A stretch of 64,000 nt of DNA, taken from NCBI RefSeq assembly GCF_900111765.1, contig NZ_FOIB01000012.1, positions 62,001-126,000 of the forward strand, written 5' to 3'. Below the pieces are notes generated by a model that was given only the letters and a program-made list of their open reading frames with translations, was not told the origin of the DNA and searched no databases. Source of the stretch: Myxococcus fulvus. GTDB taxonomy: Bacteria > Myxococcota > Myxococcia > Myxococcales > Myxococcaceae. The position numbers were made by a program, and so were the translations under genes. Shown one piece after another: positions 1-64,000 of the stretch; positions within the stretch are counted from its first letter, which is position 1, and the number at the start of each line of letters is the position of its first letter.

Positions 1-1
1 G

Positions 2-301
2 TGGACGGCCACGCCGGTGTTCACGATGGAGCTGCTCGGCGGCCTCGCGCTCATCGCGGGTCTGCGGGTCCGTCTCGTGTCACTGGCGCTCCTGCCCGTG
101 CTGCTCGGCGCCTTCGCGTCTCACGTCTCCCTGGGCTGGATGTTCACCAACCCGGGCGGAGGCTGGGAGTACGTCGCCTTCCTCATCATGGCGCTCATCA
201 CCCAGGTCCTCCTCGGCAGCGGCGCCTTCGCCGTGGACGGTGTCCTCGCGCGAAGCGCCACTCAAACTCACGGCTCGGTCGCCCAGACCTCCACCTCGTG
301 A
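2..301 (+). CDS. DoxX-like membrane protein, C-terminal part
   Basis: The reading frame enters from the left edge, so the start is missing; about 99 residues are visible. They contain three hydrophobic stretches separated by short loops, with a phenylalanine/tryptophan-rich loop (SLGWMFTNPGGGWEY) typical of DoxX/SURF4-type quinone-associated membrane proteins. The end overlaps the converging nicotinate phosphoribosyltransferase gene by 34 bases. The family assignment rests on the membrane pattern and the GWMF..GGGWEY loop; physiological role unknown. The last 20 residues are polar and probably cytoplasmic. Confidence 0.7.
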   Translation, partial: WTATPVFTMELLGGLALIAGLRVRLVSLALLPVLLGAFASHVSLGWMFTNPGGGWEYVAFLIMALITQVLLGSGAFAVDGVLARSATQTHGSVAQTSTS

Positions 302-1608
302 GCCCGCGCCCGCGCCAGCCCGTCACCGATGACGACCGAGTAGGGCGGCCTCGCCGGCTCCAGCGCCCGCACCTCCCTCGGCAAGCGCTCTCGCTCCCGC
401 CGCGCGTACTCCCGTGCCTCGGCCAGTGACGCCACGGCCCCGGGCACACGCTGTCCCGCGCGCATCACCGGCCGCAACAACGGGCGCCCCTGCGCGGCGT
501 CTCCCCGCCGCACCAGCAGGTCGCGCCTCGCCACGCCGTCCTCCTCCTGCCGATACACCTGCTTCGCCCCGGGGAGCAGCGCCTTGCCCGCGGACAGCTT
601 CACCCGCGCCCGGCCCGCGTACTCCACCAGCTTGTAGGCCATGTCCAACGAGGGCGCGTCCGCGGACACGCCCATCGCCGTGCCCACCCCGAAGCTGTCG
701 ATCGGCGCACCCCGCGCGAGCAGCCCCGCCACCTGCTCCTCATCCAACCCACCACTGGCCACCAGCCGCACCCGCTGCAGGCCCGCCTCGTCGAGCAGCT
801 CCCGCGCCGCCAGCGACAGCGCGAGCAAGTCCCCCGAGTCGAGTCTCAGCGCGCGCACGCGGAACTCCTCACCCCGCTCGCGCGCCAGCCGGATGACGTG
901 CTGGATGCCGCGCAGCGTGTCGTAGGTGTCCACCAGCAGTGTCGCGTCCGGATACACGCGCGTGAAGGCGCGGAACGCCTCCAGCTCATCGTCGTGCGAC
1001 TGCACGTAGCTGTGCGCCATCGTGCCCGCGAGCGGAATCCCATACCGCTTCCCTGCCAGCACGTTCGACGTCGAGTCCACCCCCGCGAGGTACGCCGCGC
1101 GCGCCACCTTCAGCCCCGTGTCCGCGCCGTGGATGCGCCGCAGCCCGAACTCCATCACCGGCCGGCCCCGCGCCGCCTCCACCACCCGCGAGGCCTTGGA
1201 CGCCGCCAGCGTCTGCAGGTGCACCTGGTTGAGCAGGTACGTCTCCACCAGCTGCGCCTCCGGCAGCGGCGCCCGCACCTCCAACAGCGGCTCCTGCGCG
1301 AAGACCGGCGTGCCCTCCGGCATCGCGTCCACGTCCCCGCTGAAGCGGAAGCGCTCCAGCCAGCGCAAGAGCCGGTCCGAGAAGCGGCCCGTCGACTCGA
1401 GCCACGCCAGGTCCTCGGACTCGAAGCGCAGGTCCTCCAGCGTCTGGAGCGCGTCCTCCAGGCCCGCGGCCACCAGGTAGTTGCGCTGGCGAGGGAGCCG
1501 GCGCGCGAAGAGGCTGAACACCCCCTCGTCCCACTGGCCCTCGGCCAGGTACGCCTCCGTCATCGTCAGCTGGTAGAGGTCCGTCAGCAGCGCGGCCTCG
1601 GACTCCAT
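268..1608 (-). CDS. pncB: Nicotinate phosphoribosyltransferase
   Basis: Makes nicotinate mononucleotide from nicotinate and PRPP in the cytoplasm, the entry step of NAD salvage (Preiss-Handler pathway). The 446-residue protein begins with the family hallmark LLTDLYQLTMTEAY and carries FGLRRIHGADTG with the catalytic-type histidine, then AGTMAHSYVQSHDDE and the phosphate-binding LRLDSGDL stretch. ATG at 1608 is chosen because GAGGGGAG lies 6-13 bases upstream; a longer frame exists but has no such site. It lies just downstream of the thioredoxin gene on the same strand (about 70 bases), so the two are probably cotranscribed. A PncC-like amidase for the same cofactor pathway lies near 55.5 kb. 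Confidence 0.93.
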   Translation of the reverse strand: MESEAALLTDLYQLTMTEAYLAEGQWDEGVFSLFARRLPRQRNYLVAAGLEDALQTLEDLRFESEDLAWLESTGRFSDRLLRWLERFRFSGDVDAMPEGTPVFAQEPLLEVRAPLPEAQLVETYLLNQVHLQTLAASKASRVVEAARGRPVMEFGLRRIHGADTGLKVARAAYLAGVDSTSNVLAGKRYGIPLAGTMAHSYVQSHDDELEAFRAFTRVYPDATLLVDTYDTLRGIQHVIRLARERGEEFRVRALRLDSGDLLALSLAARELLDEAGLQRVRLVASGGLDEEQVAGLLARGAPIDSFGVGTAMGVSADAPSLDMAYKLVEYAGRARVKLSAGKALLPGAKQVYRQEEDGVARRDLLVRRGDAAQGRPLLRPVMRAGQRVPGAVASLAEAREYARRERERLPREVRALEPARPPYSVVIGDGLARARAHEVEVWATEP

Positions 1609-1677
1609 GTCGACTCCCCTCATGCGCGGGCCCCGCCTGCCGATGGCCGAGGCACGGGCCGCACGCGAATGCACGAC

Positions 1678-2130
1678 TCAGGCCGTCACGCCCGCGCCTC
1701 CCTGCGCCGACGTCGCGCCCGCGACCCAGCGCTCCAGCTCCGGCTGCGGCATCACCCCGCTGCGCCGCGCCACCTCGCGCCCGCCCTGGAACACCACGAA
1801 CGTGGGAATGCCCTGCACGCCGAGCGCGCTCGCGGAGCGCGGGTTCTGCTCCGTGTTGAGCTTGAGCACGAGCAGCCGCCCCGCCCGAGCCCGGCCCACC
1901 GCGTCCAGGATGGGCGCCGCCGCCCGGCACGGCGCGCACCAGGGCGCCCACAAGTCCAACAGGATGGGCACCGGCGAGCCCAGCACCGCCCGGTCCAGCC
2001 CCTCTCCGTCCACCTCCTGCGGTGCGCCCGACACATCCAGCGCCCGGTGACACCGGCCACACTCGGGGTTCCCCGAGGGCCGGGGCTCTCTCACGCGATT
2101 GAACGCACCACAGGCCGCGCAGCGGAACAT
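1678..2130 (-). CDS. trxC: Thioredoxin 2-type protein with N-terminal zinc ribbon
   Basis: A 150-residue cytoplasmic disulfide reductase. The first 30 residues hold two CxxC pairs (CAAC and CGRC), the zinc ribbon that separates thioredoxin 2 from ordinary thioredoxin. The redox site is WAPWCAPC, followed by the cis-proline region GIPTFVVF. ATG at 2130 is preceded by AAGGAGG at ideal spacing, which rejects the longer upstream frame. The gene points away from the lactate dehydrogenase gene and leads into pncB. Redox control of neighbouring metabolism is plausible but is inference. Confidence 0.92.
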   Translation of the reverse strand: MFRCAACGAFNRVREPRPSGNPECGRCHRALDVSGAPQEVDGEGLDRAVLGSPVPILLDLWAPWCAPCRAAAPILDAVGRARAGRLLVLKLNTEQNPRSASALGVQGIPTFVVFQGGREVARRSGVMPQPELERWVAGATSAQGGAGVTA

Positions 2131-2390
2131 GACGCCTCCTTCTCGACAGCCTCTCGTTGCGAAAGGTAGGCCGCGCGGGCTCCCGGCGCGTCCCCCCGCG
2201 AGCACGTCACGCGGGAGGCCCCGCCTGCTCGCCCGCCACGGGGCCGCTGGCTTTTTTGCGTCCTTCTGTGCGCGTGCGCAGCTTTTTCGCGGTCCTCCAT
2301 CGCGCCCGGACCACCAGGAAGGCATGGTGTGGGCGTTGCAGTGGGAGCACCAGCACGACGGGCACCCGGTCCGTCGGCGGGAGGGCAGGC

Positions 2391-3404
2391 ATGCGACTGG
2401 CCGTTTTCGACACCCATCGCTACGACCGCGGCGCGTTGGAGGAAGCCAACGCGGACTTCGGCCATGCGCTGACCTTCCTGGAGCCCCGCCTCACGGCGCA
2501 GACCGCGCGGCTGGCGGAGGGCTTCCACGCCGTGTGCTCGTTCGTGAACGACCGCGTGGACGCGGCCACGCTGGAGCTGCTCCGCGCGTGCGGCGTGCGG
2601 CTCGTGGCCACGCGCTCGGCGGGCTACAACCACATCGACCTGGAGGCCGCGCGGCGGCTGGACGTGCGGGTGACGCGCGTGCCGGAGTACTCACCGCACG
2701 CGGTGGCCGAGCACGCGGTGACGCTGGTGCTCTCCCTCAACCGCCACATCCCCCGCGCCTTCGCGCGCGTGCGCGACTGGAACTTCTCGCTCGACGGGCT
2801 GGTGGGCTTCGACCTGGCGGGCAAGACGGTGGGCATCGCCGGCACGGGCCGCATCGGCCGCGTCACGGCGCGCATCTTCCGGGGCTTCGGCTGTGACGTC
2901 GTCTGCTTCGACGCTGTTCCCGACGCCGCCTTCGCGCGCGAGGTGGGCGCGCGCTACGTGACGCTGGAGGAGCTCTACTCCGTCAGCGACGTCATCTCGC
3001 TGCACGTGCCGCTGACGCCGGGCACCCACCACATGGTGGACGCGAAGTCGCTGGCACGGATGAAGCGCGGCGTGGTGCTGGTCAACACGGGCCGGGGCGC
3101 GCTCATCGACAGCCGCGCGCTCCTCGACGCGCTCAAGTCCGGCCACATCGGCGCGGCGGGCCTGGACGTGTACGAGGAGGAGGAGGGCGTCTTCTTCCAG
3201 GACCTCTCCGGCCAGGTGCTCCAGGACGACGTGCTGGCGCGACTGCTCACCTTCCCCAATGTGCTGGTCACCTCGCATCAGGCCTTCCTCACCCGTGAGG
3301 CGCTGGGCAGAATCGCCCACACCACGCTCGCGAGCGTCCGGGCCTTCGAGCGCGGCGAGCCCCTGGTCAACGAGGTGCGCGTGGAGCAGGTGCGGCCCGC
3401 GTGA
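2391..3404 (+). CDS. ldhA: D-lactate dehydrogenase (D-2-hydroxyacid dehydrogenase)
   Basis: NAD-dependent reduction of pyruvate to D-lactate is the likely reaction. The 337-residue protein has the Rossmann motif GTGRIG at 151-156 and the catalytic set Arg235 (NTGRGALID), Glu264 (DVYEEEEG) and His296 (TSHQAFLT), at the same residue numbers as in E. coli LdhA. The segment EEEEGVFFQDLSG is characteristic of the fermentative LdhA branch rather than VanH or glyoxylate reductases. ATG at 2391 follows GGGAGGGCAGGC. The gene stands alone, divergent from trxC, and is followed after 36 bases by the universal stress protein, which suggests an oxygen-limitation context. Substrate is inferred from family resemblance. 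Confidence 0.9.
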   Translation: MRLAVFDTHRYDRGALEEANADFGHALTFLEPRLTAQTARLAEGFHAVCSFVNDRVDAATLELLRACGVRLVATRSAGYNHIDLEAARRLDVRVTRVPEYSPHAVAEHAVTLVLSLNRHIPRAFARVRDWNFSLDGLVGFDLAGKTVGIAGTGRIGRVTARIFRGFGCDVVCFDAVPDAAFAREVGARYVTLEELYSVSDVISLHVPLTPGTHHMVDAKSLARMKRGVVLVNTGRGALIDSRALLDALKSGHIGAAGLDVYEEEEGVFFQDLSGQVLQDDVLARLLTFPNVLVTSHQAFLTREALGRIAHTTLASVRAFERGEPLVNEVRVEQVRPA

Positions 3405-3440
3405 AGTCCATCCCGTAGCCGACTCGAGGAGGAGTCACCC

Positions 3441-4730
3441 ATGTCCATCGTCTGCGCCACCAACTTCTCCGATGCCGCGCGCCGCGCGTGTGATGTCGCC
3501 GCCGAGCTGGCCCGGAAGGCGAACGTGCCGCTGTTCCTGGTGCACGTGCTCAACCCCAACTCCGCGCGGGCCTTCGGTCCCTCGCTGCTCCAGGCGGCCG
3601 AGGCCGCGCTGGGCGACGAGGCGAAGCGGCTGTCCCAGAAGGGCGCGCGCGTGGAGCAGGAGCTGCGCACCGGCGAGCCCTCCGCCGAGGTCGCCGACGT
3701 GGCCCGCCAGCGCCTGGCCACGCTCGTGGTGGCGGCCTCGCCCAGCAAGGAGGCGCCGTTCCTGGGCGTCGGCGGGACGGTGGACCGGCTGGCGCAGTCG
3801 CTGGAGGTGCCGCTGCTCGCCGTGCAGGACGCGAGCGCCATGGAGGCGTGGGCGCAGGGCCAGCGGCCGCTCAAGGTGGTGCTGGGCGTGGACCGCTCGC
3901 TGCCGTACGAGGCCGCGCGCGAGTGGGTGCGCGCCCTGGGCGCGTGGGGCCCGCTGGACGTGGTGGGCGCGCGCGTGGTGTGGCCGGACGAGGAGTACCG
4001 GCGGCTGGGCCTGCCTCGGCCCATGGAGCTGGCCGAGGTGACGCCGGAGCTGCGCGCGGTGCTGGACAAGGAGACGCAAACCTTGGTGACGCCGCTGGGC
4101 ACCCAGGGCGTGAAGGTGCGCACGGTGCTGGAGCCGTCCCTGGGGCGCATCGCGGACCACCTGGTGGAGCTGGCCGCGCGCGAGCACGCGGACCTGCTGG
4201 TGGTGGGCACGCACCACCGCCGGGCGCTGGGGCGCATGTGGAGCGTGTCCCACAACGCGCTCAGGCTGGCGCGGGTGTCGGTGGCCTGCATCCCGTCGCA
4301 GGCGATGGGGCCGGGCGTGGACGTGCCCCTGCCGTCGTTCCGCGAGGTCATGGTGGCCACGGACTTCTCCGAGACGGGCAACCACGCGGTGGCGCACGCC
4401 TTCGGCCTGGTGCCTCCCGGGGGCAAGGTCTACCTGGTGTCCGTGGCGGAGCTGGGCTCGCAGGTGGACACGGAGCGCGGCAAATTGATGGCGCTGGTGC
4501 CGCGCGAGGCGGAGGCCACCGGACGCCGCGCGCAGGCGGAGGTCATCATGGACGCCCAGGACGTCGTCACCGCGCTGGTGCAGACGGCGGAGCGGCTGGG
4601 CGTGGACGCGGTGGTGATGGGGACCCACGGGCGCACGGGGCTCAAGCGCGCGCTGCTCGGCTCGACGACGCAGGCGGTGCTGTCGCGAACCTCGCGGCCC
4701 GTGCTGCTGGTGCGGCCTCCCACCGTGTGA
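3441..4730 (+). CDS. Universal stress protein with three tandem Usp-like domains
   Basis: A 429-residue cytoplasmic protein. Domain 1 (about 1-135, starting VCATNFSDAARRACDVA) and domain 2 (about 140-285, with VVGTHHRRALGRMW) look degenerate. Domain 3 (about 290-427) keeps the full ATP-binding pattern GTHGRTGLKRALLGSTT. Usp proteins usually have one or two domains, so this is an enlarged version. A GGAGG-like site (cgaggagga) precedes ATG 3441. It follows ldhA closely and precedes sodB, forming a stress-flavoured block. Downstream, a 9-bp GC-rich stem at 4748-4776 probably ends the transcript. Confidence 0.88.
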   Translation: MSIVCATNFSDAARRACDVAAELARKANVPLFLVHVLNPNSARAFGPSLLQAAEAALGDEAKRLSQKGARVEQELRTGEPSAEVADVARQRLATLVVAASPSKEAPFLGVGGTVDRLAQSLEVPLLAVQDASAMEAWAQGQRPLKVVLGVDRSLPYEAAREWVRALGAWGPLDVVGARVVWPDEEYRRLGLPRPMELAEVTPELRAVLDKETQTLVTPLGTQGVKVRTVLEPSLGRIADHLVELAAREHADLLVVGTHHRRALGRMWSVSHNALRLARVSVACIPSQAMGPGVDVPLPSFREVMVATDFSETGNHAVAHAFGLVPPGGKVYLVSVAELGSQVDTERGKLMALVPREAEATGRRAQAEVIMDAQDVVTALVQTAERLGVDAVVMGTHGRTGLKRALLGSTTQAVLSRTSRPVLLVRPPTV

Positions 4731-4747
4731 AAGGCGACGCTCCACGA

Positions 4748-4776
4748 AGGGCCCGCTCACCCGGGGGGCGGGCCCT
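4748..4776 (+). terminator. GC-rich hairpin after the Usp gene
   Basis: AGGGCCCGC (4748-4756) pairs perfectly with GCGGGCCCT (4768-4776) around an 11-base loop, 18 bases after the stop codon. There is no T tract, so it is terminator-like in position and shape only. Confidence 0.45.
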
Positions 4777-4828
4777 CGTACGACGCGTCGAAGTGTTGAC
4801 CCGAGGATGGCCGGGTGGCTCCAGCAGG

Positions 4829-4843
4829 TTGGCGGCACGCCAA
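4829..4843. promoter_or_regulatory. Perfect palindrome upstream of sodB
   Basis: TTGGCG-GCA-CGCCAA is a perfect 15-bp inverted repeat about 80 bases before the sodB start. It also fits the loose T-N11-A pattern bound by LysR-type regulators. It is a candidate operator; no regulator is assigned. Confidence 0.35.
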
Positions 4844-4921
4844 TGGATTGGAGTCAGCCCCTCTTCCTGGGTGGGATGGTGGTAGTTGTCCTCGTCCCTT
4901 TACCCTGGAAAGGACCTGACC

Positions 4922-5509
4922 ATGGCCGTCACGCTGCCCCCTCTTCCCTACGCCCATGACGCCCTCGCTCCGCACATGAGCAAGGAGACGCTGGAGTACC
5001 ACCACGACAAGCACCACGCGGCGTACGTGAACAACCTCAACAAGCTGCTGGACGGCAAGGCCGAGGCCAACAAGTCCCTGGAGGAGATCATCCTCAGCAG
5101 CGACGGCGGCGTGTTCAACAACGCGGCCCAGGTCTGGAACCACACCTTCTTCTGGAACTGCATGAAGCCCAAGGGTGGCGGGCTGCCCACGGGTGAGCTG
5201 CTGGCGGCCATCGAGCGCGACTTCGGCTCCTTCGACAAGTTCAAGGAGGAGTTCTCCACCGCGGCCACCACGCAGTTCGGCTCCGGCTGGGCGTGGCTGG
5301 TGCTGGACAAGAACAAGCTGGCCGTCACCAAGACGAGCAACGCGGACCTGCCGATGAAGCACGGCCAGAAGGCGCTGCTGACCATCGATGTGTGGGAGCA
5401 CGCGTACTACATCGACCACCGCAACGCGCGGCCCAAGTTCATCGAGACCTTCCTCACGCACCTGGTCAACTGGGACTTCGTGGCGGACAACCTCCTCAAG
5501 AAGGGCTGA
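4922..5509 (+). CDS. sodB: Superoxide dismutase, iron type
   Basis: Converts superoxide to oxygen and peroxide. The 195-residue protein shows metal ligands His27, His74, Asp156 and His160, the last two in DVWEHAYY. Gln70 in AAQVWNH, the second-sphere residue that marks iron enzymes, is present where manganese enzymes place a Gln late in the chain. No signal peptide, so it is cytoplasmic. ATG 4922 has GGAAAGGA at suitable distance. It appears monocistronic and is preceded by a perfect palindrome at 4829-4843. Confidence 0.95.
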   Translation: MAVTLPPLPYAHDALAPHMSKETLEYHHDKHHAAYVNNLNKLLDGKAEANKSLEEIILSSDGGVFNNAAQVWNHTFFWNCMKPKGGGLPTGELLAAIERDFGSFDKFKEEFSTAATTQFGSGWAWLVLDKNKLAVTKTSNADLPMKHGQKALLTIDVWEHAYYIDHRNARPKFIETFLTHLVNWDFVADNLLKKG

Positions 5510-5557
5510 GGTTTCCACCGGGGGGTGGCTTTCCAAGGCGGGCTGTCATTGGGTTGA

Positions 5558-7249
5558 ATGACAGCCATGGCCCTCGCCGCCCCCCGTTGGTCGTCCCCCC
5601 GTCAAAGCCGGGGCGTGACGAAAGCCCTGGTGCTCGTGGCGCTCTGTCTGGTGATGGGCGCCGCGGGCGGGGTGTTCGTCCTGAAGCAACGCGGGTTGCT
5701 CGGCGAGGGCGGCCCCACCGCGCGGGCCCCCATCGTGTGGTGCGAGGGTTTGCCGGTGGAGCGCTGCGGGCAGCATCCGCGCGACTGCCGCGTCTTGGCC
5801 TACTGCGATGGCGTGAAGTTCTGCGCGGCGACGACGGCCCAGCCTGAGTCCTGTGGCGCGGAGGGCGAGCGGCCCCAGGACCTCGAGGGAGGGACTGCCG
5901 GAGCCACCTCGCTCGTGGAGCTGGCGGAGGACCCGGTGATGGAGGCAGTGCTCCGCTCGGACGGGTTCCGCCTGAGTGAGCTCATCGCCTCCGGGCGTGG
6001 CATCAACCTGCCGGGCAGGTCCAAGGCCACGCGGAACCTCTCGCCGCTGATGGCGGCGGCCGACAAGGCGGATGTGGCCATCACCCGGATGTTGCTCTCG
6101 TCGGGGGCGGACCCCTCGCTGCGGGTGCCCCGGCACGCGGAGACCTGGCCTCCCCATGGCTGGACCGCGCGCTGCTTCGCTCGTTTCCAGGAGCTGTCCG
6201 CGGTGGAGGCGGGGCTCGTGGTCACGAGCACGGCGGAGGAGCGATGTCTGCGGGAAGCGGACCTCCTGTCGGCGTTCCGGAGCCGGGACTCCACGCGCGC
6301 CCTCTCGCTGAGCCGCGAGCTGCGCGGAGACGTGCAGGTCCGGGTGCTCGAGCGGGCCGTGGAGCTCTCCTTCAAGCACCGCAGCCCTTTGTTGATGCGC
6401 GCGGCGGTGGGCGCGGGCTGGGTTCCGCCGAAGGGCGACGAAGCCAGCTTCGAGAGCTGGCCCGCCTACCGGGCGTTGCTCCAACGCGATTTGCAGACCC
6501 TGGAGGTCCTCGTGGAGGCGGGGGCGCGGTGGCCGCCGCTCGCGGAGCTGGCCCGGCTGGGACATGCGGACCTGGTGCGGCGCTCCCTCGAGGCGGGAGC
6601 GGACCCGAATGCCCAGCTGCCCCGGCTGCCCACGCCGCTCGTGTCGGGCGTGCAGTCGGGGAACAGCTCGGTCGTCGACGTGCTGCTCGAGAAGGGCGCC
6701 GACCCGAACCTGCCGAGCCGGGGGGACGTGATGCCCCTGGGCGCCGCGGTGAACCGCCCGGGGGGTGCTCCCGCGGATGAGGAGATCGTGGGGCTGTTGC
6801 TGGAGGCGAACGCGAATCCCAACACGGCGGGGAAGGTGGGCGCCCTGTTGTACGCGGCGACGGGAGCCTGTCGTCCGAGCATGATTCCCCTGGTGCTGCG
6901 CCATGGGGCTCGCTGGGACAAGGCCACCCAGGGCGCGTTCCTGTATCTGTCGGCCCTGGACGCCCGCAAGTGCCCGGACGCCTCGAAGCTGGAGTTGCTC
7001 CAGGCCCTGCTCGCGGCGGGGGTCACCCTGAGCGCCGAGGACGCGGAGCGCCACGATGCGCGGTGGCGCGACGCCATCCTCCATCCGCCCTTCGCGGAGG
7101 TCCTGCGTCAGGCGGGGCTCGTGTTGGCGCCCACTCCCCCCAAGCCGGTGCATGAGAAGCACCTGCTCCTGTTCGACTCCGCGGACAGGGCCAAGGACCG
7201 GCGCGGCGAGCCCAAGTGGAACAACGCCGCGTCGTCCGAGGCGCCGTGA
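5558..7249 (+). CDS. Membrane-anchored ankyrin-repeat protein
   Basis: A 563-residue protein. Residues about 21-42 (VLVALCLVMGAAGGVFVLKQ) form a single transmembrane or uncleaved signal segment. A cysteine-containing stretch follows, then several ankyrin-type units recognisable by SPLMAAADKADVAITRMLLSSGADPSL, TPLVSGVQSGNSSVVDVLLEKGADPN and related copies up to about residue 530. Ankyrin repeats mediate protein contacts; the ligand is unknown. A second ATG lies at 5567 and no clear ribosome site decides between the two. The gene ends 7 bases from the converging beta-barrel-like gene. Confidence 0.85.
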   Translation: MTAMALAAPRWSSPRQSRGVTKALVLVALCLVMGAAGGVFVLKQRGLLGEGGPTARAPIVWCEGLPVERCGQHPRDCRVLAYCDGVKFCAATTAQPESCGAEGERPQDLEGGTAGATSLVELAEDPVMEAVLRSDGFRLSELIASGRGINLPGRSKATRNLSPLMAAADKADVAITRMLLSSGADPSLRVPRHAETWPPHGWTARCFARFQELSAVEAGLVVTSTAEERCLREADLLSAFRSRDSTRALSLSRELRGDVQVRVLERAVELSFKHRSPLLMRAAVGAGWVPPKGDEASFESWPAYRALLQRDLQTLEVLVEAGARWPPLAELARLGHADLVRRSLEAGADPNAQLPRLPTPLVSGVQSGNSSVVDVLLEKGADPNLPSRGDVMPLGAAVNRPGGAPADEEIVGLLLEANANPNTAGKVGALLYAATGACRPSMIPLVLRHGARWDKATQGAFLYLSALDARKCPDASKLELLQALLAAGVTLSAEDAERHDARWRDAILHPPFAEVLRQAGLVLAPTPPKPVHEKHLLLFDSADRAKDRRGEPKWNNAASSEAP

Positions 7250-7256
7250 GGCCCGC

Positions 7257-7922
7257 TCAGAAGGCGATGCCCGTCTGGATTTGCGGCCCGAAGCTGATGC
7301 CGCTGTCGCCCGGCGCGCCGGTGAAGAACAGCGGCAGGTCCAGCTCGATGAACCACTTGAGGTGGTCGGTGACAGGGAAGCCCTTCACGATGATGGGGAC
7401 GACGCCCAGGTTGAACGGCTGGCCCGCGCCCACCGCCATGGCCAGGCGCACGCCGGCGGTGAAGCCCTCGAAGTTGTAGAGCAGGCCCGGGTCCACCACG
7501 AAGGTGGTGCCCACCCGCGCCGGCTCGCCGTCCTTCTCGAAGTCCCAGCGGCTGAAGGCGATGAACTCGAAGTCCAGCGTCCACTTCTCGGTGAGCTTCA
7601 GCGAGATGCCGGGCGTCAGGCCCAGGGCGAAGAAGTCCCCGAAGATGACGGTGGTGTCATCGTCGGTGATGCTCAGCACGGGCAGCGCGAAGCCCACGTG
7701 GCCACCCAGCCGCGGATACATGGCGGCCATGTCGACGCCGGAGCCGCCCATGGCGGCCTCCTCGTGGTGTCGGCGGTGCTTCTTGTCCTTCTTGAGTGAG
7801 TACCCGGAGCTGGGGCGCCAGTCCTCGCGCTCCTGCTCGGTGGCCTGCGCGCTCCAGGGCGCGAACGTCGCGAGCAGCCCACCCAGCCCCACCATGCCTC
7901 GCCAACCCAGCCGACTCCCCAT
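7257..7922 (-). CDS. Secreted, probable outer-membrane beta-barrel protein
   Basis: A 221-residue protein with a signal peptide (hydrophobic core VGLGGLLATFAPWSAQA, likely cut after AQA). A charged linker KKDKKHRRHH comes next. The rest alternates polar and hydrophobic residues in short strands with repeated glycine turns and ends in IQTGIAF, with the terminal phenylalanine common in outer-membrane barrels. AAGGGGG precedes ATG 7922. The family is not recognised and no ligand can be assigned. The gene stands alone between two converging or divergent neighbours. Confidence 0.7.
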   Translation of the reverse strand: MGSRLGWRGMVGLGGLLATFAPWSAQATEQEREDWRPSSGYSLKKDKKHRRHHEEAAMGGSGVDMAAMYPRLGGHVGFALPVLSITDDDTTVIFGDFFALGLTPGISLKLTEKWTLDFEFIAFSRWDFEKDGEPARVGTTFVVDPGLLYNFEGFTAGVRLAMAVGAGQPFNLGVVPIIVKGFPVTDHLKWFIELDLPLFFTGAPGDSGISFGPQIQTGIAF

Positions 7923-8043
7923 GCTGTCATCCCCCTTGTGACACTTCGCCCTACCTCGACAGGACGGAGGGTGGGGAGCCCCTCAAGTCGGGACAAGCCG
8001 GCCGGGACTGGGGGGCAAGGGGCGCGTCGGATTCTGGTGGGCT

Positions 8044-9102
8044 TCAGGGCAGCTCGCAGTCGAGGAAGTCCTTCTCGAAGACAGGGCCCAGCAGCATCCG
8101 CTTGCCGAAGACGGCGGCGGTGGCGGTGCCGGAGGTCTGCTGGCCGTCGTCGAGGAAGACCTCGGTGACCTTCATGTCCGCGTCGGTGCCGGACAGGCGC
8201 AGCACCTGTGCGGGCGCGCGGGCCTTGCCGGTGGTGTCGCCCGCATAGGCGGCGAAGTCGAGCAGCTTCGGATGGGCGGCGACCCAGAGGTTGCCCTCGG
8301 CATCGAGCTCGATGTTGTCCGGGCCGGTGTCCAGCGCGAGCGAGTGGCGCAGCGTCAACGCGCCCGTCGCCACGTCGCGCGAGTAGCTGTCGAGCGTGCG
8401 GCCCACGGCCTGCGCCAGGTACACCGTGGCCCCGTCGTGGGAGCGATTGATGCCATTGGCGTATGTCGTGCCCTCGATGACCTTCTTGAAGTGCTGGCCG
8501 TCGAAGTAGAGGACGTTGCCCTGGCCCAGCTGGAGGTAGTCCTCCAGGGTCTGCCAGAAGCCCGGCGGGTTGCCGTGGTCGTTCGTCACGTAGAAGCGCT
8601 CGGCGTCCACGGCGACCACGTCGTTGGGCGAGACGAGCTCGGGGCCCTCGCGGGTGGCGCGGTGGACGAGCAGGCCGTCGCTTCCCACCTCGAAGCGCTC
8701 GATGGTGTTGCGGTGCCCCGGGAGGTGGTTCACGACGAAGAGCGTCTGCGCGCCGGTGGGGCCCACGTACAGGCTGATGCCGTGGGGCTGGAAGGTGCCC
8801 TGGAAGCTCCCGGTCAGCAGCACGGGCGGCGTGTCGCCGCTGAGCGAGTAGCGGTAGATGTCGCCCCGGACGGGAGCGCCGGCCGCCATCGCCGCGCGTC
8901 GGTCATGCGAGGACACGTAGGCGTACTCGCCGCTCGGATGGAAGGTGAGGTCCTCCGCGCCGGGCATGCCTGACACCGGCTTGCACTTGCCGGGGGCGTG
9001 GGGGGCGATTGAGCGGAACTGACCCGCGTCTCTCATTGTCTTGAGCGCGAAACCCGCGAGCAGCACGCACAGCACACCCGCGACCATCAGGAGTTTCTTC
9101 AT
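8044..9102 (-). CDS. Paraoxonase/arylesterase family protein (PON-like)
   Basis: A 352-residue six-bladed propeller hydrolase. Residue-by-residue resemblance to vertebrate serum paraoxonases is clear. Candidate calcium ligands are Glu50 (AEDL), Asn160-Asp161 (SPNDVVAV), Asn216 (YANGIN) and Asp262-Asn263 (GPDNIELD). The catalytic-type histidines are His107 (FQPHGIS) and His126 (VVNH), with His277 in AAHP. Cys40 and Cys349 match the N-to-C-terminal disulfide. As in PON1, the N terminus (LLMVAGVLCVLLAGFAL) looks like an uncleaved anchor. Lactonase activity, for example on acyl-homoserine lactones, is a reasonable expectation from the family but not shown. ATG 9102 overlaps the divergent start at 9101, and no ribosome site is visible. 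Confidence 0.88.
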   Translation of the reverse strand: MKKLLMVAGVLCVLLAGFALKTMRDAGQFRSIAPHAPGKCKPVSGMPGAEDLTFHPSGEYAYVSSHDRRAAMAAGAPVRGDIYRYSLSGDTPPVLLTGSFQGTFQPHGISLYVGPTGAQTLFVVNHLPGHRNTIERFEVGSDGLLVHRATREGPELVSPNDVVAVDAERFYVTNDHGNPPGFWQTLEDYLQLGQGNVLYFDGQHFKKVIEGTTYANGINRSHDGATVYLAQAVGRTLDSYSRDVATGALTLRHSLALDTGPDNIELDAEGNLWVAAHPKLLDFAAYAGDTTGKARAPAQVLRLSGTDADMKVTEVFLDDGQQTSGTATAAVFGKRMLLGPVFEKDFLDCELP

Positions 9103-9991
9103 GGGGATTGGGAGGCAGGGAGGAGGAATCCCACAGGTTAACACGGCGAGGTGGCGGCGGCTGGGCTCCTGGCGCTGGGTCGTGGCGACGGGGGGCTTCC
9201 TGCTGTGGGTGAGCCAGTCGCGCGGGGCCATCTGGGACCTCCGCCCGCCGGAGCCGACGACGGTGTACCTGCCAATCTCGCGGGTCGAGGGGCCCTCCGG
9301 GCCGATGCGCACCTTCGAGGATGGGATTGATGTGAGGGGGCGCGTGCTGGACGCGCGCGGAAGGCCCGTGGCCCGTGGCTTCGTCTCCTTCACGCTGCCG
9401 GAAGGCCCGTGTGGCAACGCGCCTCGGATGAAGGGGCGGGTGGCGTTCACCGGGGGCGTCTTCCGGGTGGAGCTGCCTCACGCGAGGTTCGTGACGGTGG
9501 TCGCGGAGGATGGCCGCGCGACCTCGGTCCGCGTCGCGCCAGGGCTGTTCCGGAGGGTGGAGGTGACGGCGGTGCTGCCGGACCACCCGACCGCGCCCTC
9601 GGGCGCTGACGCCGTGCTGCCCTGGGCGCCGCCCACGGAGAGCCTCGACGAGACGCCCGAGCGACGCTCCCAGGCCGCCGCGCCGGCGGGCCCCCCGCGC
9701 ACCGCGTGTGAGTACCTGGCGGGCGCGCGCTTCGAGACCGTGGAGGTCCCCTCACAGGGGGCCCGGGAGGTCGAGTTCCCCGCGACGTCTCCAGGGGAGC
9801 TCACGTTGGACCTGGGGCGCTTCGTCGGCTCGTACCCGGTGGACTGCGACGGCTGGAACCTGGTCAAGGTGGACCGGGCCGAGAAGACGGCGCGGCGCGT
9901 GGGCCACGTGGAGCCGTCGACAGGGCGACTCGTGTTCGAGGGCGTCGAGTACCTGCGCGCGGGCCCGGTGCACGGGGGCCGCGTGTACTGA
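9101..9991 (+). CDS. Secreted or anchored protein with carboxypeptidase-regulatory-like domain
   Basis: About 296 residues. A hydrophobic segment (WVVATGGFLLWVSQSRG) near residue 30 suggests export. Residues 65-145 resemble a carboxypeptidase-regulatory (Ig-like) domain: DVRGRVLDARGRPVARGFVSF ... FRVELPHARFVTVVAEDGR. The C-terminal half, with one CDCDG-like patch (YPVDCDGWNLVKV), is unrecognised. The start is uncertain: ATG 9101 collides with the divergent PON start, and the strong AGGAGG at 9121-9126 has no start codon at proper distance. Function unknown. Confidence 0.6.
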   Translation: MGIGRQGGGIPQVNTARWRRLGSWRWVVATGGFLLWVSQSRGAIWDLRPPEPTTVYLPISRVEGPSGPMRTFEDGIDVRGRVLDARGRPVARGFVSFTLPEGPCGNAPRMKGRVAFTGGVFRVELPHARFVTVVAEDGRATSVRVAPGLFRRVEVTAVLPDHPTAPSGADAVLPWAPPTESLDETPERRSQAAAPAGPPRTACEYLAGARFETVEVPSQGAREVEFPATSPGELTLDLGRFVGSYPVDCDGWNLVKVDRAEKTARRVGHVEPSTGRLVFEGVEYLRAGPVHGGRVY

Positions 9992-10093
9992 GACGCGGGG
10001 CTCGGGCGCTTCCGGGAGCGGAGGGCGGGCTCGCGCGGGCCGGTGGGCTTCAGGGAAGATGCTCGCGGTGGTCTCCACCGGCGCGAGGACGGC

Positions 10094-10975
10094 ATGGACC
10101 TGGAAGAGTTGCGAGCCTTCGTGGGCGTGGCGGAGACGGGCTCGTACCTGGAGGCGGCGGAGGTGCTGGCGGTGTCGCGCACCACGCTGCGCAGGCGCGT
10201 GGAGGCGCTGGAGGCGCGCGCGGGCGTGCCGCTGCTCACGAGCACCCGGACGGGCATCGTCCTGACGGAGGCGGGGGCGCTGCTGGCGCGCCGGGGCCGC
10301 TTGATGATGCAGGAGACGAGCGCGCTGGTGGCGTCGCTGCGCGAGGTGGGGCACACGCCCTCCGGCACGCTGCGGGTGGTGCTGCCGGTGGGGATGCCGC
10401 CGCACCTGCTCGCGCCGCTCTTCGGGCTCTTGAGGACCACCTATCCCCAGCTGCGCGTGCACGCGCGCTTCAGCGAGCACCCCCTGTCGGAGTCGCTGGA
10501 GGACGTGGACCTGGCGGCGCACTTCGGCGACGAGCTGCCCCGCGGGCCGTGGTTGTCGCAGGTGGTGCTGCGCGTGCGCGAGGGGCTGTGGGCCAGCGAG
10601 GCCTACCTTCGTCAGCGCGGCGTGCCCGCCTCCGTGGAAGACCTGACGACACACGAGCTGTTCTGCTGGCAGGCGCCCGGTGACGACGCGAGCGTGTGGC
10701 CCACGCTCACGGGCGCCCTGTTCCCGGTGACACCCGCGCTCATCTCCACCGACATCCACTTCGTGCGCGTGTGTTGTCTGGCGGGGCAGGGCATCGGCCT
10801 GATTCCCAGCGTGGAGCTGCCGGACCCGGAGGGTGGGGACGCGCTGGTGGCGGTGCTCCCGGAGGTGGTGGGCCGGGTGCGCCCCTTGCGGCTGAGCGTG
10901 CCGGAGGCCCTGAGCGAGATTCCCAAGGTGCGACAGGTGCTCACGCACATCCGCCAGTTCCTCGAGCCGCTGTGA
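10094..10975 (+). CDS. LysR-family transcriptional regulator
   Basis: A 293-residue DNA-binding regulator. Residues 1-60 form the winged helix: MDLEELRAFVGVAETGSYLE ... AAEVLAVSRTTLRRRVEALE, with the unusual RTTLRRRV recognition helix seen in some CrgA-like subfamilies. The rest is the substrate-binding-type effector domain ending HIRQFLEPL. ATG 10094 follows GCGAGGACGG. It is not paired with an obvious divergent target; the PON/regulatory-domain genes upstream and the CHRD gene downstream are possible targets, which is inference only. Confidence 0.88.
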   Translation: MDLEELRAFVGVAETGSYLEAAEVLAVSRTTLRRRVEALEARAGVPLLTSTRTGIVLTEAGALLARRGRLMMQETSALVASLREVGHTPSGTLRVVLPVGMPPHLLAPLFGLLRTTYPQLRVHARFSEHPLSESLEDVDLAAHFGDELPRGPWLSQVVLRVREGLWASEAYLRQRGVPASVEDLTTHELFCWQAPGDDASVWPTLTGALFPVTPALISTDIHFVRVCCLAGQGIGLIPSVELPDPEGGDALVAVLPEVVGRVRPLRLSVPEALSEIPKVRQVLTHIRQFLEPL

Positions 10976-11072
10976 GGCACGGGGCGGCCATCGGGTGGCC
11001 ATCTTCGGCCATCCGCGGGCCCTCGCATCCACGCTACGCCAGGAGCGTTCCATCCACGCCCTGGAGCCCGCC

Positions 11073-11705
11073 ATGCGTCCGTTGCTGATGTCGCTCGTCT
11101 CGAGTTGTGTCCTCGTGTCGTCGGCCCACGCCAAGGACCCCGCGCTCGGGGCGAGCACCTTCACCGTCTACGAGGCGTTCCTCAGCCCCGCGCAGGAGCC
11201 GGGCGAGGAGTCGGAGGTGCCCAGGTTGTTGGAGAAGAGCCTGGGGGCCACCGCGCCGTCCACGCCGCGCGAGGCGCGCAAGTCCCGCGGGCACGGCGTG
11301 CTGCGCTTCAGCAAGGATTTGATCCGGGCCTACGTGGAGGTGGAGATGACGGGCGTCAACCCCTCGGACATCCTCATGTTCCACATCCACTGCGGGGCGC
11401 CCGGGGTGCTCGGGCCGGTGGTGGTGGACTTCGGGGAGCTGGGCAACCTGTCGAAGACGCTCGCCAACGGGCGCTGGTCCGTGGAGCTCACCAACGCCAA
11501 CGTCACCTTCATCAAGGAGATGAAGGGCATCAAGCCCGGGCTGCCGGAGAGCTGCCCCGCGGAGCTGGGGTTCCTTGCCCAGACGCGGACGCTGGCCAGC
11601 CTGGAGTCCCTGGCGCGCAAGGGCGTGCTCTACTTCAACCTGCACACCAAGGCGCATACCTATTACGGGGAGATGCGCGGGCAGCTCTACGCCGCGCAGC
11701 CCTGA
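11073..11705 (+). CDS. Secreted CHRD-domain protein
   Basis: A 210-residue exported protein with signal peptide MRPLLMSLVSSCVLVSSAHA, cut after AHA. The mature part carries a CHRD-type domain (named after chordin): GHGVLRFSKDLIRAYVEVEM, then MFHIHCGAPGVLGPVVVDFG, and finally YFNLHTKAHTYYGEMRGQLY. These HIHCG and NLHT..GEMRGQL motifs are the family signature. The role of bacterial CHRD proteins is poorly known. It is co-directional with the following LVIVD lipoprotein but separated by 104 bases. Confidence 0.85.
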   Translation: MRPLLMSLVSSCVLVSSAHAKDPALGASTFTVYEAFLSPAQEPGEESEVPRLLEKSLGATAPSTPREARKSRGHGVLRFSKDLIRAYVEVEMTGVNPSDILMFHIHCGAPGVLGPVVVDFGELGNLSKTLANGRWSVELTNANVTFIKEMKGIKPGLPESCPAELGFLAQTRTLASLESLARKGVLYFNLHTKAHTYYGEMRGQLYAAQP

Positions 11706-11809
11706 GTCTTTCGCGCCGCCGGCGCAATCGTCTGGCTTTTCGTTCGATATGCGGGAGGGGCCCCGGACGTTTGGAGTCCAGGGGCCGGAACACATGAACG
11801 AGGAGCTTC

Positions 11810-13417
11810 ATGACGAACCGGTGGAAAGGTGGCGTGCTCGGGGTCCTGCTCTGCGCTGGGATGGGGAGCGCGTGTTCCCGCGAGCTGGATGACGTGGTGA
11901 AGGTGCCCGTGGAGCAGGGCCCTTCGGTCAGGCTGGAGGACCACGGGGATTGGTCCGCCGAGCCGCTCGCCGCCTGCCCGGTGCTCCCCGCCGGGAGTAC
12001 GAGCGCCGCGTGCGGCACGCTGGAGTCCTTCGACCTGTCGGCCTGCTCGCGCGACAGCCTGGGGGCGGTGCGGGGCGCGGGCATCTTCACCCTGCATGTC
12101 ATTGGCAATGACATCCTGACGAACGACAACAGCCAGGGCACCGGGGCGGTGCGCATCCTGGAGGATGGGCGTGTGTTCCAGGATGGCGTGCCCTTCCCGG
12201 AGTCGCGCCTGGATGAGAGCACCTTCTTCGTCTCGCGCGGCGGCACGCTCCAGGACGGGCGGGAGTACCGGACGTCGCTGGTGGGGTGCAAGGCGGAGGG
12301 CGCGACGCGGATGACGGGCTGCTTCGTGAACTGCCTGGGTGGCACGCCGGCGTTCCAGGGCACCTTCGAGCTGGAGAAGGTGCGCCGGCGCGAGGGCGAG
12401 GCGGAGGGCTCCAATCTAGAGCTGGTGGGCGAGGGCGTGGTGCCGCGGGGCACGGTGGCCGACGTCTTCGTCACCAAGGGCCACGCCTACGTGGTGTCGC
12501 TGGAGGATGCGTTCAAGGGGCCCGGCGGGCTCTACGTGTTCGACCTGGCGGACCGCAAGGCGCCCCGGCTGGTGAAGAACGTGTTCTTCCCGGGGGACAG
12601 CTACTGGAACGGCGTGTGGGCCAAGGACGACGCGCTCTACGTGGCCAGCGCGGCGCGGGGGCTGCTGGTGTTCGACATCTCGGACCCGGCGGACCCGGTG
12701 CTGGTGAGCGCGCTGCCGGGCGGGGGCGCGGTCAACGTGCACACCGTCTTCGTGGCGATGGACCGGCTGTATGCGATGGCCATCTCGCCGGCGCCGATGA
12801 CGCTCATCTTCGACGTGAAGAACGCGCGGGAGCCGGTGCTGCTCGGCCGCTACGCGGACCCGAGTGTCAATCCCAGCGTGGCCTCCTTCCCGCATGACGC
12901 CACGGCGTGGGGCAACCGGCTGTATGTGAATCACTGGCGCGCGGGCCTGCTGGTGCTCGACGTGAGCGACCCGGCGAACGTGGTGAAGGTGGGGGAGTAT
13001 GTCTATCCGCGCTCCACCAGCCACACCAACCGCTGGCACTACGTGAACAACCGCCTCATCGTCTTCGAGGGCGGCGAGGACTGGGGCGCGCACGTGCGGG
13101 CCATCGACATGACGGACCCGAAGGACCCCATCCTCGTCGGCGAGTACCGGCTCACCCCGGGCGTCTCCGTGCACAACATGGAGCTGAAGGGGAATCGGCT
13201 CTACCTGAGCCATTACCAGCACGGCGTGCGGGTGCTGGACGTGTCACGGCCCTCGGAGATGAAGGAGGTCGCCTACTACAACACCTGGCGGGCGACGGAC
13301 CGGGCGCGGGGGTTGATGTTCTTCGACGGCGCCATCGGCGTGCGCATCCCGGATGACGGCTACGTGTATGTCATCGACACCTCGCGGGGCCTGCTCATCT
13401 TCGAGGAAGTGGAGTAG
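11810..13417 (+). CDS. LVIVD-repeat lipoprotein
   Basis: A 535-residue surface or periplasmic protein. The signal ends in the lipobox GSAC, so Cys22 should be lipidated. Residues from about 200 hold LVIVD-type propeller repeats: GLYVFDLADRKAPRLV, GLLVFDISDPADPVLVS, GLLVLDVSDPANVVKVGEY, VRAIDMTDPKDPILVGEY and GVRVLDVSRPSEMKEVAYY. A cysteine-containing N-terminal module of about 180 residues precedes them. ATG 11810 has AGGAG at ideal spacing. Such repeats form a beta-propeller used for adhesion or binding; ligand unknown. A GC-rich hairpin follows at 13432-13465. Confidence 0.88.
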   Translation: MTNRWKGGVLGVLLCAGMGSACSRELDDVVKVPVEQGPSVRLEDHGDWSAEPLAACPVLPAGSTSAACGTLESFDLSACSRDSLGAVRGAGIFTLHVIGNDILTNDNSQGTGAVRILEDGRVFQDGVPFPESRLDESTFFVSRGGTLQDGREYRTSLVGCKAEGATRMTGCFVNCLGGTPAFQGTFELEKVRRREGEAEGSNLELVGEGVVPRGTVADVFVTKGHAYVVSLEDAFKGPGGLYVFDLADRKAPRLVKNVFFPGDSYWNGVWAKDDALYVASAARGLLVFDISDPADPVLVSALPGGGAVNVHTVFVAMDRLYAMAISPAPMTLIFDVKNAREPVLLGRYADPSVNPSVASFPHDATAWGNRLYVNHWRAGLLVLDVSDPANVVKVGEYVYPRSTSHTNRWHYVNNRLIVFEGGEDWGAHVRAIDMTDPKDPILVGEYRLTPGVSVHNMELKGNRLYLSHYQHGVRVLDVSRPSEMKEVAYYNTWRATDRARGLMFFDGAIGVRIPDDGYVYVIDTSRGLLIFEEVE

Positions 13418-13431
13418 CGGACGTGACGCCA

Positions 13432-13465
13432 CGCCGGAGGTGGGCCCTCGTGTCCGGCTCCGGCG
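13432..13465 (+). terminator. GC-rich stem after the LVIVD gene
   Basis: CGCCGGAG (13432-13439) pairs with CTCCGGCG (13458-13465) around an 18-base loop, 14 bases past the stop codon. No T tract follows, so termination is only suggested. Confidence 0.35.
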
Positions 13466-13564
13466 GTGGGGTCCTCCTCCGGGATGACTGGCATGGTCTC
13501 GCGCGGGCCTCCTGGCCTAGGCTCGCGCGGGGTGCCGGGTCATTCGAAGTCGGGAGCCGGAGAG

Positions 13565-14683
13565 ATGGGCTCGATGAAGCGTTACGGGTGGATGGTGGTG
13601 TTGCTGCTCGCGGGTGGCTGCGGTTCGCGTCATCACGGGCCGACGGTGCACGAGCGCCGGGCGGCGATTCGCGCTGACCATGAGCGGAAGTATGGGGGCG
13701 AGGGCTTCCAGTCCACGCACTGGGGCATGTCGCGCGCGCAGGTGCGGGCGCTGTACCCCGAGGCGCTGGTGACGGCGCGCGAGGACCTGGTGGTGTCGAC
13801 GACGCTCGCGGAGCGTCCGGCCCGGGTGTTCTTCCTCTTCGCGGGCGACAAGCTGGGCTCGGTGTTCGTGCGCTTCGCGACGCCCGAGGTCCTGCGGGAC
13901 GAGCACCAGCAGATGGTGGACGTGCTGAACGCGAAGTACGGCCGGCCCCGCAAGCGAGGCTCGTCGCGACGCGTGTTGAAGTACCGCGAGTCCATCGACC
14001 TGGCGTGGCTGCTCACCAAGACGTCGCCGCCCGCGTCCGCATGGGAGCCCGCGCGGCGAGGTTCCGCGTTCGGGACGGGCGAGGCACCGGTGGAGGCGAT
14101 GTCCTCGCCGCCGCTCGTGGAGGAGTCGGGGCGGGTGACCGTGGAGGCTCCGGCGACGGGAGGACAGGCGGGGAGCGCGGCACCCGCGCGAGCGCAGGCG
14201 ACGGGAGGACAGGCGGGGAGCGCGGCACCCGCTCAGGCCCAGGCCAGCGGAGTTCCGGCGGACGAGGCGCTGGCCTCATCGCGCGAAGGAGCTCGGGAGG
14301 GCGAGACGCAGATGGACGCGCCGCCGCTCGTGGCGGTCGAGGGCGCGCGTGCGGACGTCGCTGGCGAGCAGGACGCGATGGACGAGGCGCCGCCTCCGCT
14401 CGTGGAGGCCCAGGTGGACGATGACGACCGGCCCGACGCGTACGACGACACCGAGGAGGAACCCTCCTCCCCGGAGCCCGAGATTCGCGCGTCCCGGAAC
14501 GGTTACGTCGTCGTCGCCCGCTGGAAGGCCCCGGAGACGGCGGTCCGGCTCCTGGGCTACCAGGTGGCGCGAGACCGCCTGCTGACGCTGCTCTACGAGA
14601 GCGACGCCTACGGCGAGGAGATTCGCGAGGAGATGGAGGGGCGGCTCGCCGCCGAGCTGCGCAAGCAGGCCCGCGACTTCTAG
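13565..14683 (+). CDS. Lipoprotein of unknown function with acidic, repeat-bearing linker
   Basis: About 372 residues. The signal MKRYGWMVVLLLAGGCGS contains the lipobox AGGC. A conserved-looking globular part follows (THWGMSRAQVRALYPEALV ... VFFLFAGDKLGSVFVRF ... LNAKYGRP), resembling small envelope domains that compare a residue track ("W/GMS..V..LYP"). Residues about 190-330 are a low-complexity Ala/Pro/acidic linker holding a 15-residue tandem repeat. A short ordered C terminus (VVARWKAPETAVRLL) follows. ATG 13565 has GGAG 4 bases upstream; ATG 13574 is an alternative. No known function. Confidence 0.72.
   Translation: MGSMKRYGWMVVLLLAGGCGSRHHGPTVHERRAAIRADHERKYGGEGFQSTHWGMSRAQVRALYPEALVTAREDLVVSTTLAERPARVFFLFAGDKLGSVFVRFATPEVLRDEHQQMVDVLNAKYGRPRKRGSSRRVLKYRESIDLAWLLTKTSPPASAWEPARRGSAFGTGEAPVEAMSSPPLVEESGRVTVEAPATGGQAGSAAPARAQATGGQAGSAAPAQAQASGVPADEALASSREGAREGETQMDAPPLVAVEGARADVAGEQDAMDEAPPPLVEAQVDDDDRPDAYDDTEEEPSSPEPEIRASRNGYVVVARWKAPETAVRLLGYQVARDRLLTLLYESDAYGEEIREEMEGRLAAELRKQARDF
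14153..14242 (+). repeat. Two 45-bp tandem repeats inside the linker
   Basis: Units 14153-14197 and 14198-14242 differ at only three or four bases, near the end, and encode ATGGQAGSAAPARAQ then ATGGQAGSAAPAQAQ. The repeat keeps the reading frame, so copy number can change without breaking the protein. Confidence 0.85.
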
Positions 14684-14784
14684 CGGACAGTGACGGCGGA
14701 CCCCAACTCACTCCTGCTTCCCGTCGCGCGAAAGACATGGTTCCTCCCGGCTTTCGTCACGGAAGTCCGGCCGGGAGGAATCAC

Positions 14785-15525
14785 ATGAGCATCCAGAGTT
14801 CGAAGGTCGCCCTCGTCACCGGGGCATCGCGAGGCATCGGCGCGGCGGTCGCGGAGCGGCTCGCGCGGGACGGCTTCAGCGTCATCGTGAACTACTCAAA
14901 CTCCGCGGGGCCCGCGGAGGGGCTCGTGCGTGACGTCGAGCAGGCCGGCGGCAAGGCCCTGGCCGTGAAGGCGGACATCAGCAAGAGCGCCCAGGTGCGC
15001 GGCATGTTCGACGCGGCCGAGAAGGCCTTCGGCGGCGTGGACGTGCTGGTCAACAACGCGGGCATCATGACGCTCTCGCCCGTGGCGGACATGGAGGACG
15101 CCGCCTTCGAGCGGCTCGTCGCCGTCAACCTCCAGGGCACCTTCAACACCCTGCGCGAGGCCGCGCGCCGGCTGCGCAAGGGCGGGCGCATCATCAACTT
15201 CTCCTCCAGCGTGGTGGGCCTCTTGCAGCCCACCTACGCCGTCTACGCGGCCACCAAGGCGGGCGTGGAGGCGATGACGAGCGTGCTGGCCAAGGAGCTG
15301 CGCGGCCGCGACATCACCGTCAACGCCGTGGCCCCCGGCCCCACCGCCACGGACCTGTTCCTCGACGGCAAGCCCCAGGAGGTCGTGGACCGGCTGGCGA
15401 AGCTGGCCCCGCTGGAGCGGCTGGGGCAGCCCGTGGACATCGCGTCGGTGGTCTCCTTCCTCGCGGGCCCCGACGGCGCGTGGGTCAACGGTCAGGTGCT
15501 GCGCGCCAACGGCGGCATCATCTGA
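14785..15525 (+). CDS. Short-chain dehydrogenase/reductase
   Basis: A 246-residue classical SDR. The cofactor motif TGASRGIG is at 12-19, NNAG at 90-93, the catalytic serine in INFSSS near 140, and Tyr154-x3-Lys158 in YAATK. The NY..S after strand 2 favours NADPH. It resembles 3-oxoacyl-ACP-reductase/glucose-dehydrogenase-like members; the substrate cannot be told from sequence. ATG 14785 follows GGGAGGAA. The gene converges on the phosphatase gene with a 15-base gap. Confidence 0.9.
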   Translation: MSIQSSKVALVTGASRGIGAAVAERLARDGFSVIVNYSNSAGPAEGLVRDVEQAGGKALAVKADISKSAQVRGMFDAAEKAFGGVDVLVNNAGIMTLSPVADMEDAAFERLVAVNLQGTFNTLREAARRLRKGGRIINFSSSVVGLLQPTYAVYAATKAGVEAMTSVLAKELRGRDITVNAVAPGPTATDLFLDGKPQEVVDRLAKLAPLERLGQPVDIASVVSFLAGPDGAWVNGQVLRANGGII

Positions 15526-15540
15526 CGCAAGGCGCGCGCG

Positions 15541-16209
15541 TCACGGCGAGCCGTGCACGTCGACATAGGCGCGCTGGGACGGCACGGACACGAGCCGGCC
15601 CTCCGGCATCACGTACGCGGTGAGCCGCCCGCCGTACACGCAGCCCGAGTCGAGCCCCACCGCGTACGGATGTCGCTGCACGCCGCGCATGGCGTCGTGG
15701 CCGAAGATGACCAGCTCCGGCCCCTGCCAACAGCTGGCCCAGGGCACGCCGCCGTCCACCCGCTTCGACGGCGTCCCATCCGGGGCGATGCTGCGCAGGT
15801 TGAGCAGCTCGTCCGCGCGCTGCGCCTCCAGGGGAACCCCCGGCACCAGCCCGCCGTGCACCGCGAGCACGTTCAGCTCCGGGAAGCGGCGATACAGCGG
15901 CTGCGCCTCCAGGTACGCCCAGTCCTCGGCGCACAGCGTGTCGAGCACCTGGCGGTGCTCCTTGCCCAGCTTCTTGCCCTCGGGCCCGCGGCCCGAGTGC
16001 CAGCGAAGCACGTGCGCGTCGTGGTTGCCGCGCACCGCGAGCATCCCCCCCTCGCGCGCCCGCCGCACCACGCCCGCCGAGTCCGGCCCCTTCGCGACCA
16101 GGTCGCCCACCAGCACCACGCGGTCGTCGGGGCACCAGCCGCATGCGGTCAGCAGCGCGTCCAGCTCCCGCGCGCAGCCGTGCACGTCGCCGATGAAGAG
16201 CGTGCGCAT
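15541..16209 (-). CDS. ApaH-like metallophosphatase (bis(5'-nucleosyl)-tetraphosphatase or protein phosphatase type)
   Basis: A 222-residue cytoplasmic calcineurin-type phosphoesterase. The motifs are in the usual order: GDVHG (7-11), GDLVAKGPDS (about 35-44), RGNHD (about 60-64), VHGG and GHD near 167. This pattern fits small ApaH/PrpA-like enzymes acting on dinucleoside polyphosphates or phosphoserine/threonine; the substrate is undecided. Its start lies only 3 bases beyond the stop of the upstream sigma-like gene, so translation is probably coupled. Confidence 0.88.
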   Translation of the reverse strand: MRTLFIGDVHGCARELDALLTACGWCPDDRVVLVGDLVAKGPDSAGVVRRAREGGMLAVRGNHDAHVLRWHSGRGPEGKKLGKEHRQVLDTLCAEDWAYLEAQPLYRRFPELNVLAVHGGLVPGVPLEAQRADELLNLRSIAPDGTPSKRVDGGVPWASCWQGPELVIFGHDAMRGVQRHPYAVGLDSGCVYGGRLTAYVMPEGRLVSVPSQRAYVDVHGSP

Positions 16210-16212
16210 CGC

Positions 16213-17109
16213 TCACTCCACCTTCGAGCGCAGGAGGCGGCTCAGGTTGACGTCGAGCTGGCTGGAGATGAGGCGCAGCACGCTGTCGAGCTGCGAGCCG
16301 GTGAGGCGCAGCTTCTCGGTGAGCAGCCGCCGCGTCTCCTGGAGCAGCGACTCCTGCGCGGCCACCACCCAGCGCGCCGCCGTGGAGCGGTGCACGCCGT
16401 ACAGCGCGCCCAGCTGGTCGATGCTCAGCCCGTCCAGGTACTTCATGCGCAGGAAGTTGCGCTGACGCGCCTCCAGCGTGCCGAGCGCGGCGGTGAACGA
16501 CGCGCTGAACTCCGCGCGGTAGGTGTTCTTCAGATAGACGAGCTCCGGGTCGTCCCCGGGCGCGACGAGCAGCGACAGGTCCCCGTCATCCGCTTGAGGA
16601 TGTCCGCCGCGCTGGCGCTGCCAGTCGAGCGCGAGCCACAGCGCCGCGGCGCGCACCCAGCCGCTCAAGGGGCCCGTGCCGGGGTAGGCCGCCAGTCGGG
16701 CGGGGGCATCCTGGCTGCCCACCAGCATGCGCTGGCGCAACAGCTGGCGGACCTCGTCGAGCCCCGAGGGCGGCAGCTTCAGCCGCGCCACGGCGGCGTT
16801 CACCTCGGGCATGAAGCTCGCCTCGAAGGCGCTCAACGCGGAGGGGAGCTGGTCCGCCGCCGCGCGCGCCAGGTAGACGTCCGGGAGGTGGAACTTCTCC
16901 ACGTCCTCGGAGGGGGCCTGCGCGGGGAGCAGCCGCGCCAGGTGGACGACGAAGCGCGCGCCGTCCAGCGCCACCCCGGGCCACGGCTCGCGCGCTGTAC
17001 CCAACGCGCGCGCGAGCAACGCCTGAAGCGGGGGCAGCGACTCCGGCGCGCAGGGGACACCTCGCGCCGCGATGAAGGCCTGGGCCAGGGAAACGTCCGG
17101 GGAGGACAC
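16213..17109 (-). CDS. Atypical sigma-70-family factor (TIGR03001/gmx1-like)
   Basis: About 298 residues. The C-terminal half has a region 4 helix-turn-helix: TLEARQRNFLRMKYLDGLS and IDQLGALYGVHRSTAARWV. Region 2 is strongly diverged (GWVRAAALWLALDWQRQR), and the N-terminal 130 residues are unlike ordinary ECF sigma factors. This matches the atypical sigma group shared by Myxococcus and Gemmata as I recall it. Two GTG starts are possible, 17127 and 17109; the GGGAGG at 17131-17136 sits badly for both. Coupled to the phosphatase gene downstream. Target promoters are unknown. Confidence 0.72.
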   Translation of the reverse strand: MSSPDVSLAQAFIAARGVPCAPESLPPLQALLARALGTAREPWPGVALDGARFVVHLARLLPAQAPSEDVEKFHLPDVYLARAAADQLPSALSAFEASFMPEVNAAVARLKLPPSGLDEVRQLLRQRMLVGSQDAPARLAAYPGTGPLSGWVRAAALWLALDWQRQRGGHPQADDGDLSLLVAPGDDPELVYLKNTYRAEFSASFTAALGTLEARQRNFLRMKYLDGLSIDQLGALYGVHRSTAARWVVAAQESLLQETRRLLTEKLRLTGSQLDSVLRLISSQLDVNLSRLLRSKVE

Positions 17110-17329
17110 GCCGTGGGACGATAGCACCCCCCTCCCGTAATCCAGATTCGACCATTTCCGAAGTGAACGCTTGTTTGCCCCGTCTCGTGGCGGGAGTGGG
17201 ACGCCTGGATGCCTTGTGTGACAAGGGGCTCGCCTGTCCCGGAAACGGGCGCGCGCGGCCCCTGGACCGCGTGCTCCATGGCCCGGCCATTGCTGGTATG
17301 GGGCGGGAGTCGACGTCGCGGAGGTACAC

Positions 17330-18535
17330 GTGGAGTCCATTGGTGGCGGGCCTGGGGACGCGGCTCATACCTCGTGGTTGGAGCTGAGCGCGGGTGCGCT
17401 GAGGCACAACGTGGAGGTGTTCCGGGCGCTGGAGGGGGGCAAGGGGCCCTCGGGGGCACTGGGGGTGGTGCTCAAGGGCAACGCCTACGGGCACGGGCTG
17501 TCGCAGGTGCTGCCGGTGGTCCACGGGCTGGTGGACATCCTCTATTTCATCGCGCCGCAGGACGCGCTGCGGGTGCGGGAGCACGAGCGGGCCCAGGGCC
17601 TCGCTCCCCGGCAGGTGGTGGTGCTGGGGGCGGTGGCGCCCCAGGAGGCGGTGGTGCTGGCGCGGGAGGGCGTGGAGGTGGTGGTGGCCGACCGTGGCTG
17701 GGAGGCCGCGGTGCCGGTGCTGCGCGCGGCGGGGCTGGCTCGGCCGCTGCGGGTGCACGTCCACATCGACACGGGCCTGGGGCGCGAGGGCTTCACGTTG
17801 GAGCAGCTGCCCGGCGAGACGCGCTTCCTCATGGACGCGCGCGACGTGCTGGAGGTGGTGGGCGGGTTGAGCCACTTCGCCAACACGGAGGACGTGACGG
17901 AGCAGGGGTACGCGCTGGCGCAGGTGGACGCGTTCGAGACGGGGCTGGGGTTGCTGTCGGCGCAGCTGGGGACCGGGCGGGTGTTGCAGCGCCACATCGC
18001 CGCGAGCGCCGCGACGTTGGTGTTGCCCCGGGCGCGCTATGAGGCGCGGCGGGTGGGGATTTCGTTGTACGGGCTGTGGCCGTCGGCGGAGACGCGGCTG
18101 TCGGCGCGGCTGGTGCTGGGGGAGGTGCCGTCGCTGCGGCCGGTGTTGTCGTGGCGGTGCGCAAGCCAGGTGGTGAAGTGGCTGCCGGCGAATGCGTACG
18201 TGGGCTATGGCTGCACGTACCGGACGTCGGAGCCCACGCGCATCGCGGTATTGCCGGTGGGGTACTACGACGGCTACCCGAGGCTGGCGTCGGGCAAGGC
18301 GCACGTGCTGGTGAACGGGCGGCGGTGCGCGGTGCTGGGCCGCGTGATGATGAACCACCTCATCGTGGATGTGACGCGGGCGACGCCGGATGAGCGCCCC
18401 GTGACGGCGACGCTGATGGGCCGCGACGGCGAGGAGTCCATCACCGCCGAGGCGCTCGCGGGCTGGGCGCAGACCATCCACTACGAAGTGGTCACGCGCC
18501 TGGGCGCGCACCTGCGGCGCGTGGTGGTGGAGTAG
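17330..18535 (+). CDS. alr: Alanine racemase
   Basis: PLP enzyme interconverting L- and D-alanine for peptidoglycan. In 401 residues the PLP lysine is Lys49 (VLKGNAYGHG) and the second catalytic base Tyr293 (VGYGCTYRT). DTGLGREGF and RRVGISLYG are also present. The usual VSMDQ-type stretch is here VMMNH, with Asn-His in place of Asp-Gln, so a specialised or broad-specificity racemase is possible. GTG 17330 is preceded by GGAGG at good spacing. The gene converges with the acyltransferase gene with only a 6-base gap. Confidence 0.88.
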   Translation: MESIGGGPGDAAHTSWLELSAGALRHNVEVFRALEGGKGPSGALGVVLKGNAYGHGLSQVLPVVHGLVDILYFIAPQDALRVREHERAQGLAPRQVVVLGAVAPQEAVVLAREGVEVVVADRGWEAAVPVLRAAGLARPLRVHVHIDTGLGREGFTLEQLPGETRFLMDARDVLEVVGGLSHFANTEDVTEQGYALAQVDAFETGLGLLSAQLGTGRVLQRHIAASAATLVLPRARYEARRVGISLYGLWPSAETRLSARLVLGEVPSLRPVLSWRCASQVVKWLPANAYVGYGCTYRTSEPTRIAVLPVGYYDGYPRLASGKAHVLVNGRRCAVLGRVMMNHLIVDVTRATPDERPVTATLMGRDGEESITAEALAGWAQTIHYEVVTRLGAHLRRVVVE

Positions 18536-18541
18536 GGCGCC

Positions 18542-19429
18542 TCAGCTCTTCGCGTCCGTCGACGCGGGCGGCTGCACCTTCCAGCGGCGGTGCAGCCACA
18601 TCCACTGGTCGGGGTACTTGCGGATGCAGCGCTCCAGCGCCGCGGTGATGCGCGCGGTGTGCTCCGTCACCGGGTCCGCGCACTCACCGGGCGCGGGCTG
18701 GGGGATGGGGCCCTCCACCTCCAGCCGGAAGCGCGCGCCCTTGCCGCCGCGCACGCCCATCACCACGTACACCGGCGCGCCCGTGCGCTGCGCCGCCACC
18801 GCGCACGCGGGCGTGGTGGACGCGAGCCGCCCGAAGAACGGCACGAACACCGCCGCCTTCGCCGGCAGCGCCTGGTCCAGCAGCATGTAGGGCGACTCGC
18901 CGCGGTCCACCGCCTCCGAAATCTCCTGGATGGCGCCGCGCGGATAGATGAGCCCCGCGCCGCAGCCCAGCCGGTTCTCCGCGATGCGTGTGTTGAGCGC
19001 GCCCTTGAGCGGACGCACCAGCGCGTCGATGCCCACGCCCCAGCGAATCATCATGTCGCCGAGCAGCTCCCAGTTGCCGAAGTGCGCCGTCACCAGCAGC
19101 ACCCCCTTGCCCGTGGCCACCCGGGCCCGCAGCGCGTCCCAGGCCTCCTGGCCCACGACCCCCTGCTCTCCCCAGTCGGCGGGCAGCCGGTCCCCGCCGG
19201 GAATCGACTCCAACACCACGCGCGACATGTTGATGTACGCGCCCCGCGCGATGTCGCGCCGCTCCGCGTCGCTCTTCTCCGGCAGCCCGCGCGCCAGGTT
19301 GTCCATCACCACGCGGCGACGGATGCCCAGCGTGTACGCCAGATTGCCCACGAAGCGGGCGAGCGCGTCGCGCGACTCGGGCGACAGCCAGGTGATGAAG
19401 GCGAAGACGGGCCGCGTCAGGAGCTTCAT
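18542..19429 (-). CDS. Lipid A-type lauroyl/lysophospholipid acyltransferase
   Basis: A 295-residue inner-membrane enzyme of the LpxL/HtrB family, which transfers a fatty acyl chain to lipid A precursors or related lipids. The catalytic HX4E motif is His116-Glu121 in TAHFGNWELLG. DQ and PFFG motifs follow near 205-215, and the tail YPDQWMWLHRRWK is typical. The start is uncertain: ATG 19429 (MKLLTRPVFAF, usual start for the family) is used, ATG 19480 would add 17 residues, and neither has a clear ribosome site. Divergent from the aminopeptidase gene. Confidence 0.85.
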   Translation of the reverse strand: MKLLTRPVFAFITWLSPESRDALARFVGNLAYTLGIRRRVVMDNLARGLPEKSDAERRDIARGAYINMSRVVLESIPGGDRLPADWGEQGVVGQEAWDALRARVATGKGVLLVTAHFGNWELLGDMMIRWGVGIDALVRPLKGALNTRIAENRLGCGAGLIYPRGAIQEISEAVDRGESPYMLLDQALPAKAAVFVPFFGRLASTTPACAVAAQRTGAPVYVVMGVRGGKGARFRLEVEGPIPQPAPGECADPVTEHTARITAALERCIRKYPDQWMWLHRRWKVQPPASTDAKS

Positions 19430-19629
19430 CAGCGCGCCGGGCGGCGTGCCGACGATGCGGCGCAGGTGCTCCGCGGGCATCTTCGGGGCGTTCGTTACCG
19501 GGACGACATGGTCGGAAATGGGAGCGGAGGCGGACACGCGGGCACTCCACCCCGAAGTGAAGTTTCCGGCAAGGACACACTCGCGCTCGGCGCTACCCTG
19601 GCTGCTCGGCATAAGACACACTGCGCGCC

Positions 19630-22380
<2,751 letters not shown>

Positions 22381-22395
22381 AGCGGGGGGCATGGA

Positions 22396-22424
22396 GCCCG
22401 GAGGGCCTTCGCGGCTCTCCGGGC
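22396..22424. terminator. Bidirectional terminator-like hairpin
   Basis: Arms 22396-22407 (GCCCGGAGGGCC) and 22413-22424 (GGCTCTCCGGGC) form a 12-bp stem with one G-T pair and a TTCGC loop. It sits between two converging genes. No T run on either side. Confidence 0.5.
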
Positions 22425-22434
22425 GGGCCGTGGG

Positions 22435-23187
22435 TTACTTCCGGCCGCGCGACATGAACGCCATGAAGGCCTCCTGGGCCTCCGTGGAGCCCAGGCGCTC
22501 GATGAACTTCGCGCCCTCGCGCGCGAGCGTGGCGTGGGTCTGCTCGCGCAGCGGGCCGCGAATCAGCTCCTTCGTGACGCGCACGGCCTCGGCGGGGCGG
22601 GAGGCCAGGGTGCGGGCGCGCTCGGTGGCGACCTCGTGGAGGCTCGCGTCGGGGACGACCTTGTTGACGATGCCGGCGCGCAGGGCGGTGGCCGCGTCGA
22701 AGGGCTCGCCGAACAGGAGCAGCTCGCTGGCCAGGGCGTAGCCAGCCATGCGCGGCAGGAGCAGGCTGCTGGCGCCCTCGGCGCACAGACCCAGCTGCAC
22801 GAAGGGCATGTGGAAGCGGGCGCGCTCGGTGGCGATGACGTAGTCACAGTGCAGCAGCATGGTGGTGCCGATGCCCACCGCCGGGCCGTCCACCGCCGCG
22901 AGCACGGGCTTGGGCGCGTCCACCAGCGCCTTGAGGAAGAGGAACACGGCGCTGTCCTCGCCCGCGGGCGGGTGCTCCATGAAGTCGCCGATGTCGTTGC
23001 CCGCGGTGAAGACGGTGCCGGCGCCGATGAGCAGCACCGCGCGGACCTCGTCGTCCGTCGCCGCCTGCTGGAGCGCGGCGGTGGCCGCCTCGTACATCGC
23101 ATGCGTGAAGGCGTTCTTCTTCTCGGGTCGGTTGAAGGTGAGGGTGAGGACCCCCGCTTCCCGCTTCGTCAGCAACGTGTCGGACAT
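22435..23187 (-). CDS. Enoyl-CoA hydratase/isomerase (crotonase) family protein
   Basis: A 250-residue crotonase. FNRPEKKNAFTHAMY and the oxyanion-hole stretches AGNDIGDF and DGPAVGIGTTMLLHCDYV are clear. In the second active-site segment, LGLCAEGASSLLLP keeps one glutamate but the first hydratase glutamate (usually GAGRAFCAGAD.. E) is not obvious, which favours an isomerase or another acyl-CoA reaction over hydration. ATG 23187 begins MSDTLLTKREAGVLTLT. Single gene between converging and co-directional neighbours. Confidence 0.9.
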   Translation of the reverse strand: MSDTLLTKREAGVLTLTFNRPEKKNAFTHAMYEAATAALQQAATDDEVRAVLLIGAGTVFTAGNDIGDFMEHPPAGEDSAVFLFLKALVDAPKPVLAAVDGPAVGIGTTMLLHCDYVIATERARFHMPFVQLGLCAEGASSLLLPRMAGYALASELLLFGEPFDAATALRAGIVNKVVPDASLHEVATERARTLASRPAEAVRVTKELIRGPLREQTHATLAREGAKFIERLGSTEAQEAFMAFMSRGRK

Positions 23188-23277
23188 GGCGCCGGAGCCT
23201 AGACCGACTCGCGCCGGGGCGCGGGCGGAACTTGTGGCCCCTCCCCGCGTGTGCTCCGTCTCCCTACGCGAAGCGGC

Positions 23278-24174
23278 TCAGGGCCGCAGCGCGCGGGCCA
23301 CCAGCGGGGCGAGCGTCACCACCTTGTGCTCGATGGGCAACCCCGAGCGCGGCTCCACGCTGTCGGTGGAGACCAGCTGCCCCAGGGGCAGCGTGCGCAG
23401 GCGCTCCACCGCCGGGCCCACGAGCAGCGCGTGCGTCGTCACCACCGTGAAGTCGTCCGCGCAGCCCGCGTCGCGCAGCGTGCCCGCGGCCGCCACCAGC
23501 GTGCCGCCGGTGGACACCATGTCGTCGACCAGGATGGGGCGCTTGCCCCGCACCTCGCCCATCAGCCCGCTGGCGTGCACCTGGTCCCCGCTCAGCCGCA
23601 CCTTGTGAATCACCGCCCAGGGACGCCCGAGCAGCCGCGCCAGCGCCTCCGCGCGCTTCACCGCGCCCAGGTCCGGGGCCACCACCACGGACGTGTCGCT
23701 CACCTTGGGCAAGAGCGCGTCCGCGAGCAGCGGCAGCGCGGTGAGGTGCTCCAGCGGCGAGTCGAAGCAACCCTCCAGCGCGGGGCTGTGCAGGTCCACC
23801 ACCAGCACCCGCGCGAAGCGGCCCTGGGACAGCATGTCCGCCACCAGCCGGCCACCCAGGGGCTCGCCGGGCCGGGCGCGCCGGTCCTGCCGCGCGTAGC
23901 CCAGGTAGGGCACCACCGCCTCCAGCCGCGCCGCGCCGGCCCGCCAGCACGCGTCCGCCATCAAGAGCAGCTCCAGCAGGTGCTCTCCGGCCGGCGGCGT
24001 CAGCGACTGCACCAGCACCACCGTGCGGCCCCGCACCGAGGCGGGCACCTCCAGGTGCATCTCTCCATCCGGGAAGCGCTCGAAGTGACAGTCGGCCAGG
24101 GGCACGCCCAGGGCCAGGGCGAGCTCCCGTCCGAGGTGCGGACTGGCGGTGCCGGTGAGGAGGATGGGGTCCAT
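23278..24174 (-). CDS. Ribose-phosphate pyrophosphokinase-like protein
   Basis: A 298-residue PRPP-synthetase homologue. It keeps FPDGEMHLEV, the ATP-binding VPYLGYARQDRRARPGEPLG and the PRPP loop ILVDDMVSTGGT. It is somewhat shorter than housekeeping Prs (about 315). It might make PRPP from ribose 5-phosphate and ATP, but the genome's main Prs is probably elsewhere. ATG 24174 begins MDPILLTGTASPHLG. It lies head to head with a phosphoribosyltransferase gene across 144 bases. Confidence 0.86.
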   Translation of the reverse strand: MDPILLTGTASPHLGRELALALGVPLADCHFERFPDGEMHLEVPASVRGRTVVLVQSLTPPAGEHLLELLLMADACWRAGAARLEAVVPYLGYARQDRRARPGEPLGGRLVADMLSQGRFARVLVVDLHSPALEGCFDSPLEHLTALPLLADALLPKVSDTSVVVAPDLGAVKRAEALARLLGRPWAVIHKVRLSGDQVHASGLMGEVRGKRPILVDDMVSTGGTLVAAAGTLRDAGCADDFTVVTTHALLVGPAVERLRTLPLGQLVSTDSVEPRSGLPIEHKVVTLAPLVARALRP

Positions 24175-24318
24175 GGGCCGCACCCTAGCGCGCCCGGTGC
24201 CCGGAGCGTGGGCGCCCGCCGTCCGCCCCGGGCCCATGCCTCCAGGCGGGCCGTGGGTCGCCCCTCCGGCGCAAGCGGACCCCGCCGTGCTTTTCCTTGG
24301 GGACAAGGAGGATGACGA

Positions 24319-25005
24319 ATGCGCTTTCGCGACAGGGCCGATGCCGGACGCAGGCTGGCGGCCACGCTCTTGCCCTACCGGGGCTCGAACGTGCGCGTGT
24401 TGGGGCTGGCCCGGGGCGGCGTGCGGGTGGCGTACGAGGTGGCCCGCGCGTTGGAGGTCCCCCTGGACATCTGGGTCTCGCGGCGGCTGAGCATCCCCGG
24501 CCGCGTGATGACCCTGGGCGCGGTCTCCGAGAACGGCGCCCGGTTCCTGCTCTCGGATTCCCTGCGCCTTCTGCCCATGCCCCGCGCGGAGGTCGACGCC
24601 CTGGTGTCCGACGAGGCGGCCGAGGTCGAGGCGCAGGTGCAGCGCCTGCGCGGGCGGGTCCGGCCGGAGCTGGGCGGCTGCACGGTGATTCTGGTGGATG
24701 ACGGCGTGCTGACGGGCGCCACGGCCGCCGCCGCGCTCGTCGCCTTGCGCGAGCTGCACCCGGCCCGCCTGGTGATGGCCACGCCCGTGGCGTCGCCGCG
24801 AGGGCTGGAGGTGGTGCGCGCGGAGGCGGACCAGGTGTCGTGCGTGGAGACGGAGCCGGGCCTGCGCACCGTGGCCGAGGCCTACGACGACTTCCGCGCG
24901 TTCCCGGACGTGGAGCTGCAGAGCCTGGTGGAGCGCTCGCGCCAGCCGCCGTGGCGCTCGCGCTCGGTGCTGGAGTCCGCGGACCCGGGCGGCTCCTGGA
25001 TGTGA
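24319..25005 (+). CDS. Phosphoribosyltransferase-domain protein
   Basis: A 228-residue type I phosphoribosyltransferase fold: FRDRADAGRRLAATL, LGLARGGVRVAYEVA, and the PRPP loop VILVDDGVLTGATAAAA (near 120-136). The base or acceptor is unknown; close relatives in actinobacteria and proteobacteria are stress-linked and often fused to, or next to, a small alpha/beta hydrolase. ATG 24319 has GGAGG 8-12 bases upstream. It is followed 61 bases later by such a hydrolase, so the two are probably one operon. Confidence 0.85.
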   Translation: MRFRDRADAGRRLAATLLPYRGSNVRVLGLARGGVRVAYEVARALEVPLDIWVSRRLSIPGRVMTLGAVSENGARFLLSDSLRLLPMPRAEVDALVSDEAAEVEAQVQRLRGRVRPELGGCTVILVDDGVLTGATAAAALVALRELHPARLVMATPVASPRGLEVVRAEADQVSCVETEPGLRTVAEAYDDFRAFPDVELQSLVERSRQPPWRSRSVLESADPGGSWM

Positions 25006-25066
25006 GCCGTGAGTCGTGAGCCGTGACGCGTTCCCCAGTCCCCCGCAATCCAAGAGGTCCGCCGCG

Positions 25067-25759
25067 ATGACGACCGAGGTCAGCCTGGACGTGGACGTTC
25101 GCGAGGTGAAGGTCCGCTCCGGCCACGCGGAGCTGGGAGGCAGCCTGTGCGTCCCTCCCGGCGCGCGCGGGCTGGTGGTCTTCGCGCACGGCAGCGGCAG
25201 CAGCCGCTTCAGTCCGCGCAACATCGCCGTCGCGCGCGGCCTGCGTGAGGCGGGCCTGGGCACGCTGCTGTTCGATTTGCTCGCCGAGGACGAGGAGGCG
25301 ATGGACCTGGGCACCGGCGAGCTGCGCTTCGACATCCCGTTCCTCGCGCGGCGGCTCATCGCGGTGACGCGCTGGGCACGCACGCAGCCGGAGCTCACCG
25401 GGCTGGGCCTGGGCTACTTCGGCGCCAGCACGGGCGCGGCGGCGGCGCTGCTGGCCGCGGCGCTGCACCCCGGCTACGTGCAGGCGGTGGTGTCGCGCGG
25501 GGGCAGGCCCGAGCTGGCCGGGCCCGCGCTCGGGCGGGTGCGCGCGCCCACGCTCCTGCTGGTGGGGGGCCAGGACGTGGACGTGCTCGAGCTGAACCAG
25601 GAGGCGTTCGACGAGCTCTTCTGCGCCAAGTCCCTGGTCGTCATCCCCGGCGCCACGCACCTGTTCGAGGAGCCCGGCGCGCTGGGGGCCGTGGCGCGCC
25701 GCGCGGCGGACTGGTTCTCCCGCCACCTGGAGTCCCCCGAGTTCGCCGCGCGCGAGTGA
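25067..25759 (+). CDS. Alpha/beta hydrolase (dienelactone-hydrolase-like)
   Basis: A 230-residue cytoplasmic hydrolase. The nucleophile elbow is YFGASTGAAAA (G-A-S-T-G), the acid is in LLLVGGQDVDVLE and the histidine in PGATHLFEEPG. The oxyanion strand is VVFAHGSGSSRFS. This is the partner usually found with, or fused to, a phosphoribosyltransferase, as in the Rv0571c-type mycobacterial protein. ATG 25067 follows AGAGGT. Substrate unknown. Confidence 0.85.
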   Translation: MTTEVSLDVDVREVKVRSGHAELGGSLCVPPGARGLVVFAHGSGSSRFSPRNIAVARGLREAGLGTLLFDLLAEDEEAMDLGTGELRFDIPFLARRLIAVTRWARTQPELTGLGLGYFGASTGAAAALLAAALHPGYVQAVVSRGGRPELAGPALGRVRAPTLLLVGGQDVDVLELNQEAFDELFCAKSLVVIPGATHLFEEPGALGAVARRAADWFSRHLESPEFAARE

Positions 25760-25880
25760 GGACGTCCAGGGGACTCGCGGTGCGGAGGCGCGCGGACCGG
25801 CCGTGGACCGCCCCAGGGCTCGCGCGGGAGCAAAAGCTTTGGCGCACCGCCCGGACGCGCGGGCTGCTATAGGCAGGTGC

Positions 25881-26432
25881 ATGCCCTCGCGTGAACCACG
25901 CTTCGTCTGGTTGGACCTGGAGATGACCGGGTTGGACCCCGAGTCCTGCGCCATCATCGAGATTGGCGTCATCATCACCGGCCCCGACCTGCGCCCGCTC
26001 GCGGAAATCGAGCGGGTCATCTGGCAGCCGGAGGAGGTGCTCCTGCGCATGGAGCCCGTCGTGCGGGAGATGCACACGCGCAACGGTCTCCTGGAGAAGG
26101 TGCGCGCCTCCAGCACGTCGCTGCGCGTGGCGGAGCGCGAGGTGACGGCGCTGGTGGCCGAGCACTGCCCGCTGGGCGAGGGCGTGCTGGCCGGCAACTC
26201 CATCCACACCGACCGCCGCTTCCTGTTCCAGTACATGCCGCTGCTCGAGCGCTACCTGCACTACCGCATGGTGGACGTGACGAGCCTCAAGGTCCTCACG
26301 CGCGCCTGGTACCCGAACCTCGTCGAGCCGCGCAAGCCGCCCTCCGGGCACACCGCGCTCGCGGATCTGCGCTCCAGCATCAACGAGCTCCAGTACTACC
26401 GGGACACGCTCTTCCGCGCGACGCCGGGCTGA
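25881..26432 (+). CDS. orn: Oligoribonuclease
   Basis: A 183-residue 3'-5' exoribonuclease that finishes RNA decay by cutting oligoribonucleotides of two to five bases, including pGpG from cyclic di-GMP breakdown. The DEDDh set is visible: FVWLDLEMTGLD (Asp12, Glu14), GNSIHTDRRFL, and HTALADLRSSI. ATG 25881 is preceded by GGCAGG. Length equals E. coli Orn. It converges with the receiver gene across 21 bases. Confidence 0.95.
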   Translation: MPSREPRFVWLDLEMTGLDPESCAIIEIGVIITGPDLRPLAEIERVIWQPEEVLLRMEPVVREMHTRNGLLEKVRASSTSLRVAEREVTALVAEHCPLGEGVLAGNSIHTDRRFLFQYMPLLERYLHYRMVDVTSLKVLTRAWYPNLVEPRKPPSGHTALADLRSSINELQYYRDTLFRATPG

Positions 26433-26453
26433 ACGGCGTCCGGCTCGAGGGCC

Positions 26454-26849
26454 TCAGCCCTGGGGGCTCTCGTCGCTCCCGGGCACGGGCCCGTTGGGGC
26501 CGCCCAAGAGCTCGCTGATGGTGTCCAGCAGCAGGTCCAGCTCGAAGGGCTTGGCCAGGAACCTCGCGCTGGAGCGCCGCTCCTCGTCGGAGATGCGCCC
26601 GGCGCTCATGACGACGACGGGGATGGGCTTCAGGGCGGGGTCGTCGCGCATGCGGCGCAGCATCTCCCGCCCGTCCATCACCGGCATCATCAGGTCCAGC
26701 AGCACCAGGTCCGGCTTGATGTCCGCCATCCGCTGGAGCCCCTCCGCGCCGTTGAAGGCGGTGAGGATGCCGTAGCCCTCCACGGAGAGGATGTCCTGGA
26801 GCGCCTCGACGATGGCCAGCTCGTCATCGACGATGAGCAGCCGCTTCAT
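26454..26849 (-). CDS. Single-domain response regulator (receiver)
   Basis: A 131-residue CheY-like receiver with no output domain. The acidic pocket is VDDE near 8-11, the phosphorylated aspartate is in VLLDLMMPVMDG (about 52), Ser/Ala follows at VVMSAG and the lysine in FLAKPF (about 101). The C-terminal tail is Gly/Pro-rich. Such proteins act through protein contacts in chemotaxis or phosphorelay networks. No kinase gene is adjacent. Confidence 0.9.
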   Translation of the reverse strand: MKRLLIVDDELAIVEALQDILSVEGYGILTAFNGAEGLQRMADIKPDLVLLDLMMPVMDGREMLRRMRDDPALKPIPVVVMSAGRISDEERRSSARFLAKPFELDLLLDTISELLGGPNGPVPGSDESPQG

Positions 26850-27012
26850 CGAAGCCCTCCCTCCCTTCGCCAGGCGCCCTCGGCGCGCTCATGGGCCGCG
26901 TCTCGCCAGGCGTCATGCCACCCTCGCGCCCCTGGGCGCAAAGCTAGGGGAAAGTCCGGCGCAAGCCACGCATTTGCGTGAGGTGTGTTCGGAATATTGC
27001 GCTCGAGGTGGC

Positions 27013-28557
27013 TCACCGCAGTCGCGCTCGCAGCAGGTGTTTCTGCACCTTGCCCAGCGCGTTGCGCGGCAGGGAGTCCATGAACACGACGCGGCGGGGC
27101 TTCTTGAAGCTGGCCAGCCGGTCCTTGCACCACTCCACCAGCGCCTGGGCCTCCGGGGCGTGGACGCCCGGCGGGGGCACCACCACGGCCACCACCTGCT
27201 CGCCATAGTCCGCGTCCGGCAGGCCCAGCACCGCCACCTCGGCCACGCCCGGGTGGGTGGCGAGCACCTCCTCCACCTCGCGCGGGTACACGTTGAAGCC
27301 CCCGCAGATGATGAGCTCGCGCGCCCGCCCGGTGATGCGCAGGTAGCCGTCCGCGTCCAGCTCGCCCAAATCTCCGGTGTGGAACCACCCCTCCGAGTCG
27401 AACGACTCGCTCGTCGCGTCCGGACGCCGCCAGTAGCCGGCGAAGACGTGGGGCCCGCGGACCTCGATTTCCCCCGTCTCCCCCTGGGGCAGCGGGCGGC
27501 GGGTGCGCACGTCCACCACGCGGGCCTCCTGGCCGGGGAAGGGGAAGCCCACCGTGCCGGGGCGGCGCTCGCCGTCGTACGGGTTGGTGGTGTTCATGAT
27601 GGTTTCCGTCATGCCGTAGCGCTCGAGGATGCGCGCGCCGAAGTCGTGCTCGATGTCATGGAACAGCTGGGGGCTCAGGGGCGCCGAGCCGGAGACCCAG
27701 AGCCTCAGCTCCCGGGGCTTCACGCCCGTGCGTCGCGACTCCTCCAGCAATCGTCCATACATGGTGGGCACACCAAAGAACATCGTCAGTGATGTGTCAT
27801 CGCGCAACGTCGCCAGCGCGTCGGTGGCCACGAAGCGCCGGTGCAGCTCCAGGCTTCCTCCCGTGTACAGCGTGCCGTGCAGGCCCACCATCAAGCCATG
27901 CGTGTGGAACAACGGCAGGGTGTGCAGCAGCCGGTCCGCCGCCGTCCAGCGCCACGCCTCGGTGACGGCCTTGACGTTGGCCAGGAGGTTCCTGTGCAGC
28001 AGCATGGCGCCCTTGGAGCGCCCCGTGGTGCCGGACGTGTAGCCCAGCACCGCCAGGTCCTCGGGACGCGGCAGCGCCAGCGCCAGGGTGGAGCGGCCCC
28101 CCTCGGCGACGAGCGTGTCGAAGTCGATGACCTCCAGCGACGCGGGCGGCGTCACCGTGGGCGCCTCCACCGTCACCAGCCACTGCAGCGTGGGCAGCTG
28201 CTCGCGCAGCGGCGCCAGCTCCGCCACGCCCGACGCGCCGGTGACACACGTGTGCACCTCCGCGTCCGCCAGGATGTGGGCCAGCTCCACCTGGCGATAC
28301 GCCGTGTTCACCAGCACGACCACCGCCCCCGCGTACTGCACTCCCAGGTAGGCGACGATGAAGCTCGGGCTGTTCTCCAGGAAGAGCGCCACGCGCTCGC
28401 CCGGTTGCAGGCCGCGCTGGCGAAGTCCCCGGGCGAGGGCCGCGACGCGCGCGGCCAGCTCTCCGTAGGAGGTCGACTCACGCTCGAACGTGAGCAGCGG
28501 CCGTGCTGGCGCGCCGTGGGCGTGGTCCAGGAAGGCCTCGAGCAGGGACGAAGTCAT
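27013..28557 (-). CDS. AMP-forming acyl-CoA ligase
   Basis: A 514-residue ANL-superfamily enzyme that activates a carboxylic acid as adenylate and then thioester. Motifs: LGYTSGTTGRSKGAML (P-loop, about 150-165), YGMTETIMNT, GWFHTGDLG and the C-terminal GRARELIICGGFNVYPREVE with LPRNALGKVQKHLL holding the catalytic lysine. It resembles malonyl/long-chain acyl-CoA ligases (MatB-like); substrate chain is undecided. ATG 28557 or GTG 28563 starts are possible; no clear ribosome site. Divergent from the transporter operon across 299 bases. Confidence 0.9.
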   Translation of the reverse strand: MTSSLLEAFLDHAHGAPARPLLTFERESTSYGELAARVAALARGLRQRGLQPGERVALFLENSPSFIVAYLGVQYAGAVVVLVNTAYRQVELAHILADAEVHTCVTGASGVAELAPLREQLPTLQWLVTVEAPTVTPPASLEVIDFDTLVAEGGRSTLALALPRPEDLAVLGYTSGTTGRSKGAMLLHRNLLANVKAVTEAWRWTAADRLLHTLPLFHTHGLMVGLHGTLYTGGSLELHRRFVATDALATLRDDTSLTMFFGVPTMYGRLLEESRRTGVKPRELRLWVSGSAPLSPQLFHDIEHDFGARILERYGMTETIMNTTNPYDGERRPGTVGFPFPGQEARVVDVRTRRPLPQGETGEIEVRGPHVFAGYWRRPDATSESFDSEGWFHTGDLGELDADGYLRITGRARELIICGGFNVYPREVEEVLATHPGVAEVAVLGLPDADYGEQVVAVVVPPPGVHAPEAQALVEWCKDRLASFKKPRRVVFMDSLPRNALGKVQKHLLRARLR

Positions 28558-28619
28558 TCGCACCGCAGACTACTGCCGTGGCTTCGTCTGGGAACAAGCT
28601 GTGAGTCAATTTTGACGCT

Positions 28620-28655
28620 CTAGAATGGTATTAACTGCATAGTCTGCAATTCTAG
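28620..28655. promoter_or_regulatory. Inverted repeat CTAGAAT/ATTCTAG
   Basis: CTAGAAT (28620-28626) and ATTCTAG (28649-28655) are exact complements 22 bases apart, in the only AT-rich patch of the region. It could be an upstream activator site for the NtrC-type regulator at the end of the operon, about 175-210 bases before the -24 box. Confidence 0.35.
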
Positions 28656-28828
28656 TCGACGCTGACCTCACCCGGGAGACGGGGAGTGTTTGCCGAGCCG
28701 GACAGCACGCGCATCCGGGGCGCGCGGTTGTTCGCTTCTGGGACATCACTTCGCGGAAGCGGGCACGGCCCGGGGCGAGGCAGGCCCTGTCCTCAACGAT
28801 TCCCTGGGGTTGGTGCGCGAGGAGGTGT

Positions 28829-28844
28829 TGGCACGCGGCTCGCT
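28829..28844 (+). promoter_or_regulatory. Sigma54 (-24/-12) promoter of the transporter operon
   Basis: TGGCAC-GCGGC-TCGCT matches the sigma54 consensus TGGCAC-N5-TTGCW with one difference in the -12 half. GG (28830-28831) and GC (28842-28843) have the required 10-base gap. The expected start of transcription would fall near 28855, only a couple of bases before the GTG start codon. Confidence 0.55.
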
Positions 28845-28856
28845 CTAGGGCCTGGC

Positions 28857-30101
28857 GTGGACATTCCCAAAGCCAAGAAGCCTCGCCGCAAGCCCTGGGT
28901 CTTCGCCATCGGAGGCGCGCTCGCCCTCATCCTCGTCACGGTGGGCCTGGGCCGGCTGCGTCCCGCGGCGCCGTCGGTGGACCGGGCCTCGGTGTGGTTG
29001 GACACGGTGAAGCGCGGCCCCATGGTGCGCCAGGTGAAGGGCGCGGGCACGCTGGTGCCCGAGTACATCCGCTGGCTGACGGCGGACACGGCGGGGCGCG
29101 TGGAGCGCATCCACGTGCGGCCCGGCGCCGAGGTGAAGGCGGACACGCTCCTGATGGAGCTGTCCAACCCGGACGTGCAGCTGCAGATGCTGGAGGCCGA
29201 GCGGCAGCTGGCGAGCGCGGAGGCCGAGTACATCCAGATGCGGATGACGCTGGAGACGCAGCGGCTGGCGCAGGAGGCGACGGTGGAGACGCTCACCGCG
29301 GAGTCCTCGGACGCCGCGCGCCGCGCGTCGGCGAACACGGCGCTGGCCGAGAAGGACCTCATCCCCGCGCTCGAGGCCCGGCAGCAGGGAGAGAAGGCGG
29401 GCGAGCTGACGCGCCGGCTGGACCTGGAGCGCAAGAAGCTGACCGTGGTCGCCGCGAGCATGAAGGACCAGCTGGCCGCGCAGGCCGGACAGGTGGAGCG
29501 ATTGAAAGCGGTGGCGCGCTTCCGTCGTACCCAGGTGGACTCGATGAAGGTGGTCGCCGGGGAGGATGGCGTGCTGCAGGAGCTGCCGTTGGAGCTGGGC
29601 CAGTGGGTGACGCCGGGCGTGCTCCTGGCGAAGGTGGTGAAGCCCGAGCGGCTCAAGGCGGAGCTGCGCATCGCGGAGACGCAGGCGCGCGACATCGTCC
29701 AGGGGCAGAAGGCGTTGGTGGACACGCGCAACGGCGTCGTCGAGGGCACGGTGGCGCGCGTGGCGCCGGCGGCCAGCCAGGGCACGGTGCGGGTGGAGGT
29801 GTCGCTGCCGGCCCAGCTGCCCCGGGGCGCGCGGCCCGACCTCACGGTGGAGGGCACCGTGGAGCTGGAGCGGCTGGCCAACGTGCTGTCGGTGGGGCGC
29901 CCGGCGGGCGCGCAGCCCAACGGGACGATGTCGCTCTTCCGTTTGATGCCGGGAAGTGACGAGGCCGTGCGAGTGCCGGTGCAGCTGGGCCGGGGCTCGG
30001 TGAATGCCGTGGAGGTGCTCCAGGGCCTCGCGGAAGGTGACCAGGTGGTGCTTTCGGACATGGCCGCGTGGGACGCGGTGGAGCGGGTGAGATTGCGATG
30101 A
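28857..30101 (+). CDS. Efflux periplasmic adaptor subunit (HlyD/MacA-like)
   Basis: A 414-residue membrane-fusion protein. A cytoplasmic basic start (VDIPKAKKPRRKP) leads to one transmembrane segment (WVFAIGGALALILVTVGLG). The barrel-sandwich halves are AGRVERIHVRPGAEVKADTLLMELSNPD and GEDGVLQELPLELGQWVTPGVLL, around a long coiled coil at about 115-235. GTG 28857 follows TAGGG and is close behind a sigma54 promoter. It begins a run of eight genes and overlaps the ATPase gene by 4 bases (ATGA), so the two are coupled. Cargo unknown. Confidence 0.88.
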   Translation: MDIPKAKKPRRKPWVFAIGGALALILVTVGLGRLRPAAPSVDRASVWLDTVKRGPMVRQVKGAGTLVPEYIRWLTADTAGRVERIHVRPGAEVKADTLLMELSNPDVQLQMLEAERQLASAEAEYIQMRMTLETQRLAQEATVETLTAESSDAARRASANTALAEKDLIPALEARQQGEKAGELTRRLDLERKKLTVVAASMKDQLAAQAGQVERLKAVARFRRTQVDSMKVVAGEDGVLQELPLELGQWVTPGVLLAKVVKPERLKAELRIAETQARDIVQGQKALVDTRNGVVEGTVARVAPAASQGTVRVEVSLPAQLPRGARPDLTVEGTVELERLANVLSVGRPAGAQPNGTMSLFRLMPGSDEAVRVPVQLGRGSVNAVEVLQGLAEGDQVVLSDMAAWDAVERVRLR

Positions 30102-30865
30102 CGACGACGACGAGCAGTGTGGAGACCCCCGCTTCCGAGGACGCGGCGGTGCTCTCCGGTGGACCCAAGGCGGACCCGAACAAGGCCCTCATCACGCTGG
30201 AGGGCCTGACGAAGGTGTTCGAGACGGAGGAGGTGGAGACGCACGCGCTCTCCAACATCCACCTCAACATCCGCCAGGGTGAGTGGGTGGCCATCGTCGG
30301 CCCGTCCGGCTCCGGCAAGTCGACGCTGCTGGCGGTGCTGGGGTTGCTCGACACGACGACGCGCGGCACGTACCTGCTCGACGGCAAGAGCGTGCTGGAT
30401 TTGTCCGCCACGGACCGCGCGCTGGTGCGCAACCGGCACATCGGCTTCATCTTCCAGAGCTTCAACCTCATCGGTGATTTGACGGTGTTCGAGAACGTGG
30501 AGCTGCCCCTGACGTACCGGGGCATGCCCGCCGCCGAGCGCAAGCAGCGGGTGGAGCGCGCGCTGGAGAAGGTGGGCATGGCGCACCGCGCGCGGCACAT
30601 GCCGGGGCAGCTCTCCGGTGGTCAGCAGCAGCGTGTCGCCGTGGCGCGCGCGGTGGCGGGCGACCCACTCATCCTGCTGGCGGACGAGCCCACCGGTAAC
30701 CTCGACTCGAAGAACGGCGAGGCGGTGATGCAGTTGCTCTCCGAGCTGCACAAGGCGGGCGCGACCATCTGCATGGTGACGCACGACCCCGCGCACGCGC
30801 GCACCGCCACGCGCACGGTGAGCCTCTTCGACGGCCGCATCGTGCAGGACGAGCAGCGCCGCTGA
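30098..30865 (+). CDS. ABC transporter ATPase, MacB/LolD-like (first)
   Basis: A 255-residue cytoplasmic ATPase that powers the MacB-like permease. Walker A GPSGSGKST is at 68-76, signature LSGGQ at 172-176 and Walker B LILLADEP at 191-198, followed by NLDS. The N-terminal 30 residues are a Ser/Thr-rich extension. ATG 30098 overlaps the adaptor stop. It and the second ATPase further on share the operon, an unusual duplication for one exporter. Confidence 0.93.
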   Translation: MTTTTSSVETPASEDAAVLSGGPKADPNKALITLEGLTKVFETEEVETHALSNIHLNIRQGEWVAIVGPSGSGKSTLLAVLGLLDTTTRGTYLLDGKSVLDLSATDRALVRNRHIGFIFQSFNLIGDLTVFENVELPLTYRGMPAAERKQRVERALEKVGMAHRARHMPGQLSGGQQQRVAVARAVAGDPLILLADEPTGNLDSKNGEAVMQLLSELHKAGATICMVTHDPAHARTATRTVSLFDGRIVQDEQRR

Positions 30866-30904
30866 CCGTCCGTCGTCCCCCTTCGTCACGCGGACTCCCC
30901 CACC

Positions 30905-33322
30905 ATGGAAAACCTCCTTCAGGATGTCCGCCTGGCGCTGCGCTCGCTGCGCAAGAGCCCCGGCTTCACGCTGGTGGCGGTGCTGGCGCTGGCGCTGGGC
31001 ATCGGCGCGAACAGCGCGGTCTTCAGCGTGGTGAACGGCGTGCTGCTGGTGCCTCCGCCCTTCGCGGCGCCGGACCGGCTGATGGACGTGTCGAACGACT
31101 TCGCCCGCGCGGGGCGCAAGGGGCTGACGTCCTCTGTGGCGGAGTACCAGGACGCCGCGAGGCTGCCCGTCGTCTTCTCCTCGGTGGCGGCGTACACGGA
31201 TGACAGCGTGACGCTGACGGGCGTGGACACGCCGCAATCGCTGGTGATGGTGGAGGCCACCGCCTCCTTCCTGCCCACGCTCGGCGTCGCGCCCATGCTG
31301 GGCCGCAACTTCGCTGAGGCGGAAGAGACGCAGGGGAACGACCGGGTGGTGGTGCTCACGCACCAGACGTGGCGCGCGCACTTCTCCGAGGACCCGAACG
31401 TCCTGGGACGCACGCTCCAGCTGAACGGCGAGCCGTACACCGTCATCGGCGTGCTGCCGCGCGGGGTGGCGTTCCCGGCGGGCTCGCAGCTGTACAAGCC
31501 CTTCGCGCCCTCGGCGGAGCTGGCGTCCGAGGACAAGCGCGACACACGGTTCCTGGAGGTCATGGCCCGGCTGAAGCCCGGCGTGACGCTGGAGGCGGCG
31601 CGCAAGGACCTGGAGCGGGTGTCCCAGCAGCTCGCCCAGGAGCATCCGAAGTACGCGCAGGGCCAGCGCACCATCGCCTTGAAGTCGCTGGAGGACGAGG
31701 TGGTGGGCGAGGTGCGCGGGACACTGTGGCTCCTGCTGGGCGCGGTGGGCTTCGTGCTGCTGGTGGCGTGCGGCAGCGTGGCGAACCTCCTGCTGGCCCG
31801 AGCCGCGGCGCGCGAGCGCGAGGTGTCCATCCGCGCGGCGCTGGGCGCGAACCGCGCGCGACTGGTGGCGCAGTTCCTCACCGAGAGCCTGTTGCTGTCG
31901 CTCATGGGCGGGGCGTTGGGGTTGCTGGTCGCGCTGTGGGGCACGGACGTGCTGCTCGCCTTCGTGGGAGACGCGCTGCCGCGCGCGGCCGAGGTGCGGC
32001 TGGATGCGCGCTCGTTGCTGTTCACCAGTGGGGTGAGCCTCTTGTCGGGGCTGGTGTTCGGGCTGGTGCCGGCGCTACAGGCGAGCCGCGCGGACCTGAA
32101 CGCGGCGATGCGCGAGGGCTCGCGCGGCACGGCGGGCGTCCGTTCCGGGAAGCTGCGCTCCGGGTTGGTGGTGGGGCAGGTGGCCTTCGCGCTGGTGCTG
32201 CTGGTGGGCGCGGGGCTGTTCGGCCGCAGCCTGCTGGCGCTGTTGTCGGTGGACCCGGGCTTCCGGCCCGAGGGCGTGCTCACCGCGCGGCTGACGCTGC
32301 CGGAGAACCGCTACGCGACGACGGAAACGCAGGGCGCCTTCCAGCGTGAGCTGCTGGGGCGCCTCCAGGCCCTGCCCGGCGTGGAATCCGCGGGGCTCAC
32401 CAACCTGCTGCCCCTGGGCCGCTCGGTGACGTTCGGCTTCGACATCGACGGGCGCACGAAGGGCCCCGACGAGGTGTGGCCCGCGGTGCAGCTGCGCACC
32501 GTGAGCCCGGACTACCTCTCCACGCTGGGCATGCGGCTGCGCGAGGGACGGCTGCTCGAGGCGACGGACGTCCCGGGCGCGGCGTGGGCGGTGGTCATCA
32601 ACAAGACCTTCGCGGACGCGTACTGGCCCCAGGGCAACGCGCTGGGGCAGCGGCTGAAGTTGAGGTACCCGAAGGCCGAGTGGGCCACGGTGGTGGGCAT
32701 CGTCGAGGACGCGCGCGAGTGGGCCTTGGACAAGCCGGTGGTGCCCATGGCGTATTACTCGCTGCCGCAGCTGGGCGGCTCGCACCTGGCGCTCGCCGTG
32801 CGGACGAAGGCCGGGGCCCCGGAGGCGCTGCGCGCGAGCATCGCCGCCGAGCTGCGTCAGGTGGACGCGGACGTGCCGCTGTTCGGCGTGGCGCCGCTGA
32901 CGCGGTTGGTGGATGAGTCCATCGGCGCGCGGCGGCTGTCGGCGCTGCTCATGGGCTTGTTCGGCGGCACCGCGCTGCTCCTGGCGGCGCTGGGGCTGGC
33001 GGGCGTCATCGGCTACTCGGTGGCGCAGCGCACGCGGGAGCTGGGCATCCGCATGGCGCTGGGCGCGGCGCGCTCGGACGTGCTGTGGCTGGTGCTGCGC
33101 CAGGGGTTGGGCCTCGCGGGGCTGGGCGTGGTGCTGGGCCTGGGGTTGTCGCTGGGGCTCGCGCACCTCTTGCGCTCGCTGCTGTACGGCGTGGCGGCGT
33201 ACGACGCGTGGACCTTCGCGGGCGTGGCGGTGTTGCTGGGCGGCGTCGCGCTCATGGCCACGTGGCTGCCGGCGCGCCGGGCCACGCGGGTGGACCCCAT
33301 CATCTCCCTTCGGGCGGAGTAG
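30905..33322 (+). CDS. ABC permease, ~800-residue MacB/FtsX type (ADOP-like), first copy
   Basis: An 805-residue inner-membrane permease with two MacB_PCD/FtsX units. The N-terminal stretch [19 protein letters not shown] and the C-terminal [20 protein letters not shown] repeat-like halves are the hallmark of the ADOP (acidobacterial duplicated orphan permease) type. Transmembrane segments lie near residues 20-42, 270-430 and 690-800. The first 119 bases of its conserved start (30935-31053) are identical to those of the next gene, so the two copies arose by duplication or were homogenised by gene conversion. Confidence 0.9.
30935..31053 (+). repeat. 119-bp direct repeat, copy 1
   Basis: This stretch is base-for-base identical to 33362-33480 in the next permease. 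Both encode the first transmembrane segment of the permease. Confidence 0.9.
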
Positions 33323-33331
33323 GTGACGAAC

Positions 33332-35743
33332 ATGGAGCGGCTCCTGGGAGAGGTGCGGTACGCGCTGCGCTCGCTGCGCAAGAGCCCCGGCTTCACGCTG
33401 GTGGCGGTGCTGGCGCTGGCGCTGGGCATCGGCGCGAACAGCGCGGTCTTCAGCGTGGTGAACGGCGTGCTGCTGGTGCCGCCGCCGCTGGAGTCACCGG
33501 AGCGTCTGGTCGACCTGGCCAACGACATCCAGGCGGCGGACCTCACGGGCATCTCCATCTCCATCCCCGAGTATCAGGACTTCAGCACCCTGCCGCGCGT
33601 CTTCTCCTCGGTGGCGGCGTTCGTCTGGCGCGACATGACGCTGACGGGCGGCGGCGCGGCGCAGCGCTTCGGCGTGATGGCCGGCACGCCCACGCTCCTG
33701 CCCACGCTGGGCATGACGCCCATGCTGGGGCGCGGCTTCACCGAGGACGACGCGGCCCGGGAGGGGGGCCGGGTGGTGGTGCTGACGCACAAGGTGTGGC
33801 GCGCGCACTTCTCCGAGGACCCGGGCGTGCTGGGCCGCACGCTGCAGCTCGACGGTCAGCCCTACACGGTGGTGGGGGTGCTGCCCCAGGGCGTGGTGTT
33901 CCCCCAGAGCGCGGACCTCTACGTGCCCTTCGTCGCGCCCGTGGAGCACGTCACCCTGCGCACCACGCGCTACCTCTCCGCGATTGCGCGGATGAAGCCG
34001 GGCGTGACGGTGGAGGAGGCCCGCGCGGACATGGCCCGGGTCGCCCACCAGATGCAGCAGGGGGAGCCTCGCTACGGGGGCATCGGCTGGTCCATCCGCG
34101 TCCGCTCGCTGGAGGACCGGGTGGTGGGCGACGTGCGCGGGACGCTGTGGCTGCTCTTGGGCGCGGTGGGCTTCGTGCTCCTGGTGGCGTGCGGCAGCGT
34201 GGCGAATCTCATGCTGGCCCGGGCGGCGGCGCGCGAGCGCGAGGTGTCCATCCGCGCGGCGCTGGGGGCGAGCCGGGGCCGGCTGATGGCGCAGTTCCTC
34301 ACCGAGAGCCTGCTGTTGTCGCTCGCGGGCGGCGCGCTGGGGCTGCTCTTCGCGCTGTGGTGCACGGACGGCCTGCTGGCCTTCATCGGGGACGCGCTGC
34401 CGCGCGCGGCCCAGGTGCGACTGGACCCCAGGTCGCTGCTCTTCACGCTGGGGGTGACCTTGCTCACCAGCGTGGTGTTCGGGCTGGTGCCCGCGCTGCA
34501 GGCGAGCCGCGTGGACCTGGACGCGGTGATGCGCGAGGGCGCGCGAGGCACGCACGGCGGGCGCTCGGCGACGCTGCGCTCGGGGCTGGTGGTGGGGCAG
34601 GTGGCGTTCGCCCTGGTGCTGCTGGTGGGCGCGGGCCTGTTCCTGAAGAGCCTCCTGGTGGTGCGAGGCGTGGACGCGGGCTTCAAGCCGGAGGGCGTGC
34701 TCACCGGTCGGCTCTCCCTCCCGGCCGCGCGCTACGTCGAGCCCGCGCGCCGGCTGGCCTTCCAGCGCGAGCTGCTGGAGCGCCTGGAGGCGCTGCCCGG
34801 CGTGGAGTCCGTGGGGCTCACCAACCTGCTGCCGCTGGGCGGCCTCTCCACGAGCGGCCTGGAGTTCGAGAGCCGCCCCACCGTGCCGGGCGAGCAGCTC
34901 CCCGCGGTGGAGTTCCGGCTGGCGAGCCCGGACTACCTGCGCACGCTGGGCGCGAAGCTGCTCCAGGGGCGGCTGCACCAGGACCTCGGTGAGCTGGAGC
35001 TGGCGCCGGAGGTGGTCATCAACCGGCGCTTCGCGGAGGTGTACTGGCCCCAGGGCAACGCGCTGGGACAGCGACTGGCGCTGGAGCCGCGCAAGGGGCA
35101 GTGGGCCACGGTGGTGGGAATCATCGACGACGTGCGGGAGTGGGGGCTCGTGGAGCCCGCGCGCCCCGCGGCGTACTGGTCCCTGTCCGCGTCGCCCGGG
35201 GCCTACCTGGGGCTGGTGGTGCGGGTGGCGTCCGGTGCGCCGGAGTCGGTGCGCACGGCCGTCGAGGCCCAGCTGCGCCAGGTGGACCCGGACGTGCCGC
35301 TGTTCAGCGTGGCGCCGCTGGCGCGCCTGGTGGATGCGTCCATCGGCTCGCGCAGCCTGACGGCGCTGCTCATGGGGTTGTTCGCGGGCACGGCGCTGCT
35401 CCTGTCGGCGCTGGGCATCACCGGCGTGGTGGGCTACTCGGTGGCGCGGCGCACGCGGGAGCTGGGCATCCGCATGGCGCTGGGCGCGGCGCGCTCGGAC
35501 GTGCTGTGGCTGGTACTGCGCCAGGGGTTGGGCCTCGCGGGGCTGGGCGTGGCGGCGGGCCTGGTGATGTCGCTGGGGCTGGCGCGCTTGCTGGGCGCGC
35601 TGCTCCATGGCGTGACGGCGTATGACCCCTGGACCTTCGCGGGTGTCGCGGCGCTCCTGGGCGCGGTGGCGCTGGCGGCCACGTGGCTGCCGGCGCGCCG
35701 GGCCACGCGCGTGGACCCCATCATCTCCTTGCGCTCCGAGTGA
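33332..35743 (+). CDS. ABC permease, ~800-residue MacB/FtsX type, second copy
   Basis: A permease of about 803 residues, closely similar to the preceding one over its ends and more diverged in the periplasmic MacB_PCD loops (about 50-260 and 480-650). That is the part expected to contact adaptor or cargo. ATG 33332 ([15 protein letters not shown]) has the ribosome site GGAGTAGGTG; a GTG at 33323 is possible. It begins 9 bases after the previous stop. The C-terminal 130 residues ([20 protein letters not shown] and on) differ from the first copy at few positions. Confidence 0.9.
33362..33480 (+). repeat. 119-bp direct repeat, copy 2
   Basis: Identical to 30935-31053. The spacing between copies is 2427 bases, one gene length. 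Confidence 0.9.
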
Positions 35744-35763
35744 GCACGAAAGAAGCACGCACC

Positions 35764-36441
35764 ATGACCTCTCCCCTCATCTCCCTGCGCCAGGTCGAGA
35801 AGTCCTATCCCCTGGCGGGCGGCCGCACCTGGGTGCTGCGCAACATCGACCTGGACATCCAGGCCGGCGAGTTCGTCACGCTGATGGGCCCCTCCGGCGC
35901 GGGCAAGTCCACGCTGCTCTCCGTGCTGGGCCTGCTCGACGCCGAGTGGAAGGGCGAGTACGTCCTGGACGGTCAGGCCGTGCACGCGATGAAGCCCAAG
36001 GAGCGCGGCGAGCTGTCCCGGCGCACCATCGGCTTCGTGTTCCAGCAGTACCACCTGCTCGACAACCTCACGGTGGCCGAGAACCTGGAGGTGCCGCTGT
36101 CCTATCGGAACCTCAAGCGCGGCGAGCGCGAGGCGCTGGTGGGCGACATGCTGGACCGCTTCCAGCTGGTGGGGAAGAAGGACCTGTTCCCCTCGCAGCT
36201 CTCCGGCGGGCAGCAGCAGCTGGTGGGCATCGCCCGCGCGCTCATCGCCACGCCCAAGATTCTGTTGGCGGACGAGCCCACGGGCAACCTCCACTCGGCC
36301 CAGGCCAGGCACATCATGGAGGTGTTCCAGACGCTCAACAAGCAGGGCACCACCATCATCCAGGTGACGCACTCGGAGGCCAACGCGGCCTACGGCCACC
36401 GCATCATCCAGCTCGCCGACGGCTGGCTCCAGAAGCCCTGA
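35764..36441 (+). CDS. ABC transporter ATPase, MacB/LolD-like (second)
   Basis: A 225-residue ATPase. Walker A GPSGAGKST is at 42-50, signature LSGGQ at 156-160, and Walker B ILLADEP near 177-183. Two family positions differ: the D-loop reads NLHSAQ where NLDS is normal, and after LSGGQ the residues are QQLVGIARAL instead of QQRVAIARAL. It could have altered turnover or pair asymmetrically with the first ATPase. ATG 35764 follows the second permease by 20 bases. Confidence 0.92.
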   Translation: MTSPLISLRQVEKSYPLAGGRTWVLRNIDLDIQAGEFVTLMGPSGAGKSTLLSVLGLLDAEWKGEYVLDGQAVHAMKPKERGELSRRTIGFVFQQYHLLDNLTVAENLEVPLSYRNLKRGEREALVGDMLDRFQLVGKKDLFPSQLSGGQQQLVGIARALIATPKILLADEPTGNLHSAQARHIMEVFQTLNKQGTTIIQVTHSEANAAYGHRIIQLADGWLQKP

Positions 36442-36460
36442 GACTTTCGCGAGGAACGCC

Positions 36461-38866
36461 ATGCTGAGCGACGTGTCGATGGACGTGAAGTACGCCCTGC
36501 GGACGATGCGCCAGTCGCCCGTCTTCACGGTGGCGGCGGTGCTGGTGTTGATGCTGGGCATCGGGGTGACGACGGCGCTGTTCAGCGTCGTGGACGCGGT
36601 GCTGCTGCGTCCGTTGCCCTTCCCGGAGCCTGAGCGACTGGTGGTGCTGGCCAACGAGAAGCCCGGGAAGCTGCTGGCGCGCTACAGCCTGCCCAACTAT
36701 GAGGACATCGCGGCGCGCTCCACGCAGATGCGCTCGATGACCGCGTACGGCCAACGGTTGATGAACCTCACCGGCCAGGGTGACGCCGAGCAGCTTCGCG
36801 GGGCGGTGGTGGTGGGGGACTTCTTCGGGGCCTTCGGCACGAAGCCGATGGTGGGGAGGACCTTCGTTCCCGAGGAGCGCGACGCGCGGCTGGCCGTCAT
36901 CTCGCACACGCGCTGGATGAAGGAGGGCGGCGGCGCGGGCGTGCTGGGCCGCACGATGACGCTGGGCGGTCAGCCCTACACGGTGATTGGGGTGATGCCG
37001 CCGTCCTTCGACGTGCCCTCCCACACCACCGAGGTCTGGGTGCCCTTCGACAGCCTGCCGGGCGCGGCCACGTCGGAGGAGCGCACGCAGCGGGGCTTCC
37101 GCTCCTTCTCCGTGGCGGCGAGGCTGGTCCCGGGCGCGACGCTCGAGTCGGCGCGCCACGAGCTGAAGAGCCTGGGCGAGGCGCTGCTCTCGCGGGACGA
37201 CGCCACCCTGGCGCTGGGGGTGGCTCGCTACTCGGACTCCCTCACCCACGGCGTCAGCCTGCTGCTGTGGGTGCTGCTGGGCGCGGTGTCCCTGGTGTTG
37301 CTGCTGGCGGCGGCCAACGTGGCGCACCTGCAGCTGGCGCGCGCGGCGGCGCGGCAGCGTGAGCTGGGCATCCGCGTGGCGCTGGGCGCCGGGCGCGGCC
37401 GGCTGGTGCGTCAGCTCCTCACGGAGAGCGTGCTGCTGGCGCTGATGGGCGGCGTGGGCGGCGTGCTGCTGGCGCTGTGGACCACCGACGTGCTGATGGT
37501 GCTGGGGGCCGACAAGCTGCCCCGCGCGGGCGAGGTGGTGGTGCATGGCCGCGTGCTGCTCTTCGCGCTGGCGGTGACGCTGACGACGGGCGTGGGCGTG
37601 GGCCTGGTGCCGGCGCTCCAGCGCACGCAGCTGTCGCCGGCGACGGTGCTGGGGCGCGGGGCGACGGAGAAGTCCCGGGGACGCACGCACGCGGCGCTGG
37701 TGGTCGCGGAGGTGGCGCTCGCGTTGATGCTCGTCACCGGGGCGGGGCTGATGCTCAAGAGCTTCTGGCGGATGTACCAGGCGGACCCGGGCCTGGACCC
37801 GGTGGGCGTCTTCGTGGCCCGCCTGGCGCTGCCGCAGGTCTCCTATGACACGCCGGAGCGGATGGAGGCCTTCCATCGGGAGCTGACGGCGCGGCTCGCC
37901 GCGCGTCCGGAGGTCGTGGGCGTGGGCGTGGGGGAAAGCCTCCCGGCGGGTGGCTCCATCTCCCGCTCGGGCTACTGGAAGGAGGGCACCGAGGACCCGC
38001 CGGTGCGGCCCGACGCGCTCATCAACGCCACCACGCCGGGCTTCCTGGAGGCGCTGCGCGTGCCGCTGCGGGCGGGGCGCCTGTTGACGGAGGCGGACGG
38101 CGCGAACGCGCCCCGGGTCATGGTGGTGAGCGAGCGCTTCGCGCGGGAGGTCTTCCCCGGCGAGGACCCGCTGGGCCGCCGCGTCTCCTTCGGAGGCGAC
38201 GACGCGCAAGGCAACCCGCTGTGGACGACGGTGGTGGGCGTGGTGGCGGACGTGGCGTACGCGGGGGTGGAGGCGGGGCACGAGCCCACCGCGTACATCC
38301 CCATGGCGCAGGAGCCGACGACGGACGGACAGCTCGCGGTGCGGGCGGCGCCGGGCCTGGACCCGAGGTCGCTGGAGTCGGTGGTGCGCGAGGAGCTGCG
38401 CGCGGTGGACTCCACGGTGGCGCTCGCGCGCGTGGGCACGCTGGAGGACCGGCTGGCGACGGACCTGGGACAGCCGCGCTTCCGGGCGGTGTTGCTGGGG
38501 GCCTTCGGGGTGCTGGCGCTGGTGCTCGCGGCGGTGGGCATCTACGGCGTGATGTCCTACTCGGTGGCGCAGCGCTCGCACGAGATGGGCGTGCGGCTGG
38601 CACTGGGCGCGCGGGGCGCGGACGTGCTGTGGCTGGTGGTGGGGCAGGCGCTGCGGCGGGTGGGGCTGGGGTTGGGCCTGGGGCTGCTGGGTGCGCTGGC
38701 GGCCCACCGCTTCATGGAGGGCCTGCTGTACGGGATGGGCGCATTGGATGTTCCGGTGTTGGCTGGCGTCGCGCTGCTGCTATTGGGGACCGCTTGGCTG
38801 GCGAGCTGGCTCCCTGCCCGCAGGGCGGCCAACGTGGACCCCGCGTCGGTGCTTCGTCGCGGCTGA
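36461..38866 (+). CDS. ABC permease, ~800-residue MacB/FtsX type, third copy
   Basis: An 801-residue permease, MacB_PCD plus FtsX twice, starting MLSDVSMDVKYALRTMRQSP. It is clearly the same family as the two earlier permeases but more diverged: residues 20-45 are VFTVAAVLVLMLGIGVTTALFS. The C-terminal part (SYSVAQRSHEMGVRLALGAR) is conserved. It follows the second ATPase after 19 bases, suggesting a second exporter unit: ATPase 1 with copies 1 and 2, ATPase 2 with copy 3. Confidence 0.9.
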   Translation: MLSDVSMDVKYALRTMRQSPVFTVAAVLVLMLGIGVTTALFSVVDAVLLRPLPFPEPERLVVLANEKPGKLLARYSLPNYEDIAARSTQMRSMTAYGQRLMNLTGQGDAEQLRGAVVVGDFFGAFGTKPMVGRTFVPEERDARLAVISHTRWMKEGGGAGVLGRTMTLGGQPYTVIGVMPPSFDVPSHTTEVWVPFDSLPGAATSEERTQRGFRSFSVAARLVPGATLESARHELKSLGEALLSRDDATLALGVARYSDSLTHGVSLLLWVLLGAVSLVLLLAAANVAHLQLARAAARQRELGIRVALGAGRGRLVRQLLTESVLLALMGGVGGVLLALWTTDVLMVLGADKLPRAGEVVVHGRVLLFALAVTLTTGVGVGLVPALQRTQLSPATVLGRGATEKSRGRTHAALVVAEVALALMLVTGAGLMLKSFWRMYQADPGLDPVGVFVARLALPQVSYDTPERMEAFHRELTARLAARPEVVGVGVGESLPAGGSISRSGYWKEGTEDPPVRPDALINATTPGFLEALRVPLRAGRLLTEADGANAPRVMVVSERFAREVFPGEDPLGRRVSFGGDDAQGNPLWTTVVGVVADVAYAGVEAGHEPTAYIPMAQEPTTDGQLAVRAAPGLDPRSLESVVREELRAVDSTVALARVGTLEDRLATDLGQPRFRAVLLGAFGVLALVLAAVGIYGVMSYSVAQRSHEMGVRLALGARGADVLWLVVGQALRRVGLGLGLGLLGALAAHRFMEGLLYGMGALDVPVLAGVALLLLGTAWLASWLPARRAANVDPASVLRRG

Positions 38867-38899
38867 GTCACTTCCTTTCTGGCACTCTCTTTCTCCTGG

Positions 38900-40351
38900 A
38901 TGACCTCCGTGTCCGAGTCACTCTCTGTTTCCGTTCCCACCCCCGTCCCCCCGTCGCCGGCCCCGGTGGCCGCCGCGAGGCCCTCGCGCATCCTCATCGC
39001 GGACGACCAGGCCGACGTGCTGGAGGCCCTGCGCCTGCTGCTCAAGCGTGACGGCCACACCGTCGTCACCGCGCAGTCGCCTGCCGGAGCGCTCGCCACG
39101 CTGGAGGCCGAGGACGTGGACCTGGTCCTGATGGACCTGAACTACGCGCGCGACACGACGTCCGGCAAGGAGGGCATGGACCTGCTCGGCCGCATCCGCG
39201 CGCAGGACGCGTCGCTGCCGGTGGTGGTGATGACGGCGTGGAGCAGCGTGGAGGGCGCGGTGGAGGCCATGCGCGGCGGCGCGCGCGACTACGTGCAGAA
39301 GCCGTGGGACAACACGCGGCTGCTCGCCACGCTGCGCACGCAGCTGGAGCTGAGCCGCGCGCTCAAGCGCAGCCGCCGGCTGGAGGAGGAGAACCAGCAC
39401 CTGCGCCGGGGCCAGGGCGGGCTGCCGAACCTGGTCTCCGAGTCGCGCGCGATGGTGCCGGTGCGCCGCATGATTGAGCGCGTGGCGCCGTCGGCCGCCA
39501 ACGTGCTGGTGACGGGGGAGCACGGCACGGGCAAGGAGGTGGTGGCCAGGCTGCTGCACGCGTCCTCCACGCGCGCGGACCGGGCCTTCGTGGCGGTGAA
39601 CTCCGGCGGCCTGTCGGAGGGGGTCTTCGAGAGCGAGCTGTTCGGCCACGTGAAGGGCGCCTTCACGGACGCGAAGACGGACCGCATCGGCTGTTTCGAG
39701 CTGGCGGACGGCGGCACGCTGTTCCTGGACGAAATCGGGAACATGCCGCTGTCGCAGCAGGCGAAGCTCTTGCGCGTGCTGCAGACGGGCGAGCTGCACC
39801 CGGTGGGCTCGTCGAAGACGCGGCGGGTGGACGTGCGCGTGGTGAGCGCGACGAACGTGGACCTGCCCAAGGCGGTGGCAGAGGGCCGCTTCCGCGAGGA
39901 CCTGCTGTACCGCCTCAACACGGTGGAGGTGCCGCTGCCGGCGCTGCGTGAGCGGCGCGAGGACATCCCGCTGCTCGCGGCGCACTTCCTGGCCGAGCAC
40001 GGCAAGCGCTACGGGCGCCATGACGTGCGGATGTCGGCGGGGGCGCTGGAGGCGCTCTTGTCCTATCCGTGGCCGGGCAACGTGCGCGAGCTGGAGCACG
40101 CGGTGGAGCGCTCGCTGCTGATGGCGGTGGGCAACGAGGTGACGGCGGAGGATTTGCTGCTCCGCCGGGCGGGGCGTGAGGGGCTGTCGCGGCTGGAGGA
40201 GATGACGCTGGAGGAGGTGGAGCGCTACCTCATCGAGCGGGCGCTGGCGCGGCACGAGGGCAACGTGAGCGAGGCGGCGAAGGGGCTGGGCCTGTCGCGC
40301 AGCGCGCTGTACCGTCGGCTCCAGTACTACGGCATCAAGGGAGCAAGGTGA
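38900..40351 (+). CDS. NtrC-type sigma54-dependent response regulator
   Basis: A 483-residue activator. A Pro/Val-rich start (1-27) is followed by the receiver: DD at 35-36, phosphorylated Asp79 and Lys134. The AAA+ domain has Walker A GEHGTGKE (206-213) and Walker B TLFLDE (273-278). The sigma54-contacting loop reads GAFTDA (253-258) instead of the canonical GAFTGA. FREDLLYRLN and the Fis-type helix-turn-helix (NVSEAAKGLGLSRSALYRRL) follow. It is 34 bases after the third permease and overlaps the kinase start, so a -24/-12 promoter in front of the operon fits autoregulation. Confidence 0.93.
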   Translation: MTSVSESLSVSVPTPVPPSPAPVAAARPSRILIADDQADVLEALRLLLKRDGHTVVTAQSPAGALATLEAEDVDLVLMDLNYARDTTSGKEGMDLLGRIRAQDASLPVVVMTAWSSVEGAVEAMRGGARDYVQKPWDNTRLLATLRTQLELSRALKRSRRLEEENQHLRRGQGGLPNLVSESRAMVPVRRMIERVAPSAANVLVTGEHGTGKEVVARLLHASSTRADRAFVAVNSGGLSEGVFESELFGHVKGAFTDAKTDRIGCFELADGGTLFLDEIGNMPLSQQAKLLRVLQTGELHPVGSSKTRRVDVRVVSATNVDLPKAVAEGRFREDLLYRLNTVEVPLPALRERREDIPLLAAHFLAEHGKRYGRHDVRMSAGALEALLSYPWPGNVRELEHAVERSLLMAVGNEVTAEDLLLRRAGREGLSRLEEMTLEEVERYLIERALARHEGNVSEAAKGLGLSRSALYRRLQYYGIKGAR

Positions 40352-41706
40352 GGCGCGAGCGCGGGCCCTGGCCACATGACCTGCAGGTGCTGGCCCTGAC
40401 GTGGCTGGCGGGACTGCCGGGCGGGGTGGCGTCGCTCGCGCTGGTGTGGACGGGAGACTTCTCGTCGAAGGTCCGCTGGACGCTCACCACGCTGGTGGTG
40501 GGCATCTTCCTGGGCGTGGGGCTCCTGGTGCGCGAGCGGGTGATGCGGCCGCTGCACGCGGTGGCGAACCTGTTGGCCGCGCTGCGCGAGGGGGACTACT
40601 CGACGCGCGGGCGTGGGGCTCGGGCGGGTGACGCGCTGGGCGAGGTGCTGCTGGAGGTGAACGCGCTGGGCGACACCTTGCGCGAGCAGCGGCTGGGGGC
40701 GTTGGAGGCGGGGGCGCTGCTCGAGCAGGTGATGGAGGAGATCGACGTCACGGTGCTGGCCTTCGACGTGGCGGGGACGCTGCGGTTGGTGAACCGGGCG
40801 GGTGAGAAGCTGTTGGGCCAGTCGCGCTCGCAGTTGATGGGGAAGGGCGCGGGCTCGGTGGGGCTGGCGGACCTGTTGGAGGGCCCGGCGCCGCGCAGGC
40901 TGTCGCGCACCTTCGCGGAGGAGGGCGGGCCGTACGAGCTGCGGCGCGGGGCGTTCCGTCAGGGCGGGCTGCCGCATCACCTGGTGGTGATTGCCGATTT
41001 GCGACTGGCGTTGCGCGAGCAGGAGCGCGAGGCGTGGCGCCGGCTGGTGCGCGTGTTGAGCCATGAAATCAACAACTCGCTGGCGCCCATCCAGTCCATC
41101 GCGGAGGCGCTGCGGGACACGCTGGTGATGGAGCCTCGGCCGTCGGACTGGGAGGACGACGCGAAGAGCGGGCTGGGAATCGTGGCGAGGCGCTCGGAGG
41201 CGCTGGCGCGGTTCATGTCCGCGTATGCGCGGCTGGCCAGGCTGCCGCCGCCCGTGCTGCGAGGCGTGGAGGTGGACGGGTGGGTGCGGCGCGTGGCGGC
41301 GCTGGAGCACCGCAAGTCCGTGGCGGTGCGGACGGGGCCGTCGTTGGTGGTGCGGGGGGACTCGGACCAATTGGAGCAGTTGCTCATCAACCTGGTGCGC
41401 AACGCCGTGGACGCGGTGCTGGCGGAGCCGCGCGGGGGCGACGTCTGGGTGTCGTGGGCGGTGTTGTCGCCGGGGGCGGTGGAGGTCTGGGTGGAGGACG
41501 AGGGCCCGGGGCTGGCGGACACGGGGAACCTGTTCGTGCCGTTCTTCACGACGAAGCCGCAGGGTAGCGGCATCGGCCTGGCGCTGAGTCAGCAGATTGC
41601 CGAGGCGCACGGTGGGACGCTGCGCCTGGAGAACCGTCCGGAGGGACGCGGGTGCCGGGCCCGGCTGCGGCTCCCGCTGGAGGCGCGCGCGGCGATGGTG
41701 GGGTGA
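40348..41706 (+). CDS. Membrane sensor histidine kinase (NtrY-like)
   Basis: A 452-residue kinase. Two transmembrane segments (about 15-33 and 45-62) bound a tiny external loop, so it probably senses the membrane or an internal signal. A HAMP-like linker (63-115) and a PAS-like domain (125-215) follow. The H-box is LSHEINNSLAPI with His239, the N-box LVRNAVDAVL, and the G-boxes DEGPGLAD and GSGIGLALS. GTG 40348 overlaps the regulator stop (GTGA), so kinase and regulator are coupled. It converges with the VOC gene, 7 bases apart. Confidence 0.92.
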   Translation: MRRERGPWPHDLQVLALTWLAGLPGGVASLALVWTGDFSSKVRWTLTTLVVGIFLGVGLLVRERVMRPLHAVANLLAALREGDYSTRGRGARAGDALGEVLLEVNALGDTLREQRLGALEAGALLEQVMEEIDVTVLAFDVAGTLRLVNRAGEKLLGQSRSQLMGKGAGSVGLADLLEGPAPRRLSRTFAEEGGPYELRRGAFRQGGLPHHLVVIADLRLALREQEREAWRRLVRVLSHEINNSLAPIQSIAEALRDTLVMEPRPSDWEDDAKSGLGIVARRSEALARFMSAYARLARLPPPVLRGVEVDGWVRRVAALEHRKSVAVRTGPSLVVRGDSDQLEQLLINLVRNAVDAVLAEPRGGDVWVSWAVLSPGAVEVWVEDEGPGLADTGNLFVPFFTTKPQGSGIGLALSQQIAEAHGGTLRLENRPEGRGCRARLRLPLEARAAMVG

Positions 41707-41713
41707 GGGTGGT

Positions 41714-42154
41714 TCAGCGCAGCTCCTCGGCCAGGGCGACGATGATGCCCGAGGGGCCTCGCAGGTAGCAGAGCAGGTAGAGGTCCTGGTAGCGGGCGAC
41801 CTCGCCGACGAGCTCGGCGCCGTGTTTGCGCAGGCGGGTGACGACGTCGTGAATGTCGTCGACGGCGAACATGATGCGCCGCAGGCCCAGGATGTTGGCG
41901 GGAGCGTCCTTCGGGTCGCCGTGGGTCGCGGTCGGGTGGTGGAACTTCGTCAGCTCGAGGCGGGTCTGGCCATTCGGGGTCCGCATCATCGCGATGTCGA
42001 CCTGGACGTTCTCGAGTCCGACGACGCGGTCGACCCAGTCACCGGCGACGGGCATCTCGGCCTGGAGCTCCAGGCCCAGCTCGGTGAAGAAGGCGATGGC
42101 CGCCGGGAGGTCCTCGACGACGATGCCGATGTTGTCCAAGCGCTTGACGGTCAT
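41714..42154 (-). CDS. VOC-superfamily (glyoxalase/bleomycin-resistance-like) protein
   Basis: A 146-residue dimeric-type fold: KRLDNIGIVVEDLPAAIAFF at the start and RIMFAVDDIHDVVTRLRKHG in the second half, each a beta-alpha-beta-beta-beta unit. Metal ligands are probably His/Glu (LDNIG replaces the usual LxHxG, so the first histidine may be missing; LELTKF supplies a glutamate). The reaction is unknown; relatives include glyoxalases and lyases. AGGAG precedes ATG 42154. Confidence 0.82.
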   Translation of the reverse strand: MTVKRLDNIGIVVEDLPAAIAFFTELGLELQAEMPVAGDWVDRVVGLENVQVDIAMMRTPNGQTRLELTKFHHPTATHGDPKDAPANILGLRRIMFAVDDIHDVVTRLRKHGAELVGEVARYQDLYLLCYLRGPSGIIVALAEELR

Positions 42155-42312
42155 GTGCTCGCTCCTGGGGGGATGGGGGCTCTCGCGGGGCAGCATCGCT
42201 CAGGGCGTTCCGGTGTGTGGCGCGAAGATGCGTGTGAGTCGTTGCCCGGTGGGGCGTCCGCGTGGATGCAAAGGCAGGAGTGGTGAGAGGGTGGGTCCCA
42301 GGGGACATGATT

Positions 42313-42332
42313 GTCAGGCTGGCACGCCTGAC
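42313..42332. promoter_or_regulatory. Palindrome upstream of the cysteine-rich lipoprotein
   Basis: GTCAGGC (42313-42319) and GCCTGAC (42326-42332) are exact complements around TGGCAC, 63 bases before the ATG. It is a candidate operator or small hairpin. Confidence 0.3.
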
Positions 42333-42394
42333 TGAGGATGAGGGTGGCTCGAACATCCCTGGCTCGCACAGCTCCACGAAACGGGAGGGCTGCC

Positions 42395-42790
42395 ATGACG
42401 TGCTTGAAGTGGTGGGTTTGGGCCTGTGCTGTGAGTCTGGTGATGGGATGTGGAAGTCCGTCGACCGAGGTCGCTGTCGAGGGCGAGGCGCTGGAGTCGT
42501 CCTCGCAAGAGCTCGCGGTCTGTACCGCGCTCTGTTCCTCGGGCTCGGTCAGTTGTCCGGCGGGGACTTCGACGTGCACGACGACGGACTACCAGGGCGT
42601 GACGTGCGACGGGGTCTTCACGCCGTGCCCCTCCGGGCCACCTGGGTGCATTGACGATACGCCCTGCAAGTTCGTGCACCGGTCGGAGTGCTCTGGGGAG
42701 GAGACGAGGAGGAGGTGCTGTTATCCGGTCGATATTCCTGGAAGCTGCATCTGCGTGGGGCGTTGGCAGTGCGATCCGGATTGGCCGTAG
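42395..42790 (+). CDS. Small cysteine-rich lipoprotein
   Basis: 131 residues. The signal WWVWACAVSLVMGCGS ends in the lipobox VMGC. The mature part has more than ten cysteines in short spacing (AVCTALCSSGSVSCPAG, VTCDG, RRCCYP, SCICVG), suggesting a disulfide-knotted surface protein. Similar small cysteine-rich lipoproteins recur in myxobacteria, but none has a known role that I can name. ATG 42395 has GGAGG at 5-9 bases upstream. Confidence 0.75.
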   Translation: MTCLKWWVWACAVSLVMGCGSPSTEVAVEGEALESSSQELAVCTALCSSGSVSCPAGTSTCTTTDYQGVTCDGVFTPCPSGPPGCIDDTPCKFVHRSECSGEETRRRCCYPVDIPGSCICVGRWQCDPDWP

Positions 42791-42909
42791 CCGGTTTGCC
42801 TGTGAGTGATTGAGTCAGGACACCTCGGGCGGGCGATTCGAGTGCTCGCCTGAGGTGTCTGTCGCAGGCTCGCCGCGCGAGAAGCCACGCGGCGAGGAAC
42901 AGGCGACGC

Positions 42910-43182
42910 TCAGAAGCCGCAGCAGGTGATGTACTGGTCCTGGCACACGGCGCGGCACGCGGCGTCGCCGTTGCAGCCGGCGACACAGGCGACCCGGGCC
43001 GGGCCGCAGTACGAGGGACACGCGGCCGTGGGGCCCGGCGGCGCCAGCTCCTGCGCGGTGTGCGCGACGACACAGACCTGCTCGCCGGCCTCGAGGCTCG
43101 TCACCTCTGCTCCGCTCGTGGCGACGACGCCCATCAGGCCCACCAGCATCACCACCGCGGACATGAACACCTTGTTCAGCAT
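42910..43182 (-). CDS. Small secreted cysteine-rich protein
   Basis: 90 residues with a signal peptide (FMSAVVMLVGLMGVVATSG). The mature part of about 65 residues holds nine cysteines, among them CPSYCGPARVACVAGCNG and the terminal CCGF. GGAGG precedes ATG 43182 at ideal spacing. It is not recognised; shape and spacing suggest an exported disulfide-rich peptide such as an adhesin, inhibitor or toxin-like factor, none of which is shown. Confidence 0.72.
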   Translation of the reverse strand: MLNKVFMSAVVMLVGLMGVVATSGAEVTSLEAGEQVCVVAHTAQELAPPGPTAACPSYCGPARVACVAGCNGDAACRAVCQDQYITCCGF

Positions 43183-43312
43183 GGGGCTTCCTCCAGGTTG
43201 CGTGGAACCGCGCCTGCGCCGCATCGCGTGAGCCCCGAGGGACTCACGAGTGACAGGCGTTGCGTGCATTCCAGCACAGAGACCTGCCCTGGAGGGACGG
43301 GTGTCCGGAGAC

Positions 43313-43837
43313 TCAGGCCACCTGGGCGCCGCTGTCGGGCGGAGCGTCGTAGTCGGGGGTGAGGTCGACCACGTTCACGGTGACCAGGTGGTAGACGATG
43401 ACGTTGCTCACCCAGAAGAACATGGCCGCGTAGTGCACGTAGATGAGCGGCGAGCCCGGCCACACCTGCAGGGGATGGTCGAACATGTTGGCGGCCATGT
43501 AGCCGCCGAACCACTCGCCCATGAAGCAGACCACGGCGCCGATGCCCACGCGCGTCCAGACCTTCACGCGGCGCGGGTAGAACCAGAAGTAGTGCAGGGT
43601 CCACAAGAGGCCCACGCACCCGGCCCACAGAATCATGCTGCCGAAGGAGAACCAATGGTACGGCGACTTCGGATAGTGCCAGCCCCAGTCGCCATTCATC
43701 CACCGCCAGGCCACGTTCTGGGACAGCTCCATGAACCAGAACAGCGGTGCCACGTAGAGCACCTGCGTCATGAGGACCCTGAGGAAGCAGCTCAGCGTCT
43801 TCCAGAGCCTCATCGTGGACCCGTCGAGCGAAATCAT
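43313..43837 (-). CDS. Four-helix integral membrane protein of unknown function
   Basis: 174 residues with four hydrophobic segments rich in Trp, Phe and Tyr (VLMTQVLYVAPLFWFMELS, MILWAGCVGLLWTLHYFWF, VGIGAVVCFMGEWFGGYMA and a fourth near 130). The soluble tail VDLTPDYDAPPDSGAQVA is acidic. No family is recognised. ATG 43837 is used because no site supports the longer frame. It stands alone between divergent and convergent neighbours. Confidence 0.7.
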   Translation of the reverse strand: MISLDGSTMRLWKTLSCFLRVLMTQVLYVAPLFWFMELSQNVAWRWMNGDWGWHYPKSPYHWFSFGSMILWAGCVGLLWTLHYFWFYPRRVKVWTRVGIGAVVCFMGEWFGGYMAANMFDHPLQVWPGSPLIYVHYAAMFFWVSNVIVYHLVTVNVVDLTPDYDAPPDSGAQVA

Positions 43838-44065
43838 GCCTTTGTCCCCCCCGTGTCTCGGCCTGGTTGACCGAGGGCTGTTCACTTCACAGAACGCAAG
43901 AAGTCGCATGTCTTGAGACGAACGTGGGCGACAACCCGTTGTCTCCTGACGCCACGACGTTGCGCACCGGCAACGCGCTGCACAGCGCGCGTCGTGTCAC
44001 GTGGACGTGAAACCCGTGAGGATGCGGGGGCTTACGGTGCCTCGATGGGCAGAAGGTGCCGTGCG

Positions 44066-44512
44066 TCATAGCCAGCGGCGCACGGCGCGCTGGTATTCGA
44101 CATATCGGGCGCCGAACTTGCGGAGCAGGGCCTGTTCCTCGACGCGGATGTACCAGAAGTGGGTGAGCAGGACGAAGGCGGCGAGGATGAGGAAGGGGGA
44201 AGCGGACCCCAGGGCAATGGCGAGCCCGAGGAGGCTGGTGACGAAGCCCAGGTACATGGGGTTGCGGGTGAAGCGGAACAGGCCCTCGCGGGTGAGGGTG
44301 CCGGGCTCCTCGAAGGTGTTGATGTTGGTGCCCAGCTTCTTGAAGAGTCGCGCATGCCATTGCGCGACCACGATGCCCCCCAGGACGAGGGCGCCGCCGA
44401 GCCAGCGGGAGGGACGTCCCCACAGCTCGAGCAGTGGCGCGGTTCGGTGCAAGAGGACCATGAGGGACATGGAGGCCAGCAAAACCACGGGGGGAAGGAA
44501 GAGGGCGCGCAT
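44066..44512 (-). CDS. Isoprenylcysteine-carboxyl-methyltransferase-like (PEMT/NnrU-type) membrane protein
   Basis: 148 residues, four transmembrane segments. The C-terminal core LFRFTRNPMYLGFVTSLLG and VEEQALLRKFGARYVEYQR is the signature of the isoprenylcysteine methyltransferase/PEMT superfamily: RNPMY with the SAM-binding surface and the ExxxxxxFG..Y tail. The bacterial substrate is unknown. GGAG precedes ATG 44512. Divergent from the Crp/Fnr regulator by 90 bases, so that regulator may control it. Confidence 0.85.
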   Translation of the reverse strand: MRALFLPPVVLLASMSLMVLLHRTAPLLELWGRPSRWLGGALVLGGIVVAQWHARLFKKLGTNINTFEEPGTLTREGLFRFTRNPMYLGFVTSLLGLAIALGSASPFLILAAFVLLTHFWYIRVEEQALLRKFGARYVEYQRAVRRWL

Positions 44513-44602
44513 CGTGTGTCTCCGTCGAGTCGTGCCGACGAGTCTTCCGGCGCGCGAGGTGGGCGTCGTTAACCCGGGTTTACGTTGGAGGGAGCCGCGG
44601 CG

Positions 44603-45190
44603 ATGACGACGGCGAGGGAGGTGCTGCGGGGGCTGGCGGGAAGCGCGCTGCCCGAGTGGGACACGGTAGCGCCGCTGTTGCGCGCGAGGACGTTGCGCAA
44701 GGGGGAGTTCCTCTTCCACGTGGGGGAAGTGAGGCCGTGCATCTTCATCGTCACGAAGGGGTTGGTGAAGATGGTCTACGAGACGACCGAGGGGCGGGCG
44801 TGGGTGAAGGCGTTCGCGGGGGAGGGGACGTGCTTCGCGAGCCTGGTGGCCCTGGCACCTGGAGGCGTCACGAGCTTCTCCACGCAGGCGGTGGTGGAGT
44901 CGCGGGTGGAGCAGCTCGACTTCGCGCAGGTGCGGCGGCTGGCCGCGCATCACCTGGAATGGCAGCGGGCGGTGAGCCGGGCGTTCGAGGTGTATGGGCT
45001 GCGCAAGGAGAAGCGGGAGATGGAACTGCTCACGCTGTCCGCCGAGGAGCGCTACCAGCGCTTCCTCGACGAGCATCCGGAGCTGGCGCCGCTGCTGGCA
45101 CAGCGGGACATCGCGAGCTACATCCGGGTGACGCCCGTGGCGCTGAGCCGCATCCGCGCGCGGATGCGCGGGCGGCGGCGCGTGTCATGA
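44603..45190 (+). CDS. Crp/Fnr-family transcriptional regulator
   Basis: 195 residues. A cyclic-nucleotide-binding-type domain (about 15-120: LRKGEFLFHVGEVRPCIFIV, GLVKMVYETTEGR) is joined to a winged helix (about 150-190: LAQRDIASYIRVTPVALSRIRAR, the recognition helix being PVALSRIR). No cysteine pattern for an iron-sulfur cluster is seen. ATG 44603 has GGAGGG 13 bases upstream. The stop overlaps the 3' end of the Mrr remnant by 6 bases. Likely local regulator of the divergent methyltransferase-like gene. Confidence 0.88.
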   Translation: MTTAREVLRGLAGSALPEWDTVAPLLRARTLRKGEFLFHVGEVRPCIFIVTKGLVKMVYETTEGRAWVKAFAGEGTCFASLVALAPGGVTSFSTQAVVESRVEQLDFAQVRRLAAHHLEWQRAVSRAFEVYGLRKEKREMELLTLSAEERYQRFLDEHPELAPLLAQRDIASYIRVTPVALSRIRARMRGRRRVS

Positions 45191-45705
45191 GGGTTGCTCT
45201 TCCGAGAAGAAGTCCGAGTCGACGCGCTTCACCTGATAGGCACTGACGGCGTTCACCCCGATGCCGAAGTCGAACATCCATGCGGACAGGCGGGCGCCGT
45301 CGATGAGGACGATCTTCTTCTCGATGCGGGTGACGTAGTCCCTGGCCTCCTTGGAGAAGGTGGAGGCGGTGATGAAGACGCCCTTCCTGTGGCCTGCACG
45401 TAGATGACGTCGAGCCCGAGCGGGTCCTCCTTGATGATTCCATCGATGCCGCCGTCGTGACCGCGGCCGAGCGCCTTGCCCGCGTCCTCGAGGGAGCCGC
45501 CATCGCCCATCTAGGTCTTTGCCCAGCCGACGCGGTTGTCGAACACGGCCTGCGCCCCGCTGGGAAGCAGCTCCGCGCGGTCCTCATCCGTCAGCTTCAG
45601 CGCGGTAGCGATTTCCTCGCGCAGGACACGCAGTTCATGCGGCTGCCCGTCCCTGAGGTGGTCGAGCACGGGCAACATCAGGGCCTGATAGTCGGGGATG
45701 GCCAT
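45185..45705 (-). pseudogene. Decayed Mrr-type restriction endonuclease
   Basis: Three blocks of an Mrr protein lie in different frames. The N-terminal wing (MAIPDYQALMLPVLDHLRDG ... DRAELLPSGAQAVFDNRVGW) begins at ATG 45705 and stops at 45511-45513. The catalytic start (GDGGSLEDAGKALG, DGGIDGIIKEDPLGLDVIYV) runs to about 45393. The C-terminal part (RKGVFITASTFSKEARDYVT ... RIEKKIVLIDGARLSAWM) resumes in another frame to the stop at 45185-45187. Relative to intact Mrr, the end of the wing domain and about 20 residues around the catalytic QxK lysine are gone, so it cannot be functional. It is 3' to the Crp/Fnr gene. Confidence 0.82.
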
Positions 45706-45828
45706 GGCCCTGAAGTTACCCGAGCTCCTCCGTCTACCGGCTCCCGTCACGGGTCCACGGGCACCCGTGACACGAGGAAGCGACGTACCCGGTTGGCCTG
45801 GAGCGGGAAGCACTCCAGAATCGGCGGC

Positions 45829-48402
45829 ATGAAGCGTCTTTCCCACCTGTGTCGTGCCTCCGCCCGGGCCTTGACCCTCTTCCTCGTTCCCCTGCTGTGT
45901 GGTCTCGCCATCGAGGCTCGCGCCGAGGTCGCGGTCCAGCGCACCTTCACCAAGCTCGCCTCCTCCAACGGCCACGGCGCCGTGATGCTCGACCTGGAGC
46001 AGAAGAAGGTCTCCCACTTCCGTGAGCACCTCTTCGCCACCGAGGAGCCCGTCATCGACGGCGTGGGCAACGACGTCTTCGTCCGCGGCCAGCCCCAGGT
46101 CGTCCACGCGCGTGATGTCCTCTTCGACGCGTTCTTCGGTCTGCGCTCCGGCGGCTCCCAGCGCTGGCTGAGCGCCCAGGATGTCGACCTGGACGCGAGC
46201 GGCTACGCCCCCTGGGCCTCCGGTGAGAACGGCGGCACGGGCCTGGCGCGCATGGTCCAGCGCGTGGGCACGCTCGAGGTCACGACCTACGTCTTCGCCC
46301 CCCAGTCCGTCCCCCACGCCGCGTTCGTCATGGCCCTGCGCGTGCGCAACACCGGCACCGCGCCCTCCACCGGCGTCAGCGTGTTCTCCCTCCAGAACTT
46401 CCACCTGGGCTACGGCCGCCCTGGCGTCATGTCCGACATCGACGAGAACGGCGAGACGGTGGAGCTCAGCGGCAACGACTTCGTCGAGAAGGGCTTCGCC
46501 GGCGTCGTCGTGGGCCGCCCCCTGGGCACCGTGGCTCGCAAGGCCGCCTGGGTCTCCACCGCAACGGGCGCCGCCAACGGCTACAACGTGGTGCAGAGCG
46601 GCGGCGGCCAGGACCTGCAGGACTTCACCGCGCAGCCCTCGGCCGCCAAGGGCTGGGCCACTGCCTACCAGTTCAACCTGGGTGACATCGCCGCCGGCGC
46701 GGAGAAGTGGGCCGGCGTGGCCTTCGTGCACTTCGGCAACCCCGAGGGCACCACCACCGCGCGCCAGTGGCTGGCCGACTACGTGGGCACCTCCGACGCC
46801 AAGGCCCTGGTCGACGCCGAGGTCGCTCGCTGGGCCTCCTTCCAGAACGACACTGTGAAGGTCCCCACCGGCCTGTCCGACAACGAGGAGACCCTGCTGC
46901 GCCACTCCGCGGTCGTGATGCACATGGCCCAGGTCCGCTCCAGCGAGGCCTGGCTGCGTGAGTTCCTCTCCCGCGACGGCGAGCCCCGCGCGACGCGCTT
47001 CAAGGCCCCCAATGGCTCACCGGCCATGCTGCCCGGCCTGGTGAAGCACGCGGGCAAGGGCGCGGTGCTCGCGAGCCTCCCGCCCGGACAGTGGACCTAC
47101 GCGTGGATTCGCGATGGTGCCTACGCGGCCGCCGCCATGGCCACGCTGGGCATGAACACGGACGCGCGCGAGGCGCTGTCCTACTACCTCAACGCGGACA
47201 GCGGCCGGTTCCAGAACTGGCGCGAGCTGCAGCCGTACTCCATGCCGCCGTACATCATCACCCTCACGCGCTACCACGGCTTCGGCGTGGAGGAGACGGA
47301 CTTCAACGAAGCAGGACCGAACATCGAGTTCGACGGCTTCGGCCTGTTCCTCTGGGCGCTGCGACACTATGAGCGCACCACCGGAGACGTCACCCTCGTC
47401 GACCAGACGTGGCCCACCGTGTCCACGAAGGTGGGCGACGCACTGGTGGCGCTCATCGACCCGCAGACGGGGCTCATCCGCGCGGACTCGTCCATCTGGG
47501 AGACGCACTGGAACGGGCGGCAGCGCTCGTGGACGTACACGAGCCTCACCGCGGCGCGCGGCCTGTGTGACGCGGCGGCGCTTGCCGAGCGCGTCGGTGA
47601 CACCGAGCGCGCCACACGCTACCGCAACGCCGGCGAGTCCATCCGCCGCGCGATGGCGGAGAAGCTGACGGACCACAACTTCGCGCTCGGCTCCAACCTG
47701 GAGGAGGTGCGCTCGGGTCGTGGCTACTGGGACGCGGCGGTGCTGGACGCGTTCGCGTTCGAGCTGTTCGACCCGGCAGGGAAGATTGCTCGCGAGACGC
47801 TTCGCGGACTGGACCTGCGGCTGTCCTCTCCGGCGGGCGCGGGCTGGTCTCGCAACGATGACCGGTATGACCACACGGGCGGCGCGGACCTGAGCCCCTG
47901 GGGCGGCGAGTACGACAGCGCGGAGTGGGTCATCGTGAGCCTGCGCGGCGCCATGGCGAAGCGGATGGCCGGAGACCCGGAGCGCGCGGAGCGGGTGCTC
48001 AAGTGGGTGACGGACCAGTCGCTGAAGAACTACCTCGCGGTGTCCGAGACGTATGACGAGCTCAACGGCACGTACAAGTACAACTCCCCCATGGTGGGCT
48101 TCGGCGCGGGGGCGTATGCGCTCGCGCTGGCGCATCGCGCGGAGGGCACGGCCGACCCGGCGTGCGGCGCGTACCTGGATGAGAGCACCATCACCAAGAC
48201 GCCCGACGCAGGCCCTGGCACTCCCGACGCGGGGCCGGGGACACCCGACTCCGGTACCCCCGGTCAGCCCGACTCGGGCTCGTCCGAGGAGCCCCAGGTG
48301 ATGGGGGGTGGCTGCAGCGCCACGGGCCCCGGCGCGATGGCGCTGTGGCTGATGCTCTCGCTCGCCGGTGTCACCGCGCTCACGCGCCGTCGGCGGGCCT
48401 GA
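45829..48402 (+). CDS. Secreted glycoside hydrolase family 15 (glucoamylase-like) protein with MYXO-CTERM tail
   Basis: 857 residues. The signal peptide ends near EARA. A beta-sandwich N-terminal domain (about 35-370) leads to an (alpha/alpha)6-barrel with WTYAWIRDGAYAAAAMATLG and the general acid Glu558 in SSIWETHW. A Pro/Asp/Gly linker (TPDAGPGTPDAGPGTPDSG) then ends in GGGCSATG, a hydrophobic helix and RRRRA, the MYXO-CTERM type sorting signal that attaches proteins to the outer surface. Expected to release glucose or other sugars from alpha-glucans, though substrate is not certain. ATG 45829 follows the Mrr remnant start divergently. Confidence 0.88.
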   Translation: MKRLSHLCRASARALTLFLVPLLCGLAIEARAEVAVQRTFTKLASSNGHGAVMLDLEQKKVSHFREHLFATEEPVIDGVGNDVFVRGQPQVVHARDVLFDAFFGLRSGGSQRWLSAQDVDLDASGYAPWASGENGGTGLARMVQRVGTLEVTTYVFAPQSVPHAAFVMALRVRNTGTAPSTGVSVFSLQNFHLGYGRPGVMSDIDENGETVELSGNDFVEKGFAGVVVGRPLGTVARKAAWVSTATGAANGYNVVQSGGGQDLQDFTAQPSAAKGWATAYQFNLGDIAAGAEKWAGVAFVHFGNPEGTTTARQWLADYVGTSDAKALVDAEVARWASFQNDTVKVPTGLSDNEETLLRHSAVVMHMAQVRSSEAWLREFLSRDGEPRATRFKAPNGSPAMLPGLVKHAGKGAVLASLPPGQWTYAWIRDGAYAAAAMATLGMNTDAREALSYYLNADSGRFQNWRELQPYSMPPYIITLTRYHGFGVEETDFNEAGPNIEFDGFGLFLWALRHYERTTGDVTLVDQTWPTVSTKVGDALVALIDPQTGLIRADSSIWETHWNGRQRSWTYTSLTAARGLCDAAALAERVGDTERATRYRNAGESIRRAMAEKLTDHNFALGSNLEEVRSGRGYWDAAVLDAFAFELFDPAGKIARETLRGLDLRLSSPAGAGWSRNDDRYDHTGGADLSPWGGEYDSAEWVIVSLRGAMAKRMAGDPERAERVLKWVTDQSLKNYLAVSETYDELNGTYKYNSPMVGFGAGAYALALAHRAEGTADPACGAYLDESTITKTPDAGPGTPDAGPGTPDSGTPGQPDSGSSEEPQVMGGGCSATGPGAMALWLMLSLAGVTALTRRRRA

Positions 48403-48416
48403 GGCTCGCGTCAGTG

Positions 48417-48445
48417 CGCGCTCCATCCCACGCGGATGGAGCGCG
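48417..48445 (+). terminator. Perfect 12-bp hairpin after the GH15 gene
   Basis: CGCGCTCCATCC (48417-48428) pairs with GGATGGAGCGCG (48434-48445) around a 5-base loop, 14 bases after the stop. No T run, so it may act as a 3' end stabiliser or a factor-dependent stop. Confidence 0.5.
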
Positions 48446-48469
48446 GCGAACCCTCATCAGGGAGCTGCC

Positions 48470-49165
48470 ATGAAGCGCCTGAAGAACCACTACGCCTGTT
48501 GGGGGCTGTTCCACGATTGGGATGAGGCGCGCGCCGATTTCCAGCGGCGAGCCGTGCTCGAGATTCGCGCGGGCAAGCCCTCGGTGCTCGCTCCGCTCCC
48601 GCCCGAGATGCTCGCCGAGCAGCCTGAGGCGCTCGTGGTGATGATGAATCCGGGCTCATCCGCGCCGAAGCCAGGTTTCGGTTCGCGCGAGCATGAGTTT
48701 CAACTGGTGCCCACGAAGCCCGACGCGGTCCAGTACCGAATCATGCGTGTCATGGAGGCCGTCGGTTTGACGCATGTGCGGGTCGTGAACCTGTCCGATG
48801 TTCGCGCGGCCAGGAGCGCTGACTTGTTCGCGCTCATCAGCAATGGCGCGACCCACGCGGACCTGGGGTGCGTGTTCGCGGAGGCGAACGCGGCGATTGG
48901 CACCGACGTGCTGGGCGCACCGCTCGTCATCTGCGCCTGGGGCTTGGACAAGCGGCTCGCGTCGCTCGCATTCGAAGCGCAAGCCTGGGTCGACGCCCAA
49001 GGTGTCGCGACCGCGGGTTGTCGCAGCGACGAGGAGACGGGCTTCCCCGCGTGGCGTTATCCGAAGCCGGTTCGCAACTGGGAGCTGGCGCGTGCATGGC
49101 TGGAAAGCGTGACGGAGCAACTCTTGGCGCTGTACGCGTCCACGTCGAATCCCGCTCAATCTTGA
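48470..49165 (+). CDS. DUF1643-like protein
   Basis: 231 residues, no signal peptide. It keeps the DUF1643 flow: ALVVMMNPGSSAP (the N-P-S/G-S region), VQYRIMRVMEAVGLTHVRVV, NLSDVRAARSADLFALI and APLVICAWG. These match the family, whose biochemical role is unknown; family members are often carried by mobile or accessory regions. GGGAG precedes ATG 48470. It converges with the basic-protein gene across a hairpin-bearing gap. Confidence 0.75.
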   Translation: MKRLKNHYACWGLFHDWDEARADFQRRAVLEIRAGKPSVLAPLPPEMLAEQPEALVVMMNPGSSAPKPGFGSREHEFQLVPTKPDAVQYRIMRVMEAVGLTHVRVVNLSDVRAARSADLFALISNGATHADLGCVFAEANAAIGTDVLGAPLVICAWGLDKRLASLAFEAQAWVDAQGVATAGCRSDEETGFPAWRYPKPVRNWELARAWLESVTEQLLALYASTSNPAQS

Positions 49166-49171
49166 CGGCTT

Positions 49172-49201
49172 CCTCGCCGAGCCTCGTCGGGTTCGGCGAG
49201 G
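49172..49201. terminator. Convergent-gene hairpin
   Basis: CCTCGCCGA (49172-49180) pairs with TCGGCGAGG (49193-49201); one G-T and one C-G pair extend the stem to 11. It lies between two converging genes. No T run. Confidence 0.45.
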
Positions 49202-49222
49202 CTGTGCGTTGAGTCGTGAAGC

Positions 49223-49888
49223 TCAGCGGCGCGAGTCCTTGCGCGCCTGCGTGCGCCGGTTGCGACCGCGGACATGCGACGCGCGGTGCATCGAGCCGAA
49301 GCCCTGCTGCTTTCGAGCCCCGCCCTTGCGACGCTGGGCCTTCACTTCGCGCACCGAGCCCGTCGCGGTGCGACCCGCGGCGCTCATGCGGCGCACAGGC
49401 TTGCGCCCTCCCACGGCTCGCGTCGTCGTACCCGTGGTCCGCGTCGCCGTACCCGTGCGAGTCCTCCGCACTCCGCCGGTGGTCCGAGTCCTCCGCGTGT
49501 TCCCACCCGCGGCCCTCGTCGTCCTCCGGGCCCCCGTGGCCCTCCTCGTGACACGGGCCCGCTTGGCCATCATCGCCTCCTGGCGGTCCAGCATCGCCAG
49601 GCGCTTCTCGAAGCGCATCAGCGCCTGACGGAAGTAGGTGGCCTTGCGCCGCGTGTTCGCGTTGCCCTCGGCGCGCTTGGAGCGCGTGGGCGTGCGCCTG
49701 CCCAGCGCCTCGCGCCGCTGACGCGTCGCCATGCCGTCATACTTGTCCATCAGCCGCCGCGCGCGCTGGATGCGACCTCGCAGCTCGCGGCGGGACAGCT
49801 CCATCAGATTGCGGGGGGCGCTGGCGAGCACGAGCTGGGCTTCGTTCTCCGTCAGCAGGGACATCTTCTTCTCGGGCGTCGTACGCAA
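49223..49888 (-). CDS. Very basic Arg/Thr-rich protein, possible nucleic-acid binder
   Basis: About 221 residues. An ordered-looking N-terminal part of about 105 residues (SLLTENEAQLVLASAPRNLM, ELRGRIQRARRLMDKYDG, RKATYFRQALMRFEKRLAML) is helical and charged. The rest is a disordered tail packed with Arg, Thr and Gly (RTRTGTATRTTGTTTRAVGG and similar) up to TQARKDSRR. This looks like histone-like or RNA-binding tails but no family is claimed. The TTG at 49888 is chosen for its AAGGAG; ATG 49864 is an alternative. Confidence 0.7.
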   Translation of the reverse strand: MRTTPEKKMSLLTENEAQLVLASAPRNLMELSRRELRGRIQRARRLMDKYDGMATRQRREALGRRTPTRSKRAEGNANTRRKATYFRQALMRFEKRLAMLDRQEAMMAKRARVTRRATGARRTTRAAGGNTRRTRTTGGVRRTRTGTATRTTGTTTRAVGGRKPVRRMSAAGRTATGSVREVKAQRRKGGARKQQGFGSMHRASHVRGRNRRTQARKDSRR

Positions 49889-49977
49889 GGGCCTGCTCCT
49901 TCGAGGCAATGTGGACTACCTCGCGCAACGTCGACACGTGTCCCCCGGGCAGCAACCTGCTCTCCAGGGCGATGGCC

Positions 49978-51261
49978 CTACTCGAACACGGAGAACTCCG
50001 AGAGCGCGGAGATGGGAAGCGTCCACGAGCCTCCTTCCGTGAACACCCGCAGGCGCACGAAGCGCACCGGCACCTCCCCCGTCAGCGACACCTCGATGAA
50101 GCGCGCCGGACGCTTCACGTCCAACGGCCCATCCCCATAGGGGCTGTCCTCCGCCGTGTGGTCGAGCGCCGTGGAGAAGCGAGGGTCTCGTATCTCGACG
50201 TCGTCGTAGTTCACGTACGGCGCGCTCCCCAGCGAAGCCCAGCTGCCTCCATCCAGGCTGCCCTCCACCTGGAACAGGAGCTTGGGCGGACCGCCCTGAG
50301 ACAGCTCCACCTCCCGGATGACGGCGTGCCGCGGGCGGATGGGCGCGTCCCACTCGAGCACCACCTGGTCCACGCCGGAGTCCACCGCCCCCTGCGTGGT
50401 GCGCGCCTTGCGCAAGAAACCATCCGTGTACGGACACGGCTCGCCCACGGGAGCAGGCGTGCACGAGACCCCTCGGCTCACGGGGTGCAACGTGCCCACG
50501 GGCACGGGGACACGGGGGCCTCGCCACTCCACGCGGAACGACACCGTGCTCTCATTGGACGCCAGCGGACGGAAGATCCACGTGCCCAGGCTCACCGCGC
50601 GCACCTGCGCCTCCACCCCGGCGAAGTCCTCCAGTTGATAGGGATTGGGACGCCAGGGCGCCGCCGCGTCATGGACCTCCCAGAGCCGCCCGCCCGGGCC
50701 ATGCAATTGGACCACGGGGTAGGGCTCCCACGGCTCGAGTGTCACCGGGTCCGGCGTCTGCCCCGTATCCAACTGCAGCAACCGCCCCGACGGCGGCAGC
50801 GGCGGCACCGGCGGCGGCGCGTCGAATGACAGCGCGAGCCCCTCCGCGTCCCGCCCCACCGTCAGGTTCGGCGCCCACGGGCGCAGGGGAGGAATCTCCA
50901 CGTCGTCCTCGAAGACGAAGGACGTGTAGACGCCATGCCCCTCCTCGAGCGGCGCGGCCAGCCGGAAGCGGTACTGCAGCCGCTCGTACTCGCGCTCCTC
51001 CAGGGCGTCCCCGTGGAGCACCTCCAGCGTGACATTCCCCGCGCCCTCGCTGCGAGCCTCCGTGTAGGGCGTGAAGCCCACGTTCTCGGGATGCTCGTAG
51101 CTCGGCTGGCGCGTGCGCTCCAACGTCACCGCGACGTCGGGACGCGGCGAGCCATCCAGGTGTTGCAGCAAGCCGTAGACGAAGACGGGGTCCTCGGGCT
51201 TGCGGTCGCAGCCCGTGACGAGCAGCGCGACGACAGGCAGGCAACGAAGCAGTCGTGGCAT
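49978..51261 (-). CDS. Lipoprotein partner of the TonB-dependent receptor
   Basis: 427 residues. The signal MPRLLRCLPVVALLVTGC ends in the lipobox VTGC. An Ig-like regulatory domain (FVYGLLQHLDGSPRPDVAVT) and, in the last 120 residues, a discoidin-like sandwich (DSGVDQVVLEWDAPIRPRHA, PARFIEVSLTGEVPVRFVRL) are visible. The start codon overlaps the receptor's stop by a few bases on the same strand, so it is a coupled second gene of that operon. It may be the surface component that hands substrate to the receptor; substrate unknown. Confidence 0.8.
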   Translation of the reverse strand: MPRLLRCLPVVALLVTGCDRKPEDPVFVYGLLQHLDGSPRPDVAVTLERTRQPSYEHPENVGFTPYTEARSEGAGNVTLEVLHGDALEEREYERLQYRFRLAAPLEEGHGVYTSFVFEDDVEIPPLRPWAPNLTVGRDAEGLALSFDAPPPVPPLPPSGRLLQLDTGQTPDPVTLEPWEPYPVVQLHGPGGRLWEVHDAAAPWRPNPYQLEDFAGVEAQVRAVSLGTWIFRPLASNESTVSFRVEWRGPRVPVPVGTLHPVSRGVSCTPAPVGEPCPYTDGFLRKARTTQGAVDSGVDQVVLEWDAPIRPRHAVIREVELSQGGPPKLLFQVEGSLDGGSWASLGSAPYVNYDDVEIRDPRFSTALDHTAEDSPYGDGPLDVKRPARFIEVSLTGEVPVRFVRLRVFTEGGSWTLPISALSEFSVFE

Positions 51262-51262
51262 G

Positions 51263-54022
51263 TCAGTACGTCCCCTTCGCGCCGAGCAGCGGCAGGATGA
51301 TGGGAAAGCGCGTGGGCTTGCGTTCGGGGCGCAGGGCCTCGTCGAAGCCGTAGTCGTATGCGAACACCTCCTGCCGCGCGGACACGTTGAGGATGTCCAG
51401 GTACGCATCGAGCGTGAAGTCCTCCATCGCCCAGGACTTCGCCACGCGCAGGTCCACGCGGAAGAACGCGTCCAGGCGCTCGGCCTTGTCGCGGTCCTGC
51501 CGCACCCAGTTCTGCGTCCCGTCCGCGCGCGTCACCAGGCGCTGCGTCAGCGTGGTGATTTCGCCGGACTCGGGGCGGCCGGTGTTGAAGTGCACCACCG
51601 TGCCCACCGTCCAGTTGTTGCCGAACTTGTAGCTCAGCGCCGCGTTGAACACGTGCGCCTGCTCGAAGGCGAAGGGCAGCGTGCCCTCCACCGTCTCCAC
51701 CACCCGGTCATCATCCCCGTACCGGTCGAAGCGCACGCGCCGCTTGCTCTGCAGGAAGCTGTAGGAGACCCAGCCGAACCAGTCCCGCCCCAAGGGGTGA
51801 CGCGCCATCAGGTCCAGGCCGTACGCGTAGCCGCTGGCGGACGGGTCCGGCGTGTCGAGCCCGCGGCGACGGCGGTTCTCCACCACCTGCTGCAGGTCCA
51901 GCTCCACCGTGCGGGTGAGCGGGTTGTAGAAGACGTCGCCGCTCAGCTCCAGGCCCTCCATCGCCTTCCACTCGGCGCCCACGTCGAACTGCAGGCCCTC
52001 CTGGAGCCCGTGGCGCAGGCTCGACGTGTCCACCGCGGGCAGGTGCACCAGCACCGTGGGCGTCTGATGGAAGACGCCCGCGCCGCCCTTGAGCACCAGC
52101 GCGTCCGTGAGCTGGTGCCGCACGGTGAGCCTCGGCTCCGCCACCGTGTGGTTGATGCCGGGGGACAGGTGGTAGTTGTCCACGCGCACGCCGGGCTGCA
52201 CGAGCCACTGGGGCGCCGGCAGCCACGTCGCGGAGAGATACGCGCCGGAGAACATCGCCAGCGAGGACGGACTCTTGAGCGGGTCCGTCGTCTCGCCGGG
52301 CCGGCTGCCGGGAGGAATGCCGGTGCCCCGGATGTCCGTGGCCGCGCGCCGGTGCTCGATGTCACCCCCGACGGCGACCTCCAGCGTGTCGCTCATCCGC
52401 CGCTTCCAGCCCGCGCGCGCCGCGAAGGTGAGCTGGCTCAGCGCGTACTCGCCCACGTCCTGGTAGTCGATGGCGCCGCTCGCCGCGCGGAAGGACTCCT
52501 GGCCGGTGAAGCCCAGCGCGTCCGTGCCGAAGGTGAGGCCCACCTCCGCGTCTCCTCCCGCGAGCGGGTGCGTGCCGCGCAGGTCCACGCGGTGGAAGCG
52601 CGAGACGATGCGCCCGCCCGACATGCCCACCCAGTCGAGCGACGGCGAGGAGCCCACGTCGTCCGAGCTGCCCAGCGCGAACAGCCGCAGCCGCCCCTGG
52701 CCCACCTTCTGCTCGACGCGCGCCTGATAGTCCCAGAAGTCGGCGTGGAGCTTCTCCGTCTCCGCCGAGCTGAGCAGCTTGGAGCCGAGCGTTATCAACA
52801 GCGCCGAATAGCTGATGCGCCCCGCGACGCTGACGGAGGTGCCGGTGCTCTCGAAGGGGTACTCGATGAAGCCGCCGGCGTTGATGGGGTCCACCGAGGC
52901 GGTGACGTGCAGCCGGTCCTCGCGCGGGCGGCTCAGCCGTCCATCCACCGCGCCGCCCAGCAGCCGTCCGTACTGCACCGGCGGCGTGCCCGGGAAGAAG
53001 TCCACGGTGTCGATGAAGTCCGGGTGGAGCACCGCCGGCCCGAGCATCAGGTGGTACAGCATGGGGATGCGCACGCCGTCGAGGAAGAAGCCCGTGGCCG
53101 CGGGCTGGCTGCCGCGCACCACCGGGTAGCTGATGCCCGAGGCGAGGCTGCCCACGCCGGGCATCAACATCACCACGCGGAACGGGTCTCCCAGCGTGCC
53201 GGGCACCTCGCGCAGCTCCTGCTCGTGCAGCGTGATTCGCGTCACCTCCGTGCGCGGGCGCTCGTCGCGCACCACCGTCTCGTACGGATTCACCCGGCCG
53301 GGCTGCAGCCGGTAGATGACCTGGAGCGCCTGTCCCTCCGACAGAGTCTCCTCGAACGTGGCCGGTTGATGCCCCGGCGCGCGCACCTCCACGCGGTGGG
53401 CGCCGGGCGGCAGCGCCAGCGTGAAGCGCCCGTCCGCGTCCACGGTGCCCGAGGGCTCGGCGGCGCCGTCGACGAAGAGCGTGGCGTCCGCGAGGGGACG
53501 GCGCGTGCCTCGGGCCCGCACCTCCCCGGAGAGGCTCGCGGTGGAGCGGGGCACGGGTGCGGGCGGCTCGAAGCGATAGACGAAGGGCAGCCGCACCGCC
53601 ACCGGCGCGCCGGTGAGCACCGCGGGCGTGAAGCGCAGCCCCGACGCGGCCCGCAGCGCGGCCTCCGTGAGCCGGGGCTCCTGGGGCGCGGCGAGGACCT
53701 TCACCTCGGCCACCGCGCCCTCCACGTCCACCAGCAGCTCCAGCGTCACCTCTCCCGGGGTGCCCTCGAGCCCCTCGGGCCACGCGGCGGGAGAGGGCGT
53801 CACGAGCGTGGGCGGCTGGAGCCGGGCCTCGCGGCCATCCTGGGTGACACCCAGCCGCTCGGCGTCGTCGGCGGAGAGGACCGTGCCGCCGTCGCTGGCC
53901 TGGAGCTGGACCTCGATGGCGCGCGCGTCCGACGCGGGCGTGGGGACGCCCTGGGCGTGCGCGAGGACGGACAGCGTGGTGAGGACGAGCAGCGGGAAGA
54001 AGACACCGCGTCTGGAACGCAT
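51263..54022 (-). CDS. TonB-dependent outer-membrane receptor with TonB-like and regulatory domains
   Basis: 919 residues. After the signal peptide (FFPLLVLTTLSVLAHAQG) comes a TonB C-terminal-like domain (about 70-150: GEVTLELLVDVEGAVAEVKV, LTEAALRAASGLRFTPAVLT), then a carboxypeptidase-regulatory-like unit (about 160-235: SLSGEVRARGTRRPLADATL). The plug (about 270-400: LREVPGTLGDPFRVVMLMPG) and a 22-strand-type barrel ending in phenylalanine-rich strands follow. The TonB domain at the N terminus of a receptor is unusual. AAGGGGG precedes ATG 54022. Operon with the lipoprotein gene. Confidence 0.88.
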   Translation of the reverse strand: MRSRRGVFFPLLVLTTLSVLAHAQGVPTPASDARAIEVQLQASDGGTVLSADDAERLGVTQDGREARLQPPTLVTPSPAAWPEGLEGTPGEVTLELLVDVEGAVAEVKVLAAPQEPRLTEAALRAASGLRFTPAVLTGAPVAVRLPFVYRFEPPAPVPRSTASLSGEVRARGTRRPLADATLFVDGAAEPSGTVDADGRFTLALPPGAHRVEVRAPGHQPATFEETLSEGQALQVIYRLQPGRVNPYETVVRDERPRTEVTRITLHEQELREVPGTLGDPFRVVMLMPGVGSLASGISYPVVRGSQPAATGFFLDGVRIPMLYHLMLGPAVLHPDFIDTVDFFPGTPPVQYGRLLGGAVDGRLSRPREDRLHVTASVDPINAGGFIEYPFESTGTSVSVAGRISYSALLITLGSKLLSSAETEKLHADFWDYQARVEQKVGQGRLRLFALGSSDDVGSSPSLDWVGMSGGRIVSRFHRVDLRGTHPLAGGDAEVGLTFGTDALGFTGQESFRAASGAIDYQDVGEYALSQLTFAARAGWKRRMSDTLEVAVGGDIEHRRAATDIRGTGIPPGSRPGETTDPLKSPSSLAMFSGAYLSATWLPAPQWLVQPGVRVDNYHLSPGINHTVAEPRLTVRHQLTDALVLKGGAGVFHQTPTVLVHLPAVDTSSLRHGLQEGLQFDVGAEWKAMEGLELSGDVFYNPLTRTVELDLQQVVENRRRRGLDTPDPSASGYAYGLDLMARHPLGRDWFGWVSYSFLQSKRRVRFDRYGDDDRVVETVEGTLPFAFEQAHVFNAALSYKFGNNWTVGTVVHFNTGRPESGEITTLTQRLVTRADGTQNWVRQDRDKAERLDAFFRVDLRVAKSWAMEDFTLDAYLDILNVSARQEVFAYDYGFDEALRPERKPTRFPIILPLLGAKGTY

Positions 54023-54358
54023 GAGGCCCCCTTCAACACCCGATGACCTCGGAACTGTCACTCCGGCGAGTCCTCGGGTGGGCGCAGCCTCGCCCCGTCC
54101 CTCCCACGCGTCTAATGGTTTGTTCGATTACGCGGGAAGTCATGCATCACGCGTACAGTGTGCTCCTCACCGCGAGTCCTGGTCGTCGGGTACGAGTCCG
54201 GCGTCGAACCGAGGACGGCCAGGGCGCACGTTCGTGCGTCCGCGTGTGTGGCAACTCACGGAGGAAGGGCGCGGGCGTGGGGTCCAGGTGGAGGGCCCGG
54301 GAGGGCACCATTACCGTTGAGTCCACGCGGGGCTTCTCGTGGGGAAGGAGTCGGGGCG
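54023..54358. other. Divergent intergenic region with inverted repeats
   Basis: 336 bases between the receptor and GRAS genes. Two structures stand out. CCTGGTCGTC (54178-54187) pairs with GACGGCCAGG (54214-54223) with one G-T. CGCACG-TT-CGTGCG (54225-54238) is a perfect palindrome 121 bases before the GRAS start. An AT-richer patch at about 54111-54130 may hold promoters. No gene seen. Confidence 0.6.
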
Positions 54359-55468
54359 ATGCGCGCGCAGAAGGAGGAGCTGCTCTTCCGGGCGATGGAG
54401 CAGGGCCTGGCGGGACGGCCCGACGAGGCCACGGCGTCACTGGGGGCGTTGGAGTCGATGCTGGACGTGGACGCGGTGCCGGAGGATTTGGGCTACCAGC
54501 TCTTCGCCACCGCCGTGCGGCATCGCCTGGCGGGCGCCGGTGCGGGGAGCCGCAATCCCTATCTGCACCCCGACGCGAGCGAGCGGCAGATTGACTTGTT
54601 CCGCTCGCTGATGGCCCACATGCCGCTGGCGTCCACGGCCGACGCGCTGGCGAACGCGGTGCTGGAGGCGCTGCTCGGCGGACAGCAAGAGGCCACGCTG
54701 GTGGACGTGGGCATCGGCCAGGGGCGACAGGCCGTGCGGCTGTTGCAATCCCTGTCACGACGCGGCGCCGCGCCCGGGCAGCTGACGCTGGTGGGCGTGG
54801 ACCCGAGCGGGGCGAGCCTCGCGCAGGCGAAAGCCGCGACGGAGCGCGTGGCGCGCGAGGTGGACGCGAGCGTGCGCTTCATCGGCGTGGAGTCCCCGGT
54901 GGAGGCGATGAGCGGGGCGGAGTGGTCCATGCTGCGCGCGCTGCCGGGCCCCCGGGTGGTGAACGCGGCGTTCGCCCTGCACCACGTGGCGGAGGCGCCG
55001 GACAGCCTGGGCACGGCCCGGGACGCGGTGCTGCGGCGGCTGCGCGCGGTGGAGCCCGTGGCGCTGGTGATGTGCGAGCCGAACACGGACCACTTCCAGG
55101 CGGCGCCCCTGGAGCGCTTCGGCCACGCGTGGCGGCACTTCACGCACGTCTTCCAGTTGCTCGACTCCCTGGGCGTGCCGGGCGAGGAGCGCGCCGCCAT
55201 CAAGCGCTTCTTCGGGCGCGAGGTGGAGGACGTGGTGGGCACGGTGGACGAGTCGGCCCGCTGCGAGCGCCACGAGACGGCGCGCATGTGGAAAGCGCGG
55301 CTGTCGCGCGCGGGCTTCGAGCCCCTGGAGCTGCTCGAGCACCTGCGCCCCCACGGCGTGCACCCGGCGCTGACGCTGGAGCGCGAGCCGGGCGTGGTGG
55401 GCCTGCGCTGGAGGGACGAGGTGCTGGTGGCGGTGCTGGCCGCGCGGCCCGCGCCCGCCCACGGTTGA
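54359..55468 (+). CDS. Bacterial GRAS-domain protein (SAM-methyltransferase fold)
   Basis: 369 residues. The order of motifs matches the bacterial GRAS family, relatives of plant gibberellin-response regulators: the SAM-pocket loop LVDVGIGQGRQAVRLLQSL (116-124 core), VVNAAFALHHV (about 200-210), CEPNTDHF (240-246), a histidine/phenylalanine-rich helix (RFGHAWRHFTHVFQLLDS), FFGREVEDVVG (274-284) and RCERHETARMWKARL followed by AGFEP. It is probably a small-molecule methyltransferase or SAM-binding regulator; substrate unknown. AAGGAG precedes ATG 54359. It is followed 31 bases later by a PncC-like gene. Confidence 0.85.
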   Translation: MRAQKEELLFRAMEQGLAGRPDEATASLGALESMLDVDAVPEDLGYQLFATAVRHRLAGAGAGSRNPYLHPDASERQIDLFRSLMAHMPLASTADALANAVLEALLGGQQEATLVDVGIGQGRQAVRLLQSLSRRGAAPGQLTLVGVDPSGASLAQAKAATERVAREVDASVRFIGVESPVEAMSGAEWSMLRALPGPRVVNAAFALHHVAEAPDSLGTARDAVLRRLRAVEPVALVMCEPNTDHFQAAPLERFGHAWRHFTHVFQLLDSLGVPGEERAAIKRFFGREVEDVVGTVDESARCERHETARMWKARLSRAGFEPLELLEHLRPHGVHPALTLEREPGVVGLRWRDEVLVAVLAARPAPAHG

Positions 55469-55499
55469 GGCCCGGCGGGAGGTGCGCGAGGATGGCGCG

Positions 55500-56021
55500 G
55501 TGACGCCGGGACACGACGGACAGGACGACCCACGCCAAGAGACGTCGCTGGAGGCGCGCGTGCTGGAGCGCTGCCGGAGCACGGGGGTGCGGCTGGTGCT
55601 GGTGGAGGCGTGCACCGGCGGGCTCCTGTGCGGGCGGCTGACGGAGGTGCCCGGGGCCTCGGCGGTGGTGGAGCGCGGCTTCGTGCCGTACTCCTACGAG
55701 TCCAAGGTCGAACAGCTCGGCGTCCCGCTCGAGCTGCTCCAGGCGCATGGCTCGGTGAGCGCGGAGGCGGCGGAGGCCCTGGCGCGCGGGGCGTTGGAGC
55801 GCTCGAGCGCGAACTGGGCCATCGCGGAGACGGGCATCGCGGGCCCTGGCGGCGGCACGCCACAAAAGCCCGTGGGCCTGGCCTTCATCGCGGTGATGCG
55901 GCGGGGCGGAGCGGTGACGGTGGAGCGCCATGTCTTCGCCGGGGTCCGGGCCCAGGTGCGTGACGCCGTGGCCAGGCGCGCCTTCGAGCTGTTGCTCGAG
56001 CAGCTGAGCGTCGAATCCTGA
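55500..56021 (+). CDS. PncC/CinA C-terminal-type nicotinamide-nucleotide amidase
   Basis: A 173-residue stand-alone CinA C-terminal domain. It converts NMN to nicotinate mononucleotide plus ammonia. The core is LVLVEACTGGLLCGRLTEVPG, with the active-site serine position occupied by Cys (EACTGG instead of EACTGGL/SxTGG), and ETGIAGPGGGTPQKPVGLAF. The start is uncertain: GTG 55500 after AGGATGG is used. It and pncB in this window both feed NAD salvage. It follows the GRAS gene co-directionally. Confidence 0.85.
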   Translation: MTPGHDGQDDPRQETSLEARVLERCRSTGVRLVLVEACTGGLLCGRLTEVPGASAVVERGFVPYSYESKVEQLGVPLELLQAHGSVSAEAAEALARGALERSSANWAIAETGIAGPGGGTPQKPVGLAFIAVMRRGGAVTVERHVFAGVRAQVRDAVARRAFELLLEQLSVES

Positions 56022-56123
56022 ACCGGACATCCCCCCCGCACTCCCGGGTGTCTGGGCTCTCCACCAGCGGGCTCCTACGCTGTGGGGGCGCGCGACGCGC
56101 GTGCTGGTGGCGAAGGAGCCCGG

Positions 56124-56522
56124 GTGTTCCGAATCGACGTCGACAATGCGCACGCCATCGTGGGCTTCGTCCTGGAGGGCTACATCCGGGTGCCGGAGAT
56201 GGAGGCCTTCGTGACGGAGCTGGAGCGGGCCACCGACTCGCTCGCCGGCCAGGACATCAAGATCCTGGCCGACCTGCGCGCCTTCCGCCCCGCCTCGCCC
56301 GAGGCCGCCAACATGATTCGCCGCGTGCAGGAGTACGGCCTGCGCTCGGGCGTGGTGCGCGTGGCGGAGCTGGTGGAGAGCGAAATCGTCGCGCTCCAGC
56401 TCAACCGCGTGGCCCAGAACAGCCGCACGGACCGCATCCTGCGCCGCTTCTGGGAGGAGTCTCCCGCGCGCCTCTGGCTCATCCAGGGTGACGCGGCCGA
56501 GCCGCCCCAGCCGCGCCCGTGA
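56124..56522 (+). CDS. SpoIIAA-like (STAS-fold) protein
   Basis: 132 residues, no signal peptide. A first strand FRIDVDNAHAIVGFVLEGYI, a helix, and a second unit GQDIKILADLRAFRPASPEA are typical of SpoIIAA-like/STAS domains, which bind lipids or act as anti-anti-sigma-like switches. No conserved phosphorylatable serine is obvious, so regulatory phosphorylation is unlikely. GTG 56124 is preceded by AAGGAG. Function unknown. Confidence 0.72.
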   Translation: MFRIDVDNAHAIVGFVLEGYIRVPEMEAFVTELERATDSLAGQDIKILADLRAFRPASPEAANMIRRVQEYGLRSGVVRVAELVESEIVALQLNRVAQNSRTDRILRRFWEESPARLWLIQGDAAEPPQPRP

Positions 56523-56545
56523 GCCGCGCGAAGTCAATGCCTCTC

Positions 56546-56582
56546 AAACACGTCTGACTTCCAGACACGGACAGACGTGTTT
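56546..56582. promoter_or_regulatory. Inverted repeat AAACACGTCTG/CAGACGTGTTT
   Basis: Arms 56546-56556 and 56572-56582 are perfect 11-base complements with a 15-base loop. The GACGTGTTT core of the right arm recurs at 56688-56696, covering a -35-like TTGACG. The left arm can alternatively pair with CAGAC at 56562-56566. It lies just past the SpoIIAA-like gene and could be its terminator or an operator for the protease. Confidence 0.5.
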
Positions 56583-56685
56583 TCAGGCGGGCTCGACTTC
56601 TACCGCCAGACACGCTCTTTCGAGCCATTGTCCTACCCTCGTGCTGGCCATTTCTCGTCGCGCGAGGACTCACACGTAAAGCGAA

Positions 56686-56712
56686 TTGACGTGTTTGGGT
56701 TGGTAATATATC
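56686..56712 (+). promoter_or_regulatory. AT-rich promoter region of the M4 protease
   Basis: TTGACG (56686-56691) has a -35 shape. TATATC at 56707-56712 lies 15 bases later and TATCGA at 56709 has the ideal 17-base gap but matches poorly. The region of about 60 bases around it is far more AT-rich than the genome. The GACGTGTTT repeat overlaps the -35 box, so a repressor or activator could bind there. Confidence 0.4.
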
Positions 56713-56796
56713 GAAACATGAATAATCGCTTTTGCGTTTGAAAACGTGATTCCAGGTGTGTCACGAATAAATGGCCTTTTACCGGAGGTCTTGCAT

Positions 56797-59034
56797 TTGG
56801 CTCATCGAGTCTTGAAGACGATTGGCGTGGCCTGCTTGGGTGTTGCGCTCACCGCGTGTGGCACCACGGAGTCCGCGCCGGACGAGGCGAAGGCGCCCGA
56901 GGTGAAGGCGGGAGCGGACATCCAGCAGTCGCTCAAGAAGCTGCCGAGCGCGGGCGTGGCCGGCGCGCACACGGACGGCGTGCCCGACACGCTGGTGGGT
57001 GAGCTGGGCAAGGTGGAGCGCACGCTGTCGGCGCTGGGCGTGGGCCAGGCGGCCTTCGCGGCGGCCCCGGCGCTGACGGACATCGCCCCGGTGTTCCGCC
57101 TGCGCGCGGATGATTTGTTCCTGCAGCGCGCGCGCACGGACAACCAGGGCAACCAGCACCTGCGCTATCGCCAGACGAAGAACGGCCTGGAGGTGGTGGG
57201 CGGTGAGCTGATGCTGCACGTGCGCCCCGACGGCAACGTGTACGCGGCCAACAGCTCCGCCCGTGACGGCGTGGACCTGCCCGCGACGCCCCGCGTGGAC
57301 GCCTCCGCGGCGGCGCGCGCGGCGGCCCGTGGCACCGCCGGCACCGGCATCGCCTCCGAGGGCGAGCCCCGGCTGGTCTACGTGCGTGACGACGCGGGCA
57401 CGCTGTTCCTGGCCTGGCACGTGCGCGTGACGGGCACCCAGCCCTCCGGCATCCCCCTGGTGGACAACGTCTATGTCGACGCGCTCGGCCAGACGGGCGT
57501 CGTGGCGCGCCACCCGCTCATCCACACCGCCCGCAACCGCGCGGTGTACACGGCCAACAACGGCACCACGCTGCCGGGCACCCTGCGCCGGAGCGAGCTG
57601 GGCGCGGTCACCAACGACGCGCACGTGGACCAGAACCACACGCAGCTGGGCTACACGTACGACTGCTACCAGACGCTGTTCGGCCGCGACTCGTTCGACA
57701 ACGCGGGCGCGGAGCTGCGCAGCACCGTTCACTACAGCAGCGGCTACGTGAACGCCTTCTGGAACGGCAGCCAGATGGTGTACGGCGACGGCGACGGCGT
57801 GAACTCCATCGAGCTGGGCAAGGACCCGGACGTCACGGTGCACGAGCTGACGCACGCGGTGACGGAGCGCGAGTCCAACCTCATCTACTCCGGCCAGTCC
57901 GGCGGTCTGAACGAGGCGCTGTCGGACACCTTCGCCGCCATCTGCCAGAGCTGGGCGTCCGGCACCTGGAGCACCACGCCCGCCATCTGGATGATTGGCG
58001 AGCAGGTGTGGACGCCGAACACGCAGAACGACGCCCTTCGCTACATGGATGACCCGAAGAAGGACGGCGTCTCGCTGGACCACCTCAACGACTACACGTC
58101 CAGCACCGACGTGCACTACAGCTCGGGCATCCCCAACCTGGCCTTCGCGCTGCTCGCCAAGGGTGGCACGCACCCGCGCGGCCGCACCACCATCAACGTG
58201 CCGGCCATCGGCGTCGAGACGGCGGCGCGCATCTGGTACAAGGCCAACACGGACATCTTCACGGAGGGCACCACGTTCCTCCAGGCGAAGACGTGGACCA
58301 TCCAGGCCGCCGCGGACCTCAACTACAGCCAGGCCATCCAGGACGCGGTGAAGGCGGCCTGGGAGGCGGTGGGTGTCAACGGCGTGTGGACGCCGCCGGT
58401 CTCCGTCCCGCTGACCAACGGCACGCCCGTGACGGGCATCTCCGGCAGCCTGGGCAACGAGAAGTACTACTCGCTGGTGGTCCCGGCCGGGACGACCAAG
58501 GTGGTGTTCACCACCACGGGCGGCGGCTCGGGTGACCTGGACCTGTACGTGGGGCGCGGCACGCAGCCGACCACGTCCAGCTACCTGTGCAGCTCCGCGG
58601 GCAGCAGCAGCACGGAGACGTGCACCATCAACAATCCGACGGCGGGCACCTACCACGTCCTGCTCTACGCGTACTCGGCCTACTCCAACGTGACGCTGAC
58701 GGGCACGGCGAGCGCCACCGTGAGCAACGTGCTGCAGAACAACGTGCCGGTGACGGGCCTGTCCGCCGCCACGAGCGCCAGCGTGAACTACACGATGGAC
58801 GTGCCGGCCAACACCCGCGTGACGTTCGCCACCAGCGGCGGCACGGGTGACGCGGACCTGTACGTCCGCTTCAACTCGGCCCCCGGCACGGGCTCCGGCA
58901 CCTACGACTGCCGCCCGTACCTGGGTGGCAACGCGGAGACCTGCCAGCTGACGAACACCACGGCCGGCAAGTACTACGTGATGGTGCGCGCCTACTCGGC
59001 CTTCACGGGCGTGACGCTGCGCGGCTCCTACTAG
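56797..59034 (+). CDS. M4-family (thermolysin-like) metalloprotease lipoprotein with PPC domains
   Basis: About 745 residues. The signal HRVLKTIGVACLGVALTACG ends in the lipobox LTAC. A FTP/PepSY-type propeptide (about 95-260) precedes the catalytic domain. Zinc ligands are HELTH (349-353) and Glu373 in GGLNEALSD; the transition-state histidine is His440 in STDVHYSSGIPN. Two PPC beta-sandwiches follow (about 540-645 and 650-745). TTG 56797 is chosen because CCGGAGG ends 8 bases before it; the in-frame GTG at 56746 has no such site. A 15-bp terminator follows. Likely an extracellular or surface protease for protein feeding. Confidence 0.92.
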   Translation: MAHRVLKTIGVACLGVALTACGTTESAPDEAKAPEVKAGADIQQSLKKLPSAGVAGAHTDGVPDTLVGELGKVERTLSALGVGQAAFAAAPALTDIAPVFRLRADDLFLQRARTDNQGNQHLRYRQTKNGLEVVGGELMLHVRPDGNVYAANSSARDGVDLPATPRVDASAAARAAARGTAGTGIASEGEPRLVYVRDDAGTLFLAWHVRVTGTQPSGIPLVDNVYVDALGQTGVVARHPLIHTARNRAVYTANNGTTLPGTLRRSELGAVTNDAHVDQNHTQLGYTYDCYQTLFGRDSFDNAGAELRSTVHYSSGYVNAFWNGSQMVYGDGDGVNSIELGKDPDVTVHELTHAVTERESNLIYSGQSGGLNEALSDTFAAICQSWASGTWSTTPAIWMIGEQVWTPNTQNDALRYMDDPKKDGVSLDHLNDYTSSTDVHYSSGIPNLAFALLAKGGTHPRGRTTINVPAIGVETAARIWYKANTDIFTEGTTFLQAKTWTIQAAADLNYSQAIQDAVKAAWEAVGVNGVWTPPVSVPLTNGTPVTGISGSLGNEKYYSLVVPAGTTKVVFTTTGGGSGDLDLYVGRGTQPTTSSYLCSSAGSSSTETCTINNPTAGTYHVLLYAYSAYSNVTLTGTASATVSNVLQNNVPVTGLSAATSASVNYTMDVPANTRVTFATSGGTGDADLYVRFNSAPGTGSGTYDCRPYLGGNAETCQLTNTTAGKYYVMVRAYSAFTGVTLRGSY

Positions 59035-59067
59035 CTCCAGGAGTTTCGAGGTTCGGGGTTGGACGGT

Positions 59068-59110
59068 GACACCCGGGGGGCCATCATGGGCCTCCCGGGT
59101 GTCGCTTTTT
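59068..59110 (+). terminator. Intrinsic terminator after the M4 protease
   Basis: A perfect 15-bp stem (59068-59082 with 59089-59103, one G-T pair) with a 6-base loop is followed by GCTTTTT. This is the clearest rho-independent terminator in the window; it lies 33 bases after the stop. Confidence 0.88.
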
Positions 59111-59135
59111 GCCGGGGGACGCAAAGGAGACGCGG

Positions 59136-59537
59136 ATGGCACGGGACAGCGCGGCGAAGCCGGGTGGCACCTCATTGGGCCGGTACGGCTGCGGCGTGCT
59201 GCTGCTGGTGTTCGTGCTCGTGCCGGGGCTGGTGCTGTTCTTCTCCTGGCTGAGCGCGAGCGTCCTGACTCCGCGCAGGGAGCGGCAGGTGCAGGCGCGC
59301 ATCGCGGGGTTCTGCGGCGAGGTGAAGGCGGGCGAGCTGCCGGAGGACGCGCTGGAGCGCTCGCGCTCGCTGGGCTACCCCGTCCGGCTGGAGGGCTCCG
59401 TCGCGAAGCGGCTGCGCATCCTCCGCTTCGACGCGCCGGTGAGCCAGATGCTGGGCTGCGAGCTGCACACGGACGACGCGGGCCGGGTCAGCTCCACGAA
59501 GCCCTATGTCATCTCGATGGAGTACGAGGACTTCTGA
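59136..59537 (+). CDS. Small single-span membrane protein, unknown function
   Basis: 133 residues. One strong hydrophobic segment (GCGVLLLVFVLVPGLVLFFSW, residues about 19-39) follows a polar start. The remaining 90 residues form a small polar domain (RILRFDAPVSQMLGCELHTD ... KPYVISMEYEDF). No family is recognised. AAAGGAG precedes ATG 59136. Its last 34 bases overlap the converging giant kinase gene. Confidence 0.7.
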   Translation: MARDSAAKPGGTSLGRYGCGVLLLVFVLVPGLVLFFSWLSASVLTPRRERQVQARIAGFCGEVKAGELPEDALERSRSLGYPVRLEGSVAKRLRILRFDAPVSQMLGCELHTDDAGRVSSTKPYVISMEYEDF

Positions 59538-62500
59538 GGCTCGGGCCCGGTCGGCAGCTCGACGGTGAAGGTGCTGCCCTCGCCAGGGGTGCTCTCCACG
59601 TGGATGGAGCCCCCGAGCGCGGTGAGGATTTCGCGCACCAGGTGCAGCCCCAGGCCCAGGCCGCCGTAGGCGCGCACGGAGACGGCGCGCTCGAAGCGCT
59701 CGAAGATGTCGGCGAGCCGGTCCTCTGCGATGCCGATGCCCCGGTCCGTCACGCTCACGCGCACCCGCCCGTCGTCCTCCCAGGCGCGCAGGGTGATGGG
59801 CTTGCCCGGGCCGAACTTGAGGGCGTTGGACAGCAGGTGCACCAGCACCTGCCCCAGCCGCGCGCCGTCCCAGTTCCCCCACAGCGGACCGTCCAGGTGG
59901 AGCTCCAGCGCGCAGCCCGCCCGCTCCAGCGGCTCGGCGAGCCTGCGGGCCGCGTGGTGGATGAGGTCCGCCAGGTCCACGCGCGTAAGGTGCAGGTCCA
60001 TCCGCCCGGCCTGGAGGCGGGAGATGTCCAGCATCTCCTCCACCAGCGTGGCCAGCTTCAGCGTCTGGCCGTCCAGCGTGCGCAGCGCGCGCACGGCGTG
60101 GGGCGGCAGCCCGGGCGGCGTGTGGCGCAGGAGCGTCTGCACCATGAGGCGCAGCGAGGTGAGCGGCGTGTTCAGCTCGTGGGAGGCCACGCTGAGGAAC
60201 TCGTCGCGCAGGCGCACGGCGTCCTGGGCCTCGCGGTACAGCCGGGCGTTGTCCAGACAGACGGCCACGCGGCGCGACAGCTCCTGGGCGAGCCCCAGGT
60301 CCGCGTCGGTGTAGCGCCTGCCGGGCGCGCCGGAGACGAAGGTGGCCACGCCCAGCGTCTTGCCTCCGGCGATGAGCGGCACGTGCATGGCGGCGCGTGA
60401 GCCGATGTCGCGCAGCAGGTCGATGTACTCCTGGCCGTGGCCGTGCTCGCGCAGGTTGAAGTCGGTGACGTCCGCGCGCAGGAAGGGCTGGCCGGTGCGC
60501 AGCGCGTGGATGAGGGCGGGCGGGGACGTCCAGTCCACCGGGTACTTCTCCAGCATCTGCTTCAGCCGCGCCTCCTTGCGCGCGTCCACGTGCGTCGCCG
60601 ACAGCACCCTCAGGTGCTCGCCGCGCTCGACGACGGTGACGATGCACCAGTCCGCCAGGAAGGGCACCACGCGCCGCATGGCGTTGCCCAGCATCACCTC
60701 CACGTCCAGCGACTCGGCCAAGGCCAGCCCCGTGTCCGCCAGGAAGCGCACGGCCCGCTCCGCGCGGCGGCGCTCCTGCACCTCCACGTGGAGCTGCTCG
60801 AACAGGCGGCTGTTCTCCAGCGAGATGGCGATCTGCGACGACAGCGTGCGCAGCACCCCCACGCGCTCCGGGGTGAAGGCGCGCGTGGCCAGGTCATTCT
60901 CCAGGTAGAGCACGCCCACCGTGTTGCCGTGGCGCTGGATGGGCACGACGAGCGCGGACTTCACCGCGCGGCGGACCACGTAGGCGTCCCCCACGAAGCG
61001 GCCCTGGTGCGCGGCGTCGGCCAGCACCAGCGTCTCACCGGTGCGGAAGGCGTGCTCCACCAACGTCACCGGCACCTGGTGGCTCGACTCCAGCGGGGTG
61101 CGCTCCAGGCTGACGGGCTCGGAGCTGGCCCCAACGGCGCAGACCTGGAGGCTTGCGCCCTCGTCCAGGACCAGCGCCCCACGCGTGGCCCCCGCCGCCT
61201 CGAAGCACACCGCCATCAGCTTCTCGAGCAGCCGGTCCAGCACCACCTCGCCCACCAGCGTCTCGGAGGCCTTGAGCAGGGTGAGCAGGTCCAGCGAGGC
61301 CCCCGGCGGCGTGGGCGCCGCCGTGGTGGCGCCGGGCTCCACCCAGGGCCGGTCCACCCGCGTCGCCAGCTCCGGGAACTCCTCCTCCAGCTGCGTCACC
61401 TTCGCCTGCGCGCCCCAGCGCACGTAGCAGTCCAGCGCCGCGCGCAGGTACAGCGGCACCAGGCGGCGGTGGCCCTGCTGCTGGTGGAAGCGCCCCGCCA
61501 GCTCGTTGGCCAGGGCCTCGTCCTGGAGGAAGCCCTCGGTGTGCGCGCCGTCGATGGCGCTGTCGTACGACCGCATCGCCTCCAGCGCCCGGTCCTCCAG
61601 CCGCGCCACCTCCGCCGCCACCAGCTGGTGCTTGTGGCGGAAGTTCTCCGGACACGTCCGGGCCCACACCTCCAGCCGCCGCTGGTTGGACTCCACGTGG
61701 GACAGCAGGGACGCCTTCTCCAGGGGGGCCCGGGAGGCGCGCGCCAGGAGCGTCAGCGAGGTGAGCACGTTGAAGTCCACGTTGCGGAAGAAGCCCTGCG
61801 TGTAGTGCACGTAGGGCAGGGCCTCGCGCGACATGCGCAGCGCCTCGTCGATGTCGCCCATCACGTAGGCGACGAAGAGCTTCATCATCGCGAGCAGGTA
61901 GAGGTTGGTCTGCTCCGCCCGGTCCGACGCGAGGTACGCGCTCTCGTCGAAGTCGTCGTCGTCCAGCCGCGCGGGCGTGCGCGTGCGGCCCTGGAGCGCG
62001 CGGATGGCCTGACGGTAGAGGATGGACACGTCCACCATGCCCTGCACGTTGGCGCGCCGGGAGTAGGAGAGGGCGGTGTCGATGGAGCCGAGGATGCGCA
62101 CCAGCTCGGTGCCCATCGCCAGCTCCGTGGAGACGACGGTGGTGAGCGCGTAGCTGGTGAACTGCAGGTCCCCGCTGGCCAGCCCCGTCGTCACCGCCCG
62201 GCGCAGCAGGGACAGGCTGGTGCGCAGGGGCGCGCGCCAGTGATTGACGTTGAGGGTGAGGCTGATGAGCGCCCGGCACTCCTGCCTGGCGTCGCCCAGC
62301 TTGCGCGCGAGCGCCACGCCCAGGTGTCCGTAGGCCTGCGCCTCCTCCACCTCGCCCCGGCTCGCCAGCAGCATCCCCTGCACGGCGTGGACGGCGGGGG
62401 CCCAGCGCGAGTTGCCGTGCTCCAGCGTGAGCGCCAGCGCCAGCGTGTTGAGCCAGGCGAACAGGTCCGGGTCCACGAAGAAGGCGGGCGTGACGAGCTC

Positions 62501-64000
62501 GGACAACAGCTGCACGCAGGCCAGGTGCCCGCTGTCCGTCATCATCGGCGCGTCCAGCAGCTCCTCCACCCGGCGCCCGTCCAGGTGCTGGCGCACGCGC
62601 GCCTGTCCCTCGGCGAGCGCCTCCGTGTAGCCGTGCTCGGGCAGCTCCACGCCGAACAGCCGCAGCCCCTCGCGGCCCGCGGCGAGCGCCTCCGGGTATT
62701 TCCCCGTCATGAGGTTCGCGAGCACCTGGAGGACGTACAGGTCCGCCTTCTGGGGCGCGGACGCGGCGTGTCCGTGCGCGGTGCACAAGAGCTCCTCCGC
62801 CAGCTTCCCGTCGCCGGAGAGGTACGCGCACTCCGCGGCCTCCCTGTGCACCTGGAAGAGCCGCGCCTGTCGTCGAAGCCCCCCGTCCGCGGGCAGCAGC
62901 GACAAACCGCGGGTGAAGTACACCAGCGCCGCGCCGAAGGCGGAGGCCCCCTTGGCCTTGAAGCCCGCGCGGAAGAACAGCTCCGCCAGCTGCTCGCGCT
63001 CCTCGCTGTCGCCCAGCTGGCCGAGGCCCCGGTACAGGTGGTCCACCACCGCGAAGAGCCGCTCCTCCAGCGCCTCGCCCCTCGCGTCGTGCCACAGCTT
63101 GCGCCCCACGGCCAGGTGCAGCGCCTGGCGCTGCTCCTCGGTGAGCAGCGAGTACGCCGCCTGCCTGACGCGGTCGTGCGCGAAGCGGTAGGTGGCCGCG
63201 CGCCGCGCGCCGTCCGTCGTCGTCGGCGAGCGCGCGGGCTCGCTCTCGGGGACGAGCAGCCCTTCGCGCAGGAGGCTCCACAGCGCGGAGGCCGCGTCCT
63301 GCTCGTTCTCGTCGACGAGCGAGGACAGGAGGCCCAGCTCCACCTGGTCTCCCAGGCACGCGGCCACCTCCAGCACGTACTGGGTGCGCTCGGGCAGGCG
63401 GCGGATGGCGGCGAGCAGCAGCTCCACCACGTTCTCCGTCACCTCCACGCGGGACAGCCGCTCCAGCTCCCAGGTCCACGTGCCGCGCTCCCAGTCGAAG
63501 CGCAGGAGCCCGGACGCGTGCAGCAGGCGCAACAGCCGCGTGAGGAAGAGCGGGTTGCCCGCCGTCTTGCTCGCGAGCAGCCGGGCCAGGGGCGCCACCC
63601 GCGCGGGCTCCAGCTGGAAGGTGTCCGCGCACAGCGCGGTGATGGCGCCCACGTCCAGCGGCGCCAGCTCGAAGTCCTGGACCGGCAGCGTGTCCTGCTG
63701 GGCGAGCACGTCGAGCAGGCGCGACAGCGGGTGTCCGGGGCCCACCTCCTGCGGTCGCCACGCGCCGATGAAGAGGACGTGTCGCGAGCCCGGGTCCGTG
63801 CACAGGCTCTCCAAGAGCTGGAGCGAGCCGGGGTCCGCCCACTGCAGGTCATCCAGGAACAGCAGCAGCGCGTGGCGGGGCGTGGCCAGCGACTGCACGA
63901 AGGACTGGAAGAGCAGGTGGAAGCGCGCGGCGGCCTCCACCGGCCCCAGCGCGGGCGGTACCGGCTGCGGCCCGAGCAGCACCTCCAGCGCGGGCACCAC
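59504..64000 (-). CDS. Giant AAA-ATPase/GAF/sensor histidine kinase, C-terminal part
   Basis: The frame runs off the right edge, so only the last 1498 residues are seen. The visible part starts inside an AAA-type STAND ATPase, with Walker B LLLFLDDLQWADPGS (about 44-58). A TPR-like helical array covers about 270-920. Two GAF domains (about 950-1080 and 1105-1260, separated by a coiled coil) follow. The kinase core has SVASHELNTPLTSL with the phospho-His at about 1274, and N- and G-box motifs (LSNALKFGPG, DRGIGIAE, GLGLGLHL). Such myxobacterial proteins usually carry an N-terminal Ser/Thr kinase too; it is not in the window. Confidence 0.92.
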   Translation of the reverse strand: MVPALEVLLGPQPVPPALGPVEAAARFHLLFQSFVQSLATPRHALLLFLDDLQWADPGSLQLLESLCTDPGSRHVLFIGAWRPQEVGPGHPLSRLLDVLAQQDTLPVQDFELAPLDVGAITALCADTFQLEPARVAPLARLLASKTAGNPLFLTRLLRLLHASGLLRFDWERGTWTWELERLSRVEVTENVVELLLAAIRRLPERTQYVLEVAACLGDQVELGLLSSLVDENEQDAASALWSLLREGLLVPESEPARSPTTTDGARRAATYRFAHDRVRQAAYSLLTEEQRQALHLAVGRKLWHDARGEALEERLFAVVDHLYRGLGQLGDSEEREQLAELFFRAGFKAKGASAFGAALVYFTRGLSLLPADGGLRRQARLFQVHREAAECAYLSGDGKLAEELLCTAHGHAASAPQKADLYVLQVLANLMTGKYPEALAAGREGLRLFGVELPEHGYTEALAEGQARVRQHLDGRRVEELLDAPMMTDSGHLACVQLLSELVTPAFFVDPDLFAWLNTLALALTLEHGNSRWAPAVHAVQGMLLASRGEVEEAQAYGHLGVALARKLGDARQECRALISLTLNVNHWRAPLRTSLSLLRRAVTTGLASGDLQFTSYALTTVVSTELAMGTELVRILGSIDTALSYSRRANVQGMVDVSILYRQAIRALQGRTRTPARLDDDDFDESAYLASDRAEQTNLYLLAMMKLFVAYVMGDIDEALRMSREALPYVHYTQGFFRNVDFNVLTSLTLLARASRAPLEKASLLSHVESNQRRLEVWARTCPENFRHKHQLVAAEVARLEDRALEAMRSYDSAIDGAHTEGFLQDEALANELAGRFHQQQGHRRLVPLYLRAALDCYVRWGAQAKVTQLEEEFPELATRVDRPWVEPGATTAAPTPPGASLDLLTLLKASETLVGEVVLDRLLEKLMAVCFEAAGATRGALVLDEGASLQVCAVGASSEPVSLERTPLESSHQVPVTLVEHAFRTGETLVLADAAHQGRFVGDAYVVRRAVKSALVVPIQRHGNTVGVLYLENDLATRAFTPERVGVLRTLSSQIAISLENSRLFEQLHVEVQERRRAERAVRFLADTGLALAESLDVEVMLGNAMRRVVPFLADWCIVTVVERGEHLRVLSATHVDARKEARLKQMLEKYPVDWTSPPALIHALRTGQPFLRADVTDFNLREHGHGQEYIDLLRDIGSRAAMHVPLIAGGKTLGVATFVSGAPGRRYTDADLGLAQELSRRVAVCLDNARLYREAQDAVRLRDEFLSVASHELNTPLTSLRLMVQTLLRHTPPGLPPHAVRALRTLDGQTLKLATLVEEMLDISRLQAGRMDLHLTRVDLADLIHHAARRLAEPLERAGCALELHLDGPLWGNWDGARLGQVLVHLLSNALKFGPGKPITLRAWEDDGRVRVSVTDRGIGIAEDRLADIFERFERAVSVRAYGGLGLGLHLVREILTALGGSIHVESTPGEGSTFTVELPTGPEPQKSSYSIEMT

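Follow-up and report, generated by a model that had tools for sequence, protein, structure and literature searches.

The window, that is, the whole stretch of 64,000 nucleotides of DNA from the soil bacterium Myxococcus fulvus that was analysed, contains an exact open reading frame at 54359..55468 (+), which runs from ATG to TGA and encodes a 369-aa GRAS-domain protein, predicted to be a SAM-dependent methyltransferase. The Shine-Dalgarno-like sequence AAGGAG was read at 54345..54350 (+), 8 nt 5' of the ATG, which makes a longer, GTG-started frame less likely. No other GRAS gene is present in the genome. Downstream on the same strand, 55500..56021 (+, start alternatively 55482) encodes a short PncC/CinA-like protein with a PF02464 domain (165.8 bits), predicted to be without ordinary NMN deamidase activity, and 56082..56522 (+) encodes a 146-aa SpoIIAA/STAS-like protein as the third gene of a putative unit. 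The third protein matches PF11964 below its curated cut-off (E 0.0016; 19.6 bits against 25) and can be regarded at best as a distant SpoIIAA-like/STAS relative; its structure model was too poor for use (pLDDT 40.5). No promoter-like site was found at the locus, and the one terminator-like site found there equals what shuffled sequences give.

On the other side of the GRAS gene, 51263-54061 (-) encodes a TonB-dependent receptor. Residues 100-163 of this receptor match a TonB C-terminal domain, and a carboxypeptidase-regulatory domain precedes the plug and barrel. The next frame, 49978-51408 (-), encodes 476 aa, has no Pfam match at E 0.001 and adjoins the receptor gene in many relatives. Beyond the third gene, 56746-59034 (+) encodes an M4 (thermolysin-type) metalloprotease that has a propeptide motif and, at its C-terminal end, two PPC domains. 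The frame 59504-64000 (-), which runs past the window end, encodes a large sensor kinase whose domains are AAA_16, two GAF, HisKA and HATPase.

Identity and distribution of the GRAS protein

The assignment of this protein to the GRAS family, proposed in a preliminary description of the DNA, was borne out by both profile and single-sequence searches. In the Pfam profile search, GRAS (PF03514) matched with 129.9 bits (E 1.5e-37, cut-off 27) over residues 21-357 of 369 and profile positions 17-368 of 374. When the single sequence was searched with phmmer against solved structures, rice SCL7 (5hyz) ranked top at E 2.2e-18, followed by DELLA1 (1.7e-17), RGA (about 1e-13) and then SCL3, SHORT-ROOT and SCARECROW. 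The motifs on which the proposal had been built, namely LVDVGIGQGRQ, VVNAAFALHHV, CEPNTDHF, FFGREVEDVVG and RCERHETARMWKARL, are all found in the translation in the claimed order.

The protein could instead be read as an ordinary class I methyltransferase for which GRAS is a chance best match, since general models do give weak scores to its SAM core. With a loose limit, the runner-up in Pfam was Methyltransf_12 (20.2 bits, E 0.001, cut-off 30), followed by Methyltransf_25 (17.8 bits, cut-off 27) and six further families, each below its own cut-off; the EgtD family model PF10017 reached E 0.2, and NCBIfam gave sub-threshold methyltransferase matches only, including a 2-ketoarginine methyltransferase model at E 0.0011. 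An ordinary class I family scoring equal to GRAS had been named in advance as the outcome that would speak against the assignment; in the search, GRAS came out about 110 bits ahead with nearly complete coverage of its profile, and the single-sequence matches were likewise to plant GRAS proteins. With 129.9 bits for GRAS against 20.2 bits for the best general model, an ordinary methyltransferase was rejected, its probability being close to nil. The product of the frame 54359-55468 is a genuine GRAS protein of the bacterial kind and a further member of an already known bacterial GRAS family.

The description of such proteins as rare holds within the phylum, in which GRAS was found in 47 of 195 genomes and 7 of 90 genera, at 53 places in total. 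Forty-five of these 47 genomes belong to the family of the window genome, and none of 14 control genomes gave a GRAS match. A contig scan also detected GRAS loci in Myxococcus qinghaiensis and M. eversor, whose orthologues share 72 percent identity with the window protein. Among plasmid records, GRAS occurs on two Skermanella plasmids only (L033:8719-9837 and L034:8719-9837), where the neighbours are genes for a small hypothetical, a LysR-type and a PAS-domain protein, with an allantoate amidohydrolase gene near and no PncC beside. A phage or virus origin of the gene was considered and rejected, because no relative was found in 50,697 phage records and none of the 18 viral-contig stretches fitting the peptide pattern encodes one.

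For alignment and tree building, 56 proteins were used, comprising 42 of the window kind (type A), six from six congeners (type B), the G062 protein, two distant proteins from other families of the phylum, two Skermanella proteins and three plant segments. The 53 bacterial rows thus represent 51 of the 53 GRAS places in the phylum plus Skermanella; G086 and G090 were left out here and in the neighbour counts, and L005, a duplicate of L038, was dropped from the counts. In the tree, type B (support 100/100), the plant proteins (100/96) and Skermanella (100/100) form separate groups, and type A is set apart only by a weakly supported branch (50/77); the root is arbitrary and the long branches meet, which makes the deeper order unsafe and the bacterial source lineage of plant GRAS unreadable from it. 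Nei-Gojobori dN/dS values were 0.14-0.45 for 12 closer pairs (the window against L044 and 11 comparisons between relatives, one of them within type B and one within Skermanella) and 0.33-0.94 for 10 more distant window pairs, a method that is rough at such GC content and that probably underestimates the synonymous rate in the distant pairs.

The surroundings of the other GRAS types were also recorded. Type-B GRAS genes (L064-L069) adjoin a gene for a protein of about 600 aa, which in L068 is a DUF885 protein (E 8.3e-78), and the GRAS gene of G062 (L047:9426-10481) has a gene for a cytochrome P450 (PF00067, E 2e-26) as its neighbour.

SAM-binding signature and predicted activity

Motif I of the window protein, residues 113-124 (TLVDVGIGQGRQ; 54695..54730, +), is a DxGxGxG SAM-binding loop. 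All 53 bacterial rows of the alignment keep D116, G118 and G120, and 51 keep G122, which is replaced by Ala in two type-A rows. An acidic residue follows strand 2, Asp148 in the window protein (54800..54802, +) and Asp or Glu in all 53 bacterial rows. By comparison, the three plant rows have Lys, Asn or Val at position 120 and Gly or Pro at position 148. We take D116, G118, G120 and the acidic residue 148 together to be the SAM-binding signature of class I methyltransferases, with Asp148 presumably contacting the SAM ribose by analogy with those enzymes; the window protein carries both the loop and the acidic residue.

Further conserved residues lie in the later part of the domain. The segment L207-H208-H209 (54977..54985, +) follows strand 4, with H208 in 53/53 and H209 in 51/53 bacterial rows, two of the six type-B rows differing at the latter. 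The proposed active-site motif E240-P-N-T-D-H245 (55076..55093, +) has its Glu in 53/53 bacterial and 3/3 plant rows. The segment from R301-C-E-R-H-E306 to W311 (55259..55291, +) matches the plant RVERHE...W segment, with R304 in 50/53 bacterial and 3/3 plant rows and W311 in all 53 bacterial and all three plant rows. Type-B rows vary at R301, E303 and R304, which counts against a uniform active site.

The AlphaFold model of the GRAS protein, built from only three close sequences, is poor (pLDDT 51.1, pTM 0.40). GRAS structures rank first in comparisons with this low-confidence model (Z 12.2-13.6) but superpose with an rmsd of 14.5-17, and its core matches class I methyltransferases, among them EgtD with Z 11.3 and an rmsd of 4.0 over 167 residues.

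The GRAS protein is most likely an active SAM-dependent small-molecule methyltransferase. DVGIGQG and Asp148 would bind SAM within a Rossmann fold, and the methyl group would pass to a small molecule seated in the later part of the domain, where H208, H209, E240, R304, E306 and W311 are candidate substrate-holding residues. Bacterial GRAS members were reportedly predicted to be active by Zhang, Iyer and Aravind in 2012. Papers citing that work state that it placed bacterial GRAS proteins in the Rossmann methyltransferases (PMC4279901, PMC5834537) and describe plant members as mostly without activity and possibly binding a similar substrate (PMC5834537); the SAM residues kept in the bacterial rows and lost in the plant rows fit this account.

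A non-catalytic role has also to be weighed, in which the protein would be a ligand- or protein-binding regulator resembling plant GRAS, its Rossmann cleft sensing SAM or another small molecule. Plant relatives work as regulators (PMC9942845) and do so without an intact SAM signature, which makes such a role possible; E240, R253, F265 and W311 are common to 3/3 plant rows, and the SpoIIAA-like neighbour, itself a sub-threshold match, would suit a regulatory unit. However, G120 and the acidic residue 148, lost in the plant rows, are kept in 53/53 bacterial rows, and the 369-aa protein matched no DNA-binding family in Pfam. We consider a purely regulatory protein unlikely and favour the methyltransferase reading.

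Conservation of the gene neighbourhood

A short PncC/CinA gene lies directly downstream of GRAS on the same strand in 42 of 42 type-A loci, an arrangement shared by loci whose GRAS proteins are 41-100 percent identical to that of the window. The gap between the two genes was estimated at -27 to 44 nt in 37 loci and 96-376 nt in the other five, taking 55500 as the PncC start and ignoring the unaligned last GRAS residues. The third gene follows PncC in 38 of the 42 loci, the remaining four ending at contig ends before it. Farther out, a TonB receptor gene lies divergently upstream of GRAS within 2.3 kb in 27 of the 42, a count that includes short loci possibly ending before the receptor gene. 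No PncC was found beside any of the nine GRAS genes of other kinds that gave a tblastn match (six type B, G062 and two Skermanella), nor at L071, outside these nine and on a 6.5-kb contig piece; L070 gave no GRAS match at the tblastn limit used. The conserved order and strand together with the short gaps suggest that the GRAS, PncC-like and SpoIIAA-like proteins are co-expressed, probably from one transcript, and a functional link among the three may be inferred.

Ten congeners among those listed are without GRAS, so the gene is dispensable. In nine of them, which have genomes of about 9 Mb, are not independent of one another and may reflect one loss event, PncC is kept and a close copy of the third gene is missing, its relative there reaching only 35-36 percent. 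PncC stands downstream of the syntenic gene w45457 in eight of the nine, the ninth (G133) being cut at a contig start, and those eight stretches gave no tblastn match to the TonB receptor, the receptor's neighbour or GRAS. In the tenth congener (G138), PncC and the third gene are kept with another predicted ORF in the GRAS place, and in G062 both genes (L121) are present without GRAS there, its GRAS gene being located elsewhere. GRAS is thus an accessory gene at its place. G078 and G082 also appear GRAS-less, with PncC cut at contig ends, and were left out of the loss count. On the far side of PncC, the GRAS-less congener loci L129, L134 and L135 carry genes whose products, to judge by sequence, resemble accessory proteins of type VI secretion of the PAAR-like and DUF2169 kinds.

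This presence and absence of GRAS among close congeners offers ready-made comparisons, and the conserved gene partner in Myxococcus makes the question of the GRAS substrate experimentally approachable. In the literature searched, which covered few subscription papers, we found no experimental work on a GRAS protein from bacteria, no paper on PncC in Myxococcus and no description of a GRAS-PncC-SpoIIAA-like neighbourhood, which may already be in print; the accessible text of PMC10699852 likewise does not mention bacterial GRAS.

The PncC-like neighbour and comparison with known systems

S31 and K63 are the catalytic pair of Agrobacterium CinA (PMC5384747). When the window copy was aligned to this protein (2a9s), the Lys was found to be kept and the place of Ser31 to be occupied by Ala (codon GCG, 55608..55610, +). 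Of the 42 GRAS-adjacent copies, counting that of the window, 40 have Ala at this place, and only those of G127 and G132 have Ser. Other residues of the pocket are retained, K63, Y58 and S48 in 42/42 copies and T105 and R145 in all copies in which the alignment covers them (39/39 and 35/35; three and seven copies lack cover, respectively). The adjacent position 32 is Cys in 36 copies, Ser in five and Gly in one. Four full-length CinA proteins that were aligned keep the Ser, as does the full-length CinA of the window genome itself. Loss of the serine as a mark of the GRAS unit was rejected, because it is also lost in 13 of 13 short PncC loci without an adjoining GRAS gene (12 Ala, 1 Asp).

In Agrobacterium CinA, the S31A variant had no detectable activity and a nearly unchanged melting temperature (PMC5384747), and a PncC S29A variant was inactive yet bound NMN in the micromolar range (PMC8231969). 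With the serine required in two tested enzymes but lost in 40/42 copies, the PncC-like neighbour of GRAS is, judging from the alignment, unlikely to be an ordinary NMN deamidase. The earlier suggestion that an amidase next to GRAS hints at a nucleotide- or NAD-related molecule therefore stands in part: the PncC-like neighbour is real and conserved in 42/42 type-A loci, but the serine needed for NMN deamidation is lost in 40 of them.

The protein might nevertheless be an active amidase that uses another nucleophile, which could be residue 32 (Cys or Ser) or a water molecule activated by lysine. A lysine-activated water mechanism was proposed by the authors of the Thermus CinA study (PMC4246079), which leaves inactivity of the PncC-like protein probable rather than certain; position 32 is Cys in 36/42 and Ser in 5/42 copies, and Ser31 itself is retained in 2/42. 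In Agrobacterium CinA, however, C32A remained active and S31A was dead, so that the serine and not position 32 is needed there (PMC5384747). On balance, such an amidase is somewhat improbable.

How far the PncC-like protein informs on the GRAS substrate is a separate matter. The two genes may be adjacent by inheritance only, the GRAS substrate being unrelated to pyridine nucleotides, which is compatible with the methyltransferase reading. Eight of the nine GRAS-less congeners of about 9 Mb have PncC in the corresponding position, the serine is lost in short copies without GRAS as well, and the type-B, G062 and plasmid GRAS genes are not beside PncC. Against this, the order and strand held in 42/42 loci and the gaps of -27 to 44 nt in 37/42 suggest co-expression. 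We regard adjacency by inheritance alone as an evenly balanced prospect.

In the favoured reading, the PncC-fold partner, with its nucleotide pocket kept and its catalytic serine lost, would bind a pyridine nucleotide rather than cleave it. In a bolder scheme, the three proteins of the neighbourhood, GRAS, the PncC without its serine and the SpoIIAA-like one, might form one unit in which NMN or a related nucleotide is bound uncleaved by the PncC-like protein and presented to the GRAS methyltransferase, or in which the PncC-like protein controls that enzyme. We hold this full scheme to be very unlikely; if true, it would connect the bacterial relatives of these plant regulators with the chemistry or sensing of pyridine nucleotides.

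Compared with the PncC/CinA NMN deamidases (2a9s; PMC8231969), the neighbour thus shares the PF02464 domain and, where covered, K63, Y58, S48, T105 and R145, and differs in having Ala instead of the catalytic Ser31, as do most GRAS-adjacent copies. The histidine methyltransferase EgtD and other class I enzymes may share the Rossmann core with the GRAS protein, as the weak model indicates (Z 11.3), whereas the EgtD family model itself reaches only E 0.2. Plant GRAS regulators (DELLA, SCARECROW, SHORT-ROOT) are believed to go back to a bacterial gene that was acquired by an algal ancestor of land plants (PMC9942845, PMC12448838). Much of the domain aligns with rice SCL7 (5hyz), DELLA1 and RGA, and E240, R253, F265, W311 and most of RxERHE are common to both; in contrast, the three plant rows are without G120 and the acidic residue 148, both present in the window protein, which for its part is without a long N-terminal region before the domain. 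With the bacterial GRAS family described in 2012, the window protein shares the GRAS domain, membership of the Rossmann methyltransferase superfamily and an intact SAM signature. Its domain is no different from that family, to which the conserved PncC and SpoIIAA-like neighbours are an added observation.
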